Assembly (NCBI RefSeq): GCF_003815775.1
Contig: NZ_CP033926.1
Coordinates: 4,464,001 to 4,528,000, forward strand
Reading direction: 5' to 3'
Source of the DNA: Chryseobacterium joostei
GTDB taxonomy: Bacteria > Bacteroidota > Bacteroidia > Flavobacteriales > Weeksellaceae
DNA length: 64,000 bases
The notes under the pieces were generated by a model that ran no database searches, was not told the DNA's origin, and saw only the letters and a list, made by a program, of their open reading frames with translations. Shown piece by piece: positions 1-64,000 of this stretch (the stretch's first letter is position 1; every line of letters begins with the position of its first letter). The translations under genes and the position numbers were made by a program.

Positions 1-360
1 TATATAATGATTTAAGGCATCAATTCTAAATTCATATTCGATTTGAACATTTTCTTGCCCAAATATTTTACTTTCTAAATCTGAAATATTACTTGCATAA
101 ACATTTTTTCCATAACTGTTTTTGAAAAATACTCTGTAATAATAATCATTATTTTGTAGATACTCATACTTGCCAGTTAAGATATCTTCTAATTCAGAAA
201 CTTGATAAATCTCTAAACTGTTATGTTCAATAGAGCCATTTTGTAACCAATTTTTAAAATTAAAATCTTGGATTAAATTTTTTCCCATATGGTTTGCAAA
301 TTCGACAGCTCGATCCATAGCGCTCCACCATATCTGTGGAGAAAAATTAATTCCAGTCAT
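1..360 (-). CDS. Hypothetical protein, C-terminus outside window
   Basis: An open minus-strand frame starts with ATG at 360 and stays open to base 1, giving at least 120 residues; the C-terminus lies outside the window. It begins MTGINFSPQIWWSAM and continues with an alternation of polar and aromatic residues, with no signal peptide or membrane segment. I do not recognise the family. The gene has the same orientation as the next two genes and sits in the AT-rich accessory stretch that ends at the tRNA-Asp repeat, so it is probably cargo of the same element. That it is a real gene is supported by the uninterrupted frame and the start codon placed just after an intergenic gap; its function is unknown. 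Confidence 0.55.
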   Translation of the reverse strand, partial: MTGINFSPQIWWSAMDRAVEFANHMGKNLIQDFNFKNWLQNGSIEHNSLEIYQVSELEDILTGKYEYLQNNDYYYRVFFKNSYGKNVYASNISDLESKIFGQENVQIEYEFRIDALNHYI

Positions 361-470
361 ACTTTTTTATTACAAATATAACTTGTGATTTTAAATAAAG
401 ATACAATTCTAATGGAATTTCTTTATACTTCACTTGCTATAAATCTCATATTATTTACTTGTGCAAATTT

Positions 471-1661
471 TTAGGTTTCGCTTAATAAAATTTTTGAAGA
501 AAATTCATTCATTTTAATCTCATGTACTCTTATTTCATTGACAATACAATTTATTTTTTCATTATTCAATGTCAATGTTTGTTCAAAAAGAGATTCTTGT
601 AGTTCCTTTTGTCTTTCGTAACAAAAAATCAATTCATTATGAAGGTCTTTTTTATGTATTGGTGCAGTAACAGACCTTAATTTTATTAATGTATCATTCA
701 AGTATGAAATCAGAGAAGTTAAGTTTTCTTTAATCTTAATGAGCTTCTTTTCAAGATTTGATTCATTGTTAACTTCTTGTTCATTATGAATTGACTTATA
801 TTGTCTTTCATTGAAAATCTTTTTAATTTTTATTCTCCAATTTTCAGTAAGAAAAACTGATTGAAAAGATGGCAGATCAAGCAAAACTTTAGATAGTAAC
901 TTTTCGTGTAAATCCTGAAGGTTTTTCAAATCCAAATCTGAAATCGTTCTGTTGTGAGCTTCCTCTCTTCTCAATTTATTTAAATTATCCATTAATGTTT
1001 CAAATTGAGTTTGAAAATATGACTTGAATAAATCAAAATGAGTTAATATGATTTTTTTTAATTGTAAAGTAAATGTGTAGGCTATTAAAATATCACCATT
1101 AGTACAATCAATATCAAATTGCTTGGAATACATCTCTTTCACGTCCGCTCCAAGCTTGTTGTTCAATCCAATACCCCACCATTCTTCTCCAAATTTACTT
1201 CTAAGCTTAGTTTTTACTATTTCTCTTAGGCCGTTCTCAATTTCAGAAATTATTTTCTTTGCCTGTGATAAACGATAATCTTCTGTGTTTTCTTGAAAAA
1301 GAGTTAGTTTGAGCCATTCAATTGAATTTCCTTTCCCTATTAATTCTGCAGCAGATTTAGTTGATAAAGCATTCAATATTTCATTATCATTAATGTCATA
1401 AGCTCTCACCGCATAGTAATTAAGATTAACATTTTCATAGTTTGTATCTCTGAAAAAGCCATTGAAAAATCCCATAATTGTAACAATTTCCAACTTGATA
1501 TCATTCGAGTTTTTTGAAACAGGATAAAAACTACAACATAAAGTATCCTCATTTAATAAAGTGACTTCCTTTACATTTATCTCATCACAATTATCATTTA
1601 AAATATGAAGCATTTTAAGTGTTGTGCTAACTATTTTGGTTAAATTGTCAATTGTTATCAT
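471..1661 (-). CDS. Hypothetical 396-residue protein, partly coiled coil
   Basis: The protein has 396 residues, is rich in Lys, Glu, Asn and Leu, and has no signal peptide or membrane segment, so it is probably cytoplasmic. The C-terminal half (about residues 200-390) is dominated by long heptad-like Leu/Ile/Lys/Glu stretches, which suggests coiled coils. The N-terminal half contains short aromatic motifs such as EEWWGIGLNNKLG near residue 160. I do not recognise the family. It lies in an accessory region upstream of a STAND NTPase and may be part of a defence or other cargo module, but nothing in the sequence assigns a function. The 109-bp gap to the left gene and the 177-bp gap to the right suggest it is transcribed on its own. 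Confidence 0.6.
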   Translation of the reverse strand: MITIDNLTKIVSTTLKMLHILNDNCDEINVKEVTLLNEDTLCCSFYPVSKNSNDIKLEIVTIMGFFNGFFRDTNYENVNLNYYAVRAYDINDNEILNALSTKSAAELIGKGNSIEWLKLTLFQENTEDYRLSQAKKIISEIENGLREIVKTKLRSKFGEEWWGIGLNNKLGADVKEMYSKQFDIDCTNGDILIAYTFTLQLKKIILTHFDLFKSYFQTQFETLMDNLNKLRREEAHNRTISDLDLKNLQDLHEKLLSKVLLDLPSFQSVFLTENWRIKIKKIFNERQYKSIHNEQEVNNESNLEKKLIKIKENLTSLISYLNDTLIKLRSVTAPIHKKDLHNELIFCYERQKELQESLFEQTLTLNNEKINCIVNEIRVHEIKMNEFSSKILLSET

Positions 1662-1838
1662 TTGTAAGTAATTCTAAGTTCCTATTAAGTATATCCATTT
1701 TGTAAAGTAAAAAGAATGCTACGCAATGTATTTGCATAGTTTTTATAAAAAAATATTTGTTGAAAAAATATTAAGATTTATACATTCTATTTTTCATTTT
1801 TATCGGTTCCTATGGATTTTATAATATAGAAATAAATA

Positions 1839-2753
1839 TTACATAAGACTTTTTTGTTTTAGAAAGTTTTTTAATGTTTGTTCTTCTCCAATTAAGAATC
1901 TTTCAGCATTCTGATATTGCTCATAATTAGAAGTCAGGTTTTGGGTGTAAGAAAGAATGTCTGTAAGATTGTTTCTAATTATCAGTTTTTTATTAGATTC
2001 ATTTGCAAATGGCATAAGATGCAGTAAATGTTCCTTATCCAGAGGGATTTTTAATACATTGGTTGGATCAAACGGAGCTAATATTGCAGAATAATTATTT
2101 GATATCGAAACAGGATTATCGCTTGTTACAAATCCTGCTGCACCGTTTTCAAGCTTGGAAACCATAATGCCGTCTTGGTGTATTCTAATTTCAATTAGCT
2201 TTAAGGCTGCTTCTAATACTGTGATTACCTGAATATGCTTATTTTGTATGCGTTGTTCTTTTTGTAAATCTTCGAGAGTTCTGTCTTTGATGCTTATCTT
2301 AACGTCCTCAAACGAAAAGTAGTCTTTACCTGCAGCTTTGCATTGAAGAAAGGCGGATTCTAAAACCCTGTCAAAAAAATGATTAAAGTCGCTTATCCAT
2401 TTTTTTGTTCTGTAAAGCATAGTAACAACTGTAGAAATAACTAGGCGATGTTCTTTTTCTGTCAACTCATTTTTTTTCGGATCAATTAAGATTTGGTAAA
2501 TACTTTCGTAGTGAGTTTCATAGTTTTCATTATAAAATGTTTCTAACAGCATTTTTTCACTAGCGTTTTTTCCTGGTAGTGTATAGAAATCTTTTTCTAA
2601 ACAAACATTTATAATATTAGACTCAAATATTGAACTTTCATCATCAGCCTTTTTTGGAAGAACATTTGTATAAATGTCCTGTTTTTTTTGATAACCAAAA
2701 TTTTTCAGATAAGTTCTCGGAACGAAATGCTGTCTTTTTGTAAGTTTCTCCAT
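1839..2753 (-). CDS. DUF4238 domain-containing protein
   Basis: The N-terminal sequence KRQHFVPRTYLKNF (residues 6-19) matches the hallmark HyvPxxYLknF start of the DUF4238 family, and the later TSDNPVSISN motif (around residue 212) matches the second conserved block of that family (TSDNPV). The length of 304 residues is normal for it. There is no signal peptide or membrane segment. DUF4238 proteins are of unknown biochemical function; they are scattered across bacteria and are often found in variable regions, which fits the island context here. The gene is on the minus strand, divergent from the STAND NTPase, with a 461-bp gap between them. The family call is good; no function is claimed. 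Confidence 0.85.
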   Translation of the reverse strand: MEKLTKRQHFVPRTYLKNFGYQKKQDIYTNVLPKKADDESSIFESNIINVCLEKDFYTLPGKNASEKMLLETFYNENYETHYESIYQILIDPKKNELTEKEHRLVISTVVTMLYRTKKWISDFNHFFDRVLESAFLQCKAAGKDYFSFEDVKISIKDRTLEDLQKEQRIQNKHIQVITVLEAALKLIEIRIHQDGIMVSKLENGAAGFVTSDNPVSISNNYSAILAPFDPTNVLKIPLDKEHLLHLMPFANESNKKLIIRNNLTDILSYTQNLTSNYEQYQNAERFLIGEEQTLKNFLKQKSLM

Positions 2754-3214
2754 TGGTGTGATAATTAAAAAGCTATTACTGAGATAAGTATTATAAAGAT
2801 AATTAATAAATCAGAAATTTACATTTCAAATTCAGGATTTGTATTTCGGCTTTTTAGTTGTGAATTTTTTTTGTGAAATATGAGATGAATCAAAACAATG
2901 AGATGGAGTTCTTAGATTGGGCTAAAAGCTAAGGCTTATTTTTAGTAAGGCTACTATATACTTAAATGTTTTAAATAAAAATTTTACTATTTATCAACGA
3001 ATAAGCTGGATTACAATTAAGTGATATTATTGTTTTTTTTGATGTTGTAAATCAAATAAATAATTGACTTAATTTTCAGAATCATTTTTTGTCCTGTTTA
3101 TTATAAAACTATTTTAAGTACGTTATAATTTTAATAAATTAGTATCTAAATTTCACAAATATAGCCTGGTTTTCCAAAAAAAATAATAAGATTTAAAATA
3201 TAGCTTACAATATT
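2754..3214. other. Intergenic gap between divergent genes
   Basis: This 461-bp stretch is very AT-rich and separates the divergent DUF4238 and STAND genes. I see no open frame worth calling and no clear hairpin. A weak -7-like element TAAATTTC lies about 60 bp before the STAND start, without a recognisable -33 element. Both promoters presumably lie here. Confidence 0.5.
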
Positions 3215-6200
3215 ATGAATACTATAACCCAAATAGAAAGTGCTTTACAAGCAATTAATCAGGCAAGTTTTCAAACCTTAATAAATCATTTGTTGCACTT
3301 AGAAGGGAACAAATTTATCGGTTCACCAGGCGCTGTAGTTGGTAAAGAAAAAACAAGTAAAGGAACACCTGATTCCTTTTTTGTCAATGGTGATAATTAC
3401 ATTTTTGTTGAATGTACAACAAAAGAAAGAATTGGAGAATCAAAATCATTTTTTGATAAACTCTCAAAAGATATAGATCACTGTTTTAATGAAAGTGAAA
3501 CCAGTATCAGCAAAGATAAAATCGAGAAAGTTTTTTTGGCTTGTATTGAAAAAGTAAGTACAGATGAATACGATTCATTAAATGAAAAAGTAAAATCTTT
3601 TAATTCCAATGCGACTCTTGATATATTGACAATTCAAAATTTGCCAATGCGTATTTTCGATATTCCAAAATTGTCGGAAGAGTATCTTAATATTCAGATA
3701 GTAAAAGGAGATATCTATACACTTGAACAGTTTTTACTAAAAACTGAAAAAGGATTACAGCCATCGCTTACTAATGAATTTGTTGGTAGAGAAGAAGAAT
3801 TAAAAGATTCTATTAATATTTTAAAAACTTCTGATATTTTATTTTTATCAGGAGCTGCTGGTGTAGGAAAATCAAAATTAGGAGTTAAAATATTAGAAGA
3901 ACTTTCAAAAGAAGACTATATTCCTATTGTAATTCAAAGTTCTGGTGTTTCTCTTTGGGATGATTATCAACATCTGTTTTTGCCGGGTAAAAATCATATT
4001 ATTTTGTTTGATGATGCTAATAAATCGGTTAGTAACTTAGTTTATTTATTAAGCAAATTAGAAGGCTCGCAATCTTATACTGCTAAAGTAATAATTACTT
4101 CGAGAGACTATGTGAAAAAACAAGTTTCGCATACCCTTGAAAACTATACGCATAGAGAATTAAATATCAAAGAGTTTAAAGATGAGGAAATTGGGAAAAT
4201 AATTGTTGCTGCCTTACCTAATTTGAAGCATTATCCGGACATTAAAAGAAAAATTATTGAATTAGCAAAAGGAAATGCCAGAGTAGCATTGATGGCAACT
4301 AATTCAGTTGTACCGGAAGCAGAAACCAATTATTTGGATAGCCCTGTGTTGCTATATGAAAAATATTTTAAGAAAATATCTGAAGAAATAGGAATATTTA
4401 ATAAACCCATCATTCTCAAATCCTTGGCAATTGTATCCTTTTTTGGAGTTTTGGATAGAAATAATGAAGAACTGAAGGATGTTTTATTAACCAAATTTGG
4501 AATTGATTGGAACGAATTATGGTCAGCAATAATGGAGCTTCATAATAGTGAAATTCTGGATGTTTATTCTGAAGAGATTGTAAAAGTATCGGACCAGGTT
4601 TTGGCTACCTATGCTTTTTACAAATGTTTTACTGATAAGAAGTCCGCTGTTATTAATTATGCAAATTGGATAATGGCTTTCATTGAAAAATATTCACATA
4701 GAATTAGTGCTACACTCATTGATATAAATAATACGTTTGCATATTTTCACGTAAAAGACTTAGTCTTGCCTCATTTGCAGGAAGTAATTTCACAATTAAG
4801 ATCTGACAAGGAATTTTATGAATTTTACAATCTTTTTTGGTTTTATAAAGGACGGGATTGTTTAATTTATTTAAAAAAATGGATTAGCGGACTTTCTCAA
4901 GAAGAATATCCTGAAAAGTTTGAATTTAGTTACGTTCATAACGACCATACAAAAGCGAACAAACATTTTGAATTACTACGCAATTTTTGGAATCATCCAA
5001 ATGAATTATTAGTTCCATCACTAGAATTAACATTAAAGATGGTAGCGAAGAATCCAAGTCGTATACCTGAAGTTTTAAAATTCGTAAATGACTATTTTAG
5101 TTATAGAGTTGAAGATTTAGAAAAAGGTTATTTGCGCCAGAATATCTTATTTGATGTGCTGTTAAATGAAAAATTGACTGATGTAGAAAAATTAATTGCC
5201 AACGGCATTTTTCTAAATATATCGGAAAAATTGCTGGGTTGGGAATTTACAGAATTCGGTTCAGCAAAAGGTTCAGCATTTACAATTTTGAACTTTAGAT
5301 TATTTAAATCTGATTCTTTAATTGCACTAAGAAATCGTATCCTTAATAAAGCATACCAGTTGTATGATTTTGAAAACGAACATTCCCAAAAACTTTTGAA
5401 TAAAATTGTACGTCCTGGTGGAGATATTGACAAGACTATTTTTGTAGAAGAACTTCCAATATATGAAGATTGGATTTCAAAAAAATTAGATAATAATCAG
5501 TACGCTCATTGTAAGTTTGTTAATGTTCTTGCCAAGCATTTGAAAGATGCTGGTGTAGATTACCCAGATAGTTGGAATAAATTTATTGAATCCGATATTA
5601 TTAAACTTTCAAAATTTATAACACCGAGTTGGGAATATAGACGAGATAAGTCAATTGAGGAAAGTGAAAAGGAAAAAAGACAAGAATTTGAAAAGTTTGT
5701 CAATGAGAATGATTGGCAGAACCTGGAGAACTTTTTTTTAAATGTTGATGAGCTTTATAATCAGCAAAAAGATAGTAATGCGTGGCATATAGAAGGTGCA
5801 ATTACCGATATTTATTCTACAATTGCACGGAAAAGCAAATCAGAATTTGAAAGTGCATTAAGATTGTTTTTTAGTGGTAAAGTATCCTATCCTTTACGTG
5901 CATTTGTTATGAATGTAACTATGAGTGAAAAGATTATGACAGCAAATGAACTTTTAAATCTAATGAATGAATATGATTTTAAAGGGAAACCATATTGGGA
6001 ATCTGTATTGGTAACAATGATACCAGATGAACAAGTCAATGAGTCATTCTTAAATATATTAATACAGGTTTTCCAAAGTAAAAATGAATATTTATACATT
6101 CATCGGATGCTAGATTATCTGAAATATGATAATGTGTTTAATAGATACAAAATTGGGAAACCTAAGCTAGAAAATCATCATATTATAACTTACCTAACGA

Positions 6201-6991
6201 ATATAATTTTTGAAAATCGACGCCAAACCAGATGCGATTTTGGATTTCACTTTTGCGAAGAATGCGCTTCCTTTTTTACTAATCATGTACAACTCCTAAA
6301 AGATGTGTTTTGGTCTCAATATGAAATAGATCCGCATTTTGATTATAATGGTAAAGAATTAAAAGCGATTTTAGATATTGATCATAACTTCCTAAATGAG
6401 AGTTTAAAGAATGGTAAAATTGGATTAAGTTATTCCTCAAAAATTAGATTGGAGAATATCAATACAAGTGCATTATGGGAATATGACGAATATGGAGAAC
6501 TAATTGAAGAATTGTTATTAACAGCAATAGAAAAAGAACAATATTCTTTTTTAATTGAAGAAGATATCTATTCATTATTCAGACATACAAGCGCTGAAGA
6601 GAATGCTACAGAAAAAATGGAGAATCTAATTTTACATCTTATTAGGAAACACAACGATAATGAAAAAGTATTACTGATACTTTCTGAAGTAGTTTACCAT
6701 AATTTCAACACTTGGTTCTTAAATTATTTCAAAGAATTTCTTCTTGTTAATAAAAATATTGAAGTAACTAAAAGAATTAATTTTGGAAGAACAGAAAGTT
6801 GGTCAGGTAGTAGGGTGCCAATAATTCAAAAGAAAATTGAATTTTATCAGGACATTATTAAAATGATAAATACCCTGCCCGATATTTTGGACTACTCTGA
6901 GCATATTGATTACTTTGAGCAAAAAATCATTTGGAAGAAACAGGATATTGAATATGAGCAAAGAAGAGATTTTATGGAAGAGTTCTATTAA
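3215..6991 (+). CDS. STAND-type NTPase with N-terminal PD-(D/E)XK-like segment
   Basis: This 1258-residue protein has a three-part layout. Residues 1 to about 160 resemble a PD-(D/E)XK-type nuclease: GTPD with Asp53, then a beta strand ending in VECTTKE with Glu66 and Lys70. A P-loop NTPase follows, with FVGREEELK near residue 190, Walker A GAAGVGKSKLG at about 213-223, a Walker B-like IILFDDAN at about 262-269 and an ITSRD sensor-like motif. Residues from about 400 onward are long, helical and repeat-like without clear TPR consensus, as expected of a sensor region. Proteins with effector, STAND and sensor parts act in antiphage defence by recognising a viral protein, then activating the effector. 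Target and mechanism are not visible here. Island location supports the defence reading. The spacing in E-x3-K is unusual for the nuclease motif, so nuclease activity is inferred, not shown. Confidence 0.75.
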   Translation: MNTITQIESALQAINQASFQTLINHLLHLEGNKFIGSPGAVVGKEKTSKGTPDSFFVNGDNYIFVECTTKERIGESKSFFDKLSKDIDHCFNESETSISKDKIEKVFLACIEKVSTDEYDSLNEKVKSFNSNATLDILTIQNLPMRIFDIPKLSEEYLNIQIVKGDIYTLEQFLLKTEKGLQPSLTNEFVGREEELKDSINILKTSDILFLSGAAGVGKSKLGVKILEELSKEDYIPIVIQSSGVSLWDDYQHLFLPGKNHIILFDDANKSVSNLVYLLSKLEGSQSYTAKVIITSRDYVKKQVSHTLENYTHRELNIKEFKDEEIGKIIVAALPNLKHYPDIKRKIIELAKGNARVALMATNSVVPEAETNYLDSPVLLYEKYFKKISEEIGIFNKPIILKSLAIVSFFGVLDRNNEELKDVLLTKFGIDWNELWSAIMELHNSEILDVYSEEIVKVSDQVLATYAFYKCFTDKKSAVINYANWIMAFIEKYSHRISATLIDINNTFAYFHVKDLVLPHLQEVISQLRSDKEFYEFYNLFWFYKGRDCLIYLKKWISGLSQEEYPEKFEFSYVHNDHTKANKHFELLRNFWNHPNELLVPSLELTLKMVAKNPSRIPEVLKFVNDYFSYRVEDLEKGYLRQNILFDVLLNEKLTDVEKLIANGIFLNISEKLLGWEFTEFGSAKGSAFTILNFRLFKSDSLIALRNRILNKAYQLYDFENEHSQKLLNKIVRPGGDIDKTIFVEELPIYEDWISKKLDNNQYAHCKFVNVLAKHLKDAGVDYPDSWNKFIESDIIKLSKFITPSWEYRRDKSIEESEKEKRQEFEKFVNENDWQNLENFFLNVDELYNQQKDSNAWHIEGAITDIYSTIARKSKSEFESALRLFFSGKVSYPLRAFVMNVTMSEKIMTANELLNLMNEYDFKGKPYWESVLVTMIPDEQVNESFLNILIQVFQSKNEYLYIHRMLDYLKYDNVFNRYKIGKPKLENHHIITYLTNIIFENRRQTRCDFGFHFCEECASFFTNHVQLLKDVFWSQYEIDPHFDYNGKELKAILDIDHNFLNESLKNGKIGLSYSSKIRLENINTSALWEYDEYGELIEELLLTAIEKEQYSFLIEEDIYSLFRHTSAEENATEKMENLILHLIRKHNDNEKVLLILSEVVYHNFNTWFLNYFKEFLLVNKNIEVTKRINFGRTESWSGSRVPIIQKKIEFYQDIIKMINTLPDILDYSEHIDYFEQKIIWKKQDIEYEQRRDFMEEFY

Positions 6992-7189
6992 TATATGTCA
7001 ACAGAAATATCCAATTTCTATTGTATATTTAGCAACATGGTACAGATGTGGTGCTGGTTAATTTGGTTTAAATAACTATGAATGAATTTCAGAATCAATA
7101 TCTTTTAATAGAGTTGTAAAAATATTTGAGAATTTTATGTTTGAGAATCTGGTATTTACAATGATTTTTCATGAGATTTAGTGAAATTA

Positions 7190-7220
7190 TTTGCAAAAAA
7201 TAAAAAAAGGCATATATTTG
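7190..7220 (+). promoter_or_regulatory. Promoter reading toward tRNA-Asp
   Basis: TTTG at 7190-7193 and TATATTTG at 7213-7220 are separated by 19 bp, a full match to the Bacteroidota vegetative promoter (TTTG, 17-23 bp, TAnnTTTG). The intact tRNA begins about 160 bp downstream, beyond the tRNA 3'-end copy, which is longer than usual for a tRNA leader. Confidence 0.65.
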
Positions 7221-7333
7221 CACCAGTAAAAACAAACAATCTTAATCTTGTTTAAAAAAGTGACCTATTCGGTGACCTAAAAATAAGAGAACGTTATAAA
7301 GCTTATGGATAGGGCGTTTTTCAAATAAGAACA

Positions 7334-7354
7334 AGTCCCGTCCGGATCGCAAAA
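7334..7354 (+). repeat. Copy of tRNA-Asp 3' end, probable attachment-site scar
   Basis: Bases 7334-7354 are identical to bases 7440-7460, which are the last 16 bases of the tRNA-Asp gene plus the following 5 bases. No 5' portion of a tRNA precedes the copy, so it is not a second gene. Tyrosine-recombinase elements commonly integrate at tRNA 3' ends and leave such a duplication. Because the intact tRNA lies to the right, the element is read as extending left, with this copy as its right attachment site. Confidence 0.7.
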
Positions 7355-7381
7355 GTTTTGTCAATTTACTTTAAAAAAATT

Positions 7382-7455
7382 GATCCGGTAGTTCAGCTGG
7401 TTAGAATGCCGCCCTGTCACGGCGGAGGTCGCGGGTTCGAGTCCCGTCCGGATCG
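7382..7455 (+). tRNA. tRNA-Asp (anticodon GTC)
   Basis: The 74-nt gene folds as a full cloverleaf. The acceptor stem is GATCCGG with CCGGATC, the discriminator is G, and the anticodon stem CCGCC/GGCGG encloses loop CTGTCAC with anticodon GTC, which reads Asp codons. The T arm is GCGGG-TTCGAGT-CCCGT. The CCA end is not encoded. A perfect terminator follows directly. Confidence 0.97.
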
Positions 7456-7456
7456 C

Positions 7457-7487
7457 AAAAAGTCTTCTAGAAATAGAAGACTTTTTT
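7457..7487 (+). terminator. Terminator after tRNA-Asp
   Basis: A perfect 12-bp inverted repeat (7457-7468 with 7475-7486, arm AAAAAGTCTTCT) encloses a 6-nt loop and ends in a T run. It begins two bases after the tRNA. Confidence 0.9.
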
Positions 7488-7522
7488 ATTTATGTATATC
7501 ATAAGCTTGTAGAGAGGGAAAG

Positions 7523-7620
7523 ATGATTTACTGTAAAGAATGTAAGAAACCATAATTATACCCCCCCCCCGGAGGCGAATTTTTTGTAGAGCTGAAAAGT
7601 TATTATTACTTTAGCATTTA
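7523..7620 (+). pseudogene. Possible broken zinc-ribbon-like gene with C10 tract
   Basis: An ATG at 7523 opens a 10-codon frame, MIYCKECKKP, ending in TAA. The CxxC spacing resembles the start of a small zinc-ribbon protein. Six bases after the stop comes a run of ten C (7561-7570), and the same frame then reads PPPGGEFFVELKSYYYFSI before another stop just ahead of the next gene. A damaged or slippage-prone gene is possible, but the stop precedes the C run, so slippage alone would not restore the frame. Confidence 0.25.
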
Positions 7621-8046
7621 ATGCGGAATTTGATGTCAAAAAAGAAATACATTTTATGGTCAATACTGAAGACTTGGTTGATTTCAACAGTTATTTCAAT
7701 CATTCTTATTATTATATTTATGGCATTGACCAGAGAACCGGTAAGGGAGCATCCAAGAAATTGTAATATGAGCGGACTAGCCTATGCCTTTGTTGTTTTT
7801 TGGATATTTTTTCTCAATATTTTATCCTTTGGTAGTCTGTTTTCTCTTTTAAAAACATTTCATGGGAAAGTAAAACAAGCCTTATGTTGGTTCTTACTTC
7901 CGGTAATTTCCTCAGTTTTCTATTATTGTACGGTTGCAGACGGAAAAATTAATAAGGATGACATTGCTTTGTTTCTGATTACTTACCTGCCTTGGTTTTG
8001 CATTTGGCTATTTTATTACAGCAGATTGAATTCCCGATTCAAATAA
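7621..8046 (+). CDS. Small multi-pass membrane protein
   Basis: The product of 141 residues has about four hydrophobic segments (roughly residues 13-34, 50-72, 84-99 and 112-131), so it is an inner-membrane protein. The Cys residues and the short linkers show no catalytic pattern. I do not recognise the family. A second ATG four codons downstream (7633, MSKKKYIL) is an equally good or better start because it places a Lys-rich leader directly before the first membrane segment. The next gene, also a small membrane protein, begins six bases after this one stops, so the two are probably co-transcribed and may work as a pair. Confidence 0.6.
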   Translation: MRNLMSKKKYILWSILKTWLISTVISIILIIIFMALTREPVREHPRNCNMSGLAYAFVVFWIFFLNILSFGSLFSLLKTFHGKVKQALCWFLLPVISSVFYYCTVADGKINKDDIALFLITYLPWFCIWLFYYSRLNSRFK

Positions 8047-8051
8047 AATTA

Positions 8052-8354
8052 ATGAATTTCATTAAAAGACAATTTGAAAACTGGACCCTATTCCTTATTC
8101 TGGGCTTATTAACCTTAATAACAGGAATTGTCGCTGCCATTGTATTGATGATGGGCATTTTTGCCGTAAATGGATTGTATGGGATTTTTATCATGATATG
8201 GATGATCCCTGTGTTACTGGTGATGATTAGTGATCGGATCTTTGTCTGTAAATTTGGTAATAAAGCGGTAAATAAAATTCAGTTTTTTATACTGGTATTC
8301 ATTGTATTTTTAGTGATATTAAGAATTTTTGCTAATCTTGTACAAGGGTATTAA
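8052..8354 (+). CDS. Small membrane protein, partner of upstream gene
   Basis: The start ATG at 8052 gives a 100-residue product, MNFIKRQFENWTLFL onward. An upstream extension of the frame would overlap the previous gene and is not needed. Three hydrophobic segments are visible (about residues 11-36, 41-60 and 76-97), so the protein is integral to the inner membrane. I do not recognise the family, and no motif suggests enzymatic function. It follows the upstream membrane gene by five bases and is presumably translated from the same transcript. Confidence 0.6.
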   Translation: MNFIKRQFENWTLFLILGLLTLITGIVAAIVLMMGIFAVNGLYGIFIMIWMIPVLLVMISDRIFVCKFGNKAVNKIQFFILVFIVFLVILRIFANLVQGY

Positions 8355-8816
8355 TGGAGCAAAAAAATTACTGTCAAGATAAGACAGTAATAGTAATGAT
8401 TTGTGATAGGGTGTAGATCAGTGTGTGTTTCTAAGCAGAGATTTATGCTGATTAAAAGGCTGATCTTTTTGAACTGCTTTACATTCGGTCAATGTCATTT
8501 AATATTTTTGTCTGAATTAGGTGTCGTTGTCTGAGTTATTTACGATAAAAACTTCATTTGACGAATCAACTTTTTGAGACCGAATAATGTAGGCAGCTTC
8601 TTTATATCATGGTTATTGATTACAATATTATAGATAGCTTGTATGTTCCGGTTTTCCTATTAACCTTTAATTGGTTTTCTAACAAAAGGTACAATCATGC
8701 AATTCGTTTGCAAAACTATATCAAGGCATTTTGAAAGTCGCTACACTTTTGTGTAGATTTGTGGTATCAAATCGAAAACTATCCTTTAGTGTAGTTAGTA
8801 GATATTTCTAAAAAAA
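8355..8816. other. Intergenic gap with minus-strand hairpin and gene remnant
   Basis: This 462-bp region contains a hairpin (TTACTGTC at 8368-8375 pairing with GACAGTAA at 8383-8390) preceded on the plus strand by A7, so on the minus strand it reads as an intrinsic terminator. No intact minus-strand gene lies upstream of it. On the minus strand, 8657-8517 reads as two overlapping open frames without a start, which may be a decayed gene. The rest is AT-rich spacer before the LuxR-type regulator. Confidence 0.4.
8517..8657 (-). pseudogene. Possible frameshifted gene remnant
   Basis: On the minus strand one frame reads ENRNIQAIYNIVINNHDIKK, and a second frame, shifted by one base at about 8600, continues as KEAAYIIRSQKVDSSNEVFI to a TAA at 8517. 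Joined, they look like one coding segment of about 45 residues with no start codon. A terminator-like hairpin of the same orientation lies 125 bp downstream. I do not recognise the sequence, and chance cannot be excluded. Confidence 0.2.
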
Positions 8817-9575
8817 ATGGAACGAATTAAAAGGTTTTTTAATGATAAAAATGAGGTAAGTAAAGATGCCGATATTGATTTCAGCCAGTCCGGAGATTAT
8901 CTGGAGGCTATAAAGGCTCTTGCCAGAACTACATATCAAAGTCTTTATGTTATCAATTATCAAACTAAAGGATTCGAGTATGTCTCGGAAAATCCTCTTT
9001 TTCTGTGTGGTAAAACCTCAGAGGAAGTAAAGGAGCTCGGATATGCTTTCTATTTTCAGAATGTAAAACCTGAGGATGTTGAGATGCTGATTAAGATCAA
9101 TGAGGCAGGATTTGAGTTTTTTGATAAAATTCCGATAGAGGAGAGAAAGATGTATTCTATTTCCTATGATTTTTATCTTATCAACAGCAAAAAAAACATG
9201 GTGCTAGTTAATCATAAGCTTGCTCCAATGTTTCTTACAGAAGAGGGGCAGGTTTGGAAAGCCTTATGCGCTGTATCACTTTCTAATAATAGCTCTTCAG
9301 GAAATGTAATGCTTAGCAAGGAAGGATCCAATGAAATTTGGAAATATGATCTTACTGCAGAGAAATGGGAGAAAAGCGAAAAAATAAAATTATCTTCCAG
9401 AGAATATGAAATTTTAAGTTTGTACGCAAGTGGTTTGACAATCAATGAAATAGGGTGTAAACTTTTTATTACAGCAGATACAGTGAAATTTCATCGCAAA
9501 AAGCTTTTTGAAAAAATTGGAGTTAACAATATTGCAGAAGCATTATCTTACGCTAAAACCAATAAACTGCTTTAA
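8817..9575 (+). CDS. PAS-like domain, LuxR-type transcription regulator
   Basis: The 252-residue protein has an N-terminal region (about residues 30-160) of PAS type, beginning LYVINYQTKGFEYVSENPLFLCG. The C-terminal LuxR-type helix-turn-helix (about residues 190-245) contains LSSREYEILSLYASGLTINE and the recognition helix TVKFHRKKLFEKIG. There is no receiver domain and no signal peptide, so it is a cytoplasmic one-component regulator that may sense a ligand through the PAS part. This layout is frequent in Chryseobacterium-type genomes. The L,D-transpeptidase gene follows 112 bp downstream in the same direction; whether it is a target is unknown. Confidence 0.85.
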   Translation: MERIKRFFNDKNEVSKDADIDFSQSGDYLEAIKALARTTYQSLYVINYQTKGFEYVSENPLFLCGKTSEEVKELGYAFYFQNVKPEDVEMLIKINEAGFEFFDKIPIEERKMYSISYDFYLINSKKNMVLVNHKLAPMFLTEEGQVWKALCAVSLSNNSSSGNVMLSKEGSNEIWKYDLTAEKWEKSEKIKLSSREYEILSLYASGLTINEIGCKLFITADTVKFHRKKLFEKIGVNNIAEALSYAKTNKLL

Positions 9576-9687
9576 AAAATCTCTTTTACCACCGTTTTTT
9601 TACGGTATTTTTCAGAATGTCTTTTGGGATTCGATTTTAGGTCTGATATTTGTACTGGGTAGCCAAACTAAATGACCTGTTTTATTT

Positions 9688-10731
9688 ATGAAGAACATAC
9701 TTGTGAAAAAATCATTTCTATATGCTTGCTTATGTGCATTATTCCTTGTTTCCTGTAAGAAAGAAATAGAAAAAATAAGTGATACTTTTAAAGATACTGT
9801 TTCTGCCTCTGAGACTCCTGAAGCAGAAAAAGATTCTATAAAGAAAGATTCTGTGCCTGTTGTGAAAAAGGAATCCGTTCCACCCGTTATGCAGGAGAAT
9901 GGTTTTTATAATGCATTTGTCATTCCAAAGGATAAAAAAATGAGGGACTCCGTATATGCAGAGTTCAGCAAAAAATATAACGAGAAAGAGCGTACAGCTA
10001 TTTTAGCCTTAAACAGATTGGATTCTAAAAGCAAATGGAATGCTGATACATTGGTAGTGCCTGCTAAAATAGATACTACGTTAATGGCGTATTCACCATT
10101 TCCAATGCAATTGGATGTGCTAAGCGGGGTTAAAAAATTTGTAATATTTTCATATCCTATTCAGGCGTATGGTGTTTATTCCAACGGAAGTCTTGTTAAG
10201 TGGGGTCCAACGAGTATGGGGAAGAAGACAGCACAGACGACCAGAGGACTTACATTTGCCAACTGGAAAAAGAAGTTATCTATTTCTACAGTGAGTACCG
10301 AATGGAAGCTTCCTTATAACTTTAATATTCACAACATAGGTGGTATTGGATGGCATGAATATACTCTTCCCGGATATCCGGCTTCCCATTCTTGCCTGCG
10401 ATTATTAAGAAAAGATGCACAATGGTTATATTCCTATGCTGATACTTGGATCTTGAATCCTGGTGGTGCTACCACAAAGGCAAAAGGTACTGCCGTAATG
10501 GTCTTTGGTGATTATAACTGGGGTGGAAGAAGACCTTGGAAAAAACTTCTGGATGATCCCAATGCCAATAATATTTCAGTGGAAGAACTTACGAAGCTAT
10601 TGGAGCCGGATGTTTCAAAAATGCTGAAAGAACAGGCTAACAGAGAAAAAGTAGCTGATTCCATTAAAACAGCAAGAGCTATGGCGACACCAGTGCCAAA
10701 CGAAAGACCTACAGATACGCTGTCTAAATAA
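9688..10731 (+). CDS. L,D-transpeptidase (YkuD-type) lipoprotein
   Basis: The N-terminus MKNILVKKSFLYACLCALFLVSCKK is a lipoprotein signal with Cys23 as the lipid site. A linker rich in Lys, Ser and Pro follows, then a YkuD-type catalytic domain at about residues 140-280. The catalytic block reads GWHEYTLPG (His223) and ASHSCLRL (His234, Cys236, Arg238), close to the family pattern SHGC(I/V)R but with Ser in place of Gly. The enzyme would cross-link or modify peptidoglycan stem peptides from the periplasm, using Cys236 as nucleophile. The length of 347 residues includes a charged C-terminal tail. The stop codon overlaps the last 8 bases of the convergent downstream gene. Confidence 0.88.
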   Translation: MKNILVKKSFLYACLCALFLVSCKKEIEKISDTFKDTVSASETPEAEKDSIKKDSVPVVKKESVPPVMQENGFYNAFVIPKDKKMRDSVYAEFSKKYNEKERTAILALNRLDSKSKWNADTLVVPAKIDTTLMAYSPFPMQLDVLSGVKKFVIFSYPIQAYGVYSNGSLVKWGPTSMGKKTAQTTRGLTFANWKKKLSISTVSTEWKLPYNFNIHNIGGIGWHEYTLPGYPASHSCLRLLRKDAQWLYSYADTWILNPGGATTKAKGTAVMVFGDYNWGGRRPWKKLLDDPNANNISVEELTKLLEPDVSKMLKEQANREKVADSIKTARAMATPVPNERPTDTLSK

Positions 10732-11251
10732 TCTTCTTTTCAAATTGTAAAGTAGATTCTTCAGCAAACCTTCTTAATTGAAGCATTTCTTCTTTCCCTT
10801 TATGCTGCCCGAATCTTGCAGCGAGATAGGTAAGAAGAATAAAAAATAACATGACAAAAGAAGCGCTCAGTGCCCAAGGGTATTCAGCGCTTTTTATTTG
10901 CTTTTCTACATAGTACATGGTGAAAAAGGTCATCCAAAGAATAGAAAAGGAGAAGTAAAGAAACATGAAAAAAGTCCAGACTGCAGAACTGGGACCAAAT
11001 ACCCCACGTATTGCAATATCATCATCCTCCATTTCAACTCTTAAGGAAAGGCGGGGCTTCCAGTAATTATCATATTCTGTTTCTACCCAAATGGTAGCGA
11101 CTTCCTTGTTGATATTTCCGGAAAATTCATCTTTATGTTCTATGAGATATTTTTTAAGATTTTCTGCATACTCTTCCTTTGTAAGATGGGTAAACATCTT
11201 AAATCTCGGTCGGGTTCTTATTCTGTCTAAGGTGGTTTCTTCGGTTTTCAT
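10724..11251 (-). CDS. Hypothetical protein with two membrane segments
   Basis: The 175-residue product has a soluble N-terminal part (about residues 1-85) that includes RTRPRFKMF and a region of beta character, followed by two hydrophobic segments (about residues 90-115 and 122-148) and a basic, charged tail. I do not recognise the family; it looks like a small inner-membrane protein with a cytoplasmic N-terminal domain. Its start lies three bases after the stop of the aspartyl protease gene, so the two form an operon on the minus strand with the protease first. The gene overlaps the convergent L,D-transpeptidase by 8 bases. Confidence 0.65.
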   Translation of the reverse strand: MKTEETTLDRIRTRPRFKMFTHLTKEEYAENLKKYLIEHKDEFSGNINKEVATIWVETEYDNYWKPRLSLRVEMEDDDIAIRGVFGPSSAVWTFFMFLYFSFSILWMTFFTMYYVEKQIKSAEYPWALSASFVMLFFILLTYLAARFGQHKGKEEMLQLRRFAEESTLQFEKKII

Positions 11252-11254
11252 ATT

Positions 11255-12574
11255 CTATTCTTGATAGGGAATTGGGTCTTCTAAAGTGAAGCGTAAAGTA
11301 AGCTCTTCGTTTTTTCTTTCAACAACCATAATAATGCTTCGTCCTTCATCAGATTTCATGAGTTCTATGATTTTTTCAAGGGTCAAATCTGAGGACCTAT
11401 TCCCATTGATACTGATAATTCTGTCATCTTTTTGTAAACCAGCTTCATAGGCAGGAGAATCTTTCCTTACCCCCGCAATAGAAAATATAGGTTTGAGACT
11501 GAACTTATATTGAAAAGAGTTCTTATAGGCTTCAGCTCCCATAGTTGCTAAGTTCTGAGTTTCAATGTTAATTTTGTCCTGCTTCCATTCCAGACCATCT
11601 TGCTTGAAGTCTAATCCGCTCATATTAAAATGAAAAGGATCATTAAAGTTTCTGTTTTTCCTCAAATATAGTTTTTTGTTAGGATAATCAAAAACTACTG
11701 TAAACCTACGAGTAATTTCTCCACCAATGGAACCTTTTCTGTTTTCTACCAGATTTACATGCTGAATAGAAAATTCATCGGGCATTGCGGTAAGCGGTTT
11801 TTCAAATTTAAAATCTCCAAGATAAAAGTTATGGATTCTGCTTCGTTTACCATAAATATCTCCGTTGAATCCCCGTCCAAGGAAATCATCAATATTAGGT
11901 CTGTTGTACACGAAGTTTTTGATGAGGGCAGGGAAGAGCCATATAGCATCACTGTTTCCAAGATCAATTAAAAGTTTTGAATCCTTTTTTTCACTGGTCA
12001 TTTCCACACCGGCATACAGATAAGGTTTGTCCCTCTCAATGGTGATGGGAAGTTCTTCAAACTTTCTGATCTTCTTTTTTAAAAGATCACTGTTCTCATA
12101 AACTGTAATTTTTTTTGAAATATAATCTATAAAAATAGGATGATCCTTAAAGAAATGGTATCCAATAACTCCATTTACGGGAATTCCTACATGGGATGAG
12201 ATATTAAACTCTTCATCAATAATCACATAAAGAGACATGGAGGTGTTTACGAGGGCATCTCCAATCCGCCCGGTATTACGATCAGATTTTAAACCGTCAA
12301 TACTTAAACTTCCACCAAGGCCAGAAAATTTTATTTTTTCAACGTTTCCAAGTTTAAGTTCTTTATTCTCAAGGCTAAAAAGAATGGTTTCTGCTACTCC
12401 GGTATCCAATAGAAAGGTAAGCTCTGCACCATTAACATTAATAGGGATAAAGATCAGGTTGTTGATAAACTGAAAAGGAATAACTGCTTTTTTTGTATTA
12501 ATTAACTCAAAAGAGTTCTGGGCATGGGCAAAAATGCATAAAAGTAATCCCAGTAAAAAGAGCCTTGGTTTCAT
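11255..12574 (-). CDS. Retropepsin-like aspartyl protease with PDZ domain
   Basis: The 439-residue protein starts with a cleavable signal peptide (MKPRLFLLGLLLCIFAHAQ). The first retropepsin-like half carries FLLDTG with Asp57, and a second half carries LLIDLGNS near residue 200, so both halves of a bacterial aspartyl protease are present, with the second motif altered from DTG to DLG. A PDZ domain closes the protein (about residues 355-425), including GVRKDSPAYEAGLQKDDRIISING. The family is common in Bacteroidota and acts in the periplasm or outer membrane; substrates are unknown. It is the first gene of a two-gene minus-strand operon. Whether the altered second motif keeps it active cannot be told. 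Confidence 0.85.
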   Translation of the reverse strand: MKPRLFLLGLLLCIFAHAQNSFELINTKKAVIPFQFINNLIFIPINVNGAELTFLLDTGVAETILFSLENKELKLGNVEKIKFSGLGGSLSIDGLKSDRNTGRIGDALVNTSMSLYVIIDEEFNISSHVGIPVNGVIGYHFFKDHPIFIDYISKKITVYENSDLLKKKIRKFEELPITIERDKPYLYAGVEMTSEKKDSKLLIDLGNSDAIWLFPALIKNFVYNRPNIDDFLGRGFNGDIYGKRSRIHNFYLGDFKFEKPLTAMPDEFSIQHVNLVENRKGSIGGEITRRFTVVFDYPNKKLYLRKNRNFNDPFHFNMSGLDFKQDGLEWKQDKINIETQNLATMGAEAYKNSFQYKFSLKPIFSIAGVRKDSPAYEAGLQKDDRIISINGNRSSDLTLEKIIELMKSDEGRSIIMVVERKNEELTLRFTLEDPIPYQE

Positions 12575-12605
12575 TTACTGAATTTACTGAATTTATCTTT
12601 ATTGT

Positions 12606-12638
12606 AATAAAAAAAACATTCCAAATGCAGGAATGTTT
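12606..12638 (-). terminator. Terminator of the esterase gene
   Basis: AAACATTCC (12614-12622) pairs with GGAATGTTT (12630-12638) around a 7-nt loop. The A run at 12609-12616 becomes a T run on the minus strand, so it ends the minus-strand transcript of the esterase gene. Confidence 0.8.
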
Positions 12639-12695
12639 ATATAAACTACAATGATGTAGTGGTTTTCGTTGAATTTATTTGAAATTGGGATTGGC

Positions 12696-13334
12696 TTATT
12701 TAGAGAAAAACTCCATTAAGTCCATATAGTTTTTCTGATTGACACCATGCCCGCTCATATATTCTCTGAAAGTGAAGTAGCAGCTTAGGTCATACAAAAG
12801 ATCAGCAGCCTTTCTTCCCCATTCAAGTGGAATAACAGCATCATCTGTACCATGAGATACAAAGAATCGAAGTCTTTCCAGTTTCTTTTTATCCTTTACA
12901 ATACCATCCAGAATTTTTTCTTCAGGATAAGAACTCATACAGGCTATTTTATTAAAAAGTTCAGGATATTTAAGTGCCAGAGCATAGCATAATATTCCTC
13001 CCTGACTGAATCCGCACAAATGTACATTGCTTTCAGTAAGCCCATAATGATTGATCACTTTTAGTATACTTTCCAATGCAGAATTTAAAGACTCCTTAGC
13101 TTGGGAAACATCCATAAAGTTCTCAGGTTCATTGAAGTTGATGTCAAACCAAGAATATCCTTCAAACTGTGTATCTCTAGGAGCTCTGAAGCTGACGATA
13201 ATCCAATCATTTGGAAGCGTTTCTCTAAAGCTGAAAAGGTCCTGCTCATTGCTGCCGTAGCCATGAAGCATAAAAAGTATAGGAGTAGTAGAGGTAATAT
13301 TTTCCGGCTCTCTTACTATGTAATCTAAATTCAT
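12696..13334 (-). CDS. Alpha/beta hydrolase, phospholipase/carboxylesterase family
   Basis: The 212-residue protein has the oxyanion-hole motif FMLHGYGSNEQDLF near the N-terminus and the nucleophile elbow GFSQGG with Ser110, followed by HGTDDAVIP with Asp165 and SGHGVN with His196, a complete catalytic triad. Length and motif order fit the YpfH-like phospholipase/carboxylesterase (Abhydrolase_2) family, soluble enzymes that hydrolyse short acyl esters; the natural substrate is unknown. There is no signal peptide, so it is cytoplasmic. A minus-strand -7 box (13339-13346) sits only four bases before the ATG, and a terminator follows the gene, so it is probably a single-gene unit. Confidence 0.88.
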   Translation of the reverse strand: MNLDYIVREPENITSTTPILFMLHGYGSNEQDLFSFRETLPNDWIIVSFRAPRDTQFEGYSWFDINFNEPENFMDVSQAKESLNSALESILKVINHYGLTESNVHLCGFSQGGILCYALALKYPELFNKIACMSSYPEEKILDGIVKDKKKLERLRFFVSHGTDDAVIPLEWGRKAADLLYDLSCYFTFREYMSGHGVNQKNYMDLMEFFSK

Positions 13335-13338
13335 ACAG

Positions 13339-13346
13339 CAAATATA
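13339..13346 (-). promoter_or_regulatory. -7 box of the esterase gene
   Basis: CAAATATA on the plus strand reads TATATTTG on the minus strand, a full match to TAnnTTTG. It ends four bases before the ATG at 13334, so the transcript would start at or very near the start codon. No -33 element is evident. Confidence 0.5.
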
Positions 13347-13663
13347 ATTAATAAATTACATTGTAAATCCTAACTTTTGCTATTCATATAATAGTCAATT
13401 TTAATCATGAAAGGATTAAGGCTATGAAGGGATAAGACATTGAAATATAATTCCACATTTCGGCTTTCACTATTTAAACTATATCCGGTTATTTTATGTG
13501 TAAGGATTGGTTATTTGAGTTGTATTATTGGATTTTATAATATGATTTTATTTTTTATCAATTTGATATTATTTGTAAATCTTTATTGGAAATTTTTTAT
13601 AAAAATTATTTTTATATTAATAAAAAACTTATATTTGAAACATTAAAAAATCTATTTGGAGAA
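13347..13663. other. AT-rich intergenic gap
   Basis: This stretch between the divergent esterase and lipoprotein genes is extremely AT-rich, especially from 13530 on. A hydrophobic open frame can be read at 13440-13646 but looks like a by-product of base composition. The only signal I see is the -7 box at 13630-13637. Confidence 0.5.
13630..13637 (+). promoter_or_regulatory. -7 box of the 13664 lipoprotein gene
   Basis: TATATTTG is a full match to TAnnTTTG and lies 26 bases before the ATG at 13664. No convincing -33 element at the right distance. Confidence 0.5.
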
Positions 13664-14095
13664 ATGAAGCAATTTTACAATTCAAAAAGTTTACTTAGAC
13701 TTTCTTTTTTATTCGTTCTACTATTTTCTGCAATCACTGTTTTGAATTCCTGTAAAAAGGATGACGATGAAGAATTTCAGGATCATATGGTTAAATTTGA
13801 AGTGAAAACAACTGGAGGAGGGAAAATCATATCTGTTGTAAGACAGGTAGGTACCACCCAAAATACCATTTATGACACCCCAACAACCCCTATAACATCC
13901 CCTTGGACAAGTGAAGATATATGGGTAAATTCCAGCCAGGCACAATTAAACCTTGATGCTAACGCAACATTACCAGATGATAATGCAGAGCTTATTATTA
14001 ATCTTTGGATAGATGGGGAAATCGTAAAAACTGATAAGAAAAAAGGAAAAGGTGTAGCAGTTGCATCAATCGATTTCAGTTTCTTAGAACCTTAA
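13664..14095 (+). CDS. Small lipoprotein, paralogue of the 16946 gene
   Basis: The ATG at 13664 gives a 143-residue protein, MKQFYNSKSLLRLSF onward; an upstream extension would run through the promoter and is rejected. A lipoprotein signal ends at LNSC (Cys30), followed by the acidic KKDDDEE linker typical of Bacteroidota surface lipoproteins. The remainder is a single beta-rich domain of about 95 residues with VKFEVKTTGGGK and a late NLWIDGEIV motif. The gene at 16946 encodes the same fold with VVFKAIASSGADI and QIWVDGEL, so the two are paralogues. The fold recalls the MmpS-like beta-sandwich, but that is a tentative resemblance. The pair flank a two-component system. Function is unknown. 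Confidence 0.75.
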   Translation: MKQFYNSKSLLRLSFLFVLLFSAITVLNSCKKDDDEEFQDHMVKFEVKTTGGGKIISVVRQVGTTQNTIYDTPTTPITSPWTSEDIWVNSSQAQLNLDANATLPDDNAELIINLWIDGEIVKTDKKKGKGVAVASIDFSFLEP

Positions 14096-14117
14096 ATTAA
14101 AATATTTTTATATAAAT

Positions 14118-14144
14118 AAAAACCGCTCACAGAGCGGTTTTTTT
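14118..14144. terminator. Bidirectional terminator
   Basis: AAAACCGCTC (14119-14128) pairs with GAGCGGTTTT (14132-14141) around a 3-nt loop, with A and T runs on the two flanks. It ends the plus-strand lipoprotein gene and lies at the end of the minus-strand response regulator gene, overlapping its stop codon by two bases. Confidence 0.85.
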
Positions 14145-14781
14145 ATTCTTCAATCATATGAAACTGTATGGCATAGTTTACGAGTTCCGTAGAGTTTTTT
14201 GCCTGAAATTTCTGCAGCAAATTTTTACGGTGAGTATCTATAGTAAGCGGACTTAGAAATAGCTCTTCCGCAATCATATTACTTGTTTTGCCCTGGGCTA
14301 CCAATTGCAGGATCTGTTTTTCTCTTTTAGTCAATCTTGGAATTTGCAACTCGTTTTGAGAGGGCCGGCTGATGATCTGTTTGGTTTCATTACAGAAAAC
14401 AATATTACCTGATAATGCACCCTTGATGCATATGACCAGTTCATGTATTGAAGTATTCTTCAAAAGATAACCACTGGCTCCATTTTGTATAGATTGCATG
14501 ATGATACTTCTTTCGGAACGATTACTGAACATGATCACAGAAATATCAGGACCTATTTTTTTAATTTCCCTACAAAGTTCTGTACCATTGGCATCAGGTA
14601 AAGTAATGTCAAGAAGAATAATATCTACCTTGTTAGATTTTATAAAACTGATGATTTCAGAACCGGAAGTAAAAGTTCCTACTATATTAATGAAGGGCTG
14701 GCTGTTCAGCATCATCTTCACCCCTTCGATGACAATGGGATGATCATCTACAATAACAATATTTATTCTTTCATTCTCCAT
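14143..14781 (-). CDS. NarL/FixJ-type response regulator
   Basis: The 212-residue protein has a receiver domain (about residues 5-122) with the acidic pair Asp12-Asp13, phospho-acceptor Asp58 in IILLDITLPDANG and a Lys in the YLLKN motif, followed by a LuxR-type helix-turn-helix (about residues 145-208: LTKREKQILQLVAQGKTSNM and a recognition helix SPLTIDTHRKNLLQKF). It would be phosphorylated by the histidine kinase encoded immediately upstream, with which it overlaps by 11 bases, and then control transcription. Targets are not shown, but the two flanking lipoprotein genes are natural candidates. The stop overlaps the shared terminator. Confidence 0.92.
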   Translation of the reverse strand: MENERINIVIVDDHPIVIEGVKMMLNSQPFINIVGTFTSGSEIISFIKSNKVDIILLDITLPDANGTELCREIKKIGPDISVIMFSNRSERSIIMQSIQNGASGYLLKNTSIHELVICIKGALSGNIVFCNETKQIISRPSQNELQIPRLTKREKQILQLVAQGKTSNMIAEELFLSPLTIDTHRKNLLQKFQAKNSTELVNYAIQFHMIEE

Positions 14782-16744
14782 CTATATTGAGTTCTATGTT
14801 AATTGTTGTCCCTTGATTGTCCGAACTGATCTCCATGTTTCCTTTCAGGTAATCAACCCTGTTTTTCAGATTCCGGAGTCCCATGCTTTTAGTCTTTTGC
14901 TCAGCATTATTTTCAAAGCCTTTTCCGTTGTCCTCAATGGTAATGAAAAAGTTTTTTCCTGATTGAGAACACTGCAGCAAAATATTGGCAGCTTCAGCAT
15001 GTTTTATGGCATTGGCTAACAATTCCTGCACAATCCTGTAGATATTGAGTTGAATGTTTAAAGGCAGATTCTTTTCAATATTGATGGCCTGAAAGTCAAT
15101 TTCAAGATCTTTTCTTTTATAAAATTCACACAGATCATTGATTGCTGTTTCCAAACCAAAATTAAGCAATGATTCAGGCATCAGGTTTCTTGCTACATGT
15201 CGAAGTTCACTCACAGAATTGTCCAGTTGCCTTAGAATCTTATAAAATTCTTTATCCTTTTCAGCATCCAAATGATTGGCAGACCAGGTTGAAAAATTAA
15301 TCTTTACCCCTGCCAGCATTCCGCCCAAACCATCATGAAGATCCCTTGCAATACGTTCTCTTTCTCTTTCCTCTCCATCCAGAATTGCCTTGGTTAGGGA
15401 GAGTTCTTCTTTTTGTTTAATTTCATTGATCCTTTGTATTGATATCTTTTTATTTTTCCTAAAGATGATAAAAAGGAAGATCAGAAGGCTTATAAGGAGT
15501 AGCAGGATAAGGCTTAGCCCCCATAAATAAGAGTTTTTCTTATTAACCTCAAGATCTTTCTGGTTTTTTTCAGCATTTAGGGTTGCTATTTTTCTTTCCT
15601 TTTCTGCAGCATTAAACTTAGATTCAATTTTATTGATCTCAAGCTTTACACTTTCGGTATTCAGGCTGTCATTAAGCTTAGAGTATTTTTGTTCCCATGC
15701 TAGGGCTTCTTTAGAATTTCCCATTTCCTCGTTCAATGTAGAAAGCTGCTTATAAATGGTTTTTCTGTTTCTAAGATCAAGGGCAAGGGATTTTTCCGTT
15801 AAGATATCCTCCAGAACATTTTTAGCCTCGTCATATCTTTTTAGCTTTCTCAGGATGTCATATTTGTTGAAATAAAACATCTGTGCCAATAGGCTCTGAT
15901 TGAACTTTTTGGTATAAAAGATTCCCTTTTCAATAACGGGTAGCGCCTCTGAGTTTTTTTGTCTGGTAATATAGTAAAGTGTTTTACTATAATAATAAAA
16001 AGCATTGATTGAAGATTCCGGATAAGGATTGATGAGGTTTTCAGCTTTATCCAAAAACTTTTTGGCTTCGTCTCCTTTAGCCTGATAGCAATAATTATTG
16101 GCAAAGTTTAGGTATGTGAAAAATAACTCGGAAGAATTCGGAAAACGTTTTTCGAGAATTTTCAAGGCTTTCTTGTTGTACTCTTCAGATTTTTTTAATT
16201 CAGCATTATAAGTAAGAATCACAGCAAATTGAGTATATAGAAATCCCAGGTTTCTGCTGTTTTCATATTTTTTAGCCAACGGAATACTTTTTTCAAGAAT
16301 TGTCTTCACCAAAAAAGGATAGCCTTCTTTATCTTTCTGTGTTACCCCATAGCTGTACCAGGCTGAAGCCTGAAGAAGATCCGATTCCTCATTTTTAATC
16401 TTGGATAGTGCTTTAATCGCCTGTTGATAAGAGATTCCGGCTTTCTCTTTGTTTCGGTCCAGATAATACTGGGCTTTGTAATAATCATATTTTGCGGAAA
16501 GAAGAGGATTACCCTTAATGAATGCTTTTCCACTTTCCAGATACTTTTTGCTTAACAGTGAATCAATATTTCTATAATAATTTGATAAGATAAAGTAGGC
16601 GTTGGATTTTGAAGCATCAGGAGAACTTGTTTTTACTATATTTTGTAAACTGTCCAAATAAGGTTTTTCATTGAGCGGAGTTATTTGCTGTGATTGTAAA
16701 CTAAAGGAAAGCAATATGCTTAACAGGATAAGTAATCTCTTCAT
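14771..16744 (-). CDS. TPR-containing sensor histidine kinase (HisKA_3 type)
   Basis: The 657-residue protein begins with a signal peptide (MKRLLILLSILLSFSLQSQ), followed by a periplasmic array of TPR-like helical hairpins (about residues 30-400), one membrane segment (YLWGLSLILLLLISLLIFLF, about residues 404-425), a HisKA_3 dimerisation domain with ERERIARDLHDGLGG (phospho-acceptor His470) and an HATPase_c domain with NAIKHA and EDNGKGFE motifs. This layout belongs to the NarX/DegS-like class common in Bacteroidota, in which TPR repeats probably sense a protein or peptide signal. It is co-transcribed with, and overlaps, the response regulator gene. Its ligand is unknown. Confidence 0.92.
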   Translation of the reverse strand: MKRLLILLSILLSFSLQSQQITPLNEKPYLDSLQNIVKTSSPDASKSNAYFILSNYYRNIDSLLSKKYLESGKAFIKGNPLLSAKYDYYKAQYYLDRNKEKAGISYQQAIKALSKIKNEESDLLQASAWYSYGVTQKDKEGYPFLVKTILEKSIPLAKKYENSRNLGFLYTQFAVILTYNAELKKSEEYNKKALKILEKRFPNSSELFFTYLNFANNYCYQAKGDEAKKFLDKAENLINPYPESSINAFYYYSKTLYYITRQKNSEALPVIEKGIFYTKKFNQSLLAQMFYFNKYDILRKLKRYDEAKNVLEDILTEKSLALDLRNRKTIYKQLSTLNEEMGNSKEALAWEQKYSKLNDSLNTESVKLEINKIESKFNAAEKERKIATLNAEKNQKDLEVNKKNSYLWGLSLILLLLISLLIFLFIIFRKNKKISIQRINEIKQKEELSLTKAILDGEERERERIARDLHDGLGGMLAGVKINFSTWSANHLDAEKDKEFYKILRQLDNSVSELRHVARNLMPESLLNFGLETAINDLCEFYKRKDLEIDFQAINIEKNLPLNIQLNIYRIVQELLANAIKHAEAANILLQCSQSGKNFFITIEDNGKGFENNAEQKTKSMGLRNLKNRVDYLKGNMEISSDNQGTTINIELNIDGE

Positions 16745-16851
16745 TAGATAATCAGTTCTGTAGAATATATTTTTAACTGTTCAATTTAATTAAAAATTTT
16801 AGCATAGAAAATACCTGAATTTAGGTAGAAAAAATTACACATTTTTCAGGA

Positions 16852-16882
16852 TTGATAAAGTTTAATGACTCCAATAGCTTTG
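16852..16882 (+). promoter_or_regulatory. Promoter of the 16946 lipoprotein gene
   Basis: TTG at 16852-16854 and TAGCTTTG at 16875-16882 are 20 bp apart, matching the Bacteroidota consensus. The predicted leader is about 55-60 nt. Confidence 0.65.
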
Positions 16883-16945
16883 CAGGTACAGAATCACTAA
16901 TCATAGAATATTAAATAAAGTAACTAAATTTTAAACAAAAAGATT

Positions 16946-17362
16946 ATGAAAAAAGCGGGAATGAGTCAACTGTTAAGAGGAACATTTTTTGTATTGTTGG
17001 CAACCATGTTATTCGGGTTTGTAACCTCTTGTAGTAAAGATGATGATGACAATGTGAATGGGGCAGGTAAAAGTCATAAAGTAGTTTTTAAGGCCATTGC
17101 TTCTTCAGGAGCTGATATTGATGTAGCAGTGTATGGAATTGATGGTAATCCTACTACAGCTTCCAGCCTTAGTGGAGAAACATGGTCGAGTCCGGAAGTA
17201 ACATCAGAAGCAGGAGCTTATAACGCTAATGTAGCAGTAAATGCAGTAGGAACCAATGCTTCTTCTACTTTAAAAGTTCAGATCTGGGTAGATGGTGAAC
17301 TGAAAAAAGAGGGAACTTCCAGTGGCCAGTATTTATCAGCTTCTGCAAGCTACGTATTTTAA
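16946..17362 (+). CDS. Small lipoprotein, paralogue of the 13664 gene
   Basis: The 138-residue protein has a lipoprotein signal ending at VTSC (Cys29), followed by SKDDDDN, and a small beta-rich domain with VVFKAIASSGADI and the QIWVDGELKKEG motif near the end. It is paralogous to the 13664 gene by lipobox type, acidic linker, domain length and the shared (N/Q)xW(I/V)DGE motif. It is exported and lipid-anchored, probably to the outer membrane. It lies upstream of, and divergent from, the histidine kinase gene, about 200 bp away, and has a good promoter. A role in the signalling of the adjacent TPR kinase is possible but not shown. Confidence 0.78.
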   Translation: MKKAGMSQLLRGTFFVLLATMLFGFVTSCSKDDDDNVNGAGKSHKVVFKAIASSGADIDVAVYGIDGNPTTASSLSGETWSSPEVTSEAGAYNANVAVNAVGTNASSTLKVQIWVDGELKKEGTSSGQYLSASASYVF

Positions 17363-17383
17363 AAATTAATAACTTTCTAAATA

Positions 17384-17420
17384 AAACGGGCGCCGAGATT
17401 TATCTCAGCGCCCGTTTCTT
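17384..17420. terminator. Terminator between lipoprotein and tyrS
   Basis: An inverted repeat of 15 bases with one mismatch (AAACGGGCGCCGAGA at 17384-17398 against TCTCAGCGCCCGTTT) lies between the convergent lipoprotein and tyrS genes and probably serves the plus strand. Confidence 0.8.
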
Positions 17421-17434
17421 ATATTGTATTAAAA

Positions 17435-18730
17435 TTAGATCACTTTTACAATGAAGTAACTTTTTTTACCTTTTTGAAGCAATAAGAATTTCCCATCAAT
17501 AAGATCTGTTTCGTTAGCTGTAAAAGTATCATTTACTTTCTGCTTATTCACGGAGATTGAATTTCCCTTCATTTCTCTCTGAGCCTCACTTTTAGATTTA
17601 AGGAATCCTGATTTCTCAGAAAGAAGATCAATAATGTTTATTCCCAATACATCTGCTTTTGCAACTTCCTTTTGTGGAACTCCATCAAAAACCTCAAGGA
17701 ATATTTCTTCATCAAGACTTACTAAATCTTCAGCTGTAGAACGCCCGAAAAGAATTTCAGAAGCTTTAAGAGCTTTTTCATACTCTTCTCTTCCATGTAC
17801 CCAAACCGTTACTTCTTCAGCCAGTTTTCTCTGAAGCTTTCTTTCGTGTGGAGCTGTTTTGTGCTCTTCAACTAAGGCTTCAATTTCCTCTTTTCCAAGG
17901 AACGTGTAAAACTTGATGAATCTTTCAGCATCTTCATCCGTAGCATTCAGCCAGAACTGGTAGAATTTGTATGGAGAAGTCTTCTTTTTATCCAACCAAT
18001 AGTTTTCTCCACTTTCAGACTTTCCGAATTTGGAACCATCAGCCTTTGTAATCAAAGGAACCGTTAATGCAAACGCTTCACCTTGAGCTTTTCTACGAAT
18101 CAATTCTGTTCCTGTAGTGATATTTCCCCACTGGTCAGAACCTCCCATCTGTAGCTTTACATTGTTGTTTTGGTATAAGTGAAGGAAATCATACCCTTGA
18201 ATCAACTGGTAAGTAAACTCTGTGAAACTCATCCCGTCAGCACTTCCGTCTCCTGAGAATCTCTTCTTCACAGAATCCTTAGCCATCATGTAATTAACAG
18301 TGATGTTCTTTCCGATATTTTTAGCAAAATCAAGGAAAGAGATATTTTTCATCCAGTCATAGTTGTTTACCAACTCCGCTTTATTAGGTTCATTACCTGC
18401 GAAATCTAAAAATCTTGATAGTTGGTTTTTCAAACAATCTACATAATGTAAAAGAGTTTCTTCATCCAAAAGGTTTCTTTCTGCAGATTTTCCGGATGGA
18501 TCACCAATCATACCTGTAGCTCCTCCTACTAAGGCAATTGGCTTGTGACCATGCTGTTGAAAATGCGCAAGGATCTTTATCTGAATAAGACTTCCGATAT
18601 GTAAAGAATCGGCAGTTGGATCAAAACCAATATATGCAGTGGTTACCTCTTTATTCAGTTGTTCATCGGTTCCGGGCATCATATCAGCAAATAGACCACG
18701 CCATTTCAGTTCTTCTATAAAGGAATTCAT
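17435..18730 (-). CDS. tyrS: Tyrosyl-tRNA synthetase
   Basis: The 431-residue protein has the class I signature HIGS within [14 protein letters not shown] (residues 35-48) and the KMSKS-type loop KFGKS in [14 protein letters not shown] around residue 235, plus the TyrRS-specific stretch [21 protein letters not shown]. An S4-type RNA-binding domain lies at the C-terminus (about residues 365-431). It charges tRNA-Tyr with tyrosine using ATP in the cytoplasm. The length is typical of the bacterial enzyme. A minus-strand promoter (18758-18791) lies just upstream. Confidence 0.98.
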
Positions 18731-18757
18731 TGATTTTTACTTTAAAATTTTACGGTG

Positions 18758-18791
18758 CAAAGATAGTAAATTCAGAAGTATGAAAGGCAAA
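18758..18791 (-). promoter_or_regulatory. tyrS promoter
   Basis: On the minus strand TTTG (18788-18791) is followed after 22 bp by TATCTTTG (18758-18765), a full match to the consensus. The ATG of tyrS is 27 bases further on. Confidence 0.65.
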
Positions 18792-18916
18792 AGGGTAAAA
18801 AGGCAATATTGCAAATTACTATTCTTGATAGAAATTTATAATGATGTCCATGATTCGGGTGTTTTGCTCTTTCTCCTCTTTACTTTTTTACCTTTTCGCA
18901 GATTTGCCTTTTCGCT
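18782..18916. repeat. Imperfect inverted repeat between tyrS and sigma-factor genes
   Basis: The left arm GAAAGGCAAAAGGGTAAAAAG (about 18782-18802) is complementary to right-arm blocks TTTTTTACCTTTT and TTTGCCTTTTC (about 18889-18914), the right arm being interrupted by about 7 extra bases. Both divergent promoters overlap the arms. Confidence 0.4.
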
Positions 18917-18934
18917 CCAAATAATCTATATTTG
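18903..18934 (+). promoter_or_regulatory. Promoter of the ECF sigma factor gene
   Basis: TTTG at 18903-18906 and TATATTTG at 18927-18934 are 20 bp apart, a full consensus match. The ATG at 18941 starts six bases after the box, so the mRNA may have almost no leader. Confidence 0.65.
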
Positions 18935-18940
18935 TTATTA

Positions 18941-19501
18941 ATGAACGACGAACAGCTATTTCTGCTCATTCAAAAGGCCAAGGACAAAGATCAAAAGGCC
19001 CAGACGAAACTCATCAATGTTTTTTGGGTGGATGTTTTCTCCTTTGTAATGAAAAAAGTGAGAGATGAAAATGATGCCGATGAAATTACTGTAAATGTTT
19101 TTTCCAAGGTATTGTCTAAGTTAGATATGTTCGATCCTCATTTTCAGTTTAAAACCTGGATTTTAACCATTGCTCAAAATACGGTTATTGATTTTTGGAG
19201 AAAGAAAAACCGCGAAAATGAAGATGCTGTTGAGAACCTTGATGAGGTTAAAAACCAGTACGCAAAATCTCCTGAAGAGCTTCTCATTTCTGAAGAAGAG
19301 CAAAAAAAGATCATCAAAACCATAGAATCTCTTGATGCCAATTATCAGGATATTATCAAACTAAGATTTTTCGAAGAAAAAAGCATTAAGGAAATTGCTG
19401 AGGAATTAGGTATTTCTGTAGCCAATACTAAGGTAAGGGTGATGCGTGCTAAAAAAGTCCTTGCTGAATTATTGAAAAATAATGAGTTTGAGGATAACTA
19501 A
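18941..19501 (+). CDS. ECF-type RNA polymerase sigma factor
   Basis: The start at ATG 18941 gives 186 residues. Region 2 is visible at about residues 20-90 (ELTVNVFSKVLSKLDMFDPHFQFKTWILTIAQNTVIDFWRKK-type sequence) and region 4 at about 130-182 (SLDANYQDIIKLRFFEEKSI with an HTH ending in VANTKVRVMRAKK). It directs RNA polymerase to a specific set of promoters in response to a signal. No anti-sigma factor is encoded next to it; lipA follows in the same direction with its own promoter, so regulation is not obvious from context. Its mRNA may be almost leaderless. Confidence 0.93.
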   Translation: MNDEQLFLLIQKAKDKDQKAQTKLINVFWVDVFSFVMKKVRDENDADEITVNVFSKVLSKLDMFDPHFQFKTWILTIAQNTVIDFWRKKNRENEDAVENLDEVKNQYAKSPEELLISEEEQKKIIKTIESLDANYQDIIKLRFFEEKSIKEIAEELGISVANTKVRVMRAKKVLAELLKNNEFEDN

Positions 19502-19591
19502 TTATAGTCATTATTCTTGCTGAAAATCTTAGCTTTCCTACTTTTCCCAATAATTTTACATTGGTATTATTAGTTTCATCAATTTTTCCAG

Positions 19592-19624
19592 TTGATGGTT
19601 TCCATTAAAAAATCCTTAACTTTG
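19592..19624 (+). promoter_or_regulatory. lipA promoter
   Basis: TTG at 19592-19594 and TAACTTTG at 19617-19624 are 22 bp apart. The start codon of lipA lies 16 bases after the box. Confidence 0.6.
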
Positions 19625-19640
19625 AACTTCAATTTTAGAA

Positions 19641-20507
19641 ATGGAAAATTTAGTTCAAGATACTACCGTTCAAAAACCAAAGTGGATTCGTGTAAAACTT
19701 CCTACCGGAAAGAATTACAGAGAGCTTAGGACTTTGGTGGACAAATATAAATTAAATACCATATGCCAGAGCGGAAGCTGTCCGAATATGGGAGAGTGTT
19801 GGGGAGAAGGAACGGCAACGTTCATGATCTTAGGAAATATCTGTACAAGAAGCTGTGGATTCTGCGGCGTAAAAACAGGAAAACCGCTTGATGTAAACTG
19901 GGATGAACCTGAAAAAGTGGCTCGTTCAATCAAATTAATGAAGATTAAGCACGCTGTTCTTACTTCTGTAGATCGTGATGACTTGAAAGACATGGGATCT
20001 ATTCTTTGGGGCGAAACAGTAAATGCTGTAAGAAGAATCTCTCCGGGAACAACCATGGAAACATTAATTCCGGACTTCCAGGGAATTACAAAACATCTTG
20101 ATAGATTAGTGGAAGTAGCTCCTGAAGTGATCTCTCACAATATGGAAACTGTAAAACGTTTGACCAGAGAAGTGAGAATCCAGGCAAAATATGAAAGAAG
20201 CCTTGAGGTTTTAAGATATTTAAAGGAAGCTGGGCAAAGAAGAACAAAAACAGGTGTAATGCTTGGTTTAGGAGAAACTAGAGATGAGGTTTTCCAAACG
20301 ATTGAAGACATCAGAAATGCCAATGTGGATGTTATTACGCTTGGGCAATACCTTCAACCGACTAAAAAACATCTTCCCGTAAAAAAATTCATTACACCGG
20401 AAGAGTTTGATGAGTTTGGAGATTTTGCAAGAAGTCTTGGTTTCAGACACGTTGAAAGTTCACCTCTTGTAAGAAGTTCTTACCACGCAGAAAAACATAT
20501 ACATTAA
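19641..20507 (+). CDS. lipA: Lipoyl synthase
   Basis: The 288-residue radical-SAM enzyme inserts two sulfurs into octanoyl groups on carrier proteins to make lipoyl cofactors. It has the auxiliary cluster Cys triad in [16 protein letters not shown] (Cys42, Cys47, Cys53) and the radical-SAM triad in CTRSCGFC (Cys68, Cys72, Cys75). The C-terminal RSSYHAE motif, with the conserved Ser that coordinates the auxiliary cluster, is present. The length is normal. It has its own promoter and terminator, so it is a single-gene unit. Confidence 0.98.
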
Positions 20508-20514
20508 AATATAG

Positions 20515-20540
20515 ACCGCTCAGTGATGAGCGGTTTTTTT
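20515..20540 (+). terminator. lipA terminator
   Basis: ACCGCTC (20515-20521) pairs with GAGCGGT (20528-20534) around a 6-nt loop and runs into T7. Confidence 0.9.
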
Positions 20541-20552
20541 ACTCTTTAAAAT

Positions 20553-21452
20553 CTATTTATTACAGGAAGAATCTCTTGTAATAGTTCCTATCCGCCCATT
20601 TATTTCAATAGGCTTAAAGTGTTTTTTCTTAAATTCTGACGGAGTTTCACTGGTATGCTGCTTAAACAGTTTATTAAAATACGACAGACTTTCAAAACCC
20701 ACCTGAAAACAAACTTCCGTTACAGAATAATCCTTTAACAGATATATCTTTGCTTGGTTGATTCTGTAATTATTTACAAAATCTGTGAATGTCATATTGG
20801 TCTGCTTTTTAAAATATCTACAAAAAGCAGGAGTACTGAGGCTCACAATTTTTGCAATTTCATTCACATTCGGTTTCTTATCGTGATTCTCATGAATATA
20901 GTCGTAGATGGTTCCCATTCTGATCTTGTCGTTCAAGAACCATTTGATCCTTGTATCCTCTTTGTTGAGTTCCTTTACTTCTGCAGAGTCTGCAAGAATC
21001 TGTAAAATCTCAATCATTCCCATCAATGCCTCAAAAGAGCTTTTATCTTTAATGACCTGAAGTTTTTCAACAACAATGTTTTTTGTTTCTCCGAAGAATG
21101 ATAAACCAAGGTAAGATCTGTCCAGCAGTTTTCTGATGTTTTCAAACTCAGGAACAGGAAAGATAATGTTCTGAAGAAAGTTTTCACGCATTTGTAGGAC
21201 TAGCTGTTTGCACTCTGTCTGGATACCATAGTCGAAGTTAAGATGGGGAACATTGGAACCAATCAATAACAAGTCACTGTCAGTAAAACCAGAAATATTT
21301 TTTCCAACATGTCGGATTCCATTGGATGCTTCTACGTATACCAATTCAATTTCAGGATGATAATGCCAGAAAAAACAGTTTTTCAGAGAAGGAGAAAATA
21401 GCTTGAAAGATTTCCCTTTTTCAAACTCAATAATTTCTTTCTGGATTTTCAT
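20553..21452 (-). CDS. AraC-family transcription regulator
   Basis: The 299-residue protein has an N-terminal cupin-like ligand domain with HYHPEIELVYV (residues 30-40) and a C-terminal AraC-type double helix-turn-helix from about residue 185, with NVNEIAKIVSLSTPAFCRYF and a second helix set ending YFNKLFKQHTSETPSEF. It is divergent from the MFS transporter, separated by about 180 bp, so a direct role in controlling that gene is likely. The effector is unknown; the His-rich cupin is typical of small-molecule sensing. The protein is cytoplasmic. Confidence 0.93.
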   Translation of the reverse strand: MKIQKEIIEFEKGKSFKLFSPSLKNCFFWHYHPEIELVYVEASNGIRHVGKNISGFTDSDLLLIGSNVPHLNFDYGIQTECKQLVLQMRENFLQNIIFPVPEFENIRKLLDRSYLGLSFFGETKNIVVEKLQVIKDKSSFEALMGMIEILQILADSAEVKELNKEDTRIKWFLNDKIRMGTIYDYIHENHDKKPNVNEIAKIVSLSTPAFCRYFKKQTNMTFTDFVNNYRINQAKIYLLKDYSVTEVCFQVGFESLSYFNKLFKQHTSETPSEFKKKHFKPIEINGRIGTITRDSSCNK

Positions 21453-21631
21453 TTTGTTCTGTTTTGATTGTTTGTGAATTTAAAATTAAATAAAAAGGTT
21501 AATACGGAGCAAATTTTTATCATTCAAAGAGAAGTAAAATTCAATCTTTCTTTCGATTTTTGCACTTTCAAATATAAGATGGGCAACCATTCTAAATTTC
21601 TACCAATTAATTCAGAAAAAAGAATATACCA

Positions 21632-22834
21632 ATGAAGATTGATAAAAGAATAATACCGCTGGCAATAGGCGGGTTGGGAATAGGAACTACGGAATTTACC
21701 GTTATGGGACTATTGCCGGACATTGCAAATACTTTACAAATCAGCATTCCTCAGGCGGGGCATTTAATTTCTGCCTATGCTATGGGGGTAGTGATTGGAG
21801 CTCCTCTCCTTATCGGGTACTCAGTAAAGTTTCCACCCAAAAAGGTATTGATCGCTTTTATGATCCTTTTTACACTATTTAATGGACTTTCTGCTATTGC
21901 ACCGAATTATACAACCATGCTGATTATAAGATTTATGTCCGGACTTCCTCATGGAGCATTCTTTGGAGTAGGAACGGTTGTCGCTTCAAAAATGGCCGGA
22001 AAAGGTAAAGAGGCATTCTATATATCAATGATGTTTACAGGGCTCACGGTTGCGAACCTCGCGATGGTTCCATTGGTGACGTATATTGGGCATACTTTCC
22101 ATTGGAGGCTGTACTTTATTATTGTGGCAGTGATTGGCCTTTTTGCCTTATTGTTTTTAAAATTATGGCTTCCTGCCATGGAAGCAAATCAAGATACCCA
22201 TTTTCTGGAAGAATTGAAATTCCTGAAAAATAAGCAATCCTGGTTGGTGCTGGCTATCACTGCGATTGGGTTTGGAGGACTTTTTACATGGCTTAGCTAT
22301 ATTACGCCTCTAATGACGGTAATTTCAGGAGTTCAAAGTAGTCAAATGGCCTATGTAATGGTGCTTGCAGGAGCCGGAATGGTGGTAGGTAACCTCGTTG
22401 GGGGGATTGTTTCAGATAAGCTGGGACCGGAGAAAACATGCGCTGTTCTGATCTTTCTGATGATGATTTCCCTGATAGGCGTATTTTTCCTTTCCGAGCA
22501 TCAGAATATTGCCTTTATATTGACATTTATGTGTGGAGCTTTATCAATGTCTATTGCAGCACCTATTAATATCATGATGATGAAAGCGGCCCCAAGAAGC
22601 GAAATGATGGCAGCTGCTTTTATGCAGGCAGGCTTTAATATTGCCAATGCCATGGGAGCTTTTCTTGGAGGGATTCCTCTGGAATATGACTTGCCGTTCA
22701 ATTACCCGTCACTGGTAGGAGTGGGGATGACCTTTATAGGATTTGTGATCAGTGTAAGATATATGTATCTATATAGTTCTAAAACATCTAATGAAGACGA
22801 GGCAGTTCAAGAATGTGTTTCTTGTGATAAATAA
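21632..22834 (+). CDS. MFS transporter, drug/arabinose efflux type
   Basis: The 400-residue protein has about 12 membrane segments and the N-terminal block LAIGGLGIGTTEFTVMGLLPDIA, typical of the AraJ/YdhP-like DHA1 subfamily of MFS exporters. The loop between helices 2 and 3 contains SVKFPPKKVLIAFM, in place of the usual GxxxDRxGRR, as often seen in this subfamily. It would export a small molecule using the proton gradient. The substrate is unknown. The divergent AraC-type gene probably regulates it. A strong bidirectional terminator follows. Confidence 0.92.
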   Translation: MKIDKRIIPLAIGGLGIGTTEFTVMGLLPDIANTLQISIPQAGHLISAYAMGVVIGAPLLIGYSVKFPPKKVLIAFMILFTLFNGLSAIAPNYTTMLIIRFMSGLPHGAFFGVGTVVASKMAGKGKEAFYISMMFTGLTVANLAMVPLVTYIGHTFHWRLYFIIVAVIGLFALLFLKLWLPAMEANQDTHFLEELKFLKNKQSWLVLAITAIGFGGLFTWLSYITPLMTVISGVQSSQMAYVMVLAGAGMVVGNLVGGIVSDKLGPEKTCAVLIFLMMISLIGVFFLSEHQNIAFILTFMCGALSMSIAAPINIMMMKAAPRSEMMAAAFMQAGFNIANAMGAFLGGIPLEYDLPFNYPSLVGVGMTFIGFVISVRYMYLYSSKTSNEDEAVQECVSCDK

Positions 22835-22854
22835 AGACATTAATCTAGTTTTAT

Positions 22855-22900
22855 AAAAAAAAAACGCCTGTTTCTATCTTGGAAACAGGCGTTTTTTTTT
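22855..22900. terminator. Bidirectional terminator
   Basis: ACGCCTGTTTC (22864-22874) pairs with GAAACAGGCGT (22882-22892) around a 7-nt loop, flanked by A and T runs. It separates the convergent MFS and SpoIIAA-like genes. Confidence 0.92.
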
Positions 22901-22910
22901 ATTAATAGGT

Positions 22911-23291
22911 TTATACCTCTACTTCATTGCCGTTTTTACACCAGTAGAGCGCATTGTATAAATTTTCTTTTGGGAAAGATTTAAACTCTCCCGGCATCAG
23001 AACACTGAAGATATCCGTAAAGTTCTGAACGCTTTGCTTGTCTGTAACAATGGCTGCACGATTCCACTTTGCCAGGTTTTTGAATCCTAAAAGTAAATCT
23101 TCAAGCCATGCCCCCATGGTAAACTTATCCAGATCAGTATCCAAGTACAGTAAGTAATTCAGCTCACCAAATTGGTCTACTTTTTCTTTCACGTGCGGAA
23201 TTACCAGTTTTTCAAAATCCTCTTTCGTTACTTCTCCGGTTGCACTGAATGCCGCAACATTCTCCGGAGCTTCTGGAATAATTGTTATCAT
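22911..23291 (-). CDS. SpoIIAA-like STAS/SEC14 domain protein
   Basis: The 126-residue protein fits the SpoIIAA-like family (STAS/SEC14): a short N-terminal strand IITIIPE-type, then a mixed alpha/beta domain with GEVTKEDFEKLVIPHVKEKV and the characteristic GAWLEDLLLGFKNLAKWNRAA block. The length is typical of the family. Function is unknown; members often respond to stress. The protein is cytoplasmic, with no signal peptide. It shares a terminator with the convergent transporter gene. Confidence 0.85.
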   Translation of the reverse strand: MITIIPEAPENVAAFSATGEVTKEDFEKLVIPHVKEKVDQFGELNYLLYLDTDLDKFTMGAWLEDLLLGFKNLAKWNRAAIVTDKQSVQNFTDIFSVLMPGEFKSFPKENLYNALYWCKNGNEVEV

Positions 23292-23406
23292 AGTGAATAT
23301 TTTATGGTGGTTGGAACTTAATAAAGTAACAATAACTACACCATAATTTCCATATAAATTGTTAAAATAGGTATGGATATTGTTATTTTTAATGTAAAAT
23401 ATTAAT

Positions 23407-24612
23407 ATGGATCTTAAATCAAATGAACCTTTTTGGCTTTTAAAAAATGGATTGATAGCTTCTTATCCGTCTTTGAAATCCGATGAGAAATGTGATGTTT
23501 TAATTATTGGTGGCGGAATTACAGGAAGTCTTATTGCTCATCAAATGATAAAAGACGGTTATGAAACAATTCTTATCGATAAACGGGAGCTTTGCAATGG
23601 AAGTACCTCTGCCACCACTTCGATGCTTCAGTATGAAATAGATGTTCCTCTTGATGAGCTGATCGGAAAAATAGGAAAGAAAGGTGCAGTTGAAAGTTAT
23701 AAAGCCTGTTCAGAGGCTATTGATGTTATTGAGGGAATTTCAAGACAGATAAGATCCAATGCCGGATTCAAGCGTAAAAAGTCACTGTATTTTGCTTCAA
23801 AAAAGAAAGATGTAGAATGGTTGAAAAAAGAATATGAGGCCAGAAAAAATGCAGGTTTTGAGGTAAAGTGGCTAAATTCGGAACAGATCCTGAAGAATTT
23901 TGAATTTGAAAATACCTATGGCGGAATAGTATCCAGACAAGGAGCCAGCATTGATGCGTTCCAGTTTGCTCATGAATTGTTTAAGCATAATGTAAGGAAA
24001 GGTCTGAAAATATTTGATAAAACTGAAATGGTAAATGTGGAATATCACAAGGGTTTTAACCTTGCCACGGTAGATAGTGGATTTCAGATTAAGGCAAAAA
24101 AGATAATCTATTGCATTGGTTATGAAAGCAAAAATCTGTTGAAAGAGAATTTCGTAGACTTAAAAAGCACCTATGCCGTTGTTTCCGAAATGGATAAAGA
24201 CAAGTTTAAAAATATCAATAACACATTGGTTTGGAATACAGACGACCCCTATATCTATATGCGTACAACGGATGACGGACGATTGTTAATTGGCGGTGGT
24301 GATGAAGATTTTTATGATGCTGAAAAGCGCGATGCCCTATTGGAAAAAAAGAAAAAGGAGATTTTGAAAAACCTTAAGAAAATAAAACCCGATTATCATT
24401 TTTATCCCGACTTTGTGTGGGCAGGAACTTTTGGTGAAACTAAGGATGGACTGCCTTATATTGGTGAACATGAAAAATTCAAGAATTCTTATTTCGTACT
24501 AGGTTTTGGAGGAAACGGAATTACTTTTTCAGTGACGGGTATGGAAATGGTTTCCTCATTTTTAAAGAATAAAAAACATCCACTGTCCAGATACTTTAAA
24601 TTCGGGAGATAG
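23407..24612 (+). CDS. FAD-dependent oxidoreductase (DAO family)
   Basis: The 401-residue protein has an N-terminal Rossmann FAD-binding site (CDVLIIGGGITGSLIAHQMI, residues 30-49) followed by an acidic strand end LIDKRE, and the C-terminal GFGGNGITFS motif that closes the DAO fold. It belongs to the D-amino-acid/glycine oxidase-like superfamily. The substrate is not evident; the cytoplasmic location follows from the absence of a signal peptide. It stands alone, and is followed by a tandem-repeat region rather than another gene. Confidence 0.9.
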   Translation: MDLKSNEPFWLLKNGLIASYPSLKSDEKCDVLIIGGGITGSLIAHQMIKDGYETILIDKRELCNGSTSATTSMLQYEIDVPLDELIGKIGKKGAVESYKACSEAIDVIEGISRQIRSNAGFKRKKSLYFASKKKDVEWLKKEYEARKNAGFEVKWLNSEQILKNFEFENTYGGIVSRQGASIDAFQFAHELFKHNVRKGLKIFDKTEMVNVEYHKGFNLATVDSGFQIKAKKIIYCIGYESKNLLKENFVDLKSTYAVVSEMDKDKFKNINNTLVWNTDDPYIYMRTTDDGRLLIGGGDEDFYDAEKRDALLEKKKKEILKNLKKIKPDYHFYPDFVWAGTFGETKDGLPYIGEHEKFKNSYFVLGFGGNGITFSVTGMEMVSSFLKNKKHPLSRYFKFGR

Positions 24613-24617
24613 CTTCT

Positions 24618-24998
24618 GTACATGCAAAACTTGTCCCGTAAAATAGCTTAAGTGTTTAATCTTTTGTAATTTTTGTGGTTTGCATTTTTATTAAAAGAGA
24701 GTCTTTGTATCATAAAAACTCATAATAAGAAGAAAATCTTGATTTTCAGAAAACTTAAGTGTCCTTTATATGCGCAAAGATTGCCCTTTAAGAATAACTT
24801 AAGTGTTTAATCTTTTGTGACTTTTGTGGTTTACATTTTTATTAAAAGAGAGTCTTTACATCATAGAAACTCATAATAAGAAGAAAATCTTGATTTTCAG
24901 AAAACTTAAGTGTCCTTTATATGCGCAAAGCTTGTCCTTTAAGAATAACTTAAGTGTTTAATCTTTTGTGACTTTTGTGGTTTGCATTTTTATTAAAA
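24618..24998. repeat. 151-bp tandem repeat, about 2.5 copies
   Basis: Identical landmarks recur at a spacing of exactly 151 bp: the CTTAAGTGTTTAATC block starts at 24647, 24798 and 24949. Copies span about 24618-24768, 24769-24919 and a partial 24920-24998. Each unit holds two CTTAAGTG motifs, a GTGACTTTTGTGGTTT-like block and a small hairpin (GAAAAT-CTTG-ATTTTC). Copy 2 and 3 are more alike than copy 1. The stretch between the FAD gene and the MuiA gene (24613-25054) is otherwise gene-free. Confidence 0.9.
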
Positions 24999-25017
24999 AG
25001 CAAACAGTTTCAAAATA

Positions 25018-25050
25018 AAAAGCGGTGGCCAAATTTTAGCCACCGCTTTA
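25018..25050 (-). terminator. Terminator of the MuiA gene
   Basis: AAAGCGGTGGC (25019-25029) pairs with GCCACCGCTTT (25039-25049) around a 9-nt loop. The A run at its left flank gives T on the minus strand, so it ends the minus-strand MuiA transcript. Confidence 0.9.
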
Positions 25051-25054
25051 AAGA

Positions 25055-26656
25055 TTATCTGCTGTAATATTGTATTTGCATCTCTTTCGGATACTTTACT
25101 TCATAAGAGAAGCCAATCTTTTCAGAACCTCCGGAACTGATCTTCTTGTTCCAAAGAATACTTCCTGTTTTTTCATCAAGACTTCCACCACCTAGATCTA
25201 TCGTTTTTACCATAATCTTGGAGTTTTCACTGATTGGCAGTTGATCCAGAACTTCCAGTTCAATGCTTTCCTTGGTGTTATTTCGGATGCTTATCTGGTA
25301 AGATTCAGTTTCCCATTTATTAGAATTCATTGACTTTTGAGAGGTTTTGTCTTCCAGCTTGATTCTTTTCACTGTAATTCTTTCATCTACACCAAGGGAG
25401 ATTGGGAACTCATCTTTTACATAATTGCTGGTAATATTGGTTTTCCCGATATAATTATCTTCAAAGTAAATATTGGCCTCGCCGTTGATAAGGTTGAGGT
25501 TCTGCCAGTTTTTTACAAAAGCCATCAGGAATACCTGATTATTAACCTTTGGAACTGTATGGTATTTGTAGGTGGCGTCAATTTGTTTTTTATCCAGAAT
25601 AACATATTGTTCTTTCTCCTGACTTAGAATCGTTTGATTGTAATTCAGTTCATAGATTACATTCATTTGGTTATCATAAACAGAAGCAATAGGAACCTGA
25701 CTTGGCCTTGCTACGGCATCCTCTCTCATTTGATAGGCATTTACTTCTGCTGCTTTGTTTTTTAACTGGTAGCCAGAAATCTCCTGCATTGGATTGTGAC
25801 CTGTATATTCTGCAACATAGAGCGGAGAAAGGATAGGTCTGTCCTGATTGTATGATGGTCTGTAAGTAGATACAAACAATTTTATATTTTTCCAGTCCTG
25901 TCCGGTTTTTTGGTAGATTTTCCCTTTGTAAACCATTTCGAGAGGCTTCTTTACAGACTCAGCGCGTAGATCATAGGATGGTACCCAGCCAGCATCAGAA
26001 ACAATATAGCTTACCCCAAGATTCAGACTGGTATCATTATCTGCAAGAATTTCAAGCAAAAGCTCTTTTCTGTTGGTGTTTTTATGAGTTTGTTCCTCGC
26101 CAGCCTGCTTGTTGAGCTTTGCAATACTTTCATCCAGAACAAACTTCTGCTCGTTCAGTAAAAATACTTGATTATCAATTTCCAGCATTCTTTTTCTGTA
26201 GAATTCCGTAAGCTTAATGAGCTGCTCCTGCGGTGTAGATTTATCATTGGTAGATACTTTTAAATTATCATTAATGATATTCTGCTCCCCGGTAAGGTTC
26301 TTAACCTGAATATTCAATAGGTTTACTTGTCTTTGAAGCTTTTTTCTTTCATCATCAAGTTTCTTTTCACCATCAGATAATTCATCATTTTTCAAAAAAT
26401 TACTTTGAGGGGTGATCGAAAGAAGAGTGGTGTTTTTTTCAAGATTAATTTTATAGGTATTTTCATCCAGGTCATTGGGAAGGTTTACAATCCTTACCAT
26501 ATTTCGGCCTTTCTGAAGACTTACATTGGTACTTCCAAAGACTTTTGCGCCCTGAAGAAATACTGTGGCCTGTTTTACATCAATTTCCTTTTTTATTTCC
26601 TGTGCCTTTAGGAAAGCAACCGAAAATGTAATGAGTATTAAAAAATAGCGTTTCAT
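25055..26656 (-). CDS. MuiA-type protein with DUF4140 and DUF4139 domains
   Basis: The 533-residue protein has a signal peptide (MKRYFLILITFSVAFLKAQ), then the N-terminal DUF4140 region (TVFLQGAKVFGSTNVSLQKG, residues 31-50), a coiled-coil (about residues 90-190) and a C-terminal DUF4139 domain (about residues 205-530). This is the mucoidy inhibitor MuiA family, secreted envelope proteins of unclear biochemical role that are often found in Bacteroidota. A direct-repeat pair at 26716-26745 lies 60 bp upstream of the start and matches those of two other genes nearby, so the gene appears to belong to a regulon with the LytS/LytTR system. It ends at a strong terminator. Confidence 0.88.
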   Translation of the reverse strand: MKRYFLILITFSVAFLKAQEIKKEIDVKQATVFLQGAKVFGSTNVSLQKGRNMVRIVNLPNDLDENTYKINLEKNTTLLSITPQSNFLKNDELSDGEKKLDDERKKLQRQVNLLNIQVKNLTGEQNIINDNLKVSTNDKSTPQEQLIKLTEFYRKRMLEIDNQVFLLNEQKFVLDESIAKLNKQAGEEQTHKNTNRKELLLEILADNDTSLNLGVSYIVSDAGWVPSYDLRAESVKKPLEMVYKGKIYQKTGQDWKNIKLFVSTYRPSYNQDRPILSPLYVAEYTGHNPMQEISGYQLKNKAAEVNAYQMREDAVARPSQVPIASVYDNQMNVIYELNYNQTILSQEKEQYVILDKKQIDATYKYHTVPKVNNQVFLMAFVKNWQNLNLINGEANIYFEDNYIGKTNITSNYVKDEFPISLGVDERITVKRIKLEDKTSQKSMNSNKWETESYQISIRNNTKESIELEVLDQLPISENSKIMVKTIDLGGGSLDEKTGSILWNKKISSGGSEKIGFSYEVKYPKEMQIQYYSR

Positions 26657-26680
26657 CGTTTATTATTTTAAATTATGAAG

Positions 26681-26745
26681 TAAAATTACCCGTATTTAGC
26701 CCTGAAAATGGGGAAACTTGGTGAAGTGAAGCTTTCACTTGGTAA
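26681..26745 (-). promoter_or_regulatory. Predicted LytTR-type site A and -7 box, MuiA gene
   Basis: On the plus strand ACTTGGTGA (26716-26724), a 12-bp spacer and ACTTGGTAA (26737-26745) form a direct repeat with 21-bp period. The spacer includes arms of an AAGTGAA-GCT-TTCACTT dyad. On the minus strand a -7-like TAATTTTA (26681-26688) lies 27 bp from the site, exactly as at site B. The start codon at 26656 is 24 bp further on. Confidence 0.65.
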
Positions 26746-26760
26746 ACCTGATAATGGTAC

Positions 26761-26789
26761 AAAAAAAAACAGCCCCAAAAGGAGCTGTC
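26761..26789 (-). terminator. Terminator of the SIMPL gene
   Basis: ACAGCCCC and GGAGCTGT pair around AAAA with one mismatch, and the A run (26761-26769) becomes a T run on the minus strand. It lies 18 bp past the SIMPL stop codon and just before site A. Confidence 0.75.
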
Positions 26790-26806
26790 TTCTTAAATCT
26801 GTTATT

Positions 26807-27481
26807 TTAAAGGATTTCGTATCTCGTTTTGATACTGTATTTCAGTTTGATATTTTCTATATTGTCAAAGGAAATATCAGCAGAAGCATCGGCCATTTCC
26901 ATCTTTACATTGCTCATTCTGCCTTTATAGGCAACAGGCATCACCATGTCACTGGTGTAGTCTTCTATTTCTACAATCTCAATGGCATTTCCGGTCTTTT
27001 TACCCATGCTTTCCAACAGATAATCGGCTTTTTCCTTAGCGGCTTTTAAGGCGTTAATTTTTACTGCTTTTCTGAAGTCAGCAATCTTGGTATTCTTTAC
27101 CTCTGAAATGTTCAGGCTGCTTACCCATTTTTGGTTTAGGTCTTCAAAGATCTTGCTAATATTTGATTTTGCATTCGCCTTAAACTGATAGTTTTTAGAA
27201 AACTTTGCTGTTTTTGAATAGATATTCTGGTACATCGACTTGAATTTGATATCCTCGTTCTTTACGCCGGCACTCTTTAAAATATCAAACATCTTCTTTT
27301 CATTGTCTGCCAGATCATTTTTGTTATCTGCTTTTATTCCGATGCTGAAGATAATTTCATCCGGTTCTACTTCCATTTCGGCAACACCTGTCACCTCGAT
27401 TGCATTTTTCTTTACTTCCTGAGCGTTTACAAAACTTCCCAGCGTTAAAATTCCGATTAATAAAAAATGTTTCAATTTCAT
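26807..27481 (-). CDS. SIMPL (DUF541) domain-containing secreted protein
   Basis: The 224-residue protein has a signal peptide (MKLKHFLLIGILTLGSFVNAQ) followed by a single SIMPL domain with IEVTGVAEMEVEPDEIIFSI (residues 28-47) and the repeated beta-alpha pattern of the family, including a late KYSIKTRYEIL. SIMPL proteins are periplasmic or secreted and of unclear function; some bind partner kinases in eukaryotes. It is divergent from the histidine kinase gene and shares a promoter region in which both have a conserved 30-bp site, so it appears to be under control of that system. It has its own terminator. Confidence 0.9.
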   Translation of the reverse strand: MKLKHFLLIGILTLGSFVNAQEVKKNAIEVTGVAEMEVEPDEIIFSIGIKADNKNDLADNEKKMFDILKSAGVKNEDIKFKSMYQNIYSKTAKFSKNYQFKANAKSNISKIFEDLNQKWVSSLNISEVKNTKIADFRKAVKINALKAAKEKADYLLESMGKKTGNAIEIVEIEDYTSDMVMPVAYKGRMSNVKMEMADASADISFDNIENIKLKYSIKTRYEIL

Positions 27482-27512
27482 AATTTCCTGTTTTTAAGTT
27501 TAAATTCTGATG

Positions 27513-27577
27513 TAAAATTAGCCAGATCTGAAACTGAAAATCGGGAGACTTGGTGAAATGAAGCTTTCACTTGGTGA
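27513..27577 (-). promoter_or_regulatory. Predicted LytTR-type site B and -7 box, SIMPL gene
   Basis: ACTTGGTGA (27548-27556), a 12-bp spacer and ACTTGGTGA (27569-27577) repeat the layout of site A. The minus-strand -7-like TAATTTTA is at 27513-27520, again with a 27-bp gap, and the sequence beyond it (ACATCAGAATTTAAA here, ACTTCATAATTTAAA at site A) is conserved too. Confidence 0.65.
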
Positions 27578-27736
27578 GTTGTTGTGAAAAGAGTATCATA
27601 TTTAAAAATGTAAAAAGTAGGGATATGAAAGTAAGCTTTGCTTTAAGTATAAGAGGCTCATCTTTAATATAAATAATAAGGTATATAATAAAGTGTATTG
27701 GTGTTAAAATAATGATTGTTAGTATTTTACTAAGTG

Positions 27737-27803
27737 ACTTGGTGAAGTGAGGTTTTCACTTGGTAAGGAATGGGAGACGATACATAAAGTTTTAGTTACT
27801 TTG
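27737..27803 (+). promoter_or_regulatory. Predicted LytTR-type site C and -7 box, kinase gene
   Basis: ACTTGGTGA (27737-27745), a 12-bp spacer and ACTTGGTAA (27758-27766) form the third copy. The -7-like TTACTTTG (27796-27803, one mismatch to TAnnTTTG) lies 29 bp downstream, and the GTG start of the kinase is at 27823. Relative to the gene, the repeats face the opposite way from sites A and B, which is a weakness of the model or a sign that orientation matters little. Confidence 0.6.
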
Positions 27804-27822
27804 CAATAAAGATTCAAAGTCT

Positions 27823-29604
27823 GTGAAATTAGTTTTTAAAATATTGTTTATTTCAATGCTTGCTGTGGGAAATTTCCTTTCTGCACAGGATTCTACAAAG
27901 GTTTCACAAGTGTTGAAGTCTGCTGAAAAGCTAAAGAAAGCGGTGGATAAAAATGATGATAAGGCCATTGCCGATACGTATGTAGGAATGGCGGGTGATT
28001 ACTATAATCAGGGAAACTATGCTAAAAGTGAAGAATATTTAACCAAGGCTAAAGCTCTTTTTCAAAAGCTTAATGATAAAAAAAACCTTGAATCCGTTAC
28101 CAGAAAACTGGCCCAGTCACAGGAAAAACAGAATAAAATAACACCTGCCCTCAGCAATTACAGCATGGCGGCACAGATGAATTATAGTGAAAAAAGCAAG
28201 ACTGTAAATTCTAATGATGTGGCAAGGCTTTCTTCCCCGAAACCGGAACTTAGAGCAGAAGCTATTCAGGATAATATTAATATCAGTAAAAAAGAAAATG
28301 AGCAGGCTAGCGTAGCAGAGGGTTACAGTCAGTTGGCAGAGATCAATCTACAGCAGAAAGATATCAATAAGGCAGAAGAAAATTTGAATAACGCTTATAA
28401 AATTTCCAAAAAAGGAGCACCGCAACAGGCCTTGGCTATCAATCAAAAATTAACTGACCTTTATGTTGAAAATAAAAATTTTGACAAAGCTATTGAAGCT
28501 AAAAAGAAAGTTCTGAAAGAAGATTTTGTAAAGGAAAATTCACAGGAAAAGGTCAATCAGATTCAGGAGCTGGCGGATATTTATATTAAAAAGAATGATC
28601 CAAAAGAAGCGGTAGATTTATTGAAAAATGCCTACGGAATTGCGTTAGATAAAGGCCATACACTGGAAGCACAAAAGAGTGTGAAAAGATTGGACAGTTT
28701 GTATGCTATTTCAGGAAATACAAATGCTTCTGTTCAATTGTACAGAGATTTTCTGGAAAAACTTCCGAATCTGGTTTTGAAAGACAGAAGCCTTGTAGAT
28801 AATAAGATTCTGGAAGATACAGAGCAGAGAATTTCACAACTGGAAAAGGAAAAAGAACTGAAAGACGAATTGATTCGTAAGAAAAATGTCTTCAATTATG
28901 GTTTAATTGGAGCTTTGATTCTATTGACCGGTTTGGTTGTTTTTATTTTTAGAACGCTTAAAAAAGTTCAGACTAAGAATAAAAAAATTGCGCTACAGTC
29001 GCTTAGACGGGAAATGAATCCGCATTTTATCTTCAACAGTTTGAATAGCGTCAATCATTTCATAGCAACCAGTAATGAATTGGAGGCCAACCAATATCTT
29101 ACAAAATTCTCTAAGCTGATGCGCGGGGTGATGGAAAATTCTACGGATGATTTTATCCCTTTTCAACAAGAACTGGACCTTCTGCAAAATTATCTGGCTC
29201 TGGAAAAAACACGTTTTACAGATAAGTTTGATTATGAAATAGAGGTAGACGAAAGCTTGAATATGCACAGCCTGCAGGTTCCCGGAATGCTGGTACAGCC
29301 GTTTCTCGAAAATGCAATCTGGCATGGACTTCGGTATAGAACGGAAAAAGGTTTTTTAAAGCTCAGTTTTGAAAAAAATAATCAATATCTGAAAATTATT
29401 ATTGAAGACAACGGAATAGGAATTGAAGAAAGCAAAAAACAGAAAACCCAACATCAAAAGACGAGAGAGGGCAGAGGTATGAAAAATACGCTGGAAAGAA
29501 TCAAACTCTTGAATGATCTGTATAAAAAAGATATTACCTGCTCTGTAAAGGATAAAGAAAATAATAGTGGAGTTTTGGTGACCATTCAAATTAATCTGAT
29601 ATAA
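27823..29604 (+). CDS. TPR-containing LytS-type sensor histidine kinase
   Basis: The start is GTG at 27823, giving 593 residues with a signal peptide (MKLVFKILFISMLAVGNFLSAQ). TPR-like repeats fill about residues 25-300, followed by a coiled region, one membrane segment (about 357-377), a His_kinase (LytS-type) domain with REMNPHFIFNSLNS (phospho-acceptor His401), and an HATPase with FLENAIWHG near 495 and EDNGIGIEE near 527. It would phosphorylate the LytTR response regulator, encoded three genes downstream. Its own promoter region contains site C, so it may be autoregulated. The sensing surface is in the periplasm, made of TPR repeats; its ligand is unknown. Confidence 0.92.
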   Translation: MKLVFKILFISMLAVGNFLSAQDSTKVSQVLKSAEKLKKAVDKNDDKAIADTYVGMAGDYYNQGNYAKSEEYLTKAKALFQKLNDKKNLESVTRKLAQSQEKQNKITPALSNYSMAAQMNYSEKSKTVNSNDVARLSSPKPELRAEAIQDNINISKKENEQASVAEGYSQLAEINLQQKDINKAEENLNNAYKISKKGAPQQALAINQKLTDLYVENKNFDKAIEAKKKVLKEDFVKENSQEKVNQIQELADIYIKKNDPKEAVDLLKNAYGIALDKGHTLEAQKSVKRLDSLYAISGNTNASVQLYRDFLEKLPNLVLKDRSLVDNKILEDTEQRISQLEKEKELKDELIRKKNVFNYGLIGALILLTGLVVFIFRTLKKVQTKNKKIALQSLRREMNPHFIFNSLNSVNHFIATSNELEANQYLTKFSKLMRGVMENSTDDFIPFQQELDLLQNYLALEKTRFTDKFDYEIEVDESLNMHSLQVPGMLVQPFLENAIWHGLRYRTEKGFLKLSFEKNNQYLKIIIEDNGIGIEESKKQKTQHQKTREGRGMKNTLERIKLLNDLYKKDITCSVKDKENNSGVLVTIQINLI

Positions 29605-29614
29605 AAACACTCAC

Positions 29615-30340
29615 ATGAAAAAGAATATATCTCTGATAACGCTGATTATCTGTTTATTCTCCGGTATTTTATCCGGACAGGATTTCGATAGTACTCGGTT
29701 GAATAATATTCTGAAAAGTTTAAAATTAGATAAGACAAAAATCAAGGAAGAACTCTGTACTGAAAAGAAAATGCCCAATACAGAAGATTCCTATATTGCA
29801 GTCATTCCTGCCGTAGTACAGCAGGAAAATGATGATTATGTCTTTACAGTCCGGAATTATATTTTAATTACAGATGCTAATGGAACCATAAAGAATAAGT
29901 ATCTTGATCCAACAGAAATAAATTCTGATGCCATTAGTTTAAGAAGCTTTACAATTGATACCGGATTATATACTATTGGAACAAATATTCGCGCGTTTGG
30001 GGTGAAAGCAGATTTTGTAGGGAGCAGCAGACCTAATCCTTATGATTTAAGCACAATGTCCATGTATTATCCGGAAGGTAAAACTTTTAAGAAAGTTCTG
30101 GATCAGTTTACTATGGATTTATACAGTGGAGAATGGGATACGCGATGTAACGGAGAGTTTGAAGATAATCACTCCTATATTATACTAGAGCAATCCAAAA
30201 CCAATAATTTCACAGACCTTAAAATAAAAACGATTTCTGTTACTACAATAAACAAGGAAGTAAAAGGAGAATGTGAAAGTAAGGAAACATCAAAAACTTC
30301 CTATAAAATTCTGAAATTCAAAAACAGTTATTATCACTAA
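29615..30340 (+). CDS. Secreted protein of unknown function
   Basis: The 241-residue product has a signal peptide (MKKNISLITLIICLFSGILSGQ) followed by a compact mixed domain without a recognised motif. Two Cys residues in TRCNGEFE and ECESKE-type sequence suggest disulfides in the periplasm. It begins 10 bp after the kinase gene, so the two are co-transcribed. In this position it could be a signal or accessory factor for the periplasmic TPR sensor, but no sequence motif supports a particular role. Confidence 0.7.
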   Translation: MKKNISLITLIICLFSGILSGQDFDSTRLNNILKSLKLDKTKIKEELCTEKKMPNTEDSYIAVIPAVVQQENDDYVFTVRNYILITDANGTIKNKYLDPTEINSDAISLRSFTIDTGLYTIGTNIRAFGVKADFVGSSRPNPYDLSTMSMYYPEGKTFKKVLDQFTMDLYSGEWDTRCNGEFEDNHSYIILEQSKTNNFTDLKIKTISVTTINKEVKGECESKETSKTSYKILKFKNSYYH

Positions 30341-30468
30341 ATTTTTCATAGTAACAGTGCTTATCAAAGTATTGGTATTTTCGTTTGTGTTTTGAATTTT
30401 TATTATTTAATTGAGTTTTTTGTAACGAAATTTAGATAAAAACGTCTTATTAGGTAAAAACTAATCAG

Positions 30469-31176
30469 ATGGATTCTAATACTAAAATAGCAAGATGGGC
30501 AGGCCTTATTTATCTTGTCGTTGTCATAACTGGGCTTTTCAGTTTGATGTATGTACCTTCAAAACTGATTGAATGGGAAAATCCCAAACAGACTTTCAAT
30601 AATATTTCTTCTTCACGATATTTATTCAGTTTGAGTATTGCGAGCAGTATACTTTGCTATATGGCTTTTACTTTGCTCCCTTTGGTTTTGTATAAGCTCT
30701 TGAAAAATGTTAACGGAACTTATGCTAAACTGATGGTTATTTTGGCGCTTATCAGTGTGCCTATTTCTTTTATTAATCTTCAAAGTAAACTCTCAGTGCT
30801 TACGATTATAGATGCTGCTGATTATCTAAAAGTCTATAAAACAGAAGAATTACAAGCACAAGTCATGCTTTTGTTGAAAAATTACAATAATGGAATTCTG
30901 ATTGTTCAGATTTTCTGGGGGCTTTGGCTTTATCCCTTTGGTTATCTGGTGTACAAGTCTAACTTTTTGCCAAAGGTTTTGGGAGCCTTTTTAATGTTGG
31001 GTTGCTTGGGATATGTGATCAATGTTTTTGGAAGAATAACAATTCCTCAATTTTCCAGCTATGCAATATCAAGCTATATAACATTACCTGCTTCAATAGG
31101 AGAAATAGGAATATGCCTGTGGCTGCTGATTGTAGGCGTGAGAAGTAAATCTATTAATACTATTCATCAAAATTAA
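30469..31176 (+). CDS. DUF4386 domain-containing membrane protein
   Basis: The 235-residue protein has about six membrane segments. It opens with ARWAGLIYLVVVITGLFSLMY, the typical start of DUF4386 proteins, and later contains GLWLYPFGYLVYKS and GCLGYVINVFG, also in family positions. Function is unknown. It lies in the set of small genes between the LytS kinase and the LytTR regulator and may form part of their operon, although the 128-bp gap before it could hold its own promoter. Confidence 0.88.
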   Translation: MDSNTKIARWAGLIYLVVVITGLFSLMYVPSKLIEWENPKQTFNNISSSRYLFSLSIASSILCYMAFTLLPLVLYKLLKNVNGTYAKLMVILALISVPISFINLQSKLSVLTIIDAADYLKVYKTEELQAQVMLLLKNYNNGILIVQIFWGLWLYPFGYLVYKSNFLPKVLGAFLMLGCLGYVINVFGRITIPQFSSYAISSYITLPASIGEIGICLWLLIVGVRSKSINTIHQN

Positions 31177-31183
31177 TGCAACC

Positions 31184-31600
31184 ATGAACAAATCTACCCA
31201 ATTTGAAGACATCCAGGCAAATATCAAGATTATACTTGCCGGACTTTGGACCTCTGTTACGCTATGTTACTTATACGGTGATTACTTTGAGCTGTATGCC
31301 CCAGGAAAAACCCAGGGCCTTGTAGATGGTCATAATTTATTGAATTCTCCCCTGAATTTACTGATGGCTGCAGTCGTTTTAGCAATACCGGCTGTCATGG
31401 TATTTCTTTCCCTTATTTTGAAACCGGCTATCAATAGGATTCTCAATATAGTTTTCGGAATATTTTTTACTGTAGTGATGCTGCTTATTGGTATTTCATC
31501 CTTTTCAGAATGGTATCTATTCTATGTTTTCCTTGCAGCTGTAGAATGCATGATAACAATCTTGATAGTAGTATATGCCTGGAAGTGGAAAAGAGTATGA
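31184..31600 (+). CDS. Four-helix membrane protein, DUF6326-like
   Basis: The 138-residue protein has four membrane segments (about residues 17-35, 55-77, 84-105 and 112-133). The sequence LAGLWTSVTLCYLYGDYFELYAPG recalls the DUF6326 family, in which a conserved Leu-Trp start is followed by a Tyr-x-Tyr-x-Asp motif; this is a recollection, not a verified match. It follows the DUF4386 gene by seven bases, so the two are co-transcribed, and it precedes the LytTR regulator gene by 72 bp. Function is unknown. Confidence 0.7.
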   Translation: MNKSTQFEDIQANIKIILAGLWTSVTLCYLYGDYFELYAPGKTQGLVDGHNLLNSPLNLLMAAVVLAIPAVMVFLSLILKPAINRILNIVFGIFFTVVMLLIGISSFSEWYLFYVFLAAVECMITILIVVYAWKWKRV

Positions 31601-31672
31601 CACGTATTAGGAAAATTGTAGGGTTGATCAAATATCCCTAATTTGCATCTGCAATCTAATAGTTAAAACCTA

Positions 31673-32407
31673 ATGAAGATCAAAGCCGTAATCATAGACG
31701 ATGAAATCATAGCAAGAGAGGTCCTGAGAAGCTATATCACCAAATACTGTCCTCAGGTAGAAATTCTAGGTGAAGCAGAAAATATCAAGGAAGCCGTCCC
31801 TCTGATTGCCGAAAAGCAGCCACAATTGGTCTTTCTGGATGTAGAAATGCCCTTTGGAAACGCTTTTGACGTATTGGAAGCTACAAAGGAATTTTCTTAT
31901 GAAACAATCTTTATTACCGCATTTTCACAGTATTCTTTACAGGCTTTGAATAAGTCGGCAAGCTATTATATTCTAAAACCAATTGACATCCAGGAGTTGA
32001 TCCTTGCAGTAAACAAAGTTGCTGAAAGTCTTGAAAAGAAGGATGAACTTAATCGTAACAAAATTCTATTGGAGAACCTAAAGCTAAAACCAGAAAAACA
32101 GCAGCTTATTCTCCCGACTCTACAGGGATTTGATGTCGTAAAAACCGAAGATATTGTAAGACTTCAGGCGGATGGAAACTTTACGCAGGTTTATCTTACC
32201 GATGGCTCAAAGAAAATGGTGTGCCGCTTTTTAAAGCACTTTGATGATCTGTTGGAAAGTCCTTTTGTAAGAGTTCATCGTTCCCATATCATCAATACAA
32301 CCTTTGTAAAATCCTATCATAAAAGTGGAACCGTAATGCTGGCTGATGATACTGAAATTGAGGTTTCAGGAAGCTTTAAGGATAACTTTCTGAAAGTATT
32401 CTCATAG
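31673..32407 (+). CDS. LytTR-family response regulator
   Basis: The 244-residue protein has a receiver domain (about residues 1-120; Asp10-Asp11 acidic pair, phospho-acceptor Asp56 in LVFLDVEMPFG, Lys near residue 104 in YILKP) and a C-terminal LytTR DNA-binding domain (about residues 140-242) with RLQADGNFTQVYLTDG and FVRVHRSHIINTTFV, the hallmark motifs. LytTR proteins bind paired 9-bp direct repeats with a 12-13-bp spacer, which is exactly the layout of the three sites upstream. It is the predicted partner of the LytS kinase encoded at the head of this gene group. Confidence 0.94.
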   Translation: MKIKAVIIDDEIIAREVLRSYITKYCPQVEILGEAENIKEAVPLIAEKQPQLVFLDVEMPFGNAFDVLEATKEFSYETIFITAFSQYSLQALNKSASYYILKPIDIQELILAVNKVAESLEKKDELNRNKILLENLKLKPEKQQLILPTLQGFDVVKTEDIVRLQADGNFTQVYLTDGSKKMVCRFLKHFDDLLESPFVRVHRSHIINTTFVKSYHKSGTVMLADDTEIEVSGSFKDNFLKVFS

Positions 32408-32438
32408 AATTTATCGTTTCTTAACAGCCCAAAGGCAT

Positions 32439-32446
32439 TATTTTTG
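32439..32446 (+). promoter_or_regulatory. -7 box of the lipocalin gene
   Basis: TATTTTTG is a full match to TAnnTTTG, 35 bases before the ATG at 32482. No clear -33 element. Confidence 0.45.
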
Positions 32447-32481
32447 AAGTTTTTATCAGAATCACACAAAATATTTCTGTC

Positions 32482-33021
32482 ATGAAGACCTTTCATAAAA
32501 TTGTACTTCCCGTTTCCTTAGGAGCATTGGCATACATTGCCTTTCATTCGTATTCTGTTGGAATTCCAAAAGGAGCCGTTGCTGTGAAGAGTTTTGACAT
32601 TAAAAAATATCTCGGAAGATGGTATGAAATTGCCCGATTTGACTATAAATTCGAGAAAAATATGGATAATGTTACAGCAGAATACTCAGAAAATCCCGAT
32701 GGAACAGTTCTGGTGAGAAATAAAGGCTATAATTATGTAAAAAAACTGTGGAACGAATCCATTGGTGAAGCCAGATTCGTAAAGGATACAACCGAAGCCC
32801 GACTTAAAGTCTCTTTTTTTAAACCCATTTGGGCCGGATATAATGTCATAGATATAGACGAAGACTATCAGTACGCCTTGGTAGCCGGAAGCAGTCTTAA
32901 ATATTTGTGGATACTTTCCAGAACAACTACAATCCCTGAAAGTATCAGACAACGCTTTATTGAAAAAGCAAGAAAAATCGGCTATAATACAGAAGAATTG
33001 ATCTGGGTGAAACATACTTAA
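32482..33021 (+). CDS. Bacterial lipocalin (Blc-like)
   Basis: The 179-residue protein has a hydrophobic leader, then the lipocalin signature YLGRWYEIARFDYKFEKN (about residues 42-59), followed by beta-strand segments and the late (Y)ALVAGSS-LKYLWILSR motif. It matches the bacterial outer-membrane lipocalin family that binds fatty acids or lysophospholipids. Unlike the classic Blc it lacks an obvious lipobox Cys, so it is probably periplasmic or membrane-anchored by the uncleaved leader. It follows the LytTR regulator gene but has its own -7 box. Confidence 0.9.
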   Translation: MKTFHKIVLPVSLGALAYIAFHSYSVGIPKGAVAVKSFDIKKYLGRWYEIARFDYKFEKNMDNVTAEYSENPDGTVLVRNKGYNYVKKLWNESIGEARFVKDTTEARLKVSFFKPIWAGYNVIDIDEDYQYALVAGSSLKYLWILSRTTTIPESIRQRFIEKARKIGYNTEELIWVKHT

Positions 33022-33024
33022 ATG

Positions 33025-33067
33025 AAAAGGCAAAATCGTAAAATACATGATAACGATTTTGCCTTTT
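33025..33067. terminator. Bidirectional terminator
   Basis: A perfect 15-bp inverted repeat (33025-33039 with 33053-33067) with a 13-nt loop lies between the convergent lipocalin and DUF7832-like genes. Confidence 0.9.
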
Positions 33068-33073
33068 TAGTTT

Positions 33074-33547
33074 CTAACTTTGAATATATTCTTTCCATTC
33101 TTCAAAACGATGATCAATAACCTGCTTCATCAAATCATAATTCTCGTAGGTATCTTCAATGTGGTAGAACGTTTCGTATTCATAATCATTTTCTTCTGCT
33201 TTGGTATCAAAAAGATTAACGTAGTCATCAGCAAATGAGCTGTATTTATTACCAAAATCAGTGTCATCTGCGTAGTAATCCTTTGCAAAACTATTTCCCA
33301 GATCACTCAGGTCATATTCAGAGAATTTTCCGTCACAGAAATCCATAACGAATTCTGAACCAGTAATTTCTCTTCTTTTTACTTTTTCAATTTCCTCTTT
33401 TCCGTCTTCTTTTAATTCATTAGAAATAAGATCATTATTAATGCACCAGTTCAGAAACATTCCTGTATGGGTAGCCCCATTTTTTTCAGGAAGTTCTTTG
33501 GGAAAATCGCCACCATAATGCCATGAAGCATCATCATATTTAGACAT
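33074..33547 (-). CDS. DUF7832-like acidic protein
   Basis: The 157-residue protein opens with KYDDASWHYGGDFPKELP and then THTGMFLNWCINNDLIS, the start of a family I remember as DUF7832 and which is found in diverse bacteria; the family number is from memory. It is strongly acidic, with no signal peptide or membrane segment, and is probably cytoplasmic. Members are often encoded near toxins or as immunity-like proteins, but no toxin gene is adjacent here. A minus-strand -7 box lies 20 bases before the start. Confidence 0.8.
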   Translation of the reverse strand: MSKYDDASWHYGGDFPKELPEKNGATHTGMFLNWCINNDLISNELKEDGKEEIEKVKRREITGSEFVMDFCDGKFSEYDLSDLGNSFAKDYYADDTDFGNKYSSFADDYVNLFDTKAEENDYEYETFYHIEDTYENYDLMKQVIDHRFEEWKEYIQS

Positions 33548-33566
33548 AATTTTAACTAATTTTTGT

Positions 33567-33574
33567 CAAAAATA
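33567..33574 (-). promoter_or_regulatory. -7 box of the DUF7832-like gene
   Basis: CAAAAATA on the plus strand reads TATTTTTG on the minus strand, a full match. It ends 19 bases before the ATG at 33547. No -33 element seen. Confidence 0.45.
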
Positions 33575-33651
33575 GAAAAAATCAATTTATATTGCCACAG
33601 CCGCAGATTTTCCCGTCATTTGCAGAAGAATTTTTTTCAAGAAATTGATAT

Positions 33652-34902
33652 ATGGAAAAAGCTGTTCTGATTACTATTGGTGACGAAATCCTTTCCGGAA
33701 ATACGATAGACACCAATTCCAATTTTATTGCCACCGAACTTAAGAATATCGGGATAAAAGTGGTACAAATCTTTACAATTTCAGACGAAATTGAAACCAT
33801 CAAAAATACATTAGATATAGCCTTTAAGCTGGGTGATTTGGTTATCACAACAGGAGGATTAGGCCCTACCAGAGATGATAAAACCAAAAAAGCACTTGCA
33901 GAGTTCTTCAACGATGAAATTGCACTGGATGAGGTTACCTTTAACCACCTTAAAGGATATATGGAAAAACGCGGACGTCTGGATATTCTGGAAAGAAATA
34001 AAGAACAGGCCTTTGTTCCTACAAAATCCATCGTGTTTCAAAATCACTTTGGAACTGCACCATGCATGATGATGGAGCTGAACGGAAAGCTGTCCTATAG
34101 CCTGCCTGGCGTTCCTTATGAAGTGAAACCATTAATTAAGGATCAGATTATACCTTATTTACAGGGGAGATTCAACCTTAATTATATTCATGGAAGAATT
34201 ATTTCTGTAGTTGGGATTCCTGAAAGTATTCTTGCAGATACCATTGAAGATTGGGAACTGGCTCTTCCTGAAAATATTTCCTTGTCTTATCTTCCGGTGG
34301 GAACCCGTGTAAAGCTGAGGTTAACAGCATCCGGAGATAATGAAGATATCTTAAAACAACAGACAGAAGACGAAATTCAAAAACTTCTTCCCCTCATAAA
34401 GGATAATGTTATTGCGGTTTCTGAAGATAAAATTGAAAGTATTCTGGCAGAAATTCTTACGGAAAGAAATTTGACCATTTCTACGGCAGAAAGCTGTACC
34501 GGAGGCGAATTGGCAAAGATGATCACATCAGTTTCCGGTAGTTCAAAATATTTTCTTGGCGGGATGGTTCCTTATGCTACAGAAAAAAAGATTAAAATTC
34601 TAAACGTTTCCAGAGAAACTGTAGACCAATTTACGGTAGTCAGTGAGCAGGTAGCTCAGGAAATGGCCAAAGGATGTCAGAATTTATTTGATACAGACAT
34701 TTCCCTTTCTACAACCGGAGTGGCAGGTCCCGGAAAAGGAGAAGATGGTAAGGATATAGGAACCGTTTTCTACACGATACGAATTAAAGATCAGGAAGTA
34801 ACCTCAAAATTATATATGCCTCATCTGGAAAGGTTAGATTTTATGAATTTTGTTTCCCAAAAGGTAATTCAGGACCTGGTAGGACTTCTTGTAAACCAAT
34901 AA
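33652..34902 (+). CDS. cinA: CinA-type nicotinamide-nucleotide amidohydrolase
   Basis: The 416-residue protein has an N-terminal MoCF-like domain (TIGDEILSGNTIDTNSNFIA near residue 8, TTGGLGPTRDD near 66) and a C-terminal PncC-type deamidase domain (STAESCTGGELAKMITSVSG near 278 and the TGVAGPGKG motif near 358). Full-length CinA proteins hydrolyse nicotinamide mononucleotide to nicotinic acid mononucleotide and ADP-ribose derivatives, recycling pyridine nucleotides in the cytoplasm. Both domains carry their signature motifs and the length is that of the two-domain form. It stands as a single gene. Confidence 0.95.
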   Translation: MEKAVLITIGDEILSGNTIDTNSNFIATELKNIGIKVVQIFTISDEIETIKNTLDIAFKLGDLVITTGGLGPTRDDKTKKALAEFFNDEIALDEVTFNHLKGYMEKRGRLDILERNKEQAFVPTKSIVFQNHFGTAPCMMMELNGKLSYSLPGVPYEVKPLIKDQIIPYLQGRFNLNYIHGRIISVVGIPESILADTIEDWELALPENISLSYLPVGTRVKLRLTASGDNEDILKQQTEDEIQKLLPLIKDNVIAVSEDKIESILAEILTERNLTISTAESCTGGELAKMITSVSGSSKYFLGGMVPYATEKKIKILNVSRETVDQFTVVSEQVAQEMAKGCQNLFDTDISLSTTGVAGPGKGEDGKDIGTVFYTIRIKDQEVTSKLYMPHLERLDFMNFVSQKVIQDLVGLLVNQ

Positions 34903-34992
34903 ATTAATATTTTAGTTTTTTAATTTTTTTTTAATTAATTTTTATATTCTTTTTCACGCTTTTTGAGATTCATTCATTAAAATTTCATAAGC

Positions 34993-37900
34993 GTGGAAAA
35001 TTCAAAACAGATTTTTCAGACCAACAGCAAAAAACGCTGGAAAAGTGTACAATGGGGAAGCCGCATCTTTATTTTTATGGCAGTGCTTCTTCTTTTGGCC
35101 TTGGGACTGATGATGACCCTGGACAGAAGTCCAAAAATTCCTTTTAAAGAAGATTATAAGGCAGTGATGACTGCGAATAAACCCTATCTTCAAGAGAACA
35201 AAATTTCTAAAGAATATAAAGGATTCAGAAGTTTTATTTCTGAAAAAACAATTCATACGAATCTCTCCAAAATCGAAAAGGCAAGAGCAGAGAGATATAA
35301 AAATCAAAACAGAAACTGGGCACAGTTCCCCGGAGGAATTCGATCTGCATTTTATGTAGCGTGGGATCCACAATCTCTGATGTCTCTGAAAAGAAACATC
35401 AGACATATCAATCTTGTTTTTCCGGAATGGTTTTTCCTTGATCCTAAAACGGGAGATCTGAAAACGAACATTGACCCCGAAGGGTATAAAATCATCAAAA
35501 GAACAGGAATTGCAGCAATGCCTATCCTGAGTAACAACTCTGATAGAGAATTTCGTTCTGAAGGATTGGGAAAAGTATTGAATGATCCGAAGAAAAGAAC
35601 AAATCTTATCCGGAAAATTACCCAGCAGTGTAAAAAATATCATTTCAAGGGAATTAATATTGACTTTGAGGATATGAACCTGAATTCTGATGAAAACCTG
35701 ATTGCCTTTATGAAAGAGCTTTCAGAAACATTCAAGCAGAATCAACTATTGGTTACCATGGATATCATGACGGATAATGATGATTATAATATCCAAAAAT
35801 TAGATCCTTATGTAGATTATTTTGTATTGATGGCTTATGATGAATATTCTGCCAGTGGTGATGCAGGTCCGGTTTCTTCACAGAAATGGATAGAAGAGCA
35901 GGCAGGTAAGCTCGTGAAAAAGACTTCTCCTCATAAGATCATTTTAGGATTGGGAGCTTATGGCTACGACTGGAGTTCTAATCCTGATGATAATAATTCC
36001 GTTACTTATATGCAGGCTATTACAAAGGCTAGTGCAAGTAAGGCAGTTATTGATTTTAATGACAATACTTTTAATTTAAATTATTCCTATACAGATTCTA
36101 AAAATAATACCCATACCGTATTTTTTAATGATGCAGCGTCTATTTTTAATACAATGCGATTTTCATCGGAATATCCATTGGCTGGAACTGCACTTTGGAG
36201 ATTAGGAAGTGAAGACAGCAGGGTTTGGAATTTTTATGACAAGGATCTTACGTTTGCCGGACTGTCCAAACTGAATTTGAAAACACTGGAAAATGTAAAA
36301 GGACAAACCATGGTCGATTATATTGGAGATGGTGAGGTCCTGGATGTTTTGAATACTCCTCACGATGGAAAAATAGCCTTAGAAATAGATCCCAAGGAGA
36401 AAATTATTACAGACGAAAATTACATTACCTACCCAAGCTCCTATGAAGTAAAGAAATACGGAAGTGCACCTCAAAAGGAATTGGTATTGACATTTGATGA
36501 TGGTCCGGATGAAACCTATACCCCGCAGGTATTGGATATATTATCTAAGTACCATGTGCCTGCCGCTTTCTTTTTAGTAGGCTTAAATGCTGAAAAAAAT
36601 CTTCCGCTTGTTAAAAGAATCTATCGGGAGGGTCACGAAATAGGAAATCACACCTTCACCCATGAAAATGTGGCTAAGGTAAGCCCAGAAAGAGCGTTGC
36701 TTGAGTTAAAACTGACGAGATTACTGATAGAGTGTGTAACCGGACACAGTACAATTCTGTTTCGGGCACCGTATAATGCAGACTCTGAGCCTACAACATC
36801 AGAAGAGATCATCCCTGTGGCATTGGCAAGACAGCAAAACTATCTGGATATTGGAGAAAATATAGACCCTGAAGACTGGCAGCCGGGAATAAAGGCTGAT
36901 GAAATTGTAAAACGGGTAATGGCAGGAATTAAACAAGAGAGAGGAAATATTATCTTGCTTCACGATGCCGGAGGTGATACCAGAGAGGAGACTGTGAAAG
37001 CATTGAAAGTTTTAATCCCAACATTGCAGAAACAAGGATATCATTTTACCAATCTTACCAGCCTTTTGCATAAAAGTAAAAATGAACTGATGCCTGAAGT
37101 TCCTAAAACGAAATCTTATTACATCATGCAGCTTAATCTTGTATTGGCAACTATAATTTACGGAATCAGCCATTTTTTGGTTGCTCTGTTTAGTATTTTT
37201 ATTGTACTGGGGCTGATCAGATTGCTGTTAATGGCTTATTGGGCTTTTAAAGAAAGAAAAAAAGAAAAACAACTGAGTGAGTTTCCAATCCTGGAATCCT
37301 ATCCAAAGGTTTCTATTATTGTTCCTGCCTATAATGAAGAAGTGAATATTGTTTCTTCCCTGCATAATCTGTTGAAGCAGACTTATCCAAATTTCAACAT
37401 TATTATGGTGGATGATGGAAGTAAAGATTCAACCTATGAAAAAGCAAGAAATGAATTTCCGGATCACCCGAATCTGAAAATTTTTTCCAAAACAAATGGA
37501 GGAAAAGCAACCGCTCTCAACTTTGGTATTTCACAAACTGATGCTGAATATGTAGTGTGTATTGATGCAGATACCAAGCTACAACAGGATGCGGTAAAAT
37601 ATCTAATCGCAAGATTCTTAAATTCAAATCCTGAGGAAAAGATTGCAGCAGTAGCAGGAAATGTAAAAGTTGGAAATACCGTAAACTGGCTTACCAAATG
37701 GCAGGCAATAGAATATACGACAAGCCAAAATTTTGACAGACTGGCCTATGCACATATCAATGCAATTACAGTAATTCCGGGGGCTATTGGAGCATTTAAG
37801 AGATCTGTTATTCTTGAAGCAGGTGGATATTCTTCAGATACTTTGGCTGAAGACTGTGATATCACGGTGAAAATTTTAAAAGCAGGATATACTGTTGCCA

Positions 37901-38391
37901 ATGAAAACAGAGCCGTAGCGGTAACAGAGGCTCCGGAAACCGTGAAACAGTTTTTGAAACAGCGTTTCCGATGGACTTACGGAATTATGCAGATGTTTTG
38001 GAAACAAAAACAGACTTTCCTTAACCCCAAATATAAAGGATTGGGGCTTTGGGCAATGCCAAATATTTTACTGTTTCAATACATCATTCCGTTTTTTTCA
38101 CCACTGGCGGATCTGATCATGTTTTTTGGAATTTTATCCGGAAATGGAGACAAAATATTTACCTATTATCTGATTTTCCTTTTAGTGGATGCTTCGCTGG
38201 CTTTGGTCGCGTTCATTTTACAACGGGAAAAATTAACGAATCTCCTGTATATTATTCCGCAAAGATTCGGGTATAGATGGCTGATGTATATAGTATTGTT
38301 TAAAAGTTTAAGAAAGGCATTGAAAGGTGAAATACAGTCCTGGGGATTCTTAAAACGAACCGGAAATGTAAAAGAGATAGCAACTTCTTAA
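34993..38391 (+). CDS. GH18/polysaccharide deacetylase/GT2 fusion enzyme
   Basis: The start is GTG at 34993 and the product has 1132 residues. After a membrane anchor (about residues 25-45) comes a GH18-like domain with GINIDFEDM (Asp224, Glu226). A polysaccharide deacetylase follows with LTFDDGPDE (about residue 500), GNHTFTH, FRAPYN and LLHDAGG motifs. After more membrane segments (about 713-750) a processive family 2 glycosyltransferase begins at VSIIVPAYNEE (about 773), with VDDGS, IDADTK, AEDCD and QRFRWTYG (about 989), and ends in membrane helices. This combines synthase, deacetylase and hydrolase parts of poly-N-acetylglucosamine-type exopolysaccharide systems in one chain. The polymer is inferred to be hexosamine-based. 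Fusions of this kind are known in Bacteroidota. Confidence 0.93.
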   Translation: MENSKQIFQTNSKKRWKSVQWGSRIFIFMAVLLLLALGLMMTLDRSPKIPFKEDYKAVMTANKPYLQENKISKEYKGFRSFISEKTIHTNLSKIEKARAERYKNQNRNWAQFPGGIRSAFYVAWDPQSLMSLKRNIRHINLVFPEWFFLDPKTGDLKTNIDPEGYKIIKRTGIAAMPILSNNSDREFRSEGLGKVLNDPKKRTNLIRKITQQCKKYHFKGINIDFEDMNLNSDENLIAFMKELSETFKQNQLLVTMDIMTDNDDYNIQKLDPYVDYFVLMAYDEYSASGDAGPVSSQKWIEEQAGKLVKKTSPHKIILGLGAYGYDWSSNPDDNNSVTYMQAITKASASKAVIDFNDNTFNLNYSYTDSKNNTHTVFFNDAASIFNTMRFSSEYPLAGTALWRLGSEDSRVWNFYDKDLTFAGLSKLNLKTLENVKGQTMVDYIGDGEVLDVLNTPHDGKIALEIDPKEKIITDENYITYPSSYEVKKYGSAPQKELVLTFDDGPDETYTPQVLDILSKYHVPAAFFLVGLNAEKNLPLVKRIYREGHEIGNHTFTHENVAKVSPERALLELKLTRLLIECVTGHSTILFRAPYNADSEPTTSEEIIPVALARQQNYLDIGENIDPEDWQPGIKADEIVKRVMAGIKQERGNIILLHDAGGDTREETVKALKVLIPTLQKQGYHFTNLTSLLHKSKNELMPEVPKTKSYYIMQLNLVLATIIYGISHFLVALFSIFIVLGLIRLLLMAYWAFKERKKEKQLSEFPILESYPKVSIIVPAYNEEVNIVSSLHNLLKQTYPNFNIIMVDDGSKDSTYEKARNEFPDHPNLKIFSKTNGGKATALNFGISQTDAEYVVCIDADTKLQQDAVKYLIARFLNSNPEEKIAAVAGNVKVGNTVNWLTKWQAIEYTTSQNFDRLAYAHINAITVIPGAIGAFKRSVILEAGGYSSDTLAEDCDITVKILKAGYTVANENRAVAVTEAPETVKQFLKQRFRWTYGIMQMFWKQKQTFLNPKYKGLGLWAMPNILLFQYIIPFFSPLADLIMFFGILSGNGDKIFTYYLIFLLVDASLALVAFILQREKLTNLLYIIPQRFGYRWLMYIVLFKSLRKALKGEIQSWGFLKRTGNVKEIATS

Positions 38392-38467
38392 GATTTGTTT
38401 AAATTTGTTTTCTGGTAAAGTAACAAATAGTAAATAAATCATACATATTGTATAAATTGTTATCATA

Positions 38468-40525
38468 ATGAAAAAACTAACGCTTTCTTTGTTCTTAATA
38501 GCAGGGATCTGCTCTCAAAATACGATGAGTGCACAAGCTAAAACTGCTAAAGTAGCAGTTAACAACACAGATAAAGGTTTAGACCTTAGCTTAATGGATA
38601 CTTCGGTACGTCCACAGGATGATTTTTATAATTATGTGAGTGGAACTTGGATGAAAACAGCCAAAATTCCATCTGACAAACCGACTTGGGGAAGTTTCAA
38701 CAAACTTGGAGAAGACACGGATAACAATTCCATGACCATCCTGAACTCTCTTTTGAAAGATAAATTTGCTGATGGAAGTGAGGGTAAAAAAATTCAGGAT
38801 TTGTATGCTTCTTACATGAACATGCAAAAAAGGAATGCTGATGGAATCAAGCCTATTCAGGAAAACCTGAATAAAATTGATGCGATCAAAAATATGGCTG
38901 ATCTTCAGAATTATCTGATCTCTGTAACTAAGGAAGGTGAAAATGTTTTCTACGGATGGGGAGTATATGCAGACCTGAAGAATTCTAACATGAATGCTGT
39001 TTACTTAGGAGAAGCTTCTCTTGGTTTAGGCAGAGATTATTACCAAAAAGTAAACGAAAAAAATACAGAAGCTATTGCTGAATATCAGAAATATGTAGCT
39101 TCAATGTTAACAGAGTTAGGTTATAAAAATGCTGATGCAGCTGCAAAAGGTATTGTTGAATATGAAAAGAGCATTGCAAAAACCTATTTAACAAACGAAC
39201 AAAGCCGTGATAATACCCTTCAGTATAACCCTCAAACAATGGCTGAGCTTTCAGCGTTGGTAAAAGGAGCAGATATCCCTGCTTACCTTAAAAAAGTGGG
39301 TGTAAATACAGATAAAATTATCATCGGAGAACTAGGATACTATAAAAACTTCGATAAGTTGGTAAACGCTCAGAATCTTCCTGTAATTAAGGATTATCTG
39401 AAGTTCCACATGATTAATGGTAGCGCTTCTTACCTAAGTGAAAAATTAGGAGACATGAAGTTTAATTTCTTCGGTAAATATCTAAGAGGTCAGCAGGAAC
39501 AAAGAGCTCTTAACAAGAGAGGTTTTGAATTAATCAACAGAAACTTAGGAGAAGCTTTTGGTAAACTATATGTTGAGAAATACTTCCCGGCTGAAGCTAA
39601 GGCTCAGATGGTAGAATTAATCGATTATTTAAAGAAAAGCTTTGCTGTTCACATCAACAATTTAGCTTGGATGTCTTCTACAACTAAGGAAAAAGCAATG
39701 CAGAAATTGAATAAATTTACTGTAAAAGTTGCTTATCCAGACAAATGGAAAGATTATTCTAAACTAGAAATTACTCCTGAATCTAAAGGTGGAACATTAT
39801 ACCAAAACCTTCAGAACATTGGTGAGTGGCAATACAACAAAGATTTAGCTAAAATCGGAAAGCCGGTTGATAAAACAGAATGGGGAATGACTCCACAAAC
39901 TGTAAACGCTTACTACAACCCGGTATTTAACGAGATTGTATTCCCTGCAGCTATCCTTCAGCCGCCATTCTTCAATCCTAAAGCTGATGCAGCTGTAAAC
40001 TTCGGTGGTATTGGTGCTGTTATCGGTCACGAAATGAGCCACGGATTTGATGATTCAGGTGCACAGTTTGATGCAGAAGGTAACTTGGTAGACTGGTGGA
40101 CGCCGGAAGATAAAGCTAACTTCGAAAAAGCGACAAAAGCTCTTGCTTCTCAATATGACAAATATGAGCCTGTAAAAGGAACATTTGTAAACGGAACTTT
40201 CACAAACGGTGAAAACATTGCCGACTTAGGTGGTGTAAACATCGCTTATGATGCACTTCAAATGTATTTAAAAGATAAAGGAAACCCAGGTAAGATTAGC
40301 GGATTCTCTCAAGATCAGAGATTCTTCCTAAGCTGGGCAACTGTTTGGAGAACTTTATCAAGTGAAAAATATATGATCAACCAGGTGAAGACAGATCCGC
40401 ACTCTCCGGGTTACTTCAGAAGCTTTGGTCCACTAATCAACGTTGACGCTTTCTATAAAGCATTCGATGTGAAAAAAGGAGACAAATTATACAAAGCACC
40501 AGAGGATAGAATTAAAATCTGGTAA
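38468..40525 (+). CDS. M13-family metallopeptidase, first of tandem pair
   Basis: The 685-residue protein has a cleavable signal peptide ending MSAQA and the M13 peptidase layout: an N-terminal half with DTSVRPQDDFYNYVSGTW, then the zinc site HEMSH (521-525), the ENIADLGG motif that supplies the third zinc ligand, and the C-terminal APEDRIKIW end. The PepO/neprilysin family cleaves peptides outside the cytoplasm. It is closely similar to the next gene, 288 bp downstream, in every domain, so they arose by tandem duplication. This copy is soluble in the periplasm; the second is a lipoprotein. Confidence 0.95.
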   Translation: MKKLTLSLFLIAGICSQNTMSAQAKTAKVAVNNTDKGLDLSLMDTSVRPQDDFYNYVSGTWMKTAKIPSDKPTWGSFNKLGEDTDNNSMTILNSLLKDKFADGSEGKKIQDLYASYMNMQKRNADGIKPIQENLNKIDAIKNMADLQNYLISVTKEGENVFYGWGVYADLKNSNMNAVYLGEASLGLGRDYYQKVNEKNTEAIAEYQKYVASMLTELGYKNADAAAKGIVEYEKSIAKTYLTNEQSRDNTLQYNPQTMAELSALVKGADIPAYLKKVGVNTDKIIIGELGYYKNFDKLVNAQNLPVIKDYLKFHMINGSASYLSEKLGDMKFNFFGKYLRGQQEQRALNKRGFELINRNLGEAFGKLYVEKYFPAEAKAQMVELIDYLKKSFAVHINNLAWMSSTTKEKAMQKLNKFTVKVAYPDKWKDYSKLEITPESKGGTLYQNLQNIGEWQYNKDLAKIGKPVDKTEWGMTPQTVNAYYNPVFNEIVFPAAILQPPFFNPKADAAVNFGGIGAVIGHEMSHGFDDSGAQFDAEGNLVDWWTPEDKANFEKATKALASQYDKYEPVKGTFVNGTFTNGENIADLGGVNIAYDALQMYLKDKGNPGKISGFSQDQRFFLSWATVWRTLSSEKYMINQVKTDPHSPGYFRSFGPLINVDAFYKAFDVKKGDKLYKAPEDRIKIW

Positions 40526-40531
40526 AAATAT

Positions 40532-40565
40532 AAACCGTTCAGCAATGAGCGGTTTTGTTTTTTTA
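40532..40565 (+). terminator. Terminator of first M13 gene
   Basis: AACCGTTC (40533-40540) pairs with GAGCGGTT (40547-40554) with one wobble pair, followed by a T-rich tract. Confidence 0.8.
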
Positions 40566-40700
40566 GGTGGCAGGTGTCAGATGATAGGAATTAGGGAGAA
40601 AGAAGTTAGGGTGGTGTTCACTATAATCTATAGGGAACGGTTTCCATCATTCCCCCTTTTTGGAAGGTGGCAAATCGAAGATTTGACGGGGTGGTTAAAA
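40566..40700. repeat. Intergenic dispersed-repeat-like sequence
   Basis: Between the M13 genes lies a G-rich stretch unlike the AT-rich surroundings, with GGTGGCAAATC-GAA-GATTTGACGGGGTGG, in which CAAATC and GATTTG pair around GAA, and CCCCCTTTTTGG. The pattern recalls dispersed intergenic repeats of Flavobacteriia genomes, from memory. Confidence 0.45.
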
Positions 40701-40772
40701 TTAACAAAATAGCTTAATAATCATTTCTTATTCTACATTTTAATTATCCACAACATATATTGTTAAAGTTCG

Positions 40773-40780
40773 TATATTTG
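40773..40780 (+). promoter_or_regulatory. -7 box of second M13 gene
   Basis: TATATTTG is a full match to TAnnTTTG, 32 bases before the ATG at 40813. The expected -33 element is not evident. Confidence 0.45.
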
Positions 40781-40812
40781 ATAAGTTTGTGTAAAATCAA
40801 AAATTATCTTCA

Positions 40813-42909
40813 ATGAAAAAGCTAAATATTGGTATACTTGCCTTTTCGGGTATTGTATTTCTAAATTCGTGTGGTGCAGCAAAGACTGCAGGGGCAGAGA
40901 AAAAAACTGAGGCTACGGCAATTGCTGCAACGCCTGTAAAAGAACAAGTAAAAGAGGAGGGGATCAATTTATCCCATATGGATACAGCTGTTCGTCCGCA
41001 GGATGACTTTTTTAGCTATGTGAACGGAAATTGGGTGAAAACTACTCAGATTCCTTCAGATAAAGCCAATTGGGGTTCTTTCAATGCTTTGAGAGAAAAT
41101 GTAGATGATGCTTCATTGGACATTTTAAATAAAATCCTTACTGAAAACTATCCTGCAGGATCTGAAGGTCAAAAGATCCAGAATCTTTATGCATCTTTTA
41201 TGGATACAGCAAAAAGAAATGCAGATGGATTAGCACCTATCAAGGGAGATCTTGCAAAAATTGATGCTATTAAAAATCTTAATGATTTGCAGAAGTATCT
41301 TTTGGAAGCTACAAGATTAGGCGATAACTCATTTTACGGATGGAGAGCCGGAGCAGATATGAAGAATTCTAATATGAATGCAGTATATCTTGGAGGTCCG
41401 GATCTAGGTTTAGGAAGAGATTATTACCAGAAAGTAAATGATGCCAATACGAAGACATTAGGACAATATCAAACTTATATTGGAAAACTATTTGTTGCTT
41501 TAGGGTATAAAAACTCAGCTCAGGCAGCACAAAATGTTGTGGATTTTGAGAAACAATTAGCCAATTATTTATTGACTCTTGAGCAGAACAGAGATGCCAA
41601 TTTAAGATACAATCCTAAAAATGTATCAGAACTTTCAGGATTAGTGAAAAACGTTGATCTTGCCAAATACCTTAAAGAGGCTGGGGTAAATACAGACAGA
41701 GTAATCATTGGTGAACTGAAATATTACCAGAACATGGATCAGTTCTTGACTCAGAAGAATCTTCCATTATTGAAAGACTATCTGAAATATCATTTGATTA
41801 ATGGGAATGCAAGCAACCTTGATGAAGGTTTGGAGCAGATCAGATTTGATTTCTATGCAAAAGACCTACAGGGCCAAAAAGAACAGCGTCCTATGAACAA
41901 AAGAGGCCTTACTCTTGTAAATACCGTTCTTGGGGAGGCTTTTGGTAAATTATACGTAGACAAATACTTTACTCCGGAAGCAAAACAGCAGATGGAAACC
42001 TATATTGACTATCTTTTAAAATCGTTCAAATCCCACATTGCCAATATAGACTGGATGTCTCCTGAAACAAAAGTAAAGGCTCAGGAAAAACTATCCAAAT
42101 TTACAGTAAAGATCGCTTATCCGGATAAATGGAAAGACTATAGCCAATTAAAGGTTGAATCTCCAAAGCAGGGAGCATCATTATATTCCAACCTGCAAAA
42201 TGTATCGGCTTGGCAGTATCAAAGAAGTCTGGATAAAGTAGGAAAACCGGTTGATAAAACAGAATGGGGAATGTCTCCACAAACAGTAAATGCATACTAC
42301 AGCGGATCAAACAACGAAATTGTATTCCCTGCAGCCATTCTTCAACCTCCTTTCTATAACCCTAAAGCTGATGCTGCGGTAAACTTTGGTGGAATCGGAG
42401 CTGTTATCGGACATGAGATCTCTCACGGATTTGACGACAGTGGTTCCCGTTTCGATGGTGATGGAAACCTAAACAATTGGTGGACAGATGCCGATCGTAA
42501 GAATTTTGATGCAAAAGTAGGTCAGTTAGCCGCTCAATATAGTGGTTATGAGCCTGTAAAAGGAAGCTTTGTGAATGGTAAATTCACAAGTGGAGAAAAC
42601 ATCGGTGACCTAGGTGGAGTAGCAGTAGCTTACGATGCCCTTCAGATGTATTTAAAAGATAAAGGAAACCCAGGAAAAATTAGCGGGTTCACTCAGGATC
42701 AGAGATTCTTTATGAGCTGGGCAACCGTTTGGAGAACAAAAGCAACAGATCAGTATATGATTAATCAGGTGAAGACAGATCCGCACTCTCCGGGGATGTT
42801 CAGAGCTTTCGGTCCATTAGTGAATCAGGACTCATTCATCAAAGCATTTGATATCAAACCAGGAGATAAAATGTATAAAGCTCCTGAAGACAGAATAAAA
42901 ATTTGGTAG
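40813..42909 (+). CDS. M13-family metallopeptidase lipoprotein, second of pair
   Basis: The 698-residue protein is similar to the preceding gene, with zinc site HEISH (534-538), ENIGDLGG and the same C-terminal APEDRIKIW, but begins with a lipoprotein signal ending FLNSC (Cys20). It therefore acts at a membrane, probably the outer membrane, as a peptide-cleaving zinc protease. Differences in the specificity-lining half of the protein suggest that the two copies cleave different substrates. It ends in a terminator shared with the convergent orphan gene. Confidence 0.95.
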   Translation: MKKLNIGILAFSGIVFLNSCGAAKTAGAEKKTEATAIAATPVKEQVKEEGINLSHMDTAVRPQDDFFSYVNGNWVKTTQIPSDKANWGSFNALRENVDDASLDILNKILTENYPAGSEGQKIQNLYASFMDTAKRNADGLAPIKGDLAKIDAIKNLNDLQKYLLEATRLGDNSFYGWRAGADMKNSNMNAVYLGGPDLGLGRDYYQKVNDANTKTLGQYQTYIGKLFVALGYKNSAQAAQNVVDFEKQLANYLLTLEQNRDANLRYNPKNVSELSGLVKNVDLAKYLKEAGVNTDRVIIGELKYYQNMDQFLTQKNLPLLKDYLKYHLINGNASNLDEGLEQIRFDFYAKDLQGQKEQRPMNKRGLTLVNTVLGEAFGKLYVDKYFTPEAKQQMETYIDYLLKSFKSHIANIDWMSPETKVKAQEKLSKFTVKIAYPDKWKDYSQLKVESPKQGASLYSNLQNVSAWQYQRSLDKVGKPVDKTEWGMSPQTVNAYYSGSNNEIVFPAAILQPPFYNPKADAAVNFGGIGAVIGHEISHGFDDSGSRFDGDGNLNNWWTDADRKNFDAKVGQLAAQYSGYEPVKGSFVNGKFTSGENIGDLGGVAVAYDALQMYLKDKGNPGKISGFTQDQRFFMSWATVWRTKATDQYMINQVKTDPHSPGMFRAFGPLVNQDSFIKAFDIKPGDKMYKAPEDRIKIW

Positions 42910-42935
42910 TATTACCAAAAATTGTTAGAAAAGAA

Positions 42936-42976
42936 AGAATCCGTCTCCATTATATGTGAGGCGGATTCTCCTTTTA
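42936..42976. terminator. Terminator between M13 and kinase-like genes
   Basis: GAATCCGTCTC (42937-42947) pairs with GAGGCGGATTC (42958-42968) with one wobble pair, followed by CCTTTT. It overlaps the stop codon of the minus-strand gene. Confidence 0.8.
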
Positions 42977-44020
42977 ATATGCTTTCTTATAATTCCGGAT
43001 CACAAAATTTATTCCGGTTTCTATAATATCTCCCATGGTTTTGCAATACTTGAAATTGACATCATAGGTGAGTTTTTGCAAAGCTGTTCTTAGCTCTATA
43101 ACATTGGCTTCCGGAGCAATATTTTCTTTTTTCATAATAGAAATGAGTTCATCAAATCTGTTTTTACTGCTGGTCACCCTTTTTACAATTTGTGAACGGA
43201 CTTCTTTCCGATACTGTTCTATAGAATTAGGCTTCAGTTTTTCCAGTACCATAGTAACCATCGGGTTGTTTTCTTTAAAATACTGCGGAAGATAAACTTT
43301 CAAATTCCCTTCATAGCTCTGCTGATCAAAATCGATGGGGCGAATTCTGTAAATAACCTGATCAAAGTCGTGTATAGGAATAATAACATAATTATAAGAA
43401 CGCATGTCACCCAGTAATCCAATAAGACAGCGCTCATTGAATTTTACAAATTCCTTGGAAATTTGTGCCTTTTCCAATTCTGTACAGTTAGATATATGTT
43501 TCTGAATAAATACATCTCCTGGAATTCCTAAAATATGTTCTTCTATTAAGGTGTTTTTGTAAATTAAAAAATTAATTCGGTTGGGAGAAAGCAGGTCTTC
43601 AAGCTCCAGTCCATAGATACGGGAAGCATCCGCCTGTTTAATGTAAAAATTAGTATAATTATCGTTCAGGATATTTCTTACCCGAATTCTAAAAGGCTTA
43701 GAGTTTCCGAAAGTACAAAAGTCGATGGTATCCACTTTCAGATATGGTAAAGTAGCTTCATCCCCGTCAGAATGAAGGAGAGTATAAATCTTATTTAAAT
43801 TAGCCTCAATTTCTTTAAACTCATATTCAGAATACAATACACCGAGCCACAAAGTATCTTTGCCTTCCTTATCCAGAATATTTACGCTATCACTGAATCT
43901 TAGCAGATCTTCATATAAAAACTGAATCTTGGTGGTTCTGTTATGCTTTTCCAAATACTGCTCTAATGCATCCGAAACAGGATATATCGGTTTTCTAAAC
44001 GCAATCTTCACATCTTTCAT
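42974..44020 (-). CDS. Hypothetical protein with kinase-like motifs
   Basis: The 348-residue protein has no signal peptide or membrane segment. Its most striking part is GLLGDMRSYNYVIIPIHDFDQVIYRIRPIDFDQ near residues 200-235: an Asp followed five residues later by Asn, then IDFD, recalling the catalytic D(x4)N and metal-binding D of protein-kinase-like folds such as HipA or phosphoinositide kinases. No glycine-rich loop was recognised. It is divergent from tssB (about 360 bp apart), so a regulatory role in type VI secretion is possible. I do not recognise the family; a pseudo-kinase is also possible. Confidence 0.6.
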   Translation of the reverse strand: MKDVKIAFRKPIYPVSDALEQYLEKHNRTTKIQFLYEDLLRFSDSVNILDKEGKDTLWLGVLYSEYEFKEIEANLNKIYTLLHSDGDEATLPYLKVDTIDFCTFGNSKPFRIRVRNILNDNYTNFYIKQADASRIYGLELEDLLSPNRINFLIYKNTLIEEHILGIPGDVFIQKHISNCTELEKAQISKEFVKFNERCLIGLLGDMRSYNYVIIPIHDFDQVIYRIRPIDFDQQSYEGNLKVYLPQYFKENNPMVTMVLEKLKPNSIEQYRKEVRSQIVKRVTSSKNRFDELISIMKKENIAPEANVIELRTALQKLTYDVNFKYCKTMGDIIETGINFVIRNYKKAY

Positions 44021-44376
44021 TACTCTGTTTACTTTTATTTAAATATAAAGAATATTTTTTCCTCACTTCAGAAGAATTCCTATTTTAACACCTGTTTGAT
44101 ATTTTTTCTCAATGCAAAATGCATCATGATTTTATTTTATTTCACTTTGGTTTATTTTTATTTATTTTTTCATAGCTTAGTGACATCATAAGAATTTGAT
44201 TTTATGTTAAATAAGTGTAGTTAAATTTAAATAATTCAAGAAAAATCTTGACAAAATTTTGTATGTTACAGTTTTTTTTTAAATTTAAACATTGGATTGG
44301 TAATTTATTTGATACGTCTGTAAATTACTCAAAAACAGATCCAAACCAAAATAGTAAATCTCAAAATAATAATAAT
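44021..44376. other. Intergenic gap upstream of tssB
   Basis: This 356-bp AT-rich stretch separates the divergent kinase-like gene and tssB. An open frame runs into it from tssB (back to 44248), but the peptide is low-complexity (NQNSKSQNNNN) and starts at TTG, so I read it as leader. No clear promoter or hairpin was found. Confidence 0.45.
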
Positions 44377-44823
44377 ATGGCAATGTTTAATTATGGTGTT
44401 GGCGGAAACGAAGTAAAAGTAGACGCTAATGAAGCTATTCAGGAAATACAGGAAAATAAATCACTGATAGTAAGCCAGCTTACAACAGAAGAATCTTATA
44501 CCCCTGAAATTGTAACAGGATTAAAAACAGTGGAAGACGTCTTCAAACATTTTCAGCCTTCTGTATCAGTACAGCATGAAACAGAAGATGGAGGAACAAT
44601 TGAAGAAGAATTCCGTTTTCAAAATCTTGGAGACTTTACTCCCAAAAGCCTTACTCAGAAATCAGACTATCTACAGCAACTGAGCATGGAGCAGGAGCAG
44701 TACAACAAAATTGTACGCCAACTGAAAACAAATAAAATTCTACGCAATATGCTGGAGAACGATCAGACAAGAGCTGCGTTCATAGAAGTATTGAAAGATG
44801 TGGCACAAGAACTTGAAAAATAA
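44377..44823 (+). CDS. tssB: Type VI secretion sheath small subunit (TssB)
   Basis: The ATG at 44377 gives 148 residues beginning MAMFNYGVGGNEVKVDANEA. A longer frame from 44248 would add 43 low-complexity residues unlike the family and is rejected. The protein resembles the Bacteroidota type of TssB: EIVTGLKTVEDVFKHFQPSV, FRFQNLGDFTPKSL and the C-terminal helix with RNMLENDQTRAAFIEVLK. TssB and TssC assemble into the contractile sheath that drives the type VI needle. The tssC gene follows 21 bp downstream. No other type VI genes are adjacent. Confidence 0.9.
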   Translation: MAMFNYGVGGNEVKVDANEAIQEIQENKSLIVSQLTTEESYTPEIVTGLKTVEDVFKHFQPSVSVQHETEDGGTIEEEFRFQNLGDFTPKSLTQKSDYLQQLSMEQEQYNKIVRQLKTNKILRNMLENDQTRAAFIEVLKDVAQELEK

Positions 44824-44844
44824 TTAAAGACTTTACATTAAATC

Positions 44845-46206
44845 ATGGATAGCAAATTACAGGCGCAGGAAAGCCAGCAGCAGGATCAACAACAACACTC
44901 AGGACAACCGAAAGGTAATCCGCTTGCGGAACTCAATAAAATGGGAGGTTTTGGCTTTGTTGAATCCGTTGTAGACGGCATCGCCAATATGAACCCAACA
45001 AGAAAAGCTAGGAAAGAAATCTTTCTTAACGACGGAAATAAAGCAGAAGAAAGAAAAGAGCTTCTTCAAAAGATTGCCCTTTGGGTAAGCCTTTTAGAAG
45101 GAAGTGAATCTGCAGATAAAATGGCTGAAACGTGCAAAACAAAAGCACAGCAAGCTGATCAGAACCTAAAGAAAAACCTTAAAAATACACTGGACGCAGT
45201 TCGTTTGTTAGAAACAAACTACAGAACAGTAGCTCAATTCTACAAAAATACAGAATTGGACAAAGTGGATAACGTAAGTATCGTTAACGCAAGCATCGAT
45301 CAGGTTTCGGATTTAGATAATCCTTTATTCATTGATGCTATTTCTGAAGAATTTAAAAACTACTACGACCGTTTAGACCTTAGAGATAACTATTCTATCC
45401 TTGCCATTCCTGGATATTTAGGATCCAATAAGGTAATTGAGAAATGGGCAAAAATCTGTAACGAGAATAAAGTGATGATGGTTACAGACTTCGCTAACCT
45501 TGATAAACCGGATGATGTAGTAGACTTATTCCATTCTGCGAACCTTACAGGAGGTGAACTTCACAGAAGTAACGTTATTATGACGTGTAACTGGCTTGTA
45601 GGACGTGGAAAAGCTGAAGAAGTAGGTGAAGAAGAAAACGTAGAACTTCCACCTTCCACTTCATTGGCAGGAAAAATCCATAAGACACTGATGTCTCAGG
45701 TAGCAGCAGGTAAAAAGCATGGTAATATCAACGAAGTAGACGCTGTAAAATTCGAATTGAAGAAAAGTGAAATTTCTCAGTTAGAAAAAATGGGTCTTGT
45801 TCCAATGGTTAACGAATATGGAAAAATTATGGCTTTCTCTGCAAAGACATTATTTACAGGAGACAATATCGGTCTTCAAACCTATTCCGTAGTTCGTGTA
45901 TTCGACTATGTAACTAAAGTATTACTAGACTTCCTGAACAGAAGAGCTTTTGAAAACTGGAATGCTAAAAACGAAGACGATTTAAGACGACAAATTGTAA
46001 CGTTCCTTGATAACATCAAAGGACCGGACAAGTTGATCGAGAAATTCAAAATTGTACGTTTCGAGCAGGATAGAGTAAACAAAGACAGAGTATGGCTTGA
46101 TATCCGTATGACTCCTTATTTCCCAACAAAAAGTTTCGTTATTAAACTAGACGGACATAAAGGGGATGACGGTAACGAATGGGATGCAGAATACTCTCAG
46201 GAATAA
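44845..46206 (+). CDS. tssC: Type VI secretion sheath large subunit (TssC)
   Basis: The 453-residue protein begins with a Gln-rich leader (QAQESQQQDQQQHSGQ), then the domain with GGFGFVESVVDGIANMNPTRKARKEIF and continues to SLLEGSESADK, AIPGYLGSNKVIEKWAKICNENKVMMVTD, and the long C-terminal region with TYSVVRVFDYVTKVLLDFLNRRAFENW. It matches the Bacteroidota form of TssC, the outer sheath subunit that pairs with TssB. It is cytoplasmic. It follows tssB closely and ends in a terminator. Since the neighbouring downstream gene is a lipoprotein of unknown kind, the pair appears separated from the rest of the apparatus genes. Confidence 0.92.
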   Translation: MDSKLQAQESQQQDQQQHSGQPKGNPLAELNKMGGFGFVESVVDGIANMNPTRKARKEIFLNDGNKAEERKELLQKIALWVSLLEGSESADKMAETCKTKAQQADQNLKKNLKNTLDAVRLLETNYRTVAQFYKNTELDKVDNVSIVNASIDQVSDLDNPLFIDAISEEFKNYYDRLDLRDNYSILAIPGYLGSNKVIEKWAKICNENKVMMVTDFANLDKPDDVVDLFHSANLTGGELHRSNVIMTCNWLVGRGKAEEVGEEENVELPPSTSLAGKIHKTLMSQVAAGKKHGNINEVDAVKFELKKSEISQLEKMGLVPMVNEYGKIMAFSAKTLFTGDNIGLQTYSVVRVFDYVTKVLLDFLNRRAFENWNAKNEDDLRRQIVTFLDNIKGPDKLIEKFKIVRFEQDRVNKDRVWLDIRMTPYFPTKSFVIKLDGHKGDDGNEWDAEYSQE

Positions 46207-46223
46207 GAAAACTTATTTTAAAT

Positions 46224-46259
46224 AATAAAAACCGATGCAATTTTACATCGGTTTTTTTC
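46224..46259 (+). terminator. tssC terminator
   Basis: AAACCGATG and CATCGGTTT pair around a 9-nt loop and run into T7. It lies just past the tssC stop codon. Confidence 0.9.
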
Positions 46260-46282
46260 TACCAATATCTATGAAATTTAAT

Positions 46283-46738
46283 ATGAATAAAAAGCTTATC
46301 ATCGGTTTGCCTGCTTTATTAATGGTGTTTTTGGTAAGTTGTGAAAAAAAATACCAAAGTCCGGCCCAATACGAAGAAGACCTTTTTGCAGATGAACGCC
46401 AAGAGGGAAAAGCCTATATCATGGACGAAGAAGAATGTTTTGATGGCAGTGAACTTGTTATTTCAAGTGCAAATGTAAAGCTGGCAGACAGTTCAAAAGG
46501 ACGCGGAAAGTCATTTTTCATTTATAAGGTCAGATCCGGAAAGGTTTTGAAGACCGTAAGGGATTCTACCTTAGAATTTCCCATGGAGTTCCTTTCTCCT
46601 TACAGACTAAAGCTGAAAAATGATTCCATGTACATTTATCTAAAAAACCTTGAGGGATATCGCTTAATTGCAAAAGACAGAAACCTTAAATACCAATGGT
46701 TAAAAGCAGCACCGGTATATTCTGTGAAGAAAAAATAA
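46283..46738 (+). CDS. Lipoprotein of unknown function
   Basis: The ATG at 46283 gives MNKKLIIGLPALLMVFLVSCEKK, a textbook lipoprotein signal with Cys20, and a product of 151 residues. An earlier ATG at 46271 would add four residues; the frame upstream of that runs into the tssC terminator. The mature part is a small domain with EEECFDGSELVISS and a beta-rich C-terminal half with YRLKLKNDSMYIYLKNLEGY. I do not recognise the family. It is lipid-anchored and exported. It might be linked to type VI secretion by position, but nothing more supports this. Confidence 0.7.
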   Translation: MNKKLIIGLPALLMVFLVSCEKKYQSPAQYEEDLFADERQEGKAYIMDEEECFDGSELVISSANVKLADSSKGRGKSFFIYKVRSGKVLKTVRDSTLEFPMEFLSPYRLKLKNDSMYIYLKNLEGYRLIAKDRNLKYQWLKAAPVYSVKKK

Positions 46739-46746
46739 AATAAACC

Positions 46747-46754
46747 TATCTTTG
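46747..46754 (+). promoter_or_regulatory. -7 box of mutY
   Basis: TATCTTTG is a full match to TAnnTTTG, 66 bases before the TTG start of mutY. The leader contains an ATG at 46768 opening an 11-codon frame that ends just after a hairpin with TGAAGAG and CTCTTCA arms (46779-46800). Confidence 0.5.
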
Positions 46755-46820
46755 TAACGCTGAAATAATGTTCAGATGTGAAGAGAAAATAATCTCTTCA
46801 TGATTTAAATAGATTGGTTT

Positions 46821-47855
46821 TTGGAAAAGAATAATACAGGCTCAGATTTTCTTCATGTAGGAAACAGGCTTTTGGAGTGGTATCGGAATAATGCAAGAGA
46901 TCTGCCTTTCAGACAGACGAAAGATCCTTATAAAATATGGATTTGTGAAATTGTATTTCAACAGACAAGAATCAATCAAGGGCTAAACCATTATAATAAT
47001 TTCATTAAAAGATTTCCGGATGTAAAAACCTTGGCAGAAGCTGAGGAAAATGAAGTTTTACTTTACTGGAAAGGATTAGGTTATTACTCCAGGGCGATCA
47101 ATATCCATAAGGCTGCCCAGCAGATCATGAATGATTACCAGGGTGTATTTCCTGCTCAGTATGAAGAGATTTTAAAACTAAAAGGAGTAGGGAAGTATAC
47201 AGCGGCTGCAGTTTCAAGTATCTGTTTCGGTGGAAGAATGCCGGCTGTTGACGGAAATTTTTACCGTGTATTGAGCCGTTTCTTTGCAGACGATTTTGAT
47301 ATCTCAAACTCAAGGGCTTTTACTTATTTCTCGGAATTGGCCGCGTTGGTAATGCCGGAAAATGTAGGCGACTTCAATCAGGCAATGATGGATATTGGCT
47401 CCGAAATCTGTAAACCAAAGAACCCTCTTTGTGGAGAATGCCCGATTAATGAAGATTGTATTGCGTTTTCCCTGCAAAAAATATCAGATTATCCTGTAAA
47501 AACAAAAAAGGTAAAGGCAGAAGATCTGGCTTTGACGTATTATTTTGTCCACAGAAATGAACAGTTTCTGATACGTCAGCGAGGTGATGATTTTATCTGG
47601 AAAAAATTATTTGAGTTTCCGTCATCTATTTCAGAAGAAATGGAACCTTTTATTACTAATTCAAAAACGATTACCCATAAGCTGACTCACAAAAACGTAA
47701 GCATTGAAATATTTAATGTTAATGTGACTTCAGAAACGCTTTGGAATGACTTTATTGCTGAAAATCAATATGAAATTACAGATATTCAGGGTTCCCATGA
47801 AAAATCCTTTCCGAAGCCTTTGGAAAATTACATCCAAAACTCATTGAAAGACTGA
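46821..47855 (+). CDS. mutY: A/G-specific adenine glycosylase
   Basis: The 344-residue enzyme removes adenine mispaired with 8-oxoguanine. Key sites are present: catalytic Glu43 in IWICEIVFQQTR, the helix-hairpin-helix LKGVGKYTAAAV near residue 117, Asp144 in AVDGNFYRV and the 4Fe-4S cluster Cys197, Cys204, Cys207 and Cys213 (spacing 6-2-5). The C-terminal NUDIX-like domain, which recognises 8-oxoguanine, is recognisable from about residue 230. The start is TTG at 46821, without a better alternative. gldD follows 44 bp downstream. Confidence 0.95.
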   Translation: MEKNNTGSDFLHVGNRLLEWYRNNARDLPFRQTKDPYKIWICEIVFQQTRINQGLNHYNNFIKRFPDVKTLAEAEENEVLLYWKGLGYYSRAINIHKAAQQIMNDYQGVFPAQYEEILKLKGVGKYTAAAVSSICFGGRMPAVDGNFYRVLSRFFADDFDISNSRAFTYFSELAALVMPENVGDFNQAMMDIGSEICKPKNPLCGECPINEDCIAFSLQKISDYPVKTKKVKAEDLALTYYFVHRNEQFLIRQRGDDFIWKKLFEFPSSISEEMEPFITNSKTITHKLTHKNVSIEIFNVNVTSETLWNDFIAENQYEITDIQGSHEKSFPKPLENYIQNSLKD

Positions 47856-47887
47856 AATTTGTCTTCCGAAATCTAAAATCTAATTTG

Positions 47888-47895
47888 TACTTTTG
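47888..47895 (+). promoter_or_regulatory. -7 box of gldD
   Basis: TACTTTTG is a full match to TAnnTTTG, and the ATG at 47900 is only four bases away, so the mRNA may be leaderless. A TTTG at 47858-47861 lies 26 bp upstream, longer than the usual spacer. Confidence 0.5.
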
Positions 47896-47899
47896 CAAA

Positions 47900-48457
47900 A
47901 TGATAAAAAAGGTCATTTTTATTTTTGTATCACTGCTTTTAATTTCATGTGGAAAAGATCCGGTTCCAAAACCTTACGGAGAACTGCGTCTGGAATATCC
48001 GGCACCGAAATATCAGAAGTTTGAAAACAACTGTGCCTATACATTTGAATATTCGGATTTTGCTAATATTACAGCAGCTAAAAAGCCTTGCTGGTATTAT
48101 TTGAATTATCCTAAGATGAAGGCAAAGATTTTCGTAACCTATTATCCGATACAAAATGACTTTGCAGAACATATTAAGGAAGCCGAAAAAATGGTTTACG
48201 AACATACCATTAAAGCAAGTTCCATAGATACAAAATCCTTTGAATATCCGGAAAAGAAAGTGTACGGGAATTTCTATGAACTGAAAGGACAAAGTGCTTC
48301 CAATCTTCAATTTTACATTACAGACAGTACGAAGCATTTCGTAACTGCTTATCTATACTTTAATACGAGACCGAAGCCGGACTCTCTTGCTCCTGCGGTA
48401 AACTATATCAAAAATGATATGAAGCATCTGCTGGATTCTTTTGAATGGAAAAAATAA
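47900..48457 (+). CDS. gldD: Gliding motility lipoprotein GldD
   Basis: The ATG at 47900 gives 185 residues, starting MIKKVIFIFVSLLLISC with lipid site Cys17. The mature part has the family signature KPYGELRLEYPAPKYQKF (about residues 23-40) and a compact beta-rich domain. GldD is a lipoprotein needed for gliding and for the type IX secretion apparatus in Flavobacterium; non-gliding relatives also keep it. In Flavobacterium johnsoniae gldD lies with gldE and ssb near mutY; here only mutY precedes it. It may be transcribed separately from mutY. Confidence 0.93.
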   Translation: MIKKVIFIFVSLLLISCGKDPVPKPYGELRLEYPAPKYQKFENNCAYTFEYSDFANITAAKKPCWYYLNYPKMKAKIFVTYYPIQNDFAEHIKEAEKMVYEHTIKASSIDTKSFEYPEKKVYGNFYELKGQSASNLQFYITDSTKHFVTAYLYFNTRPKPDSLAPAVNYIKNDMKHLLDSFEWKK

Positions 48458-48484
48458 TTATTTTTAATATACATTGAAAAATAT

Positions 48485-49408
48485 ATGAAACTTTTAGTTG
48501 TAGGAAGTGTTGCATTTGATGCAATTGAAACACCATTTGGTAAAACGGACAAGATTTTAGGCGGTGCAGCCACTTATATTGGGATCACTTCATCTATTTT
48601 AGGGGTTAAATCCGGAATTGTTTCTGTAGTAGGGGGAGATTTCCCACAGGAACACCTTGATATGTTTACAAATAGAGATGTAAACATCGAGGGAATTGAA
48701 ATCATTAAAGAAGGGAAAACTTTCTTTTGGTCAGGTAAATACCACAATGATTTGAATACCAGAGATACTTTAGCTACTGAAGTGAACGTATTGGAAAATT
48801 TTGATCCGAAAATCCCGGATTCAATGCAGGATGCCGAGATTTTATTACTTGGAAACCTACACCCTGGCGTTCAGTTATCTGTATTAGAAAAAATGAACAA
48901 CCGTCCAAAGCTTGTTATCCTTGATACCATGAATTTCTGGATGGATTGTGCATGGGATATCTTAATGGATATGATTGCAAAAACAGATGTAATTACCATT
49001 AATGATGAAGAGGCAAGACAACTTTCAGGAGAATATTCTTTAGTAAAAGCTGCTAAGAAGATCCACACGATGGGACCTGAGTATGTAATCATCAAAAAAG
49101 GAGAACACGGAGCTTTATTGTTCCATGATAATAAAGTATTTGCAATCCCTGCATTGCCTTTAGAAGAAGTTTTTGATCCAACCGGAGCAGGAGACACTTT
49201 CGCAGGAGGTTTTGCAGCGTATCTTGCTAAAAAAGAGAAAATTGATTTCGAAACAATGAAGTCTGCTCTAATTGTAGGATCGGCTATGGCTTCATTCACG
49301 GTAGAGAAATTCGGAACAGAAAGAATTCAGGAAGTAGAGGAGTCGGATATGTTCCACAGATTGAGACAATTCAAAGAATTGACGACATTTGATATTGAAC
49401 TGCAGTAA
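48485..49408 (+). CDS. PfkB-family sugar or nucleoside kinase
   Basis: The 307-residue protein has the PfkB ribokinase layout: an N-terminal strand MKLLVVGSVAFDAI, a glycine pair GGAATYIG near residue 26, and the C-terminal signature DPTGAGDTFAGGFAAYL (about residues 235-251) with the catalytic Asp. It would phosphorylate a sugar or nucleoside using ATP in the cytoplasm. The exact substrate cannot be read. It follows gldD by 27 bp and is probably in the same transcript. Confidence 0.9.
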   Translation: MKLLVVGSVAFDAIETPFGKTDKILGGAATYIGITSSILGVKSGIVSVVGGDFPQEHLDMFTNRDVNIEGIEIIKEGKTFFWSGKYHNDLNTRDTLATEVNVLENFDPKIPDSMQDAEILLLGNLHPGVQLSVLEKMNNRPKLVILDTMNFWMDCAWDILMDMIAKTDVITINDEEARQLSGEYSLVKAAKKIHTMGPEYVIIKKGEHGALLFHDNKVFAIPALPLEEVFDPTGAGDTFAGGFAAYLAKKEKIDFETMKSALIVGSAMASFTVEKFGTERIQEVEESDMFHRLRQFKELTTFDIELQ

Positions 49409-49442
49409 ATAAGTCTTTTTAAGAAATATTTATAATAAAAAA

Positions 49443-49474
49443 TTGAGTGAAATTCGTTAAGAATTCTAAATTTG
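49443..49474 (+). promoter_or_regulatory. Promoter of the SurA-like gene
   Basis: TTG at 49443-49445 and TAAATTTG at 49467-49474 are 21 bp apart, a full consensus match. The ATG lies 20 bases after the box. Confidence 0.65.
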
Positions 49475-49494
49475 CAACTTGTTAAAATAGTAAA

Positions 49495-50862
49495 ATGACA
49501 AATAAACTAAAAATCACTTATCTTCTTGGGATTTTCATCATGATTTTTTCTTCCAATATGATGAATGCCCAGCTAAAACCAGGAGATTTAGTGGATGGTA
49601 TTGCTGCTGTTATCGGAGATGAGATTGTCTTGGAATCAGATGTATCCGAGCAGATGAATTATGGAAAACAGCAGGGAGCTACAAACACAGACAAGTGTGA
49701 GTTCCTTGAGAACCTTATCAGCAATAAACTTCTTGTATATGAAGCAAAAAAGGATACATTAATTGAAAACCGTTCTGCGTCTATCAAAGAACAGGCTAAT
49801 GCAAAATACCGTCAGTTGCTTTCTCAATTTCCGGACGAAAAAACATTACTTGCTGCTTATAAGTTCAGAAACTCGTATGAAATGAAAAACGCTATCGAAA
49901 AAATCGATACGGATCAATATTACGGGCAGGCAAAATACCAAAGAGTTACTGAAAAGGCAGACGTAACACCGAATGAGGTTACTGACTTTTACAATATGTA
50001 TAAAATGCAGTTGCCACAAGTGAAAGATGAGGTTACTTTAGCTCAGATTATGATTTATCCTACCTTAACAGAGGCTCACAAACAAGATCTTATCAACAGA
50101 TTGAAAAAAATCAAGAAAGATATTCTTGGTGGAGAGACTTTTGAAAGCCAGGCGAGAATTTATTCTGAAGATGAAGGGTCTGCTACCAATGGAGGATTAT
50201 ACAAAAACATCAATAAAGGACAGATGGTAAAGCCATTTGAAGCTGCAGCGCTAAACCTGCAGGAAAATGAAATCTCTGAGCCTATTGAATCTGAATTCGG
50301 ATACCACATCATTCAGTTATTGAAGAGATCTGGTAAAGTATATGATGCAAGACACATTTTGTTAAAGGCAACGCCAACTGATGAAGAACTTAAATCAGCA
50401 AAAGTAAAGCTAGACAGCATCAGAGGTCTGATTATAGATGGCAAGATTACATTTAAAGATGCTGCTTTCAAATTTTCAGATGATAAAAAGACAAAGTTCA
50501 ATGCTGGAATAATTCCTGGTGCGGACGGCTCTGATAAAATTGAAAGAGAAAGTATCCCTGGAACAATCAGCTACGAATTGGCAGGTTTGAATAAAGGAGA
50601 TATCACAACTGCTTTTGACGATGAAGAGAACAGAAGAAAGGCTGTAAAGATCATTAAAATGGAAGACGTTATACCTGCACACCAGATCACTCTGGAAACA
50701 GATTTTAGCAGAATCAAGCAGATGGCTCTTAATAAAAAGAAAAATGAAATGGTTGAGAAGTTTGTTAACTCAAAGTTGCCAACAACTTTCATCTCCATAG
50801 ACGGACGTTACGATAATTGTAACTTTAAATCCAACTGGAAGAAAGAGTCAATCAAAAAATAA
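49495..50862 (+). CDS. SurA-like periplasmic peptidyl-prolyl isomerase
   Basis: The 455-residue protein has a signal peptide (through MMNAQ), then a SurA-type N-terminal domain with LVDGIAAVIGDEIVLESDV, and two parvulin-like (PpiC) domains at about residues 175-275 and 280-385 (AQIMIYPTLTEAH, ARHILLKATPTDEE). It helps outer-membrane proteins fold in the periplasm. Its length and domain order match bacterial SurA. It has its own promoter and a strong terminator. I leave the symbol blank because Bacteroidota hold several paralogues. Confidence 0.92.
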   Translation: MTNKLKITYLLGIFIMIFSSNMMNAQLKPGDLVDGIAAVIGDEIVLESDVSEQMNYGKQQGATNTDKCEFLENLISNKLLVYEAKKDTLIENRSASIKEQANAKYRQLLSQFPDEKTLLAAYKFRNSYEMKNAIEKIDTDQYYGQAKYQRVTEKADVTPNEVTDFYNMYKMQLPQVKDEVTLAQIMIYPTLTEAHKQDLINRLKKIKKDILGGETFESQARIYSEDEGSATNGGLYKNINKGQMVKPFEAAALNLQENEISEPIESEFGYHIIQLLKRSGKVYDARHILLKATPTDEELKSAKVKLDSIRGLIIDGKITFKDAAFKFSDDKKTKFNAGIIPGADGSDKIERESIPGTISYELAGLNKGDITTAFDDEENRRKAVKIIKMEDVIPAHQITLETDFSRIKQMALNKKKNEMVEKFVNSKLPTTFISIDGRYDNCNFKSNWKKESIKK

Positions 50863-50866
50863 AATC

Positions 50867-50898
50867 AAAACCTTCAGAATTTCTGAAGGTTTTTTTTA
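50867..50898 (+). terminator. Terminator of the SurA-like gene
   Basis: AAAACCTTCAGA (50867-50878) pairs with TCTGAAGGTTTT (50882-50893) around a 3-nt loop and runs into T8. Confidence 0.92.
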
Positions 50899-51002
50899 TG
50901 AATATTTACTAGCATCTAAATTATTTTTTCCAATTAGGTTCAAGCCTTTTATTTCTATAAATTCAAACAGTACTATTTGATATCTTTACAAAAACCCGCA
51001 AG

Positions 51003-51509
51003 ATGGATTATGCTTTTTATCTTAAAGAATTCAACACTGCCATAGAGGTAATTCCTAAGGAAGAATTTGAGCGTTGTAGTTTAGAAGTAGCAATAGATAT
51101 TGTTTTGGAATCTGCAGCTCTTAAAGTGTATAAACCAGAATGGTCTGGTGACCTGAAGTCACCATTAGATGCGACAGGACGAATTTTCTTTTCAATCTGG
51201 ATCAGCGATCAGTCTATTAAAGAAGGAAAAGTGTATTATAATATTCATGCATTGAAAGTAAGAACATTGAAAAACTATTCAATTTCCAGTAGAAAATTTG
51301 CACAGGATTTTAGAAATGAATTTGTGAAATACCAGAAAGACTGGCCTAATGTAAGTGTAGAATATGGTCCATTGACCTTAATGCAAGGTTGGGTTGATCT
51401 CAAAATAGAGAACCTACAGGAAAACGTACAGAAACTGGTTCGAAATTTCTTCAAAGTAAGTTCCATTATAGATAGAGTCTTAGCACAATATAAAAAAGAT
51501 AAAATTTAG
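51003..51509 (+). CDS. Conserved-looking hypothetical protein
   Basis: The 168-residue product is soluble and has no signal peptide or membrane segment. It contains an acidic N-terminal helix, a beta-rich middle part with FFSIWISDQSIKEGKVYYNIHALKVR and a C-terminal helical part with VQKLVRNFFKVSSIIDRVL. I do not recognise the family. The frame is clean, the start lies soon after an AT-rich spacer with a weak -7-like TATCTTTA at 50981-50988, and the next gene follows 67 bp downstream. A cytoplasmic protein of unknown role. Confidence 0.65.
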   Translation: MDYAFYLKEFNTAIEVIPKEEFERCSLEVAIDIVLESAALKVYKPEWSGDLKSPLDATGRIFFSIWISDQSIKEGKVYYNIHALKVRTLKNYSISSRKFAQDFRNEFVKYQKDWPNVSVEYGPLTLMQGWVDLKIENLQENVQKLVRNFFKVSSIIDRVLAQYKKDKI

Positions 51510-51576
51510 TAGACTTTTCGTCCATTTTTTCATTGATAGAAATGCTTGGCAATCGTTGTTTTTAGTATTTTTACAT

Positions 51577-52566
51577 ATGAGCAATTTTATAGATTTTAAT
51601 TCGGCAAAAAAACTACATGACATGCAGGGAAACCAAAATAGAATTTCGGAGCTTTTCAATATAAAATATCCCATTATTCAGGCTGGGATGATCTGGCACT
51701 CAGGTTGGAGACTGGCATCAGCTGTTTCCAATTGTGGAGGACTAGGATTAATAGGTGCGGGAAGTATGTATCCCGATATCCTAAGAGAGAATATTCAAAA
51801 ATGTAAACAGGCAACAGATAAACCTTTTGGGGTGAATGTTCCTATGCTGTATCCTAATCTTGAGGAGATCATTCAGATCATTCTTGAGGAAGGAGTAAAA
51901 ATAGTATTTACTTCAGCAGGAAACCCGAAAACCTATACAGAAACCTTACAAAAAGAGGGAATAAAGGTTGCTCACGTAGTTTCGTCTACCAAGTTTGCCG
52001 TAAAGTGTGAAGAAGCAGGAGTAGATGCTGTAGTGGCGGAGGGTTTTGAAGCCGGTGGACACAATGGAAGAGATGAGACTACAACATTCTGTCTTATTCC
52101 TAATGTGAAAAAGCATATTTCAAAACCCTTAATTGCAGCTGGAGGAATTGCATTGGGTTCTCAAATGAAAGCGGCCATGATTTTAGGGGCAGATGGTGTA
52201 CAGATTGGGTCCCGTTTTGCTGCAACAACTGAAGCCAGTGCCCATGAAAACTGGAAAAAGAAAATCATAGAGCTTCAGGAAGGAGATACTCATCTTACCT
52301 TAAAGGAACTCGCTCCTGTAAGAATGGTTAAGAATAAATTTTTTAACGAACTGGAAGAGATTTATCAGGAAGGTAGAAATAAGGAAGCCTTAATTTCTTC
52401 ATTGGGAAGAGCAAGAGCTAAACGTGGAATGTTTGAAGGAGATATGGAAGACGGTGAGCTGGAAATAGGACAGGTTTCTGCCCTTATTAATGATATCCTT
52501 CCGGTAGAAACAGTTTTTAATCATCTATTAAAGGAATTTGAAGAAACAAAAATGCCCAATTTTTAA
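51577..52566 (+). CDS. Nitronate monooxygenase-like flavin enzyme
   Basis: The ATG at 51577 gives 329 residues, MSNFIDFNSAKKLHD onward; an earlier frame start would overlap the probable promoter. The protein has the nitronate monooxygenase (2-nitropropane dioxygenase) fold: PIIQAGMIWHSGWRLASAVSN near residue 30, GLIGAG, GEGFEAGGHNGRDETTTFC (the His in GGHNG is the usual catalytic residue) and ADGVQIGSRF near residue 205. It binds FMN and oxidises alkyl nitronates or related substrates in the cytoplasm. The natural substrate is uncertain, since the family also includes enoyl reductases. The next gene follows 14 bp downstream. Confidence 0.9.
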   Translation: MSNFIDFNSAKKLHDMQGNQNRISELFNIKYPIIQAGMIWHSGWRLASAVSNCGGLGLIGAGSMYPDILRENIQKCKQATDKPFGVNVPMLYPNLEEIIQIILEEGVKIVFTSAGNPKTYTETLQKEGIKVAHVVSSTKFAVKCEEAGVDAVVAEGFEAGGHNGRDETTTFCLIPNVKKHISKPLIAAGGIALGSQMKAAMILGADGVQIGSRFAATTEASAHENWKKKIIELQEGDTHLTLKELAPVRMVKNKFFNELEEIYQEGRNKEALISSLGRARAKRGMFEGDMEDGELEIGQVSALINDILPVETVFNHLLKEFEETKMPNF

Positions 52567-52580
52567 TATAATTTTATTCA

Positions 52581-53351
52581 ATGGAAAGGAGAACAATTGA
52601 TGTAAAGGATAAAAAATTATATATAGAATACAATAACTTATTTGAAAACAGGCCTACCATTGTCTTTTTGCATGATTCATTAGGATCAGTGGAACTTTGG
52701 AGAGATTTTCCGGCTAAATTGTCTGAAGCTGTAAAATGTAATACCATTGCTTATGACCGTTTAGGATATGGAAAATCCAATCCAATGTCTACTCATGAAA
52801 GACCGGTTAATTATATGGAGCTGGAGGCAGATTTACTTAATGATCTTTTAGCTGAACTGAATATTAATAATGCTATTTTATTTGGTCACAGTGACGGAGG
52901 AACGATTGCGTTAATCACTGCTGCCAAATATCCAAAGAGAGTAGAAGTCGTTATTTGTGAAGCTGGGCATATATTTGTAGAAGATGTAACGCTAAAGGGT
53001 GTTTATGATGCCTGGGAAGCTTACAAAACAACGAATTTGCCACAGCGTTTGCAGAAATATCATGGAGACAAAGTAGAAATGTTGTTTAAAGCGTGGACAG
53101 AGACATGGACCCGCGATGATTATAAAAACTGGAACATCGAATACCTTTTAAAGGACATCACTTGCCCTCTTTTATTTATTCAGGGAGAATCTGACGAATA
53201 TGGTACTTTAGATCAGGTTGAAAAAACGGTTTCCCAGGTAAGTGGAAGTGCTGAGAAATACATTATTCCACAGATAGGTCATACACCACACAAGGAAGTT
53301 CCGGAATTAGTATTGGAAAAAGTAACGGATTTTATCAATACAAGATTTTGA
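52581..53351 (+). CDS. Alpha/beta hydrolase
   Basis: The 256-residue protein has the alpha/beta fold: an oxyanion region VFLHDSLGSVELWRDFP near residue 28, nucleophile elbow GHSDGG with Ser104, LFIQGESDEYG with the Asp late in the chain and GHTPHKE with the catalytic His near residue 236. It lies 14 bp after the flavin enzyme, so the two are co-transcribed and may act in one degradation step. It is cytoplasmic. Substrate unknown; the set resembles esterases or haloperoxidase-type hydrolases. Confidence 0.9.
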   Translation: MERRTIDVKDKKLYIEYNNLFENRPTIVFLHDSLGSVELWRDFPAKLSEAVKCNTIAYDRLGYGKSNPMSTHERPVNYMELEADLLNDLLAELNINNAILFGHSDGGTIALITAAKYPKRVEVVICEAGHIFVEDVTLKGVYDAWEAYKTTNLPQRLQKYHGDKVEMLFKAWTETWTRDDYKNWNIEYLLKDITCPLLFIQGESDEYGTLDQVEKTVSQVSGSAEKYIIPQIGHTPHKEVPELVLEKVTDFINTRF

Positions 53352-53370
53352 TATAGAAAATAAATTAATA

Positions 53371-53399
53371 AAAAACACCTTGCCAGCAGGGTGTTTTTT
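53371..53399 (+). terminator. Terminator of the hydrolase operon
   Basis: AAAAACACC (53371-53379) pairs with GGTGTTTTT (53390-53398) around a 10-nt loop, with a T run. Confidence 0.85.
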
Positions 53400-53869
53400 A
53401 TTGATCCTAAGGCCTTATTTTGTACATATTAATTATCTATTGAACAATTGTGTGCAAAAACCAACAGAGAGATATGCATATAACCTGATAATCTGTTTTT
53501 TATACTTTTTAATAATTTACACATCTTCAAATTAAAAACATTAATTAATTGTATTTCTATATGAAAGATATTCTTTGATTTTAAAAAAAATGCCTAATAA
53601 ATTCATTAAATATTTGAAGAGAAATAAGCCCTTTTTTTCCTTTGTGATAAAATATTTTATACACAAAAAAAACACTAAAATTACAAATGTAACACCTTTA
53701 TATACTATGATTTAAGTTTATTTTAGTGATGTAAAAAAAATAGTATTATAGGAAATTGGTTTGAGAAAAAGAATCTAAACTTATAATGATGAGAATCAGT
53801 ATGAGTATATGTTTGGTATGAATGTGTTTCAAGAGGTGCAGATCTGCATCTCTTTTTTATTTTCGAATA
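53400..53869. other. Long AT-rich intergenic gap with orphan terminator
   Basis: This gap of about 470 bp between the hydrolase terminator and the minus-strand HD gene has no gene. It contains a -7 box TATGTTTG (53808-53815), a short 11-codon frame at about 53787 (MMRISMSICLV) and the plus-strand terminator at 53831-53857, a possible small RNA locus. Confidence 0.5.
53831..53857 (+). terminator. Orphan plus-strand terminator
   Basis: AAGAGGTGCAGA (53831-53842) pairs with TCTGCATCTCTT (53843-53854) with one wobble pair, and the T run follows on the plus strand only. No plus-strand gene lies between it and the previous terminator, 430 bp upstream. Confidence 0.75.
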
Positions 53870-54490
53870 TTATAAAAGCCGAATTTCAGTTGAGATATTT
53901 TTCTTGGCCCGTACTTCATACTTTTCTTTAAAATAATCTGTTTTGAAGATACTGTTAAGCTCCAGAAAATGTTTTAATACTTTTTTTCTCCCGGGTTTGT
54001 AAAGAAGATCAGGATAGATAGAATACTCTTTTCTGATCATTTGGGTATAAGCTAAATAGCTTTCAAGGTCTTTCCCTAAAATAGAAAGGTCAGCATCCAA
54101 AAGGTAGTTAGTGTCCTCATCTTCCGATTTTTGATGAAATTTTGTAGCCAGAATTTGAGCAGAAATAACATTAATGAGATTATTGTTTAGATTAAGCTCA
54201 GCCAGCCTTGTTTCTGCAAGTAATGCACTTTTTTCCTCATTGGATTTTGAAGTCGCATTATAAACAATATCATGATAAAATACGGAAAAAGAAACAACTG
54301 TAAAATTTGAAATTTTGTCTTTTACAGCTTCAATTTCCTTAAACATATTTTCAAGATGAAGAAGATTGTGGTAGTGCCTTCCTTTTTCAGAATATCGTTT
54401 TTCAATCTCACTCCATAACGTATTGATTATATTATGGTTTTCAGAAAACGATAAACAAAGCTGTTCAAATTGCTCCTTTAGATTCATCAT
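53870..54490 (-). CDS. HD-superfamily phosphohydrolase-like protein
   Basis: The 206-residue protein contains YHNLLHLENMF near residue 38 and SVFYHDIVYNATSKSNEEKSA near residue 68, which fit the metal-binding His and His-Asp pairs of the HD superfamily found in predicted nucleotide phosphohydrolases. A third cluster near YLLDADLSILG supplies further acidic ligands. It is cytoplasmic and all-helical. The start is one of two adjacent Met codons. Its 24-bp distance from the upstream rhodanese gene suggests one transcript, although a hairpin lies between them. Substrate unknown. Confidence 0.83.
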   Translation of the reverse strand: MMNLKEQFEQLCLSFSENHNIINTLWSEIEKRYSEKGRHYHNLLHLENMFKEIEAVKDKISNFTVVSFSVFYHDIVYNATSKSNEEKSALLAETRLAELNLNNNLINVISAQILATKFHQKSEDEDTNYLLDADLSILGKDLESYLAYTQMIRKEYSIYPDLLYKPGRKKVLKHFLELNSIFKTDYFKEKYEVRAKKNISTEIRLL

Positions 54491-54501
54491 GAAAAGATAT
54501 A

Positions 54502-54528
54502 AAAAAAGGAACTTTTAAAAAGTTCCTC
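54502..54528 (-). terminator. Hairpin after the rhodanese gene
   Basis: AGGAACTTTT and AAAAGTTCCT (54508-54528) form a near-perfect palindrome; the A run before it gives a T run on the minus strand. It overlaps the rhodanese stop codon and may attenuate transcription into the HD gene. Confidence 0.7.
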
Positions 54529-54814
54529 TATTTGCTTCAAGAACAGCCTTTAGCTCAGCCCAGCCTCCGCCGTTATAACCGTCCTTTAGTCCTTTTGAAT
54601 TAAGATATTCTAATGCCTTTCCACTTCTGTTTCCACTTCTGCAGAATAGGATTACCGGCTTTTCAATAGACAGAATTTCGTCCTGTCTGTCCTCTACTTC
54701 ACCCAGGGGAATATTTTTAGCACCATCTATATTTCCGTCCATTTCAAGCTCCATTGGCTCACGAACGTCAATCAATTCATAGTTTCCAGATTGTATTACT
54801 TCTATTAAAGACAT
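54515..54814 (-). CDS. Rhodanese-like domain protein
   Basis: The 99-residue single-domain protein has LIDVREPMELEMDGNIDGAKNIPLGE near the start and the active-site loop CRSGNRSG with Cys58. It fits small bacterial rhodaneses of the GlpE/PspE type, which move sulfane sulfur between carriers. There is no signal peptide, so it is cytoplasmic. It heads a minus-strand pair with the HD gene. The sulfur acceptor is unknown. Confidence 0.93.
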   Translation of the reverse strand: MSLIEVIQSGNYELIDVREPMELEMDGNIDGAKNIPLGEVEDRQDEILSIEKPVILFCRSGNRSGKALEYLNSKGLKDGYNGGGWAELKAVLEANRGTF

Positions 54815-54965
54815 AGTTGTTTATTTTGAACATTAAATTATAAACGAAATTACGTAATTTTTTTTTGAAAAAAATCTTAATTAAAACATAATTTTTTAGA
54901 AAGGACGCAGTATTAACGTTAAAGAAAGGATTTGAGAGCCAATTAGAAAATTGATAAAATAATCT

Positions 54966-54973
54966 TAATTTTG
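54966..54973 (+). promoter_or_regulatory. -7 box of queG
   Basis: TAATTTTG is a full match to TAnnTTTG and lies 13 bases before the ATG at 54987. No -33 element at the usual distance. Confidence 0.5.
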
Positions 54974-54986
54974 CAGTGTGAAATTT

Positions 54987-55931
54987 ATGAATGCTGGTGC
55001 CGAAAAATATTCTCAACTCATCAAGTCCAAGGCAAAAAGTTTTGGGTTTCAGAGTTGCGGCATTTCCAAGGCTGATTTTTTGGAGGAAGATGCCCCACAC
55101 CTTGAAAGATGGCTGAAGAATAACTTCAATGGTGAAATGAAGTACATGGAAAATCATTTCGATAAAAGACTTGACCCAAGACTATTGGTGGAGGGTTCCA
55201 AATCTGTTATTTCACTTTCCTATAACTACTTTCCCGAAGAAAAAATCTCTATTCTGGAGAATTTTAAAATTTCAAAATATGCCTATGCAGAAGATTATCA
55301 TGAAGTAATCAAGGAAATACTACGCGACATGGTTGCCGAATTGCAGGAAGAGATAGGAGAATTCGGATTTAGGGTTTTTGTAGATTCAGCACCGATTATG
55401 GAGAGAAGCTGGGCAAGAAAATCAGGTATTGGATGGGTAGGGAAAAATGCCAATCTTATTACAAAGCAAAATGGATCTTTCTATTTCCTGGCTGAAATTA
55501 TCTGCGATCTGGAACTGATTCCCGATCATGAAACTACAGATCATTGTGGAACCTGTAGAAAGTGTATTGATGCCTGTCCTACAGATGCCATTGTTTCAGA
55601 AAAAATTATTGACGGAAGCCGTTGTATCTCCTATGCCACTATAGAATTGAAGAATGAGATTCCGGATCATTTTAAAGATAAAATGGAGGACTGGATGTTT
55701 GGCTGTGATATCTGTCAGGATGTATGCCCTTGGAACCGATTTTCAGCTCCTAATCAACAAAGCAGATTTAAGCCTAATGAAGCCTTAAAGAATTTCAAAA
55801 AAGGAGAATGGAAAGAACTTACTCAGGAAATTTTCTCTGAGATCTTCAAAAAATCACCTGTGAAAAGAACCAAATTTACTGGTTTAAAGAGAAATATTGA
55901 GTTTTTACAGAAGTCTTCAGATCCGGTTTAG
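54987..55931 (+). CDS. queG: Epoxyqueuosine reductase
   Basis: The ATG at 54987 gives 314 residues ([21 protein letters not shown]); a GTG three codons upstream is possible. The protein has the QueG layout: an N-terminal domain, [12 protein letters not shown] near residue 150 with cobalamin-domain features, and two 4Fe-4S clusters, seen as [16 protein letters not shown] and [11 protein letters not shown]. It performs the last step in queuosine synthesis, reducing the epoxide on tRNA in the cytoplasm. The HEAT-like C-terminus of some homologues is short here, as in other Bacteroidota. Confidence 0.95.
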
Positions 55932-56284
55932 GCAAAACTTTTGGTGATAATCCCTTATCTGGAATTTTTCTGAGTTCCAAATTAAAGCTGACAATCGACC
56001 ATTCCTTATGTTTTTTACAGTAAGGAGGTTAAGATTTGATAGAATAAATTGCTTTAAAAGCCTTTCCTAAAAAGAAAAAATGACTTTCAGGAGATTAAGA
56101 TCTCACCGAAAATCAACGTTTTTTTTGTACTCTTTTTGGAGCAGTTTTTACTCTGACTTTAAATCTTTTTTGGGATTTGGTATTTTTACGCATATTTGTG
56201 AATATTTCGTAACTAAATATAGTCATTTTTCCGATTAAAACAAATACTTTTACGAAAAATCACATATTAAATTTTATTAAAAAC
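55932..56284. other. Intergenic gap
   Basis: This 353-bp stretch holds no gene I can support. It contains small inverted repeats (CCTTAT with GTAAGG near 56005-56030) and a -7-like TACTTTTA at 56245-56252 that may drive the next gene. Confidence 0.45.
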
Positions 56285-56968
56285 ATGACTTTGAAAACCA
56301 TATTGATGTTTATCCTGAAAGTTTTGGGAATTATTCTTGGAATTGTAATTGTGTATGTTCTTCTGGGATTATTGATACCCTATATTCCGGTTTCAGCAAA
56401 GGATGACGGAGAAAAGAAAGATATTCCCATTTATATTTATACCAATGGGGTGCATACAGATATTGTGATGCCTGTAAAAAATGACCTGCAGGATTGGAGC
56501 CTTATGATTCCGTTTGCAGATACCAGATCAAAAAAAACAGATTATAATTACATTGGCATAGGATGGGGAGATAAAGGCTTTTATCTGGATACTCCAACGT
56601 GGGCAGACCTCAAATTTTCAACTGCTGTAAAGGCTGCATTTTGGATGAGTGATTCTGCAATGCATTCTACTTATTATTATACAATGAAAGAGGGTGATGA
56701 CTGCAAAATGATTATGATCAGCAGAAGCCAGTATAAAAATCTGATCAAATTTGTAGAAGATAAATTCGACAGAGATCAAAATGGAAAATTCATGCTGATT
56801 CCTACTAATGCTGTTTATGGAGATAGTGACGCGTTCTATGATGCTAAGGGAACCTATAGCTTCCTTTATACCTGTAACACATGGAGCAATAATGCTTTGA
56901 AAGCTGCAGGACAAAAAGCTGCGCTGTGGACGCCCTCTGATTTTGGAATTTTTCAGCATTATAAATAA
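56285..56968 (+). CDS. DUF2459 (TIGR02117-type) membrane-anchored protein
   Basis: The 227-residue protein has one N-terminal membrane segment (about residues 8-30), then a periplasmic domain with IPIYIYTNGVHTDIVMPVKN, YIGIGWGDKGFYLDTPTWADL and the C-terminal FLYTCNTWSNNALKAAGQ, which are signatures of the DUF2459/TIGR02117 family. The His and Cys in these motifs resemble NlpC/P60-like catalytic residues, but activity is unproven. Family members often sit near urease genes or in isolation. The SRPBCC gene follows by 23 bp, so the two are probably co-transcribed. Confidence 0.88.
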   Translation: MTLKTILMFILKVLGIILGIVIVYVLLGLLIPYIPVSAKDDGEKKDIPIYIYTNGVHTDIVMPVKNDLQDWSLMIPFADTRSKKTDYNYIGIGWGDKGFYLDTPTWADLKFSTAVKAAFWMSDSAMHSTYYYTMKEGDDCKMIMISRSQYKNLIKFVEDKFDRDQNGKFMLIPTNAVYGDSDAFYDAKGTYSFLYTCNTWSNNALKAAGQKAALWTPSDFGIFQHYK

Positions 56969-56991
56969 AAAAGATTTAAGGAAAACTATTT

Positions 56992-57444
56992 ATGAAGCAC
57001 AGGCTTTTTCGTGAACAACAGCTCAACTGCGATATAGAAACAGCATGGAAATTTTTTTCATCATCCAATAACCTTTCAGAAATTACCCCAAAGAATATGG
57101 GCTTTATTGTTCTTACCCAAATGGAGAATGATGAGATTTATGAGGGAATGCTTATTGACTACTATATCTCACCCCTGCTTGGGATTAAAATGAAATGGCA
57201 GACAGAAATTACCCATGTAGATTTTCAAAAAAGATTTATTGATTTCCAAAGAAAAGGACCGTATAAGTTATGGAACCATCATCATGAGTTTATTCCTAAT
57301 GAACATGGCGTTCTCATGAAAGATACCATTGATTATGAACTGCCAATGGGATTTTTAGGTGAAATAGCACATTCTTTATTCGTGAAAAAGAAACTGGAAT
57401 ACATCTTTGACTATCGTTTTCGGGTACTGAGCAGATTATTTTAA
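56992..57444 (+). CDS. SRPBCC-fold protein
   Basis: The 150-residue protein has the SRPBCC start HRLFREQQLNCDIETAWKFFSSSNNLSEITP and a later DTIDYELPMGFLG followed by a C-terminal amphipathic helix ending RVLSRLF. This matches the single-domain cyclase/cell-division-inhibitor-like branch often annotated as SRPBCC. It is cytoplasmic, binds a hydrophobic ligand by inference, and has no catalytic residues of note. It follows the DUF2459 gene closely. Confidence 0.85.
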   Translation: MKHRLFREQQLNCDIETAWKFFSSSNNLSEITPKNMGFIVLTQMENDEIYEGMLIDYYISPLLGIKMKWQTEITHVDFQKRFIDFQRKGPYKLWNHHHEFIPNEHGVLMKDTIDYELPMGFLGEIAHSLFVKKKLEYIFDYRFRVLSRLF

Positions 57445-57547
57445 CACGACGAGAGAACCGTCAAATACTGTGTAACTTTTGTGGTTTAATCCACATTGTT
57501 TAAGTTTTTTTAACATTTTAAACACAGGAATTCCATTAAAAAATCCC

Positions 57548-57555
57548 TACTTTTG
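57548..57555 (+). promoter_or_regulatory. -7 box of the efflux operon
   Basis: TACTTTTG is a full match to TAnnTTTG, 45 bases before the ATG of the small gene at 57601. A block CTGTGTAACTTTTGTGGTTTAA just upstream (about 57469-57489) resembles the motif in the 151-bp tandem repeat. Confidence 0.5.
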
Positions 57556-57600
57556 CAGAACTATCGTTTTTACTAAAAAACTAATTGTGTTCTGATTGAC

Positions 57601-57933
57601 ATGGCAGGTCTGAGGTCATTTATCTACTTCTATATTATATTGGTTTTTACCCTTTTCAATTCGAATTGGGTAGAAAATTCATTGCAGAATATTCCTCATC
57701 TACCGCATGTAAGTAATATCCATTTGCTGGATATCTACGAAGAAGCAGATATGAACACGCATGCATTGCCTGCTGCTTCCAAAATTGTAAAACACTCTCC
57801 CCGTAAGGATGATCAGGCAGTTGGTGATTTTTCGGCCATTCTGAAAATTGCTCCAAAAATTACACTCCCTAATATTGCGGTTTCTATTATCTGTGGAGTA
57901 AAATCCTTTCTCCATCTCCTCCAGTTGTACTAG
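57601..57933 (+). CDS. Small protein at head of efflux operon
   Basis: The 110-residue product has a hydrophobic N-terminal segment (SFIYFYIILVFTLFN, residues 6-20), then a polar middle (about residues 24-80) and a second hydrophobic stretch (ITLPNIAVSIICGVKSFLHLL, about 87-107). It could be a small membrane protein. I do not recognise it. It has a good -7 box upstream and lies 59 bp before the adaptor gene, so it would be the first gene of the RND operon if real. Coding is less certain than for the neighbours, because alternative frames are also open here. Confidence 0.5.
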   Translation: MAGLRSFIYFYIILVFTLFNSNWVENSLQNIPHLPHVSNIHLLDIYEEADMNTHALPAASKIVKHSPRKDDQAVGDFSAILKIAPKITLPNIAVSIICGVKSFLHLLQLY

Positions 57934-57992
57934 TTTAAGGTATTGAATTTCAATTTATTTTAACGAAGATTTTATAACCTAAACATTTAAGA

Positions 57993-59081
57993 ATGTATTT
58001 TAAAAACGTAATAATTTGCAGTTTTGCAATATTATTCGCTGTGTCATGCAGTAAAGACAAGAAAAAAAACAACGAGAAAGAAAAAGAAGTTCCCGTTCTG
58101 GAAATCAAGGAAAAAGATACCTTAGTAAGCAACCAGTTTGTAACGGATATCCAGGCCAAGAAAAACGTAGAAATGCGTTCAAGAATTGGAGGAATTATAC
58201 AGCATATTTATGTAAATGAGGGGCAATTTGTACATCAGGGACAGCCTTTATTTAAGATTAATGATGCTGAATTGCAGATGGAACTTTTGAAAGCAAATGC
58301 CAGCTTAAAACAGGCCGAAGCAGATGTTCGCATTGTAGAAGTGGAACTGAAGCAGATTCAAAGCTTACATGCTAAAAAGTTTGTAGCCAATAATGAATTG
58401 GAAATGGTAAAAGCCAAGCTTTCATCAGCGAAAGCTAAACATGCCTTTGCGGATGCTGAAAAAAGAACTGTACTTCAAAAAATAAACTTTACCAAGATCA
58501 CAGCACCTTTTGACGGAGTTATTGACGTTATTCCTCTTAAAGACGGAAGTTTGGTAGAAAATGGAACGCTATTAACAACGCTATCCCAGCTTAATGAGGT
58601 TTACGCCTACTTTTCAATTCCGGAAAACCTGTACTTTGAGCTTTTAGCCAATGATAAGATTGGAAGTCACCAAAAAATTGAACTTACCTTGCCCAATGGC
58701 GTTAATTATCAGTTTAACGGAGCTTTAAAGACGGCTGAGGGAGAAATCGACAGAACTACAGGTTCCATTCGATATAAAGTACTTTTCCCGAACCCTGACC
58801 GCTTGATTAAGCACGGTACTTCCGGAAAATTGATTATTTCAGAAAATCAGGATAATGCCATTCTTATTCCGCAAAAATCTACTTTCTCTATTCAGGATAA
58901 AACCTATGTTTTTGTAGTAGATAAGCAGAATAAAGTGAAAATGACCAACATCAGGATCGGAGCTACGTTAAGAGATTCCTATATGGTGGAAAGTGGTCTT
59001 AAAAGAGGTGATTTAATCATTTATGAAGGGACTCAGTCTTTAAAGGATGGAGATATTATCAAAATCAAAAAGAAGTATTAA
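57993..59081 (+). CDS. RND efflux periplasmic adaptor lipoprotein
   Basis: The 362-residue protein has a lipoprotein signal ending FAVSC (Cys19), then a membrane-fusion protein layout: a lipoyl-like half-motif IGGIIQHIYVNEGQFVHQGQPLF near residue 62, a helical hairpin (about residues 93-150), the second lipoyl half with ITAPFDGVIDVIPLKDGSLVENG near 170, and beta-barrel and membrane-proximal parts. It joins the inner-membrane pump to the outer-membrane channel. The pump gene follows 28 bp downstream. It resembles the MexA/AcrA type. Confidence 0.95.
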   Translation: MYFKNVIICSFAILFAVSCSKDKKKNNEKEKEVPVLEIKEKDTLVSNQFVTDIQAKKNVEMRSRIGGIIQHIYVNEGQFVHQGQPLFKINDAELQMELLKANASLKQAEADVRIVEVELKQIQSLHAKKFVANNELEMVKAKLSSAKAKHAFADAEKRTVLQKINFTKITAPFDGVIDVIPLKDGSLVENGTLLTTLSQLNEVYAYFSIPENLYFELLANDKIGSHQKIELTLPNGVNYQFNGALKTAEGEIDRTTGSIRYKVLFPNPDRLIKHGTSGKLIISENQDNAILIPQKSTFSIQDKTYVFVVDKQNKVKMTNIRIGATLRDSYMVESGLKRGDLIIYEGTQSLKDGDIIKIKKKY

Positions 59082-59109
59082 CCTTTCATAATCTTTAAAT
59101 CAATTTACT

Positions 59110-62100
59110 ATGGTAGAAATGTTTATAAGACGAAAGGTTCTTTCGTTGGTTATTTCCATATTATTTGTACTACTGGGAATCATGGCACTTTTAAAGATGC
59201 CGATTACACAATTCCCGGATATTGTACCCCCTTCAGTAACGGTAACGGCAAAATATACAGGAGCAAATGCCGAAGTATCAGCGAATGCCGTTGCACTTCC
59301 ATTGGAGCGTGCCATCAACGGAGTTCCGGGAATGACGTATATGTCGACGGTAACTTCTAATGACGGGCTTACCTTAATTCAGGTTTTCTTTGAAGTAGGA
59401 ACAGATCCTGATGTAGCAGCCGTAAACGTTCAGAACAGGGTAACAACCATCCTTGATGAACTTCCTGAAGAAGTAATCCGTGCAGGGGTAACCACTGAAA
59501 AAGAGGTGAACAGTATGCTGATGTATCTTAATATCACGAGTACAGATCCGAGTCAGGATGAGCAGTTCATCTACAATTTTACCGATATCAACGTTCTTCA
59601 GGAATTAAAGCGTATTGATGGAGTAGGACGTGCAGAGATTATGGGGCAGAAAGAATACTCCATGAGGATATGGCTTGATCCGCAGAAGATGGCGGCATAT
59701 AGTATTTCGGCTGATGAAGTAATTGCTTCATTACAAAAGCAGAATATTTCAGCAGCTCCCGGAAAGGTGGGTGAAACATCAGGAAAAACTTCCAGTCAGC
59801 TTCAGTATGTAATCAAATATAAAGGGAAATTCTTTGAGCCTAAGCAATACGAGGAAGTTCCGATCAGATCTGATGTAGACGGAACCATTCTAAAGCTTAA
59901 GGATATTGCCAAGGTAGAATTCGGGGCAATGAACTATGGGATGGTTTCCAAAACAGACGGAAGACCTTCAGCATCTATTATGATGAAGCAGCGTCCGGGG
60001 TCCAATGCCTCTGAAGTTATTGAGAGTGTAAAGGCAAAGATGGAAGAGCTAAAAGGTACTTCTTTCCCACCGGGAATGGAGTATAATATGGCCTATGATG
60101 TTTCCAGATTTCTTGATGCTTCCATTAGTGCGGTATTAACGACTCTTATTGAAGCCTTTATCTTGGTAGGAATTGTAGTGTTTATATTCCTTCAGGATTG
60201 GAGATCTACGTTAATTCCTGTATTGGCAGTTCCGGTTGCATTGGTGGGAACATTTGCTTTCATGAATATGCTTGATTTCTCGGTAAACTTATTGACCTTG
60301 TTTGCCTTGGTTCTTGCCATCGGAATTGTGGTGGATAATGCAATCGTCGTCGTCGAGGCAGTTCACGTAAAAATGGAAGAAGGGATGAACGCGATGGATG
60401 CCACTATTAATGCAACAAAAGAAATTGCAGGGGCAGTAGTAGCAATTACCATTGTTATGTCTGCTGTATTTATTCCTGTGGCATTCCTTGATGGTCCGGT
60501 AGGAGTATTTTATCGCCAGTTTTCATTAACGTTAGCGATCAGTATTGTCATCTCAGGAGTGAATGCATTAACGCTTACTCCGGCGCTTTGTGCTATTATT
60601 TTAAAACCTCACAATCATCATAAAAAGAAGACCATTGTAGACCGATTCTTCCAAAGCTTTAATACAGGTTTTGATAGATTAACAAACGGTTATGTCGGAA
60701 TTCTATCCAAGTTTGCTACAAGAACTACAGTCACATTTGGTATTCTATTTTTATTTGTCGGATTAACTTTTGTGACCAGTAAATTCCTGCCAACAGGATT
60801 TATTCCCATGGAAGATCAGGGAATGGTGTATGTGAGTGTTACCACACCACAGGGAGCAACCGTGGAAAGAACAGAAAAAGTATTGGATGAAGTAACAGTC
60901 ATTGCCAAGAAAATAAAAGGCGTAGAAAACGTAACGACACTTGCGGGATACAGTATTGTAACAGAAATTGCAGGTTCATCCTATGGAATGGCGATGATTA
61001 ACCTTAAAGACTGGAAAGAAAGATCCATTTCAGTGAATGACTTGATCACAGAACTTTCAGAAAAAACAAAAGGGATAGCAGATGCGCAGATTGAAATCTT
61101 TGCTCCGCCCACCGTTCCCGGATTCGGAAATACCAGTGGTTTTGAATTGCGTTTGCTAGACAGAACCGGAGGAACTATCGAAAATACAGATAAGATCACC
61201 AAGGATTTTGTGAAGAAGCTGAATGAAGCTCCTGAATTACAGAACAGTTTTACCAGTTTTGATGCTACATTCCCGCAATATATGATTAATGTAGATTATG
61301 ATATGGCCGCGAAAAAAGGAATTTCAGTAGACAATGCCATGTCCACCCTGCAAACGATGCTTGGTTCTTACTATGCAACCAACTTTATCCGTTTCAGTCA
61401 GATGTATAAAGTAATGGTTCAGGCAAGTCCTGAGCACAGAGATACCCCTGAAAGTATCCTGAATTTATATCTGAAAAATGATAAAGGTGAAATGGTTCCG
61501 TTTTCAACATTTATTACCATTGAAAAAGTATACGGACCTGAAGTATTAACGAGGTATAACATGTATATGTCTGCCATGATCAATGGTGAGCCGGCAGATG
61601 GTTTCAGCTCCGGTGATGCCATTGCAGCCGTAGATCGTATTGCTAAAGAAACCCTGCCAAGAGGTTTTGATATTGAATGGTCCGGTATGACAAGGGAAGA
61701 AATCTTATCAGGAAACCAAACCATTTACATATTCCTGATCTGTCTGTTGTTTGTATATCTTTTATTGGCGGCTCAATATGAAAGCTTCCTACTTCCATTG
61801 CCTGTATTGTTAAGTCTTCCAACAGGAATTTTCGGTTCCTATATCGCATTGGTATTGGCGGGACTGGATAATAATATTTATGCACAGGTGGCTCTGGTCA
61901 TGCTGATCGGACTTTTAGCGAAAAATGCCATCCTGATTGTAGAATTTGCTGTTGCCAGAAACAAGCAGGGATTTGATATTATTCCGGCAGCAATTGAAGG
62001 AGCAAGACAACGTCTGAGACCTATTTTGATGACTTCTTTTGCCTTTGTGGCAGGACTTATTCCACTCTGTATTGCATCAGGAGCAGGAGCTATTGGAAAC

Positions 62101-62232
62101 CGTTCCATTGGTACAGCAGCAGCGGGAGGAATGTTAATCGGAACAATCTTCGGATTGGTAGTGATTCCTGGGCTGTATATATTCTTTGCAAAACTTGAAA
62201 ATAAGAAGAAAGATGAAAAGATTAAATCATAG
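59110..62232 (+). CDS. RND multidrug efflux pump, HAE1 type
   Basis: The 1040-residue pump has the expected twelve membrane helices, two large periplasmic loops and the HAE1 signatures: a start with MFIRRKVLSLVISILFVLLG, LALVLAIGIVVDNAIVVVEAVH in helix 4 with the proton-relay Asp pair, and the C-terminal block GLLAKNAILIVEFA. It exports drugs or lipophilic compounds with proton energy. The adaptor gene precedes it, and the outer-membrane factor overlaps its 3' end by 20 bases, so the set is a full tripartite system. Confidence 0.97.
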   Translation: MVEMFIRRKVLSLVISILFVLLGIMALLKMPITQFPDIVPPSVTVTAKYTGANAEVSANAVALPLERAINGVPGMTYMSTVTSNDGLTLIQVFFEVGTDPDVAAVNVQNRVTTILDELPEEVIRAGVTTEKEVNSMLMYLNITSTDPSQDEQFIYNFTDINVLQELKRIDGVGRAEIMGQKEYSMRIWLDPQKMAAYSISADEVIASLQKQNISAAPGKVGETSGKTSSQLQYVIKYKGKFFEPKQYEEVPIRSDVDGTILKLKDIAKVEFGAMNYGMVSKTDGRPSASIMMKQRPGSNASEVIESVKAKMEELKGTSFPPGMEYNMAYDVSRFLDASISAVLTTLIEAFILVGIVVFIFLQDWRSTLIPVLAVPVALVGTFAFMNMLDFSVNLLTLFALVLAIGIVVDNAIVVVEAVHVKMEEGMNAMDATINATKEIAGAVVAITIVMSAVFIPVAFLDGPVGVFYRQFSLTLAISIVISGVNALTLTPALCAIILKPHNHHKKKTIVDRFFQSFNTGFDRLTNGYVGILSKFATRTTVTFGILFLFVGLTFVTSKFLPTGFIPMEDQGMVYVSVTTPQGATVERTEKVLDEVTVIAKKIKGVENVTTLAGYSIVTEIAGSSYGMAMINLKDWKERSISVNDLITELSEKTKGIADAQIEIFAPPTVPGFGNTSGFELRLLDRTGGTIENTDKITKDFVKKLNEAPELQNSFTSFDATFPQYMINVDYDMAAKKGISVDNAMSTLQTMLGSYYATNFIRFSQMYKVMVQASPEHRDTPESILNLYLKNDKGEMVPFSTFITIEKVYGPEVLTRYNMYMSAMINGEPADGFSSGDAIAAVDRIAKETLPRGFDIEWSGMTREEILSGNQTIYIFLICLLFVYLLLAAQYESFLLPLPVLLSLPTGIFGSYIALVLAGLDNNIYAQVALVMLIGLLAKNAILIVEFAVARNKQGFDIIPAAIEGARQRLRPILMTSFAFVAGLIPLCIASGAGAIGNRSIGTAAAGGMLIGTIFGLVVIPGLYIFFAKLENKKKDEKIKS

Positions 62233-63655
62233 AAGCATATTGTACGGAATTGCAGCACTAAGCTTAGTCTCATGTGCTGTTCCAAAGGTGGCGGATCTGA
62301 AAAAGGCCCAGGAATTACCGGAGATACCTGCTAAAACAGTAAGTTCAGAAGAGTTTAAGCAACTTAACCTAAAAGGCTATTTTACAGACTCTCATCTTTT
62401 GGAGCTTTTTGATAAAGTAGTACTGGCCAATCCTGATTTTCAGATTGCACAGCAAAGGGTAGAAATTGCAAACAGTTTTTTACAAAGATCAAAGATGGAT
62501 CTTTTGCCGTCCCTTGAAGTAGGAGCAGAAGCTTCAGGAAACCGATATGGAAAATATACGATGGAGGGAGTTGGTAATTACGATACCAATCTTTCGCCTA
62601 ATATAACAGAGGATCAGAAAATCAACCGTGATTTTACGCCTAATTATTGGCTGGGAGCACGAAGCAGTTGGGAAATTGATGCCTGGGGAAAGCTGAAGAA
62701 TAAAAAAATCGCTGCTCAGAAGAAATATCTGGCTTCCACAGAAGGGTTGCGATTGCTTCAGGTAGAGCTTTTCACTGATATTGCCAATCTGTATTATCAA
62801 TTGGTAGCTCTGGATAATCGTCTGGCTATTTACCAAAAGAATTATAACCTTCAGCAAAGAGCCTTTGAAATTGTTTTAGCGCAGCGTGAAGTTGGTAAAG
62901 CTACAGAACTTGCCGTTCAGCAGTTTAAAGCACAAAATAACAACTGGCTTGCAGAAATTGAACACATCAAAGTAGAGATTGTTACTGTTGAACAGGCCAT
63001 TACCACCTTAACGGGAAGTTATGGAGGAGACGTAAAGCGAGGAAAAGTACTGATGCCTACCAATATGGATATTTTAAATAAAACCATTAATGTAGAAGCT
63101 GTAATTCACTCAAGACCGGATGTTGCAGCGAATTATTATGTATTGGAGGCTTCTCAGGCTGATGCAAAGGCTGCAAGAGCTGCTTTTTACCCAAAACTTG
63201 ATCTCGGAGTAGGTATTGGAATGAATTCCTTTTCTGTGGAAACCCTTTTTAAACCAAGTTCACTGGCTGGGCAGTTGCTGGGAGGTCTGATGGTTCCTGT
63301 TTTCAATAAAGGACAATTGAAATACGAATTTAAAGTAGCCAGTAAGGAGCAGGAGATTGCTTTTTTAAATTATCAAAAGAGTATTACTACTGCATTCAAT
63401 GAACTTCAGTCTATTTTGAAACAGACCAAGATTTACGAACGTGTTTTAAAATTAAAATCAGAAGAGGTTGGTTTTCTTGACCGTGGTGTTGAGGTTTCCA
63501 ATGATTTGTACCTGACAGGGTATGCCAATTATTTTGAACTTATCAATTCTCAGAAAAGTAAGCTGATTGCTGAACTTGATCTGTTGCAGTTCCAGCATCA
63601 GAATACCAGAAATAATGTTCTGCTATTTAAGGCTCTGGGTGGAAAACTGGAGTAA
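62213..63655 (+). CDS. TolC-like outer-membrane efflux lipoprotein
   Basis: The ATG at 62213, overlapping the end of the pump gene by 20 bases, gives 480 residues starting MKRLNHRSILYGIAALSLVSC with lipid site Cys21. An earlier frame start would overlap the pump gene further and hide the lipobox. The body has two outer-membrane efflux-protein repeats, with SSWEIDAWGKLKNKK near residue 155 and RPDVAANYYVLEASQADAKAARAAFYPKL near 305. It forms the outer-membrane channel of the pump, of the OprM/NodT type, with lipid anchoring. Confidence 0.94.
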   Translation: MKRLNHRSILYGIAALSLVSCAVPKVADLKKAQELPEIPAKTVSSEEFKQLNLKGYFTDSHLLELFDKVVLANPDFQIAQQRVEIANSFLQRSKMDLLPSLEVGAEASGNRYGKYTMEGVGNYDTNLSPNITEDQKINRDFTPNYWLGARSSWEIDAWGKLKNKKIAAQKKYLASTEGLRLLQVELFTDIANLYYQLVALDNRLAIYQKNYNLQQRAFEIVLAQREVGKATELAVQQFKAQNNNWLAEIEHIKVEIVTVEQAITTLTGSYGGDVKRGKVLMPTNMDILNKTINVEAVIHSRPDVAANYYVLEASQADAKAARAAFYPKLDLGVGIGMNSFSVETLFKPSSLAGQLLGGLMVPVFNKGQLKYEFKVASKEQEIAFLNYQKSITTAFNELQSILKQTKIYERVLKLKSEEVGFLDRGVEVSNDLYLTGYANYFELINSQKSKLIAELDLLQFQHQNTRNNVLLFKALGGKLE

Positions 63656-64000
63656 ATGTGATCATTGAGTTGAATGGTTTTTAAGGTTCTCAAGAATAAC
63701 CTTAATTACTTTACTCTCCTAATGATTAAAAAAAACAATAATTTTTCGGTTTTGTAAACCGACCATTTTTATTTTTTACGATGAAGAAAGAGGCTGTCTC
63801 AAAGCGAGGCAGCTTCTTTTGATTTTTAACCAAAACCTATAAAATTAAACTTACTGTTTGGGGAATAGCGTTCAGAACTGAGGTTGATTTTTGTGAAAAT
63901 AAAAAAGAGACTGTCTTTTTAGGACAGTCTCTTTCTGTATTGTTCAAACGTGTCTGTATCAAACAGATCGTTTTATGGATAAGTATTATTTCACAATCTG
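63656..64000. other. Intergenic end of window with two similar hairpins
   Basis: After the efflux operon come two hairpins: AAAGAGGCTGTCTC with GAGGCAGCTTCTTT (about 63787-63819, two wobble pairs) and AAAGAGACTGTCTTTTTAGGACAGTCTCTTT (about 63903-63933). Each resembles an intrinsic terminator and the two share the core AGAG(G/A)CTGTCT. The right one could end a minus-strand gene beginning outside the window (a TAA at 63986-63988 is in a frame that is open to base 64000). Nothing else is visible. Confidence 0.45.

Follow-up and report, generated by a model that had tools for sequence, protein, structure and literature searches.

Three copies of a paired direct repeat, hereafter sites A, B and C, lie in a window of Chryseobacterium joostei DNA (the whole stretch of 64,000 nucleotides that was analysed) and probably serve as operators for the LytTR response regulator whose gene lies at 31673 and which would act as an activator on a small, local and autoregulated envelope regulon; judging from sequence comparison, we assign this reading a probability of about 0.83. 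We computed here the sites themselves, their fixed spacing to promoter boxes, their conservation, their co-occurrence with the regulator and their fixed orientation, and the recurrence of the layout in many relatives points to a real and undescribed circuit of envelope control. The original prediction of a putative envelope regulon with LytTR-type sites thus draws support from the recurrence, from the promoter spacing and from the tie to one regulator.

Architecture of the locus

The features of the locus are given below in the order of their coordinates in the window, with the source of each gene assignment in brackets.

25055 to 26656, minus strand: gene of a MuiA family protein (DUF4140 + DUF4139; TIGR02231), putative target (Pfam, NCBIfam)
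26681 to 26688, minus strand: predicted −7 box TAATTTTA of MuiA, 27 nt from site A
26716 to 26745, minus strand: site A, candidate MuiA-side operator, two 9-bp direct repeats with a 21-bp period, TCACCAAGT-type in the MuiA sense
26807 to 27481, minus strand: gene of a SIMPL (DUF541) protein, putative target (Pfam)
27513 to 27520, minus strand: predicted −7 box TAATTTTA of SIMPL, 27 nt from site B
27548 to 27577, minus strand: site B, the same repeat element, 5′ of SIMPL
27737 to 27766, plus strand: site C, the same repeat element, 5′ of the histidine kinase gene and forward relative to it
27796 to 27803, plus strand: predicted −7-like box TTACTTTG of the kinase gene, 29 nt from site C
27823 to 29604, plus strand: gene of a sensor histidine kinase with TPRs and His_kinase PF06580, putative cognate kinase and target (Pfam)
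29615 to 31600, plus strand: three genes between kinase and regulator, PA3715 family, DUF4386 and DUF6326 (Pfam, NCBIfam)
31673 to 32407, plus strand: gene of a LytTR response regulator with receiver and LytTR domains, predicted to bind sites A to C (Pfam)

The pattern ACTTGGTRA-N12-ACTTGGTRA had been proposed to occur three times, and sites A, B and C were each found in place with 0 mismatches; they are the only exact matches in the whole 4,890,621-base genome, where the next-best matches (one place with 1 mismatch and two places with 2 mismatches) all fall within stop-to-stop open frames ≥100 aa long. Chance would give 0.22 matches with ≤3 mismatches per window, and three were reached in 0 of 100 dinucleotide shuffles. 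Site A is located 5′ of MuiA, at 59 nt from its start, and the boxes proposed for the three genes were confirmed at the distances listed.

Among 197 distinct sites, the repeats carry 1.3–2.0 bits and the 7 central bases of the spacer are variable (0.1–0.3 bits). The asymmetry of the site extends beyond the 9-mers: an A follows the first repeat in 96% of the 197 distinct sites, and TTT (94–98% each), then C or G (98%), stand before the second. A reading of site A as a 7-bp palindrome (AAGTGAA-GCT-TTCACTT) was rejected because its inner bases vary among relatives; the direct repeat is conserved. We also considered whether the interval between sites B and C harbours what is left of a lost gene; blastn of 27578–27736 against the 96 stretches described below gave weak matches only, the best outside the window being 91 bp at 73% (E 0.001), and therefore no remnant is shown there.

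The presence of a LytTR regulator at 31673 was verified by Pfam, with PF00072 at 58.5 bits and PF04397 at 44.2 bits, both above their cut-offs, and its residues D10 and D56 are invariant across 6 orthologs. Its best NCBIfam match is BtsR, below the cut-off (101.1 of 246 bits), and a PDB search with the regulator returned 89 matches, two alignments among the best 60 of the 89 covering the receiver part. The kinase has a signal peptide and one membrane span, as read by eye from the translation, like the other signal peptides at the locus. A LytS-type kinase (PF06580) adjoins the regulator or lies a few genes away in the stretches that hold both, and the set of genes between the two varies among relatives. 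The gene directly after the kinase (29615–30340) has no Pfam match at E ≤0.001 and belongs to the PA3715 family by NCBIfam (203.7 bits, cut-off 70). SIMPL/DUF541 and MuiA/DUF4139 are curated in Pfam as of unknown function.

The site accompanies one regulator through the genus

A match with ≤1 mismatch is present in 165 of the 173 genus genomes, mostly in two or three copies per genome; the position of the matches was seen for part of these genomes, the few listed ones off the locus being chance-like. The pattern might have been equally common elsewhere, and within the genus it proved to be far above its backwards control, which gave 11 matches in all across the 173 genomes.

An ortholog of the regulator (E ≤1e-80) was detected in 162/173 genus genomes, with an identity of 88–100% among the genus matches listed, and all of these genomes have a match (162/162), in agreement with the proposed link to this one protein among the 15 LytTR domains above cut-off in the window genome. 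The eight match-less genomes (G012, G013, G107, G109, G152, G155, G159 and G161) all lack both the regulator ortholog and SIMPL. Six of the eight retain other LytTR-type regulators (28–38% identity); because of this, and of the 15 domains in the window genome, the mere presence of LytTR proteins does not account for the pattern. As targets and regulator are missing together, the co-occurrence links the sites to the whole system and cannot single out the regulator, its loss and that of the targets being inseparable in the eight genomes, which may represent few independent events. Three genomes have a match and no ortholog at E ≤1e-80: in G021 the contig ends inside the kinase, in G128 the ortholog is present in two frames, and in G135, a genome 73% complete, the contig again ends inside the kinase.

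Genes preceded by the site

The position of the site was evaluated in 96 stretches, one of them the window, which come from 93 genomes (88 of the 173 in the genus and 5 belonging to other genera in its family), and a site was counted as 5′ of a gene with ≤2 mismatches and within 400 bp. In these counts, which are not independent since the sequences share ancestry and a stretch was chosen when it contained the regulator or a site, the site is found 5′ of SIMPL in 84/86 cases, of the kinase in 91/93, of MuiA in 47/49, of SIMPL2, a second paralog, in 27/27, of an amidohydrolase gene in 20/22, of a rhodanese gene in 1/1 and of a VWA protein gene in 17/79. The control genes of the neighbourhood gave none: regulator gene 0/91, lipocalin 0/84, FAD protein 0/78, STAS protein 0/84, DUF7832 0/70, PA3715-family gene 0/32 and DUF4386 0/18.

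The exceptions are few and can be described one by one. MuiA is without a site of its own in stretch L055, where the preceding rhodanese gene has one, and in L162 MuiA is only 30% alike and the kinase site has diverged; SIMPL is truncated in L168 (genome G144) and has a site with 3 mismatches in L169; the kinase of L158 and the amidohydrolase genes of L043 and L118 have no site. In L168, SIMPL and kinase match only from residues 109 and 67, the matched ends meet, and the sites between the two genes are gone with the MuiA site kept, which looks like a deletion.

In three genomes the kinase–regulator pair lies apart from SIMPL or MuiA (about 2.0 Mb in G004, about 0.2 Mb in G030 and about 19 kb in G075), and in each of them a site is found on both of the separated halves. 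In G004, a SIMPL-domain gene and a sigma-70-family gene that diverges from it flank one site (L042:7654-7683). In G175 the regulator (76%) and the kinase are present with no site near the kinase, and the only site stands 5′ of MuiA on another contig.

Spacing between the site and the promoter boxes

Every SIMPL promoter (83/83) and every MuiA promoter (47/47) has its TAnnTTTR box exactly 27 nt from the site, the distance is 27–28 nt in 25/26 SIMPL2 promoters, and on the kinase side an 8-mer ending in CTTTG starts at 28 or 29 nt in 89/90 promoters, with the form TATCTTTG in 55 and TTACTTTG, as in the window, in 34; these counts omit the sites lying >125 nt from the gene start (1/84 SIMPL, 1/27 SIMPL2 and 1/91 kinase). 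TTACTTTG differs from TAnnTTTG by one base. The gene of a small exported protein has the site in 9/9 stretches, with the box at 27–28 nt. Across 239 sites (≤2 mismatches, ≥70 bp from the stretch end), with the kinase-side box loosened to T[AT]nnTTT[AG], a box occurs at 27–29 nt on at least one side in 239/239 cases, as against 0.2–0.8% of random positions; it is on the target side only in 149, on the kinase side only in 51, on both in 39 and on neither in 0.

TAnnTTTG is described in an excerpt on Flavobacterium psychrophilum as the sigma-A −7 box, at −12 to −5 (PMC9723704), which would therefore put the site at about −40 to −69. A −33 TTTG or TTG was found in 0/130 SIMPL and MuiA promoters, the chance of TTTG at the −33 distance being only about 4% (shuffles of the SIMPL set). 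A −33-like TTTG at N18–21 from the box occurs in 37/90 kinase promoters. Directly beside the site, 11/90 kinase promoters (e.g., L048, L052 and L054) have an inverted repeat ATAGTT...AACTAT, absent from the window, which coincides in part with the −33-like TTTG and might act as a further operator.

For the amidohydrolase genes near a shared site, the interval of 18 to 45 nt is free of boxes in 15/20 cases, and in 5 a box occurs at 42–44 nt; since the box is missing at the usual spacing, they may not be targets, and we did not retain the amidohydrolase as a regulated gene.

Persistence of the geometry outside the genus

The pattern had been expected to recur upstream of SIMPL, MuiA and LytS-type kinase genes in relatives, and this is borne out across the genus and, together with the promoter spacing, outside it. 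Outside the genus, 10 matches with ≤1 mismatch were found in 9/147 genomes and the backwards control gave 10 matches in 6 of 147 (in G206, 1 pattern match vs. 2 control matches); as these matches are no more numerous than those of the control, it is position and box spacing that carry the case in these genomes. The family samples contain 5 genomes from outside the genus that encode a regulator ortholog (E ≤1e-60), and 4 of these are among the 9 genomes with a match. The other 5 of the 9, without ortholog, have one match each, all inside open frames.

The fifth genome with an ortholog, G249, has a regulator 64% identical and a diverged site, AATGGGTAA, vs. the ACTTGGTGA type. Between its VWA and kinase genes, GAATGGGTAAAT occurs twice as a perfect 12-bp repeat, of changed sequence and with the same 21-bp period, flanked by the boxes TAGCTTTG at 28 nt and TTACTTTA at 29 nt. 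This repeat was first spotted by eye and afterwards tested over periods 15–30: the value of 12 was reached in 0/5000 mononucleotide shuffles, and the other periods never exceed 6. Furthermore, a sample of the order included 8 genomes from one genus of another family, possibly Flavobacterium, with regulator orthologs at 66–68%, and in 8/8 of the stretches a site with 0 to 3 mismatches stands 5′ of the kinase, with boxes at 27 nt and 29–30 nt on the two sides; a further site was found 5′ of the VWA gene in 4 stretches. Six more matches with 4 mismatches in this family, two of them with a box-like word at 30–31 nt, look like chance. Taking the diverged orthologs (64–68%) together, the geometry is kept in 9/9 stretches.

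Orientation and possible use of the site in both directions

The opposite direction of site C relative to its gene had been considered a weakness of the original prediction. The orientation is indeed opposite, and it turned out to be a fixed rule and not a defect: the site is forward to the kinase in 91/91 cases and reverse to every other target. The kinase site is common to a divergent gene in 57/91 cases (amidohydrolase 20, SIMPL2 19, SIMPL 11, small exported protein 6, MuiA 1) and was attributed to the kinase alone in 34, as in the window. The shared divergent arrangement also occurs in genomes beyond the genus (G201, G206, G236 and G249) and in the other family; from this distribution, divergent promoters with one site between them are probably the older arrangement, whose orientation site C would have kept.

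The use of an asymmetric site in both ways seems unusual for an activator binding direct repeats. The balance tips slightly towards one asymmetric LytTR direct repeat being an orientation-indifferent, two-way activator site between divergent promoters of kinase and envelope genes (−7 box at 27–28 nt on one side and 28–30 nt on the other), in two families, as part of an undescribed circuit of envelope homeostasis with SIMPL, MuiA and VWA effectors of no settled function.

Discussion

The sequences strongly support placing sites A to C within a known kind, the LytTR operator and regulon, of which they would be a new example with an unusual two-way use. Other readings were weighed against this one. 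A different regulator could bind the sites, the most plausible candidate being an AraC-family protein such as that encoded at 20553–21452, given that direct repeats with a 21-bp period also occur among AraC-type sites, that the gene lies about 5 kb away and that it is near the locus in several relatives. Across 30 genomes, however, the AraC gene does not co-occur with the sites, its ortholog (E ≤1e-60) being present in 3/8 site-less genomes (G012, G013 and G155) and absent in 9/21 site-bearing ones (G004, G030, G042, G106, G135, 73% complete, G175, G201, G206 and G236), as well as in G249 with its diverged site, so that we regard an AraC-family binder as very improbable. Still less credit is due to the idea that the three sites have no regulatory role and stem from the copying of a mobile element or short repeat, or from coincidence. 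Their near-identical sequence in the window would suit a repeat element, but the central spacer bases vary where the repeats are conserved and every one of the 239 sites is tied to promoter boxes; the matches examined in five genomes without the regulator sit in open frames.

A more serious, though still unlikely, alternative is that the LytTR protein binds the sites and represses, or represses at the kinase and activates elsewhere. A split role would fit the opposite orientation at the kinase and at the other targets, which is without exception, and the kinase promoters with a −33-like TTTG could work unaided. Against repression, the site precedes the core promoter in either direction, at almost equal spacing (27–28 and 28–29 nt), and the SIMPL and MuiA promoters have no −33 TTTG or TTG, although TTTG would be expected by chance in only about 4%.

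Activation by the LytTR regulator can be pictured as follows. Two LytTR domains, spaced by two helical turns, would contact the pair of 9-bp repeats from the same side of the DNA. The operator would lie at about −40 to −69, immediately before the core promoter, and the bound regulator would help RNA polymerase to start at sigma-A promoters with a good −7 box and a −33 box that is weak or missing, SIMPL and MuiA having no recognisable one. The kinase, with its exported TPR sensor part, is the likely partner of the regulator, and site C would make the expression of the kinase, and perhaps of the regulator, self-reinforcing. The output would be a small local set of exported envelope proteins. We infer here the binding, an activation rather than a repression, the partnership of kinase and regulator and an envelope signal.

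The targets of YpdB and BtsR of E. coli are transport genes, and those of AgrA differ from targets of the SIMPL/MuiA type. The general LytTR half-site consensus is [TA][AC][CA]GTTN[AG][TG], and ACTTGGTGA and its complement, compared by eye with this consensus, fit it poorly. The general consensus was not treated as defining because, in the excerpt of PMC4847170, LytTR sites share a geometry and no common consensus sequence. The excerpt describes repeats of 9–11 nt with 11–13 nt between them, and the 9-N12-9 arrangement here, proposed to be of LytTR geometry, falls within these published values (PMC4847170); the spacing was fixed in our site searches, and the repeat of G249, scanned over periods 15–30, stands out only at 21.

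As far as the sources cover them, four known systems can be set beside the present one. LytTR repeats immediately upstream of promoters are described together with autoactivation, which was demonstrated for Streptococcus mutans and suggested for Bacteroides (PMC6193735). HdrR/BrsR of S. mutans likewise have 9-bp direct repeats with a 12-bp spacer just upstream of the promoter, and autoregulation; they differ in having a membrane protein and not a TPR histidine kinase as partner, and a sequence of the ACCTCTTAG-12 bp-ACCACTTAA type (PMC6193735). The LRS-like operons of Bacteroides thetaiotaomicron and B. ovatus resemble our locus in the Bacteroidota promoter with a TATCTTTG box and in the upstream direct repeats proposed for a LytTR regulator, but the repeats are of 11 bp with an 11-bp spacer, 11 bp upstream of a TGTA-19 bp-TATCTTTG promoter, the LytTR regulator is membrane-spanning and the genes are others (PMC6193735). 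At P2/P3 of Staphylococcus aureus, a dimer of the LytTR response regulator AgrA sits on a pair of direct repeats ahead of promoters that share an intergenic region; unlike here, each promoter has its own site, with the proximal repeat centred near −60, and sequence and kinase are different (PMC4227749). E. coli YpdB and BtsR are also LytS/LytTR-type systems (PMC4847170 for YpdB), whereas YpdB binds a direct repeat of GGCATTTCAT (PMC4847170).

Among the open-licence literature matches listed, no title or abstract described this operator, kinase or regulon, the papers listed for the three exact repeat strings were all unrelated by title, and the search gave no direct binding data; the excerpts of PMC5395568 and PMC10057207 had no bearing on this system. 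A separate observation comes from the coevolution of Flavobacterium johnsoniae, where, in the excerpt, each of five coevolved lines was mutated in the LytTR-family FJOH_RS09515 or in the histidine kinase FJOH_RS09520, the next listed tag, and the authors call the LytTR contribution unknown (PMC10197871).

The locus offers a LytTR operator with many natural variants (the 197 distinct sites, and the diverged site beside a 64%-identical regulator) from which to learn how LytTR domains read DNA, and the two-way site raises the question of how a direct-repeat activator would serve promoters on either side. Finally, with SIMPL and MuiA tied to one sensor kinase and one regulator, their role would become testable by switching a single circuit.
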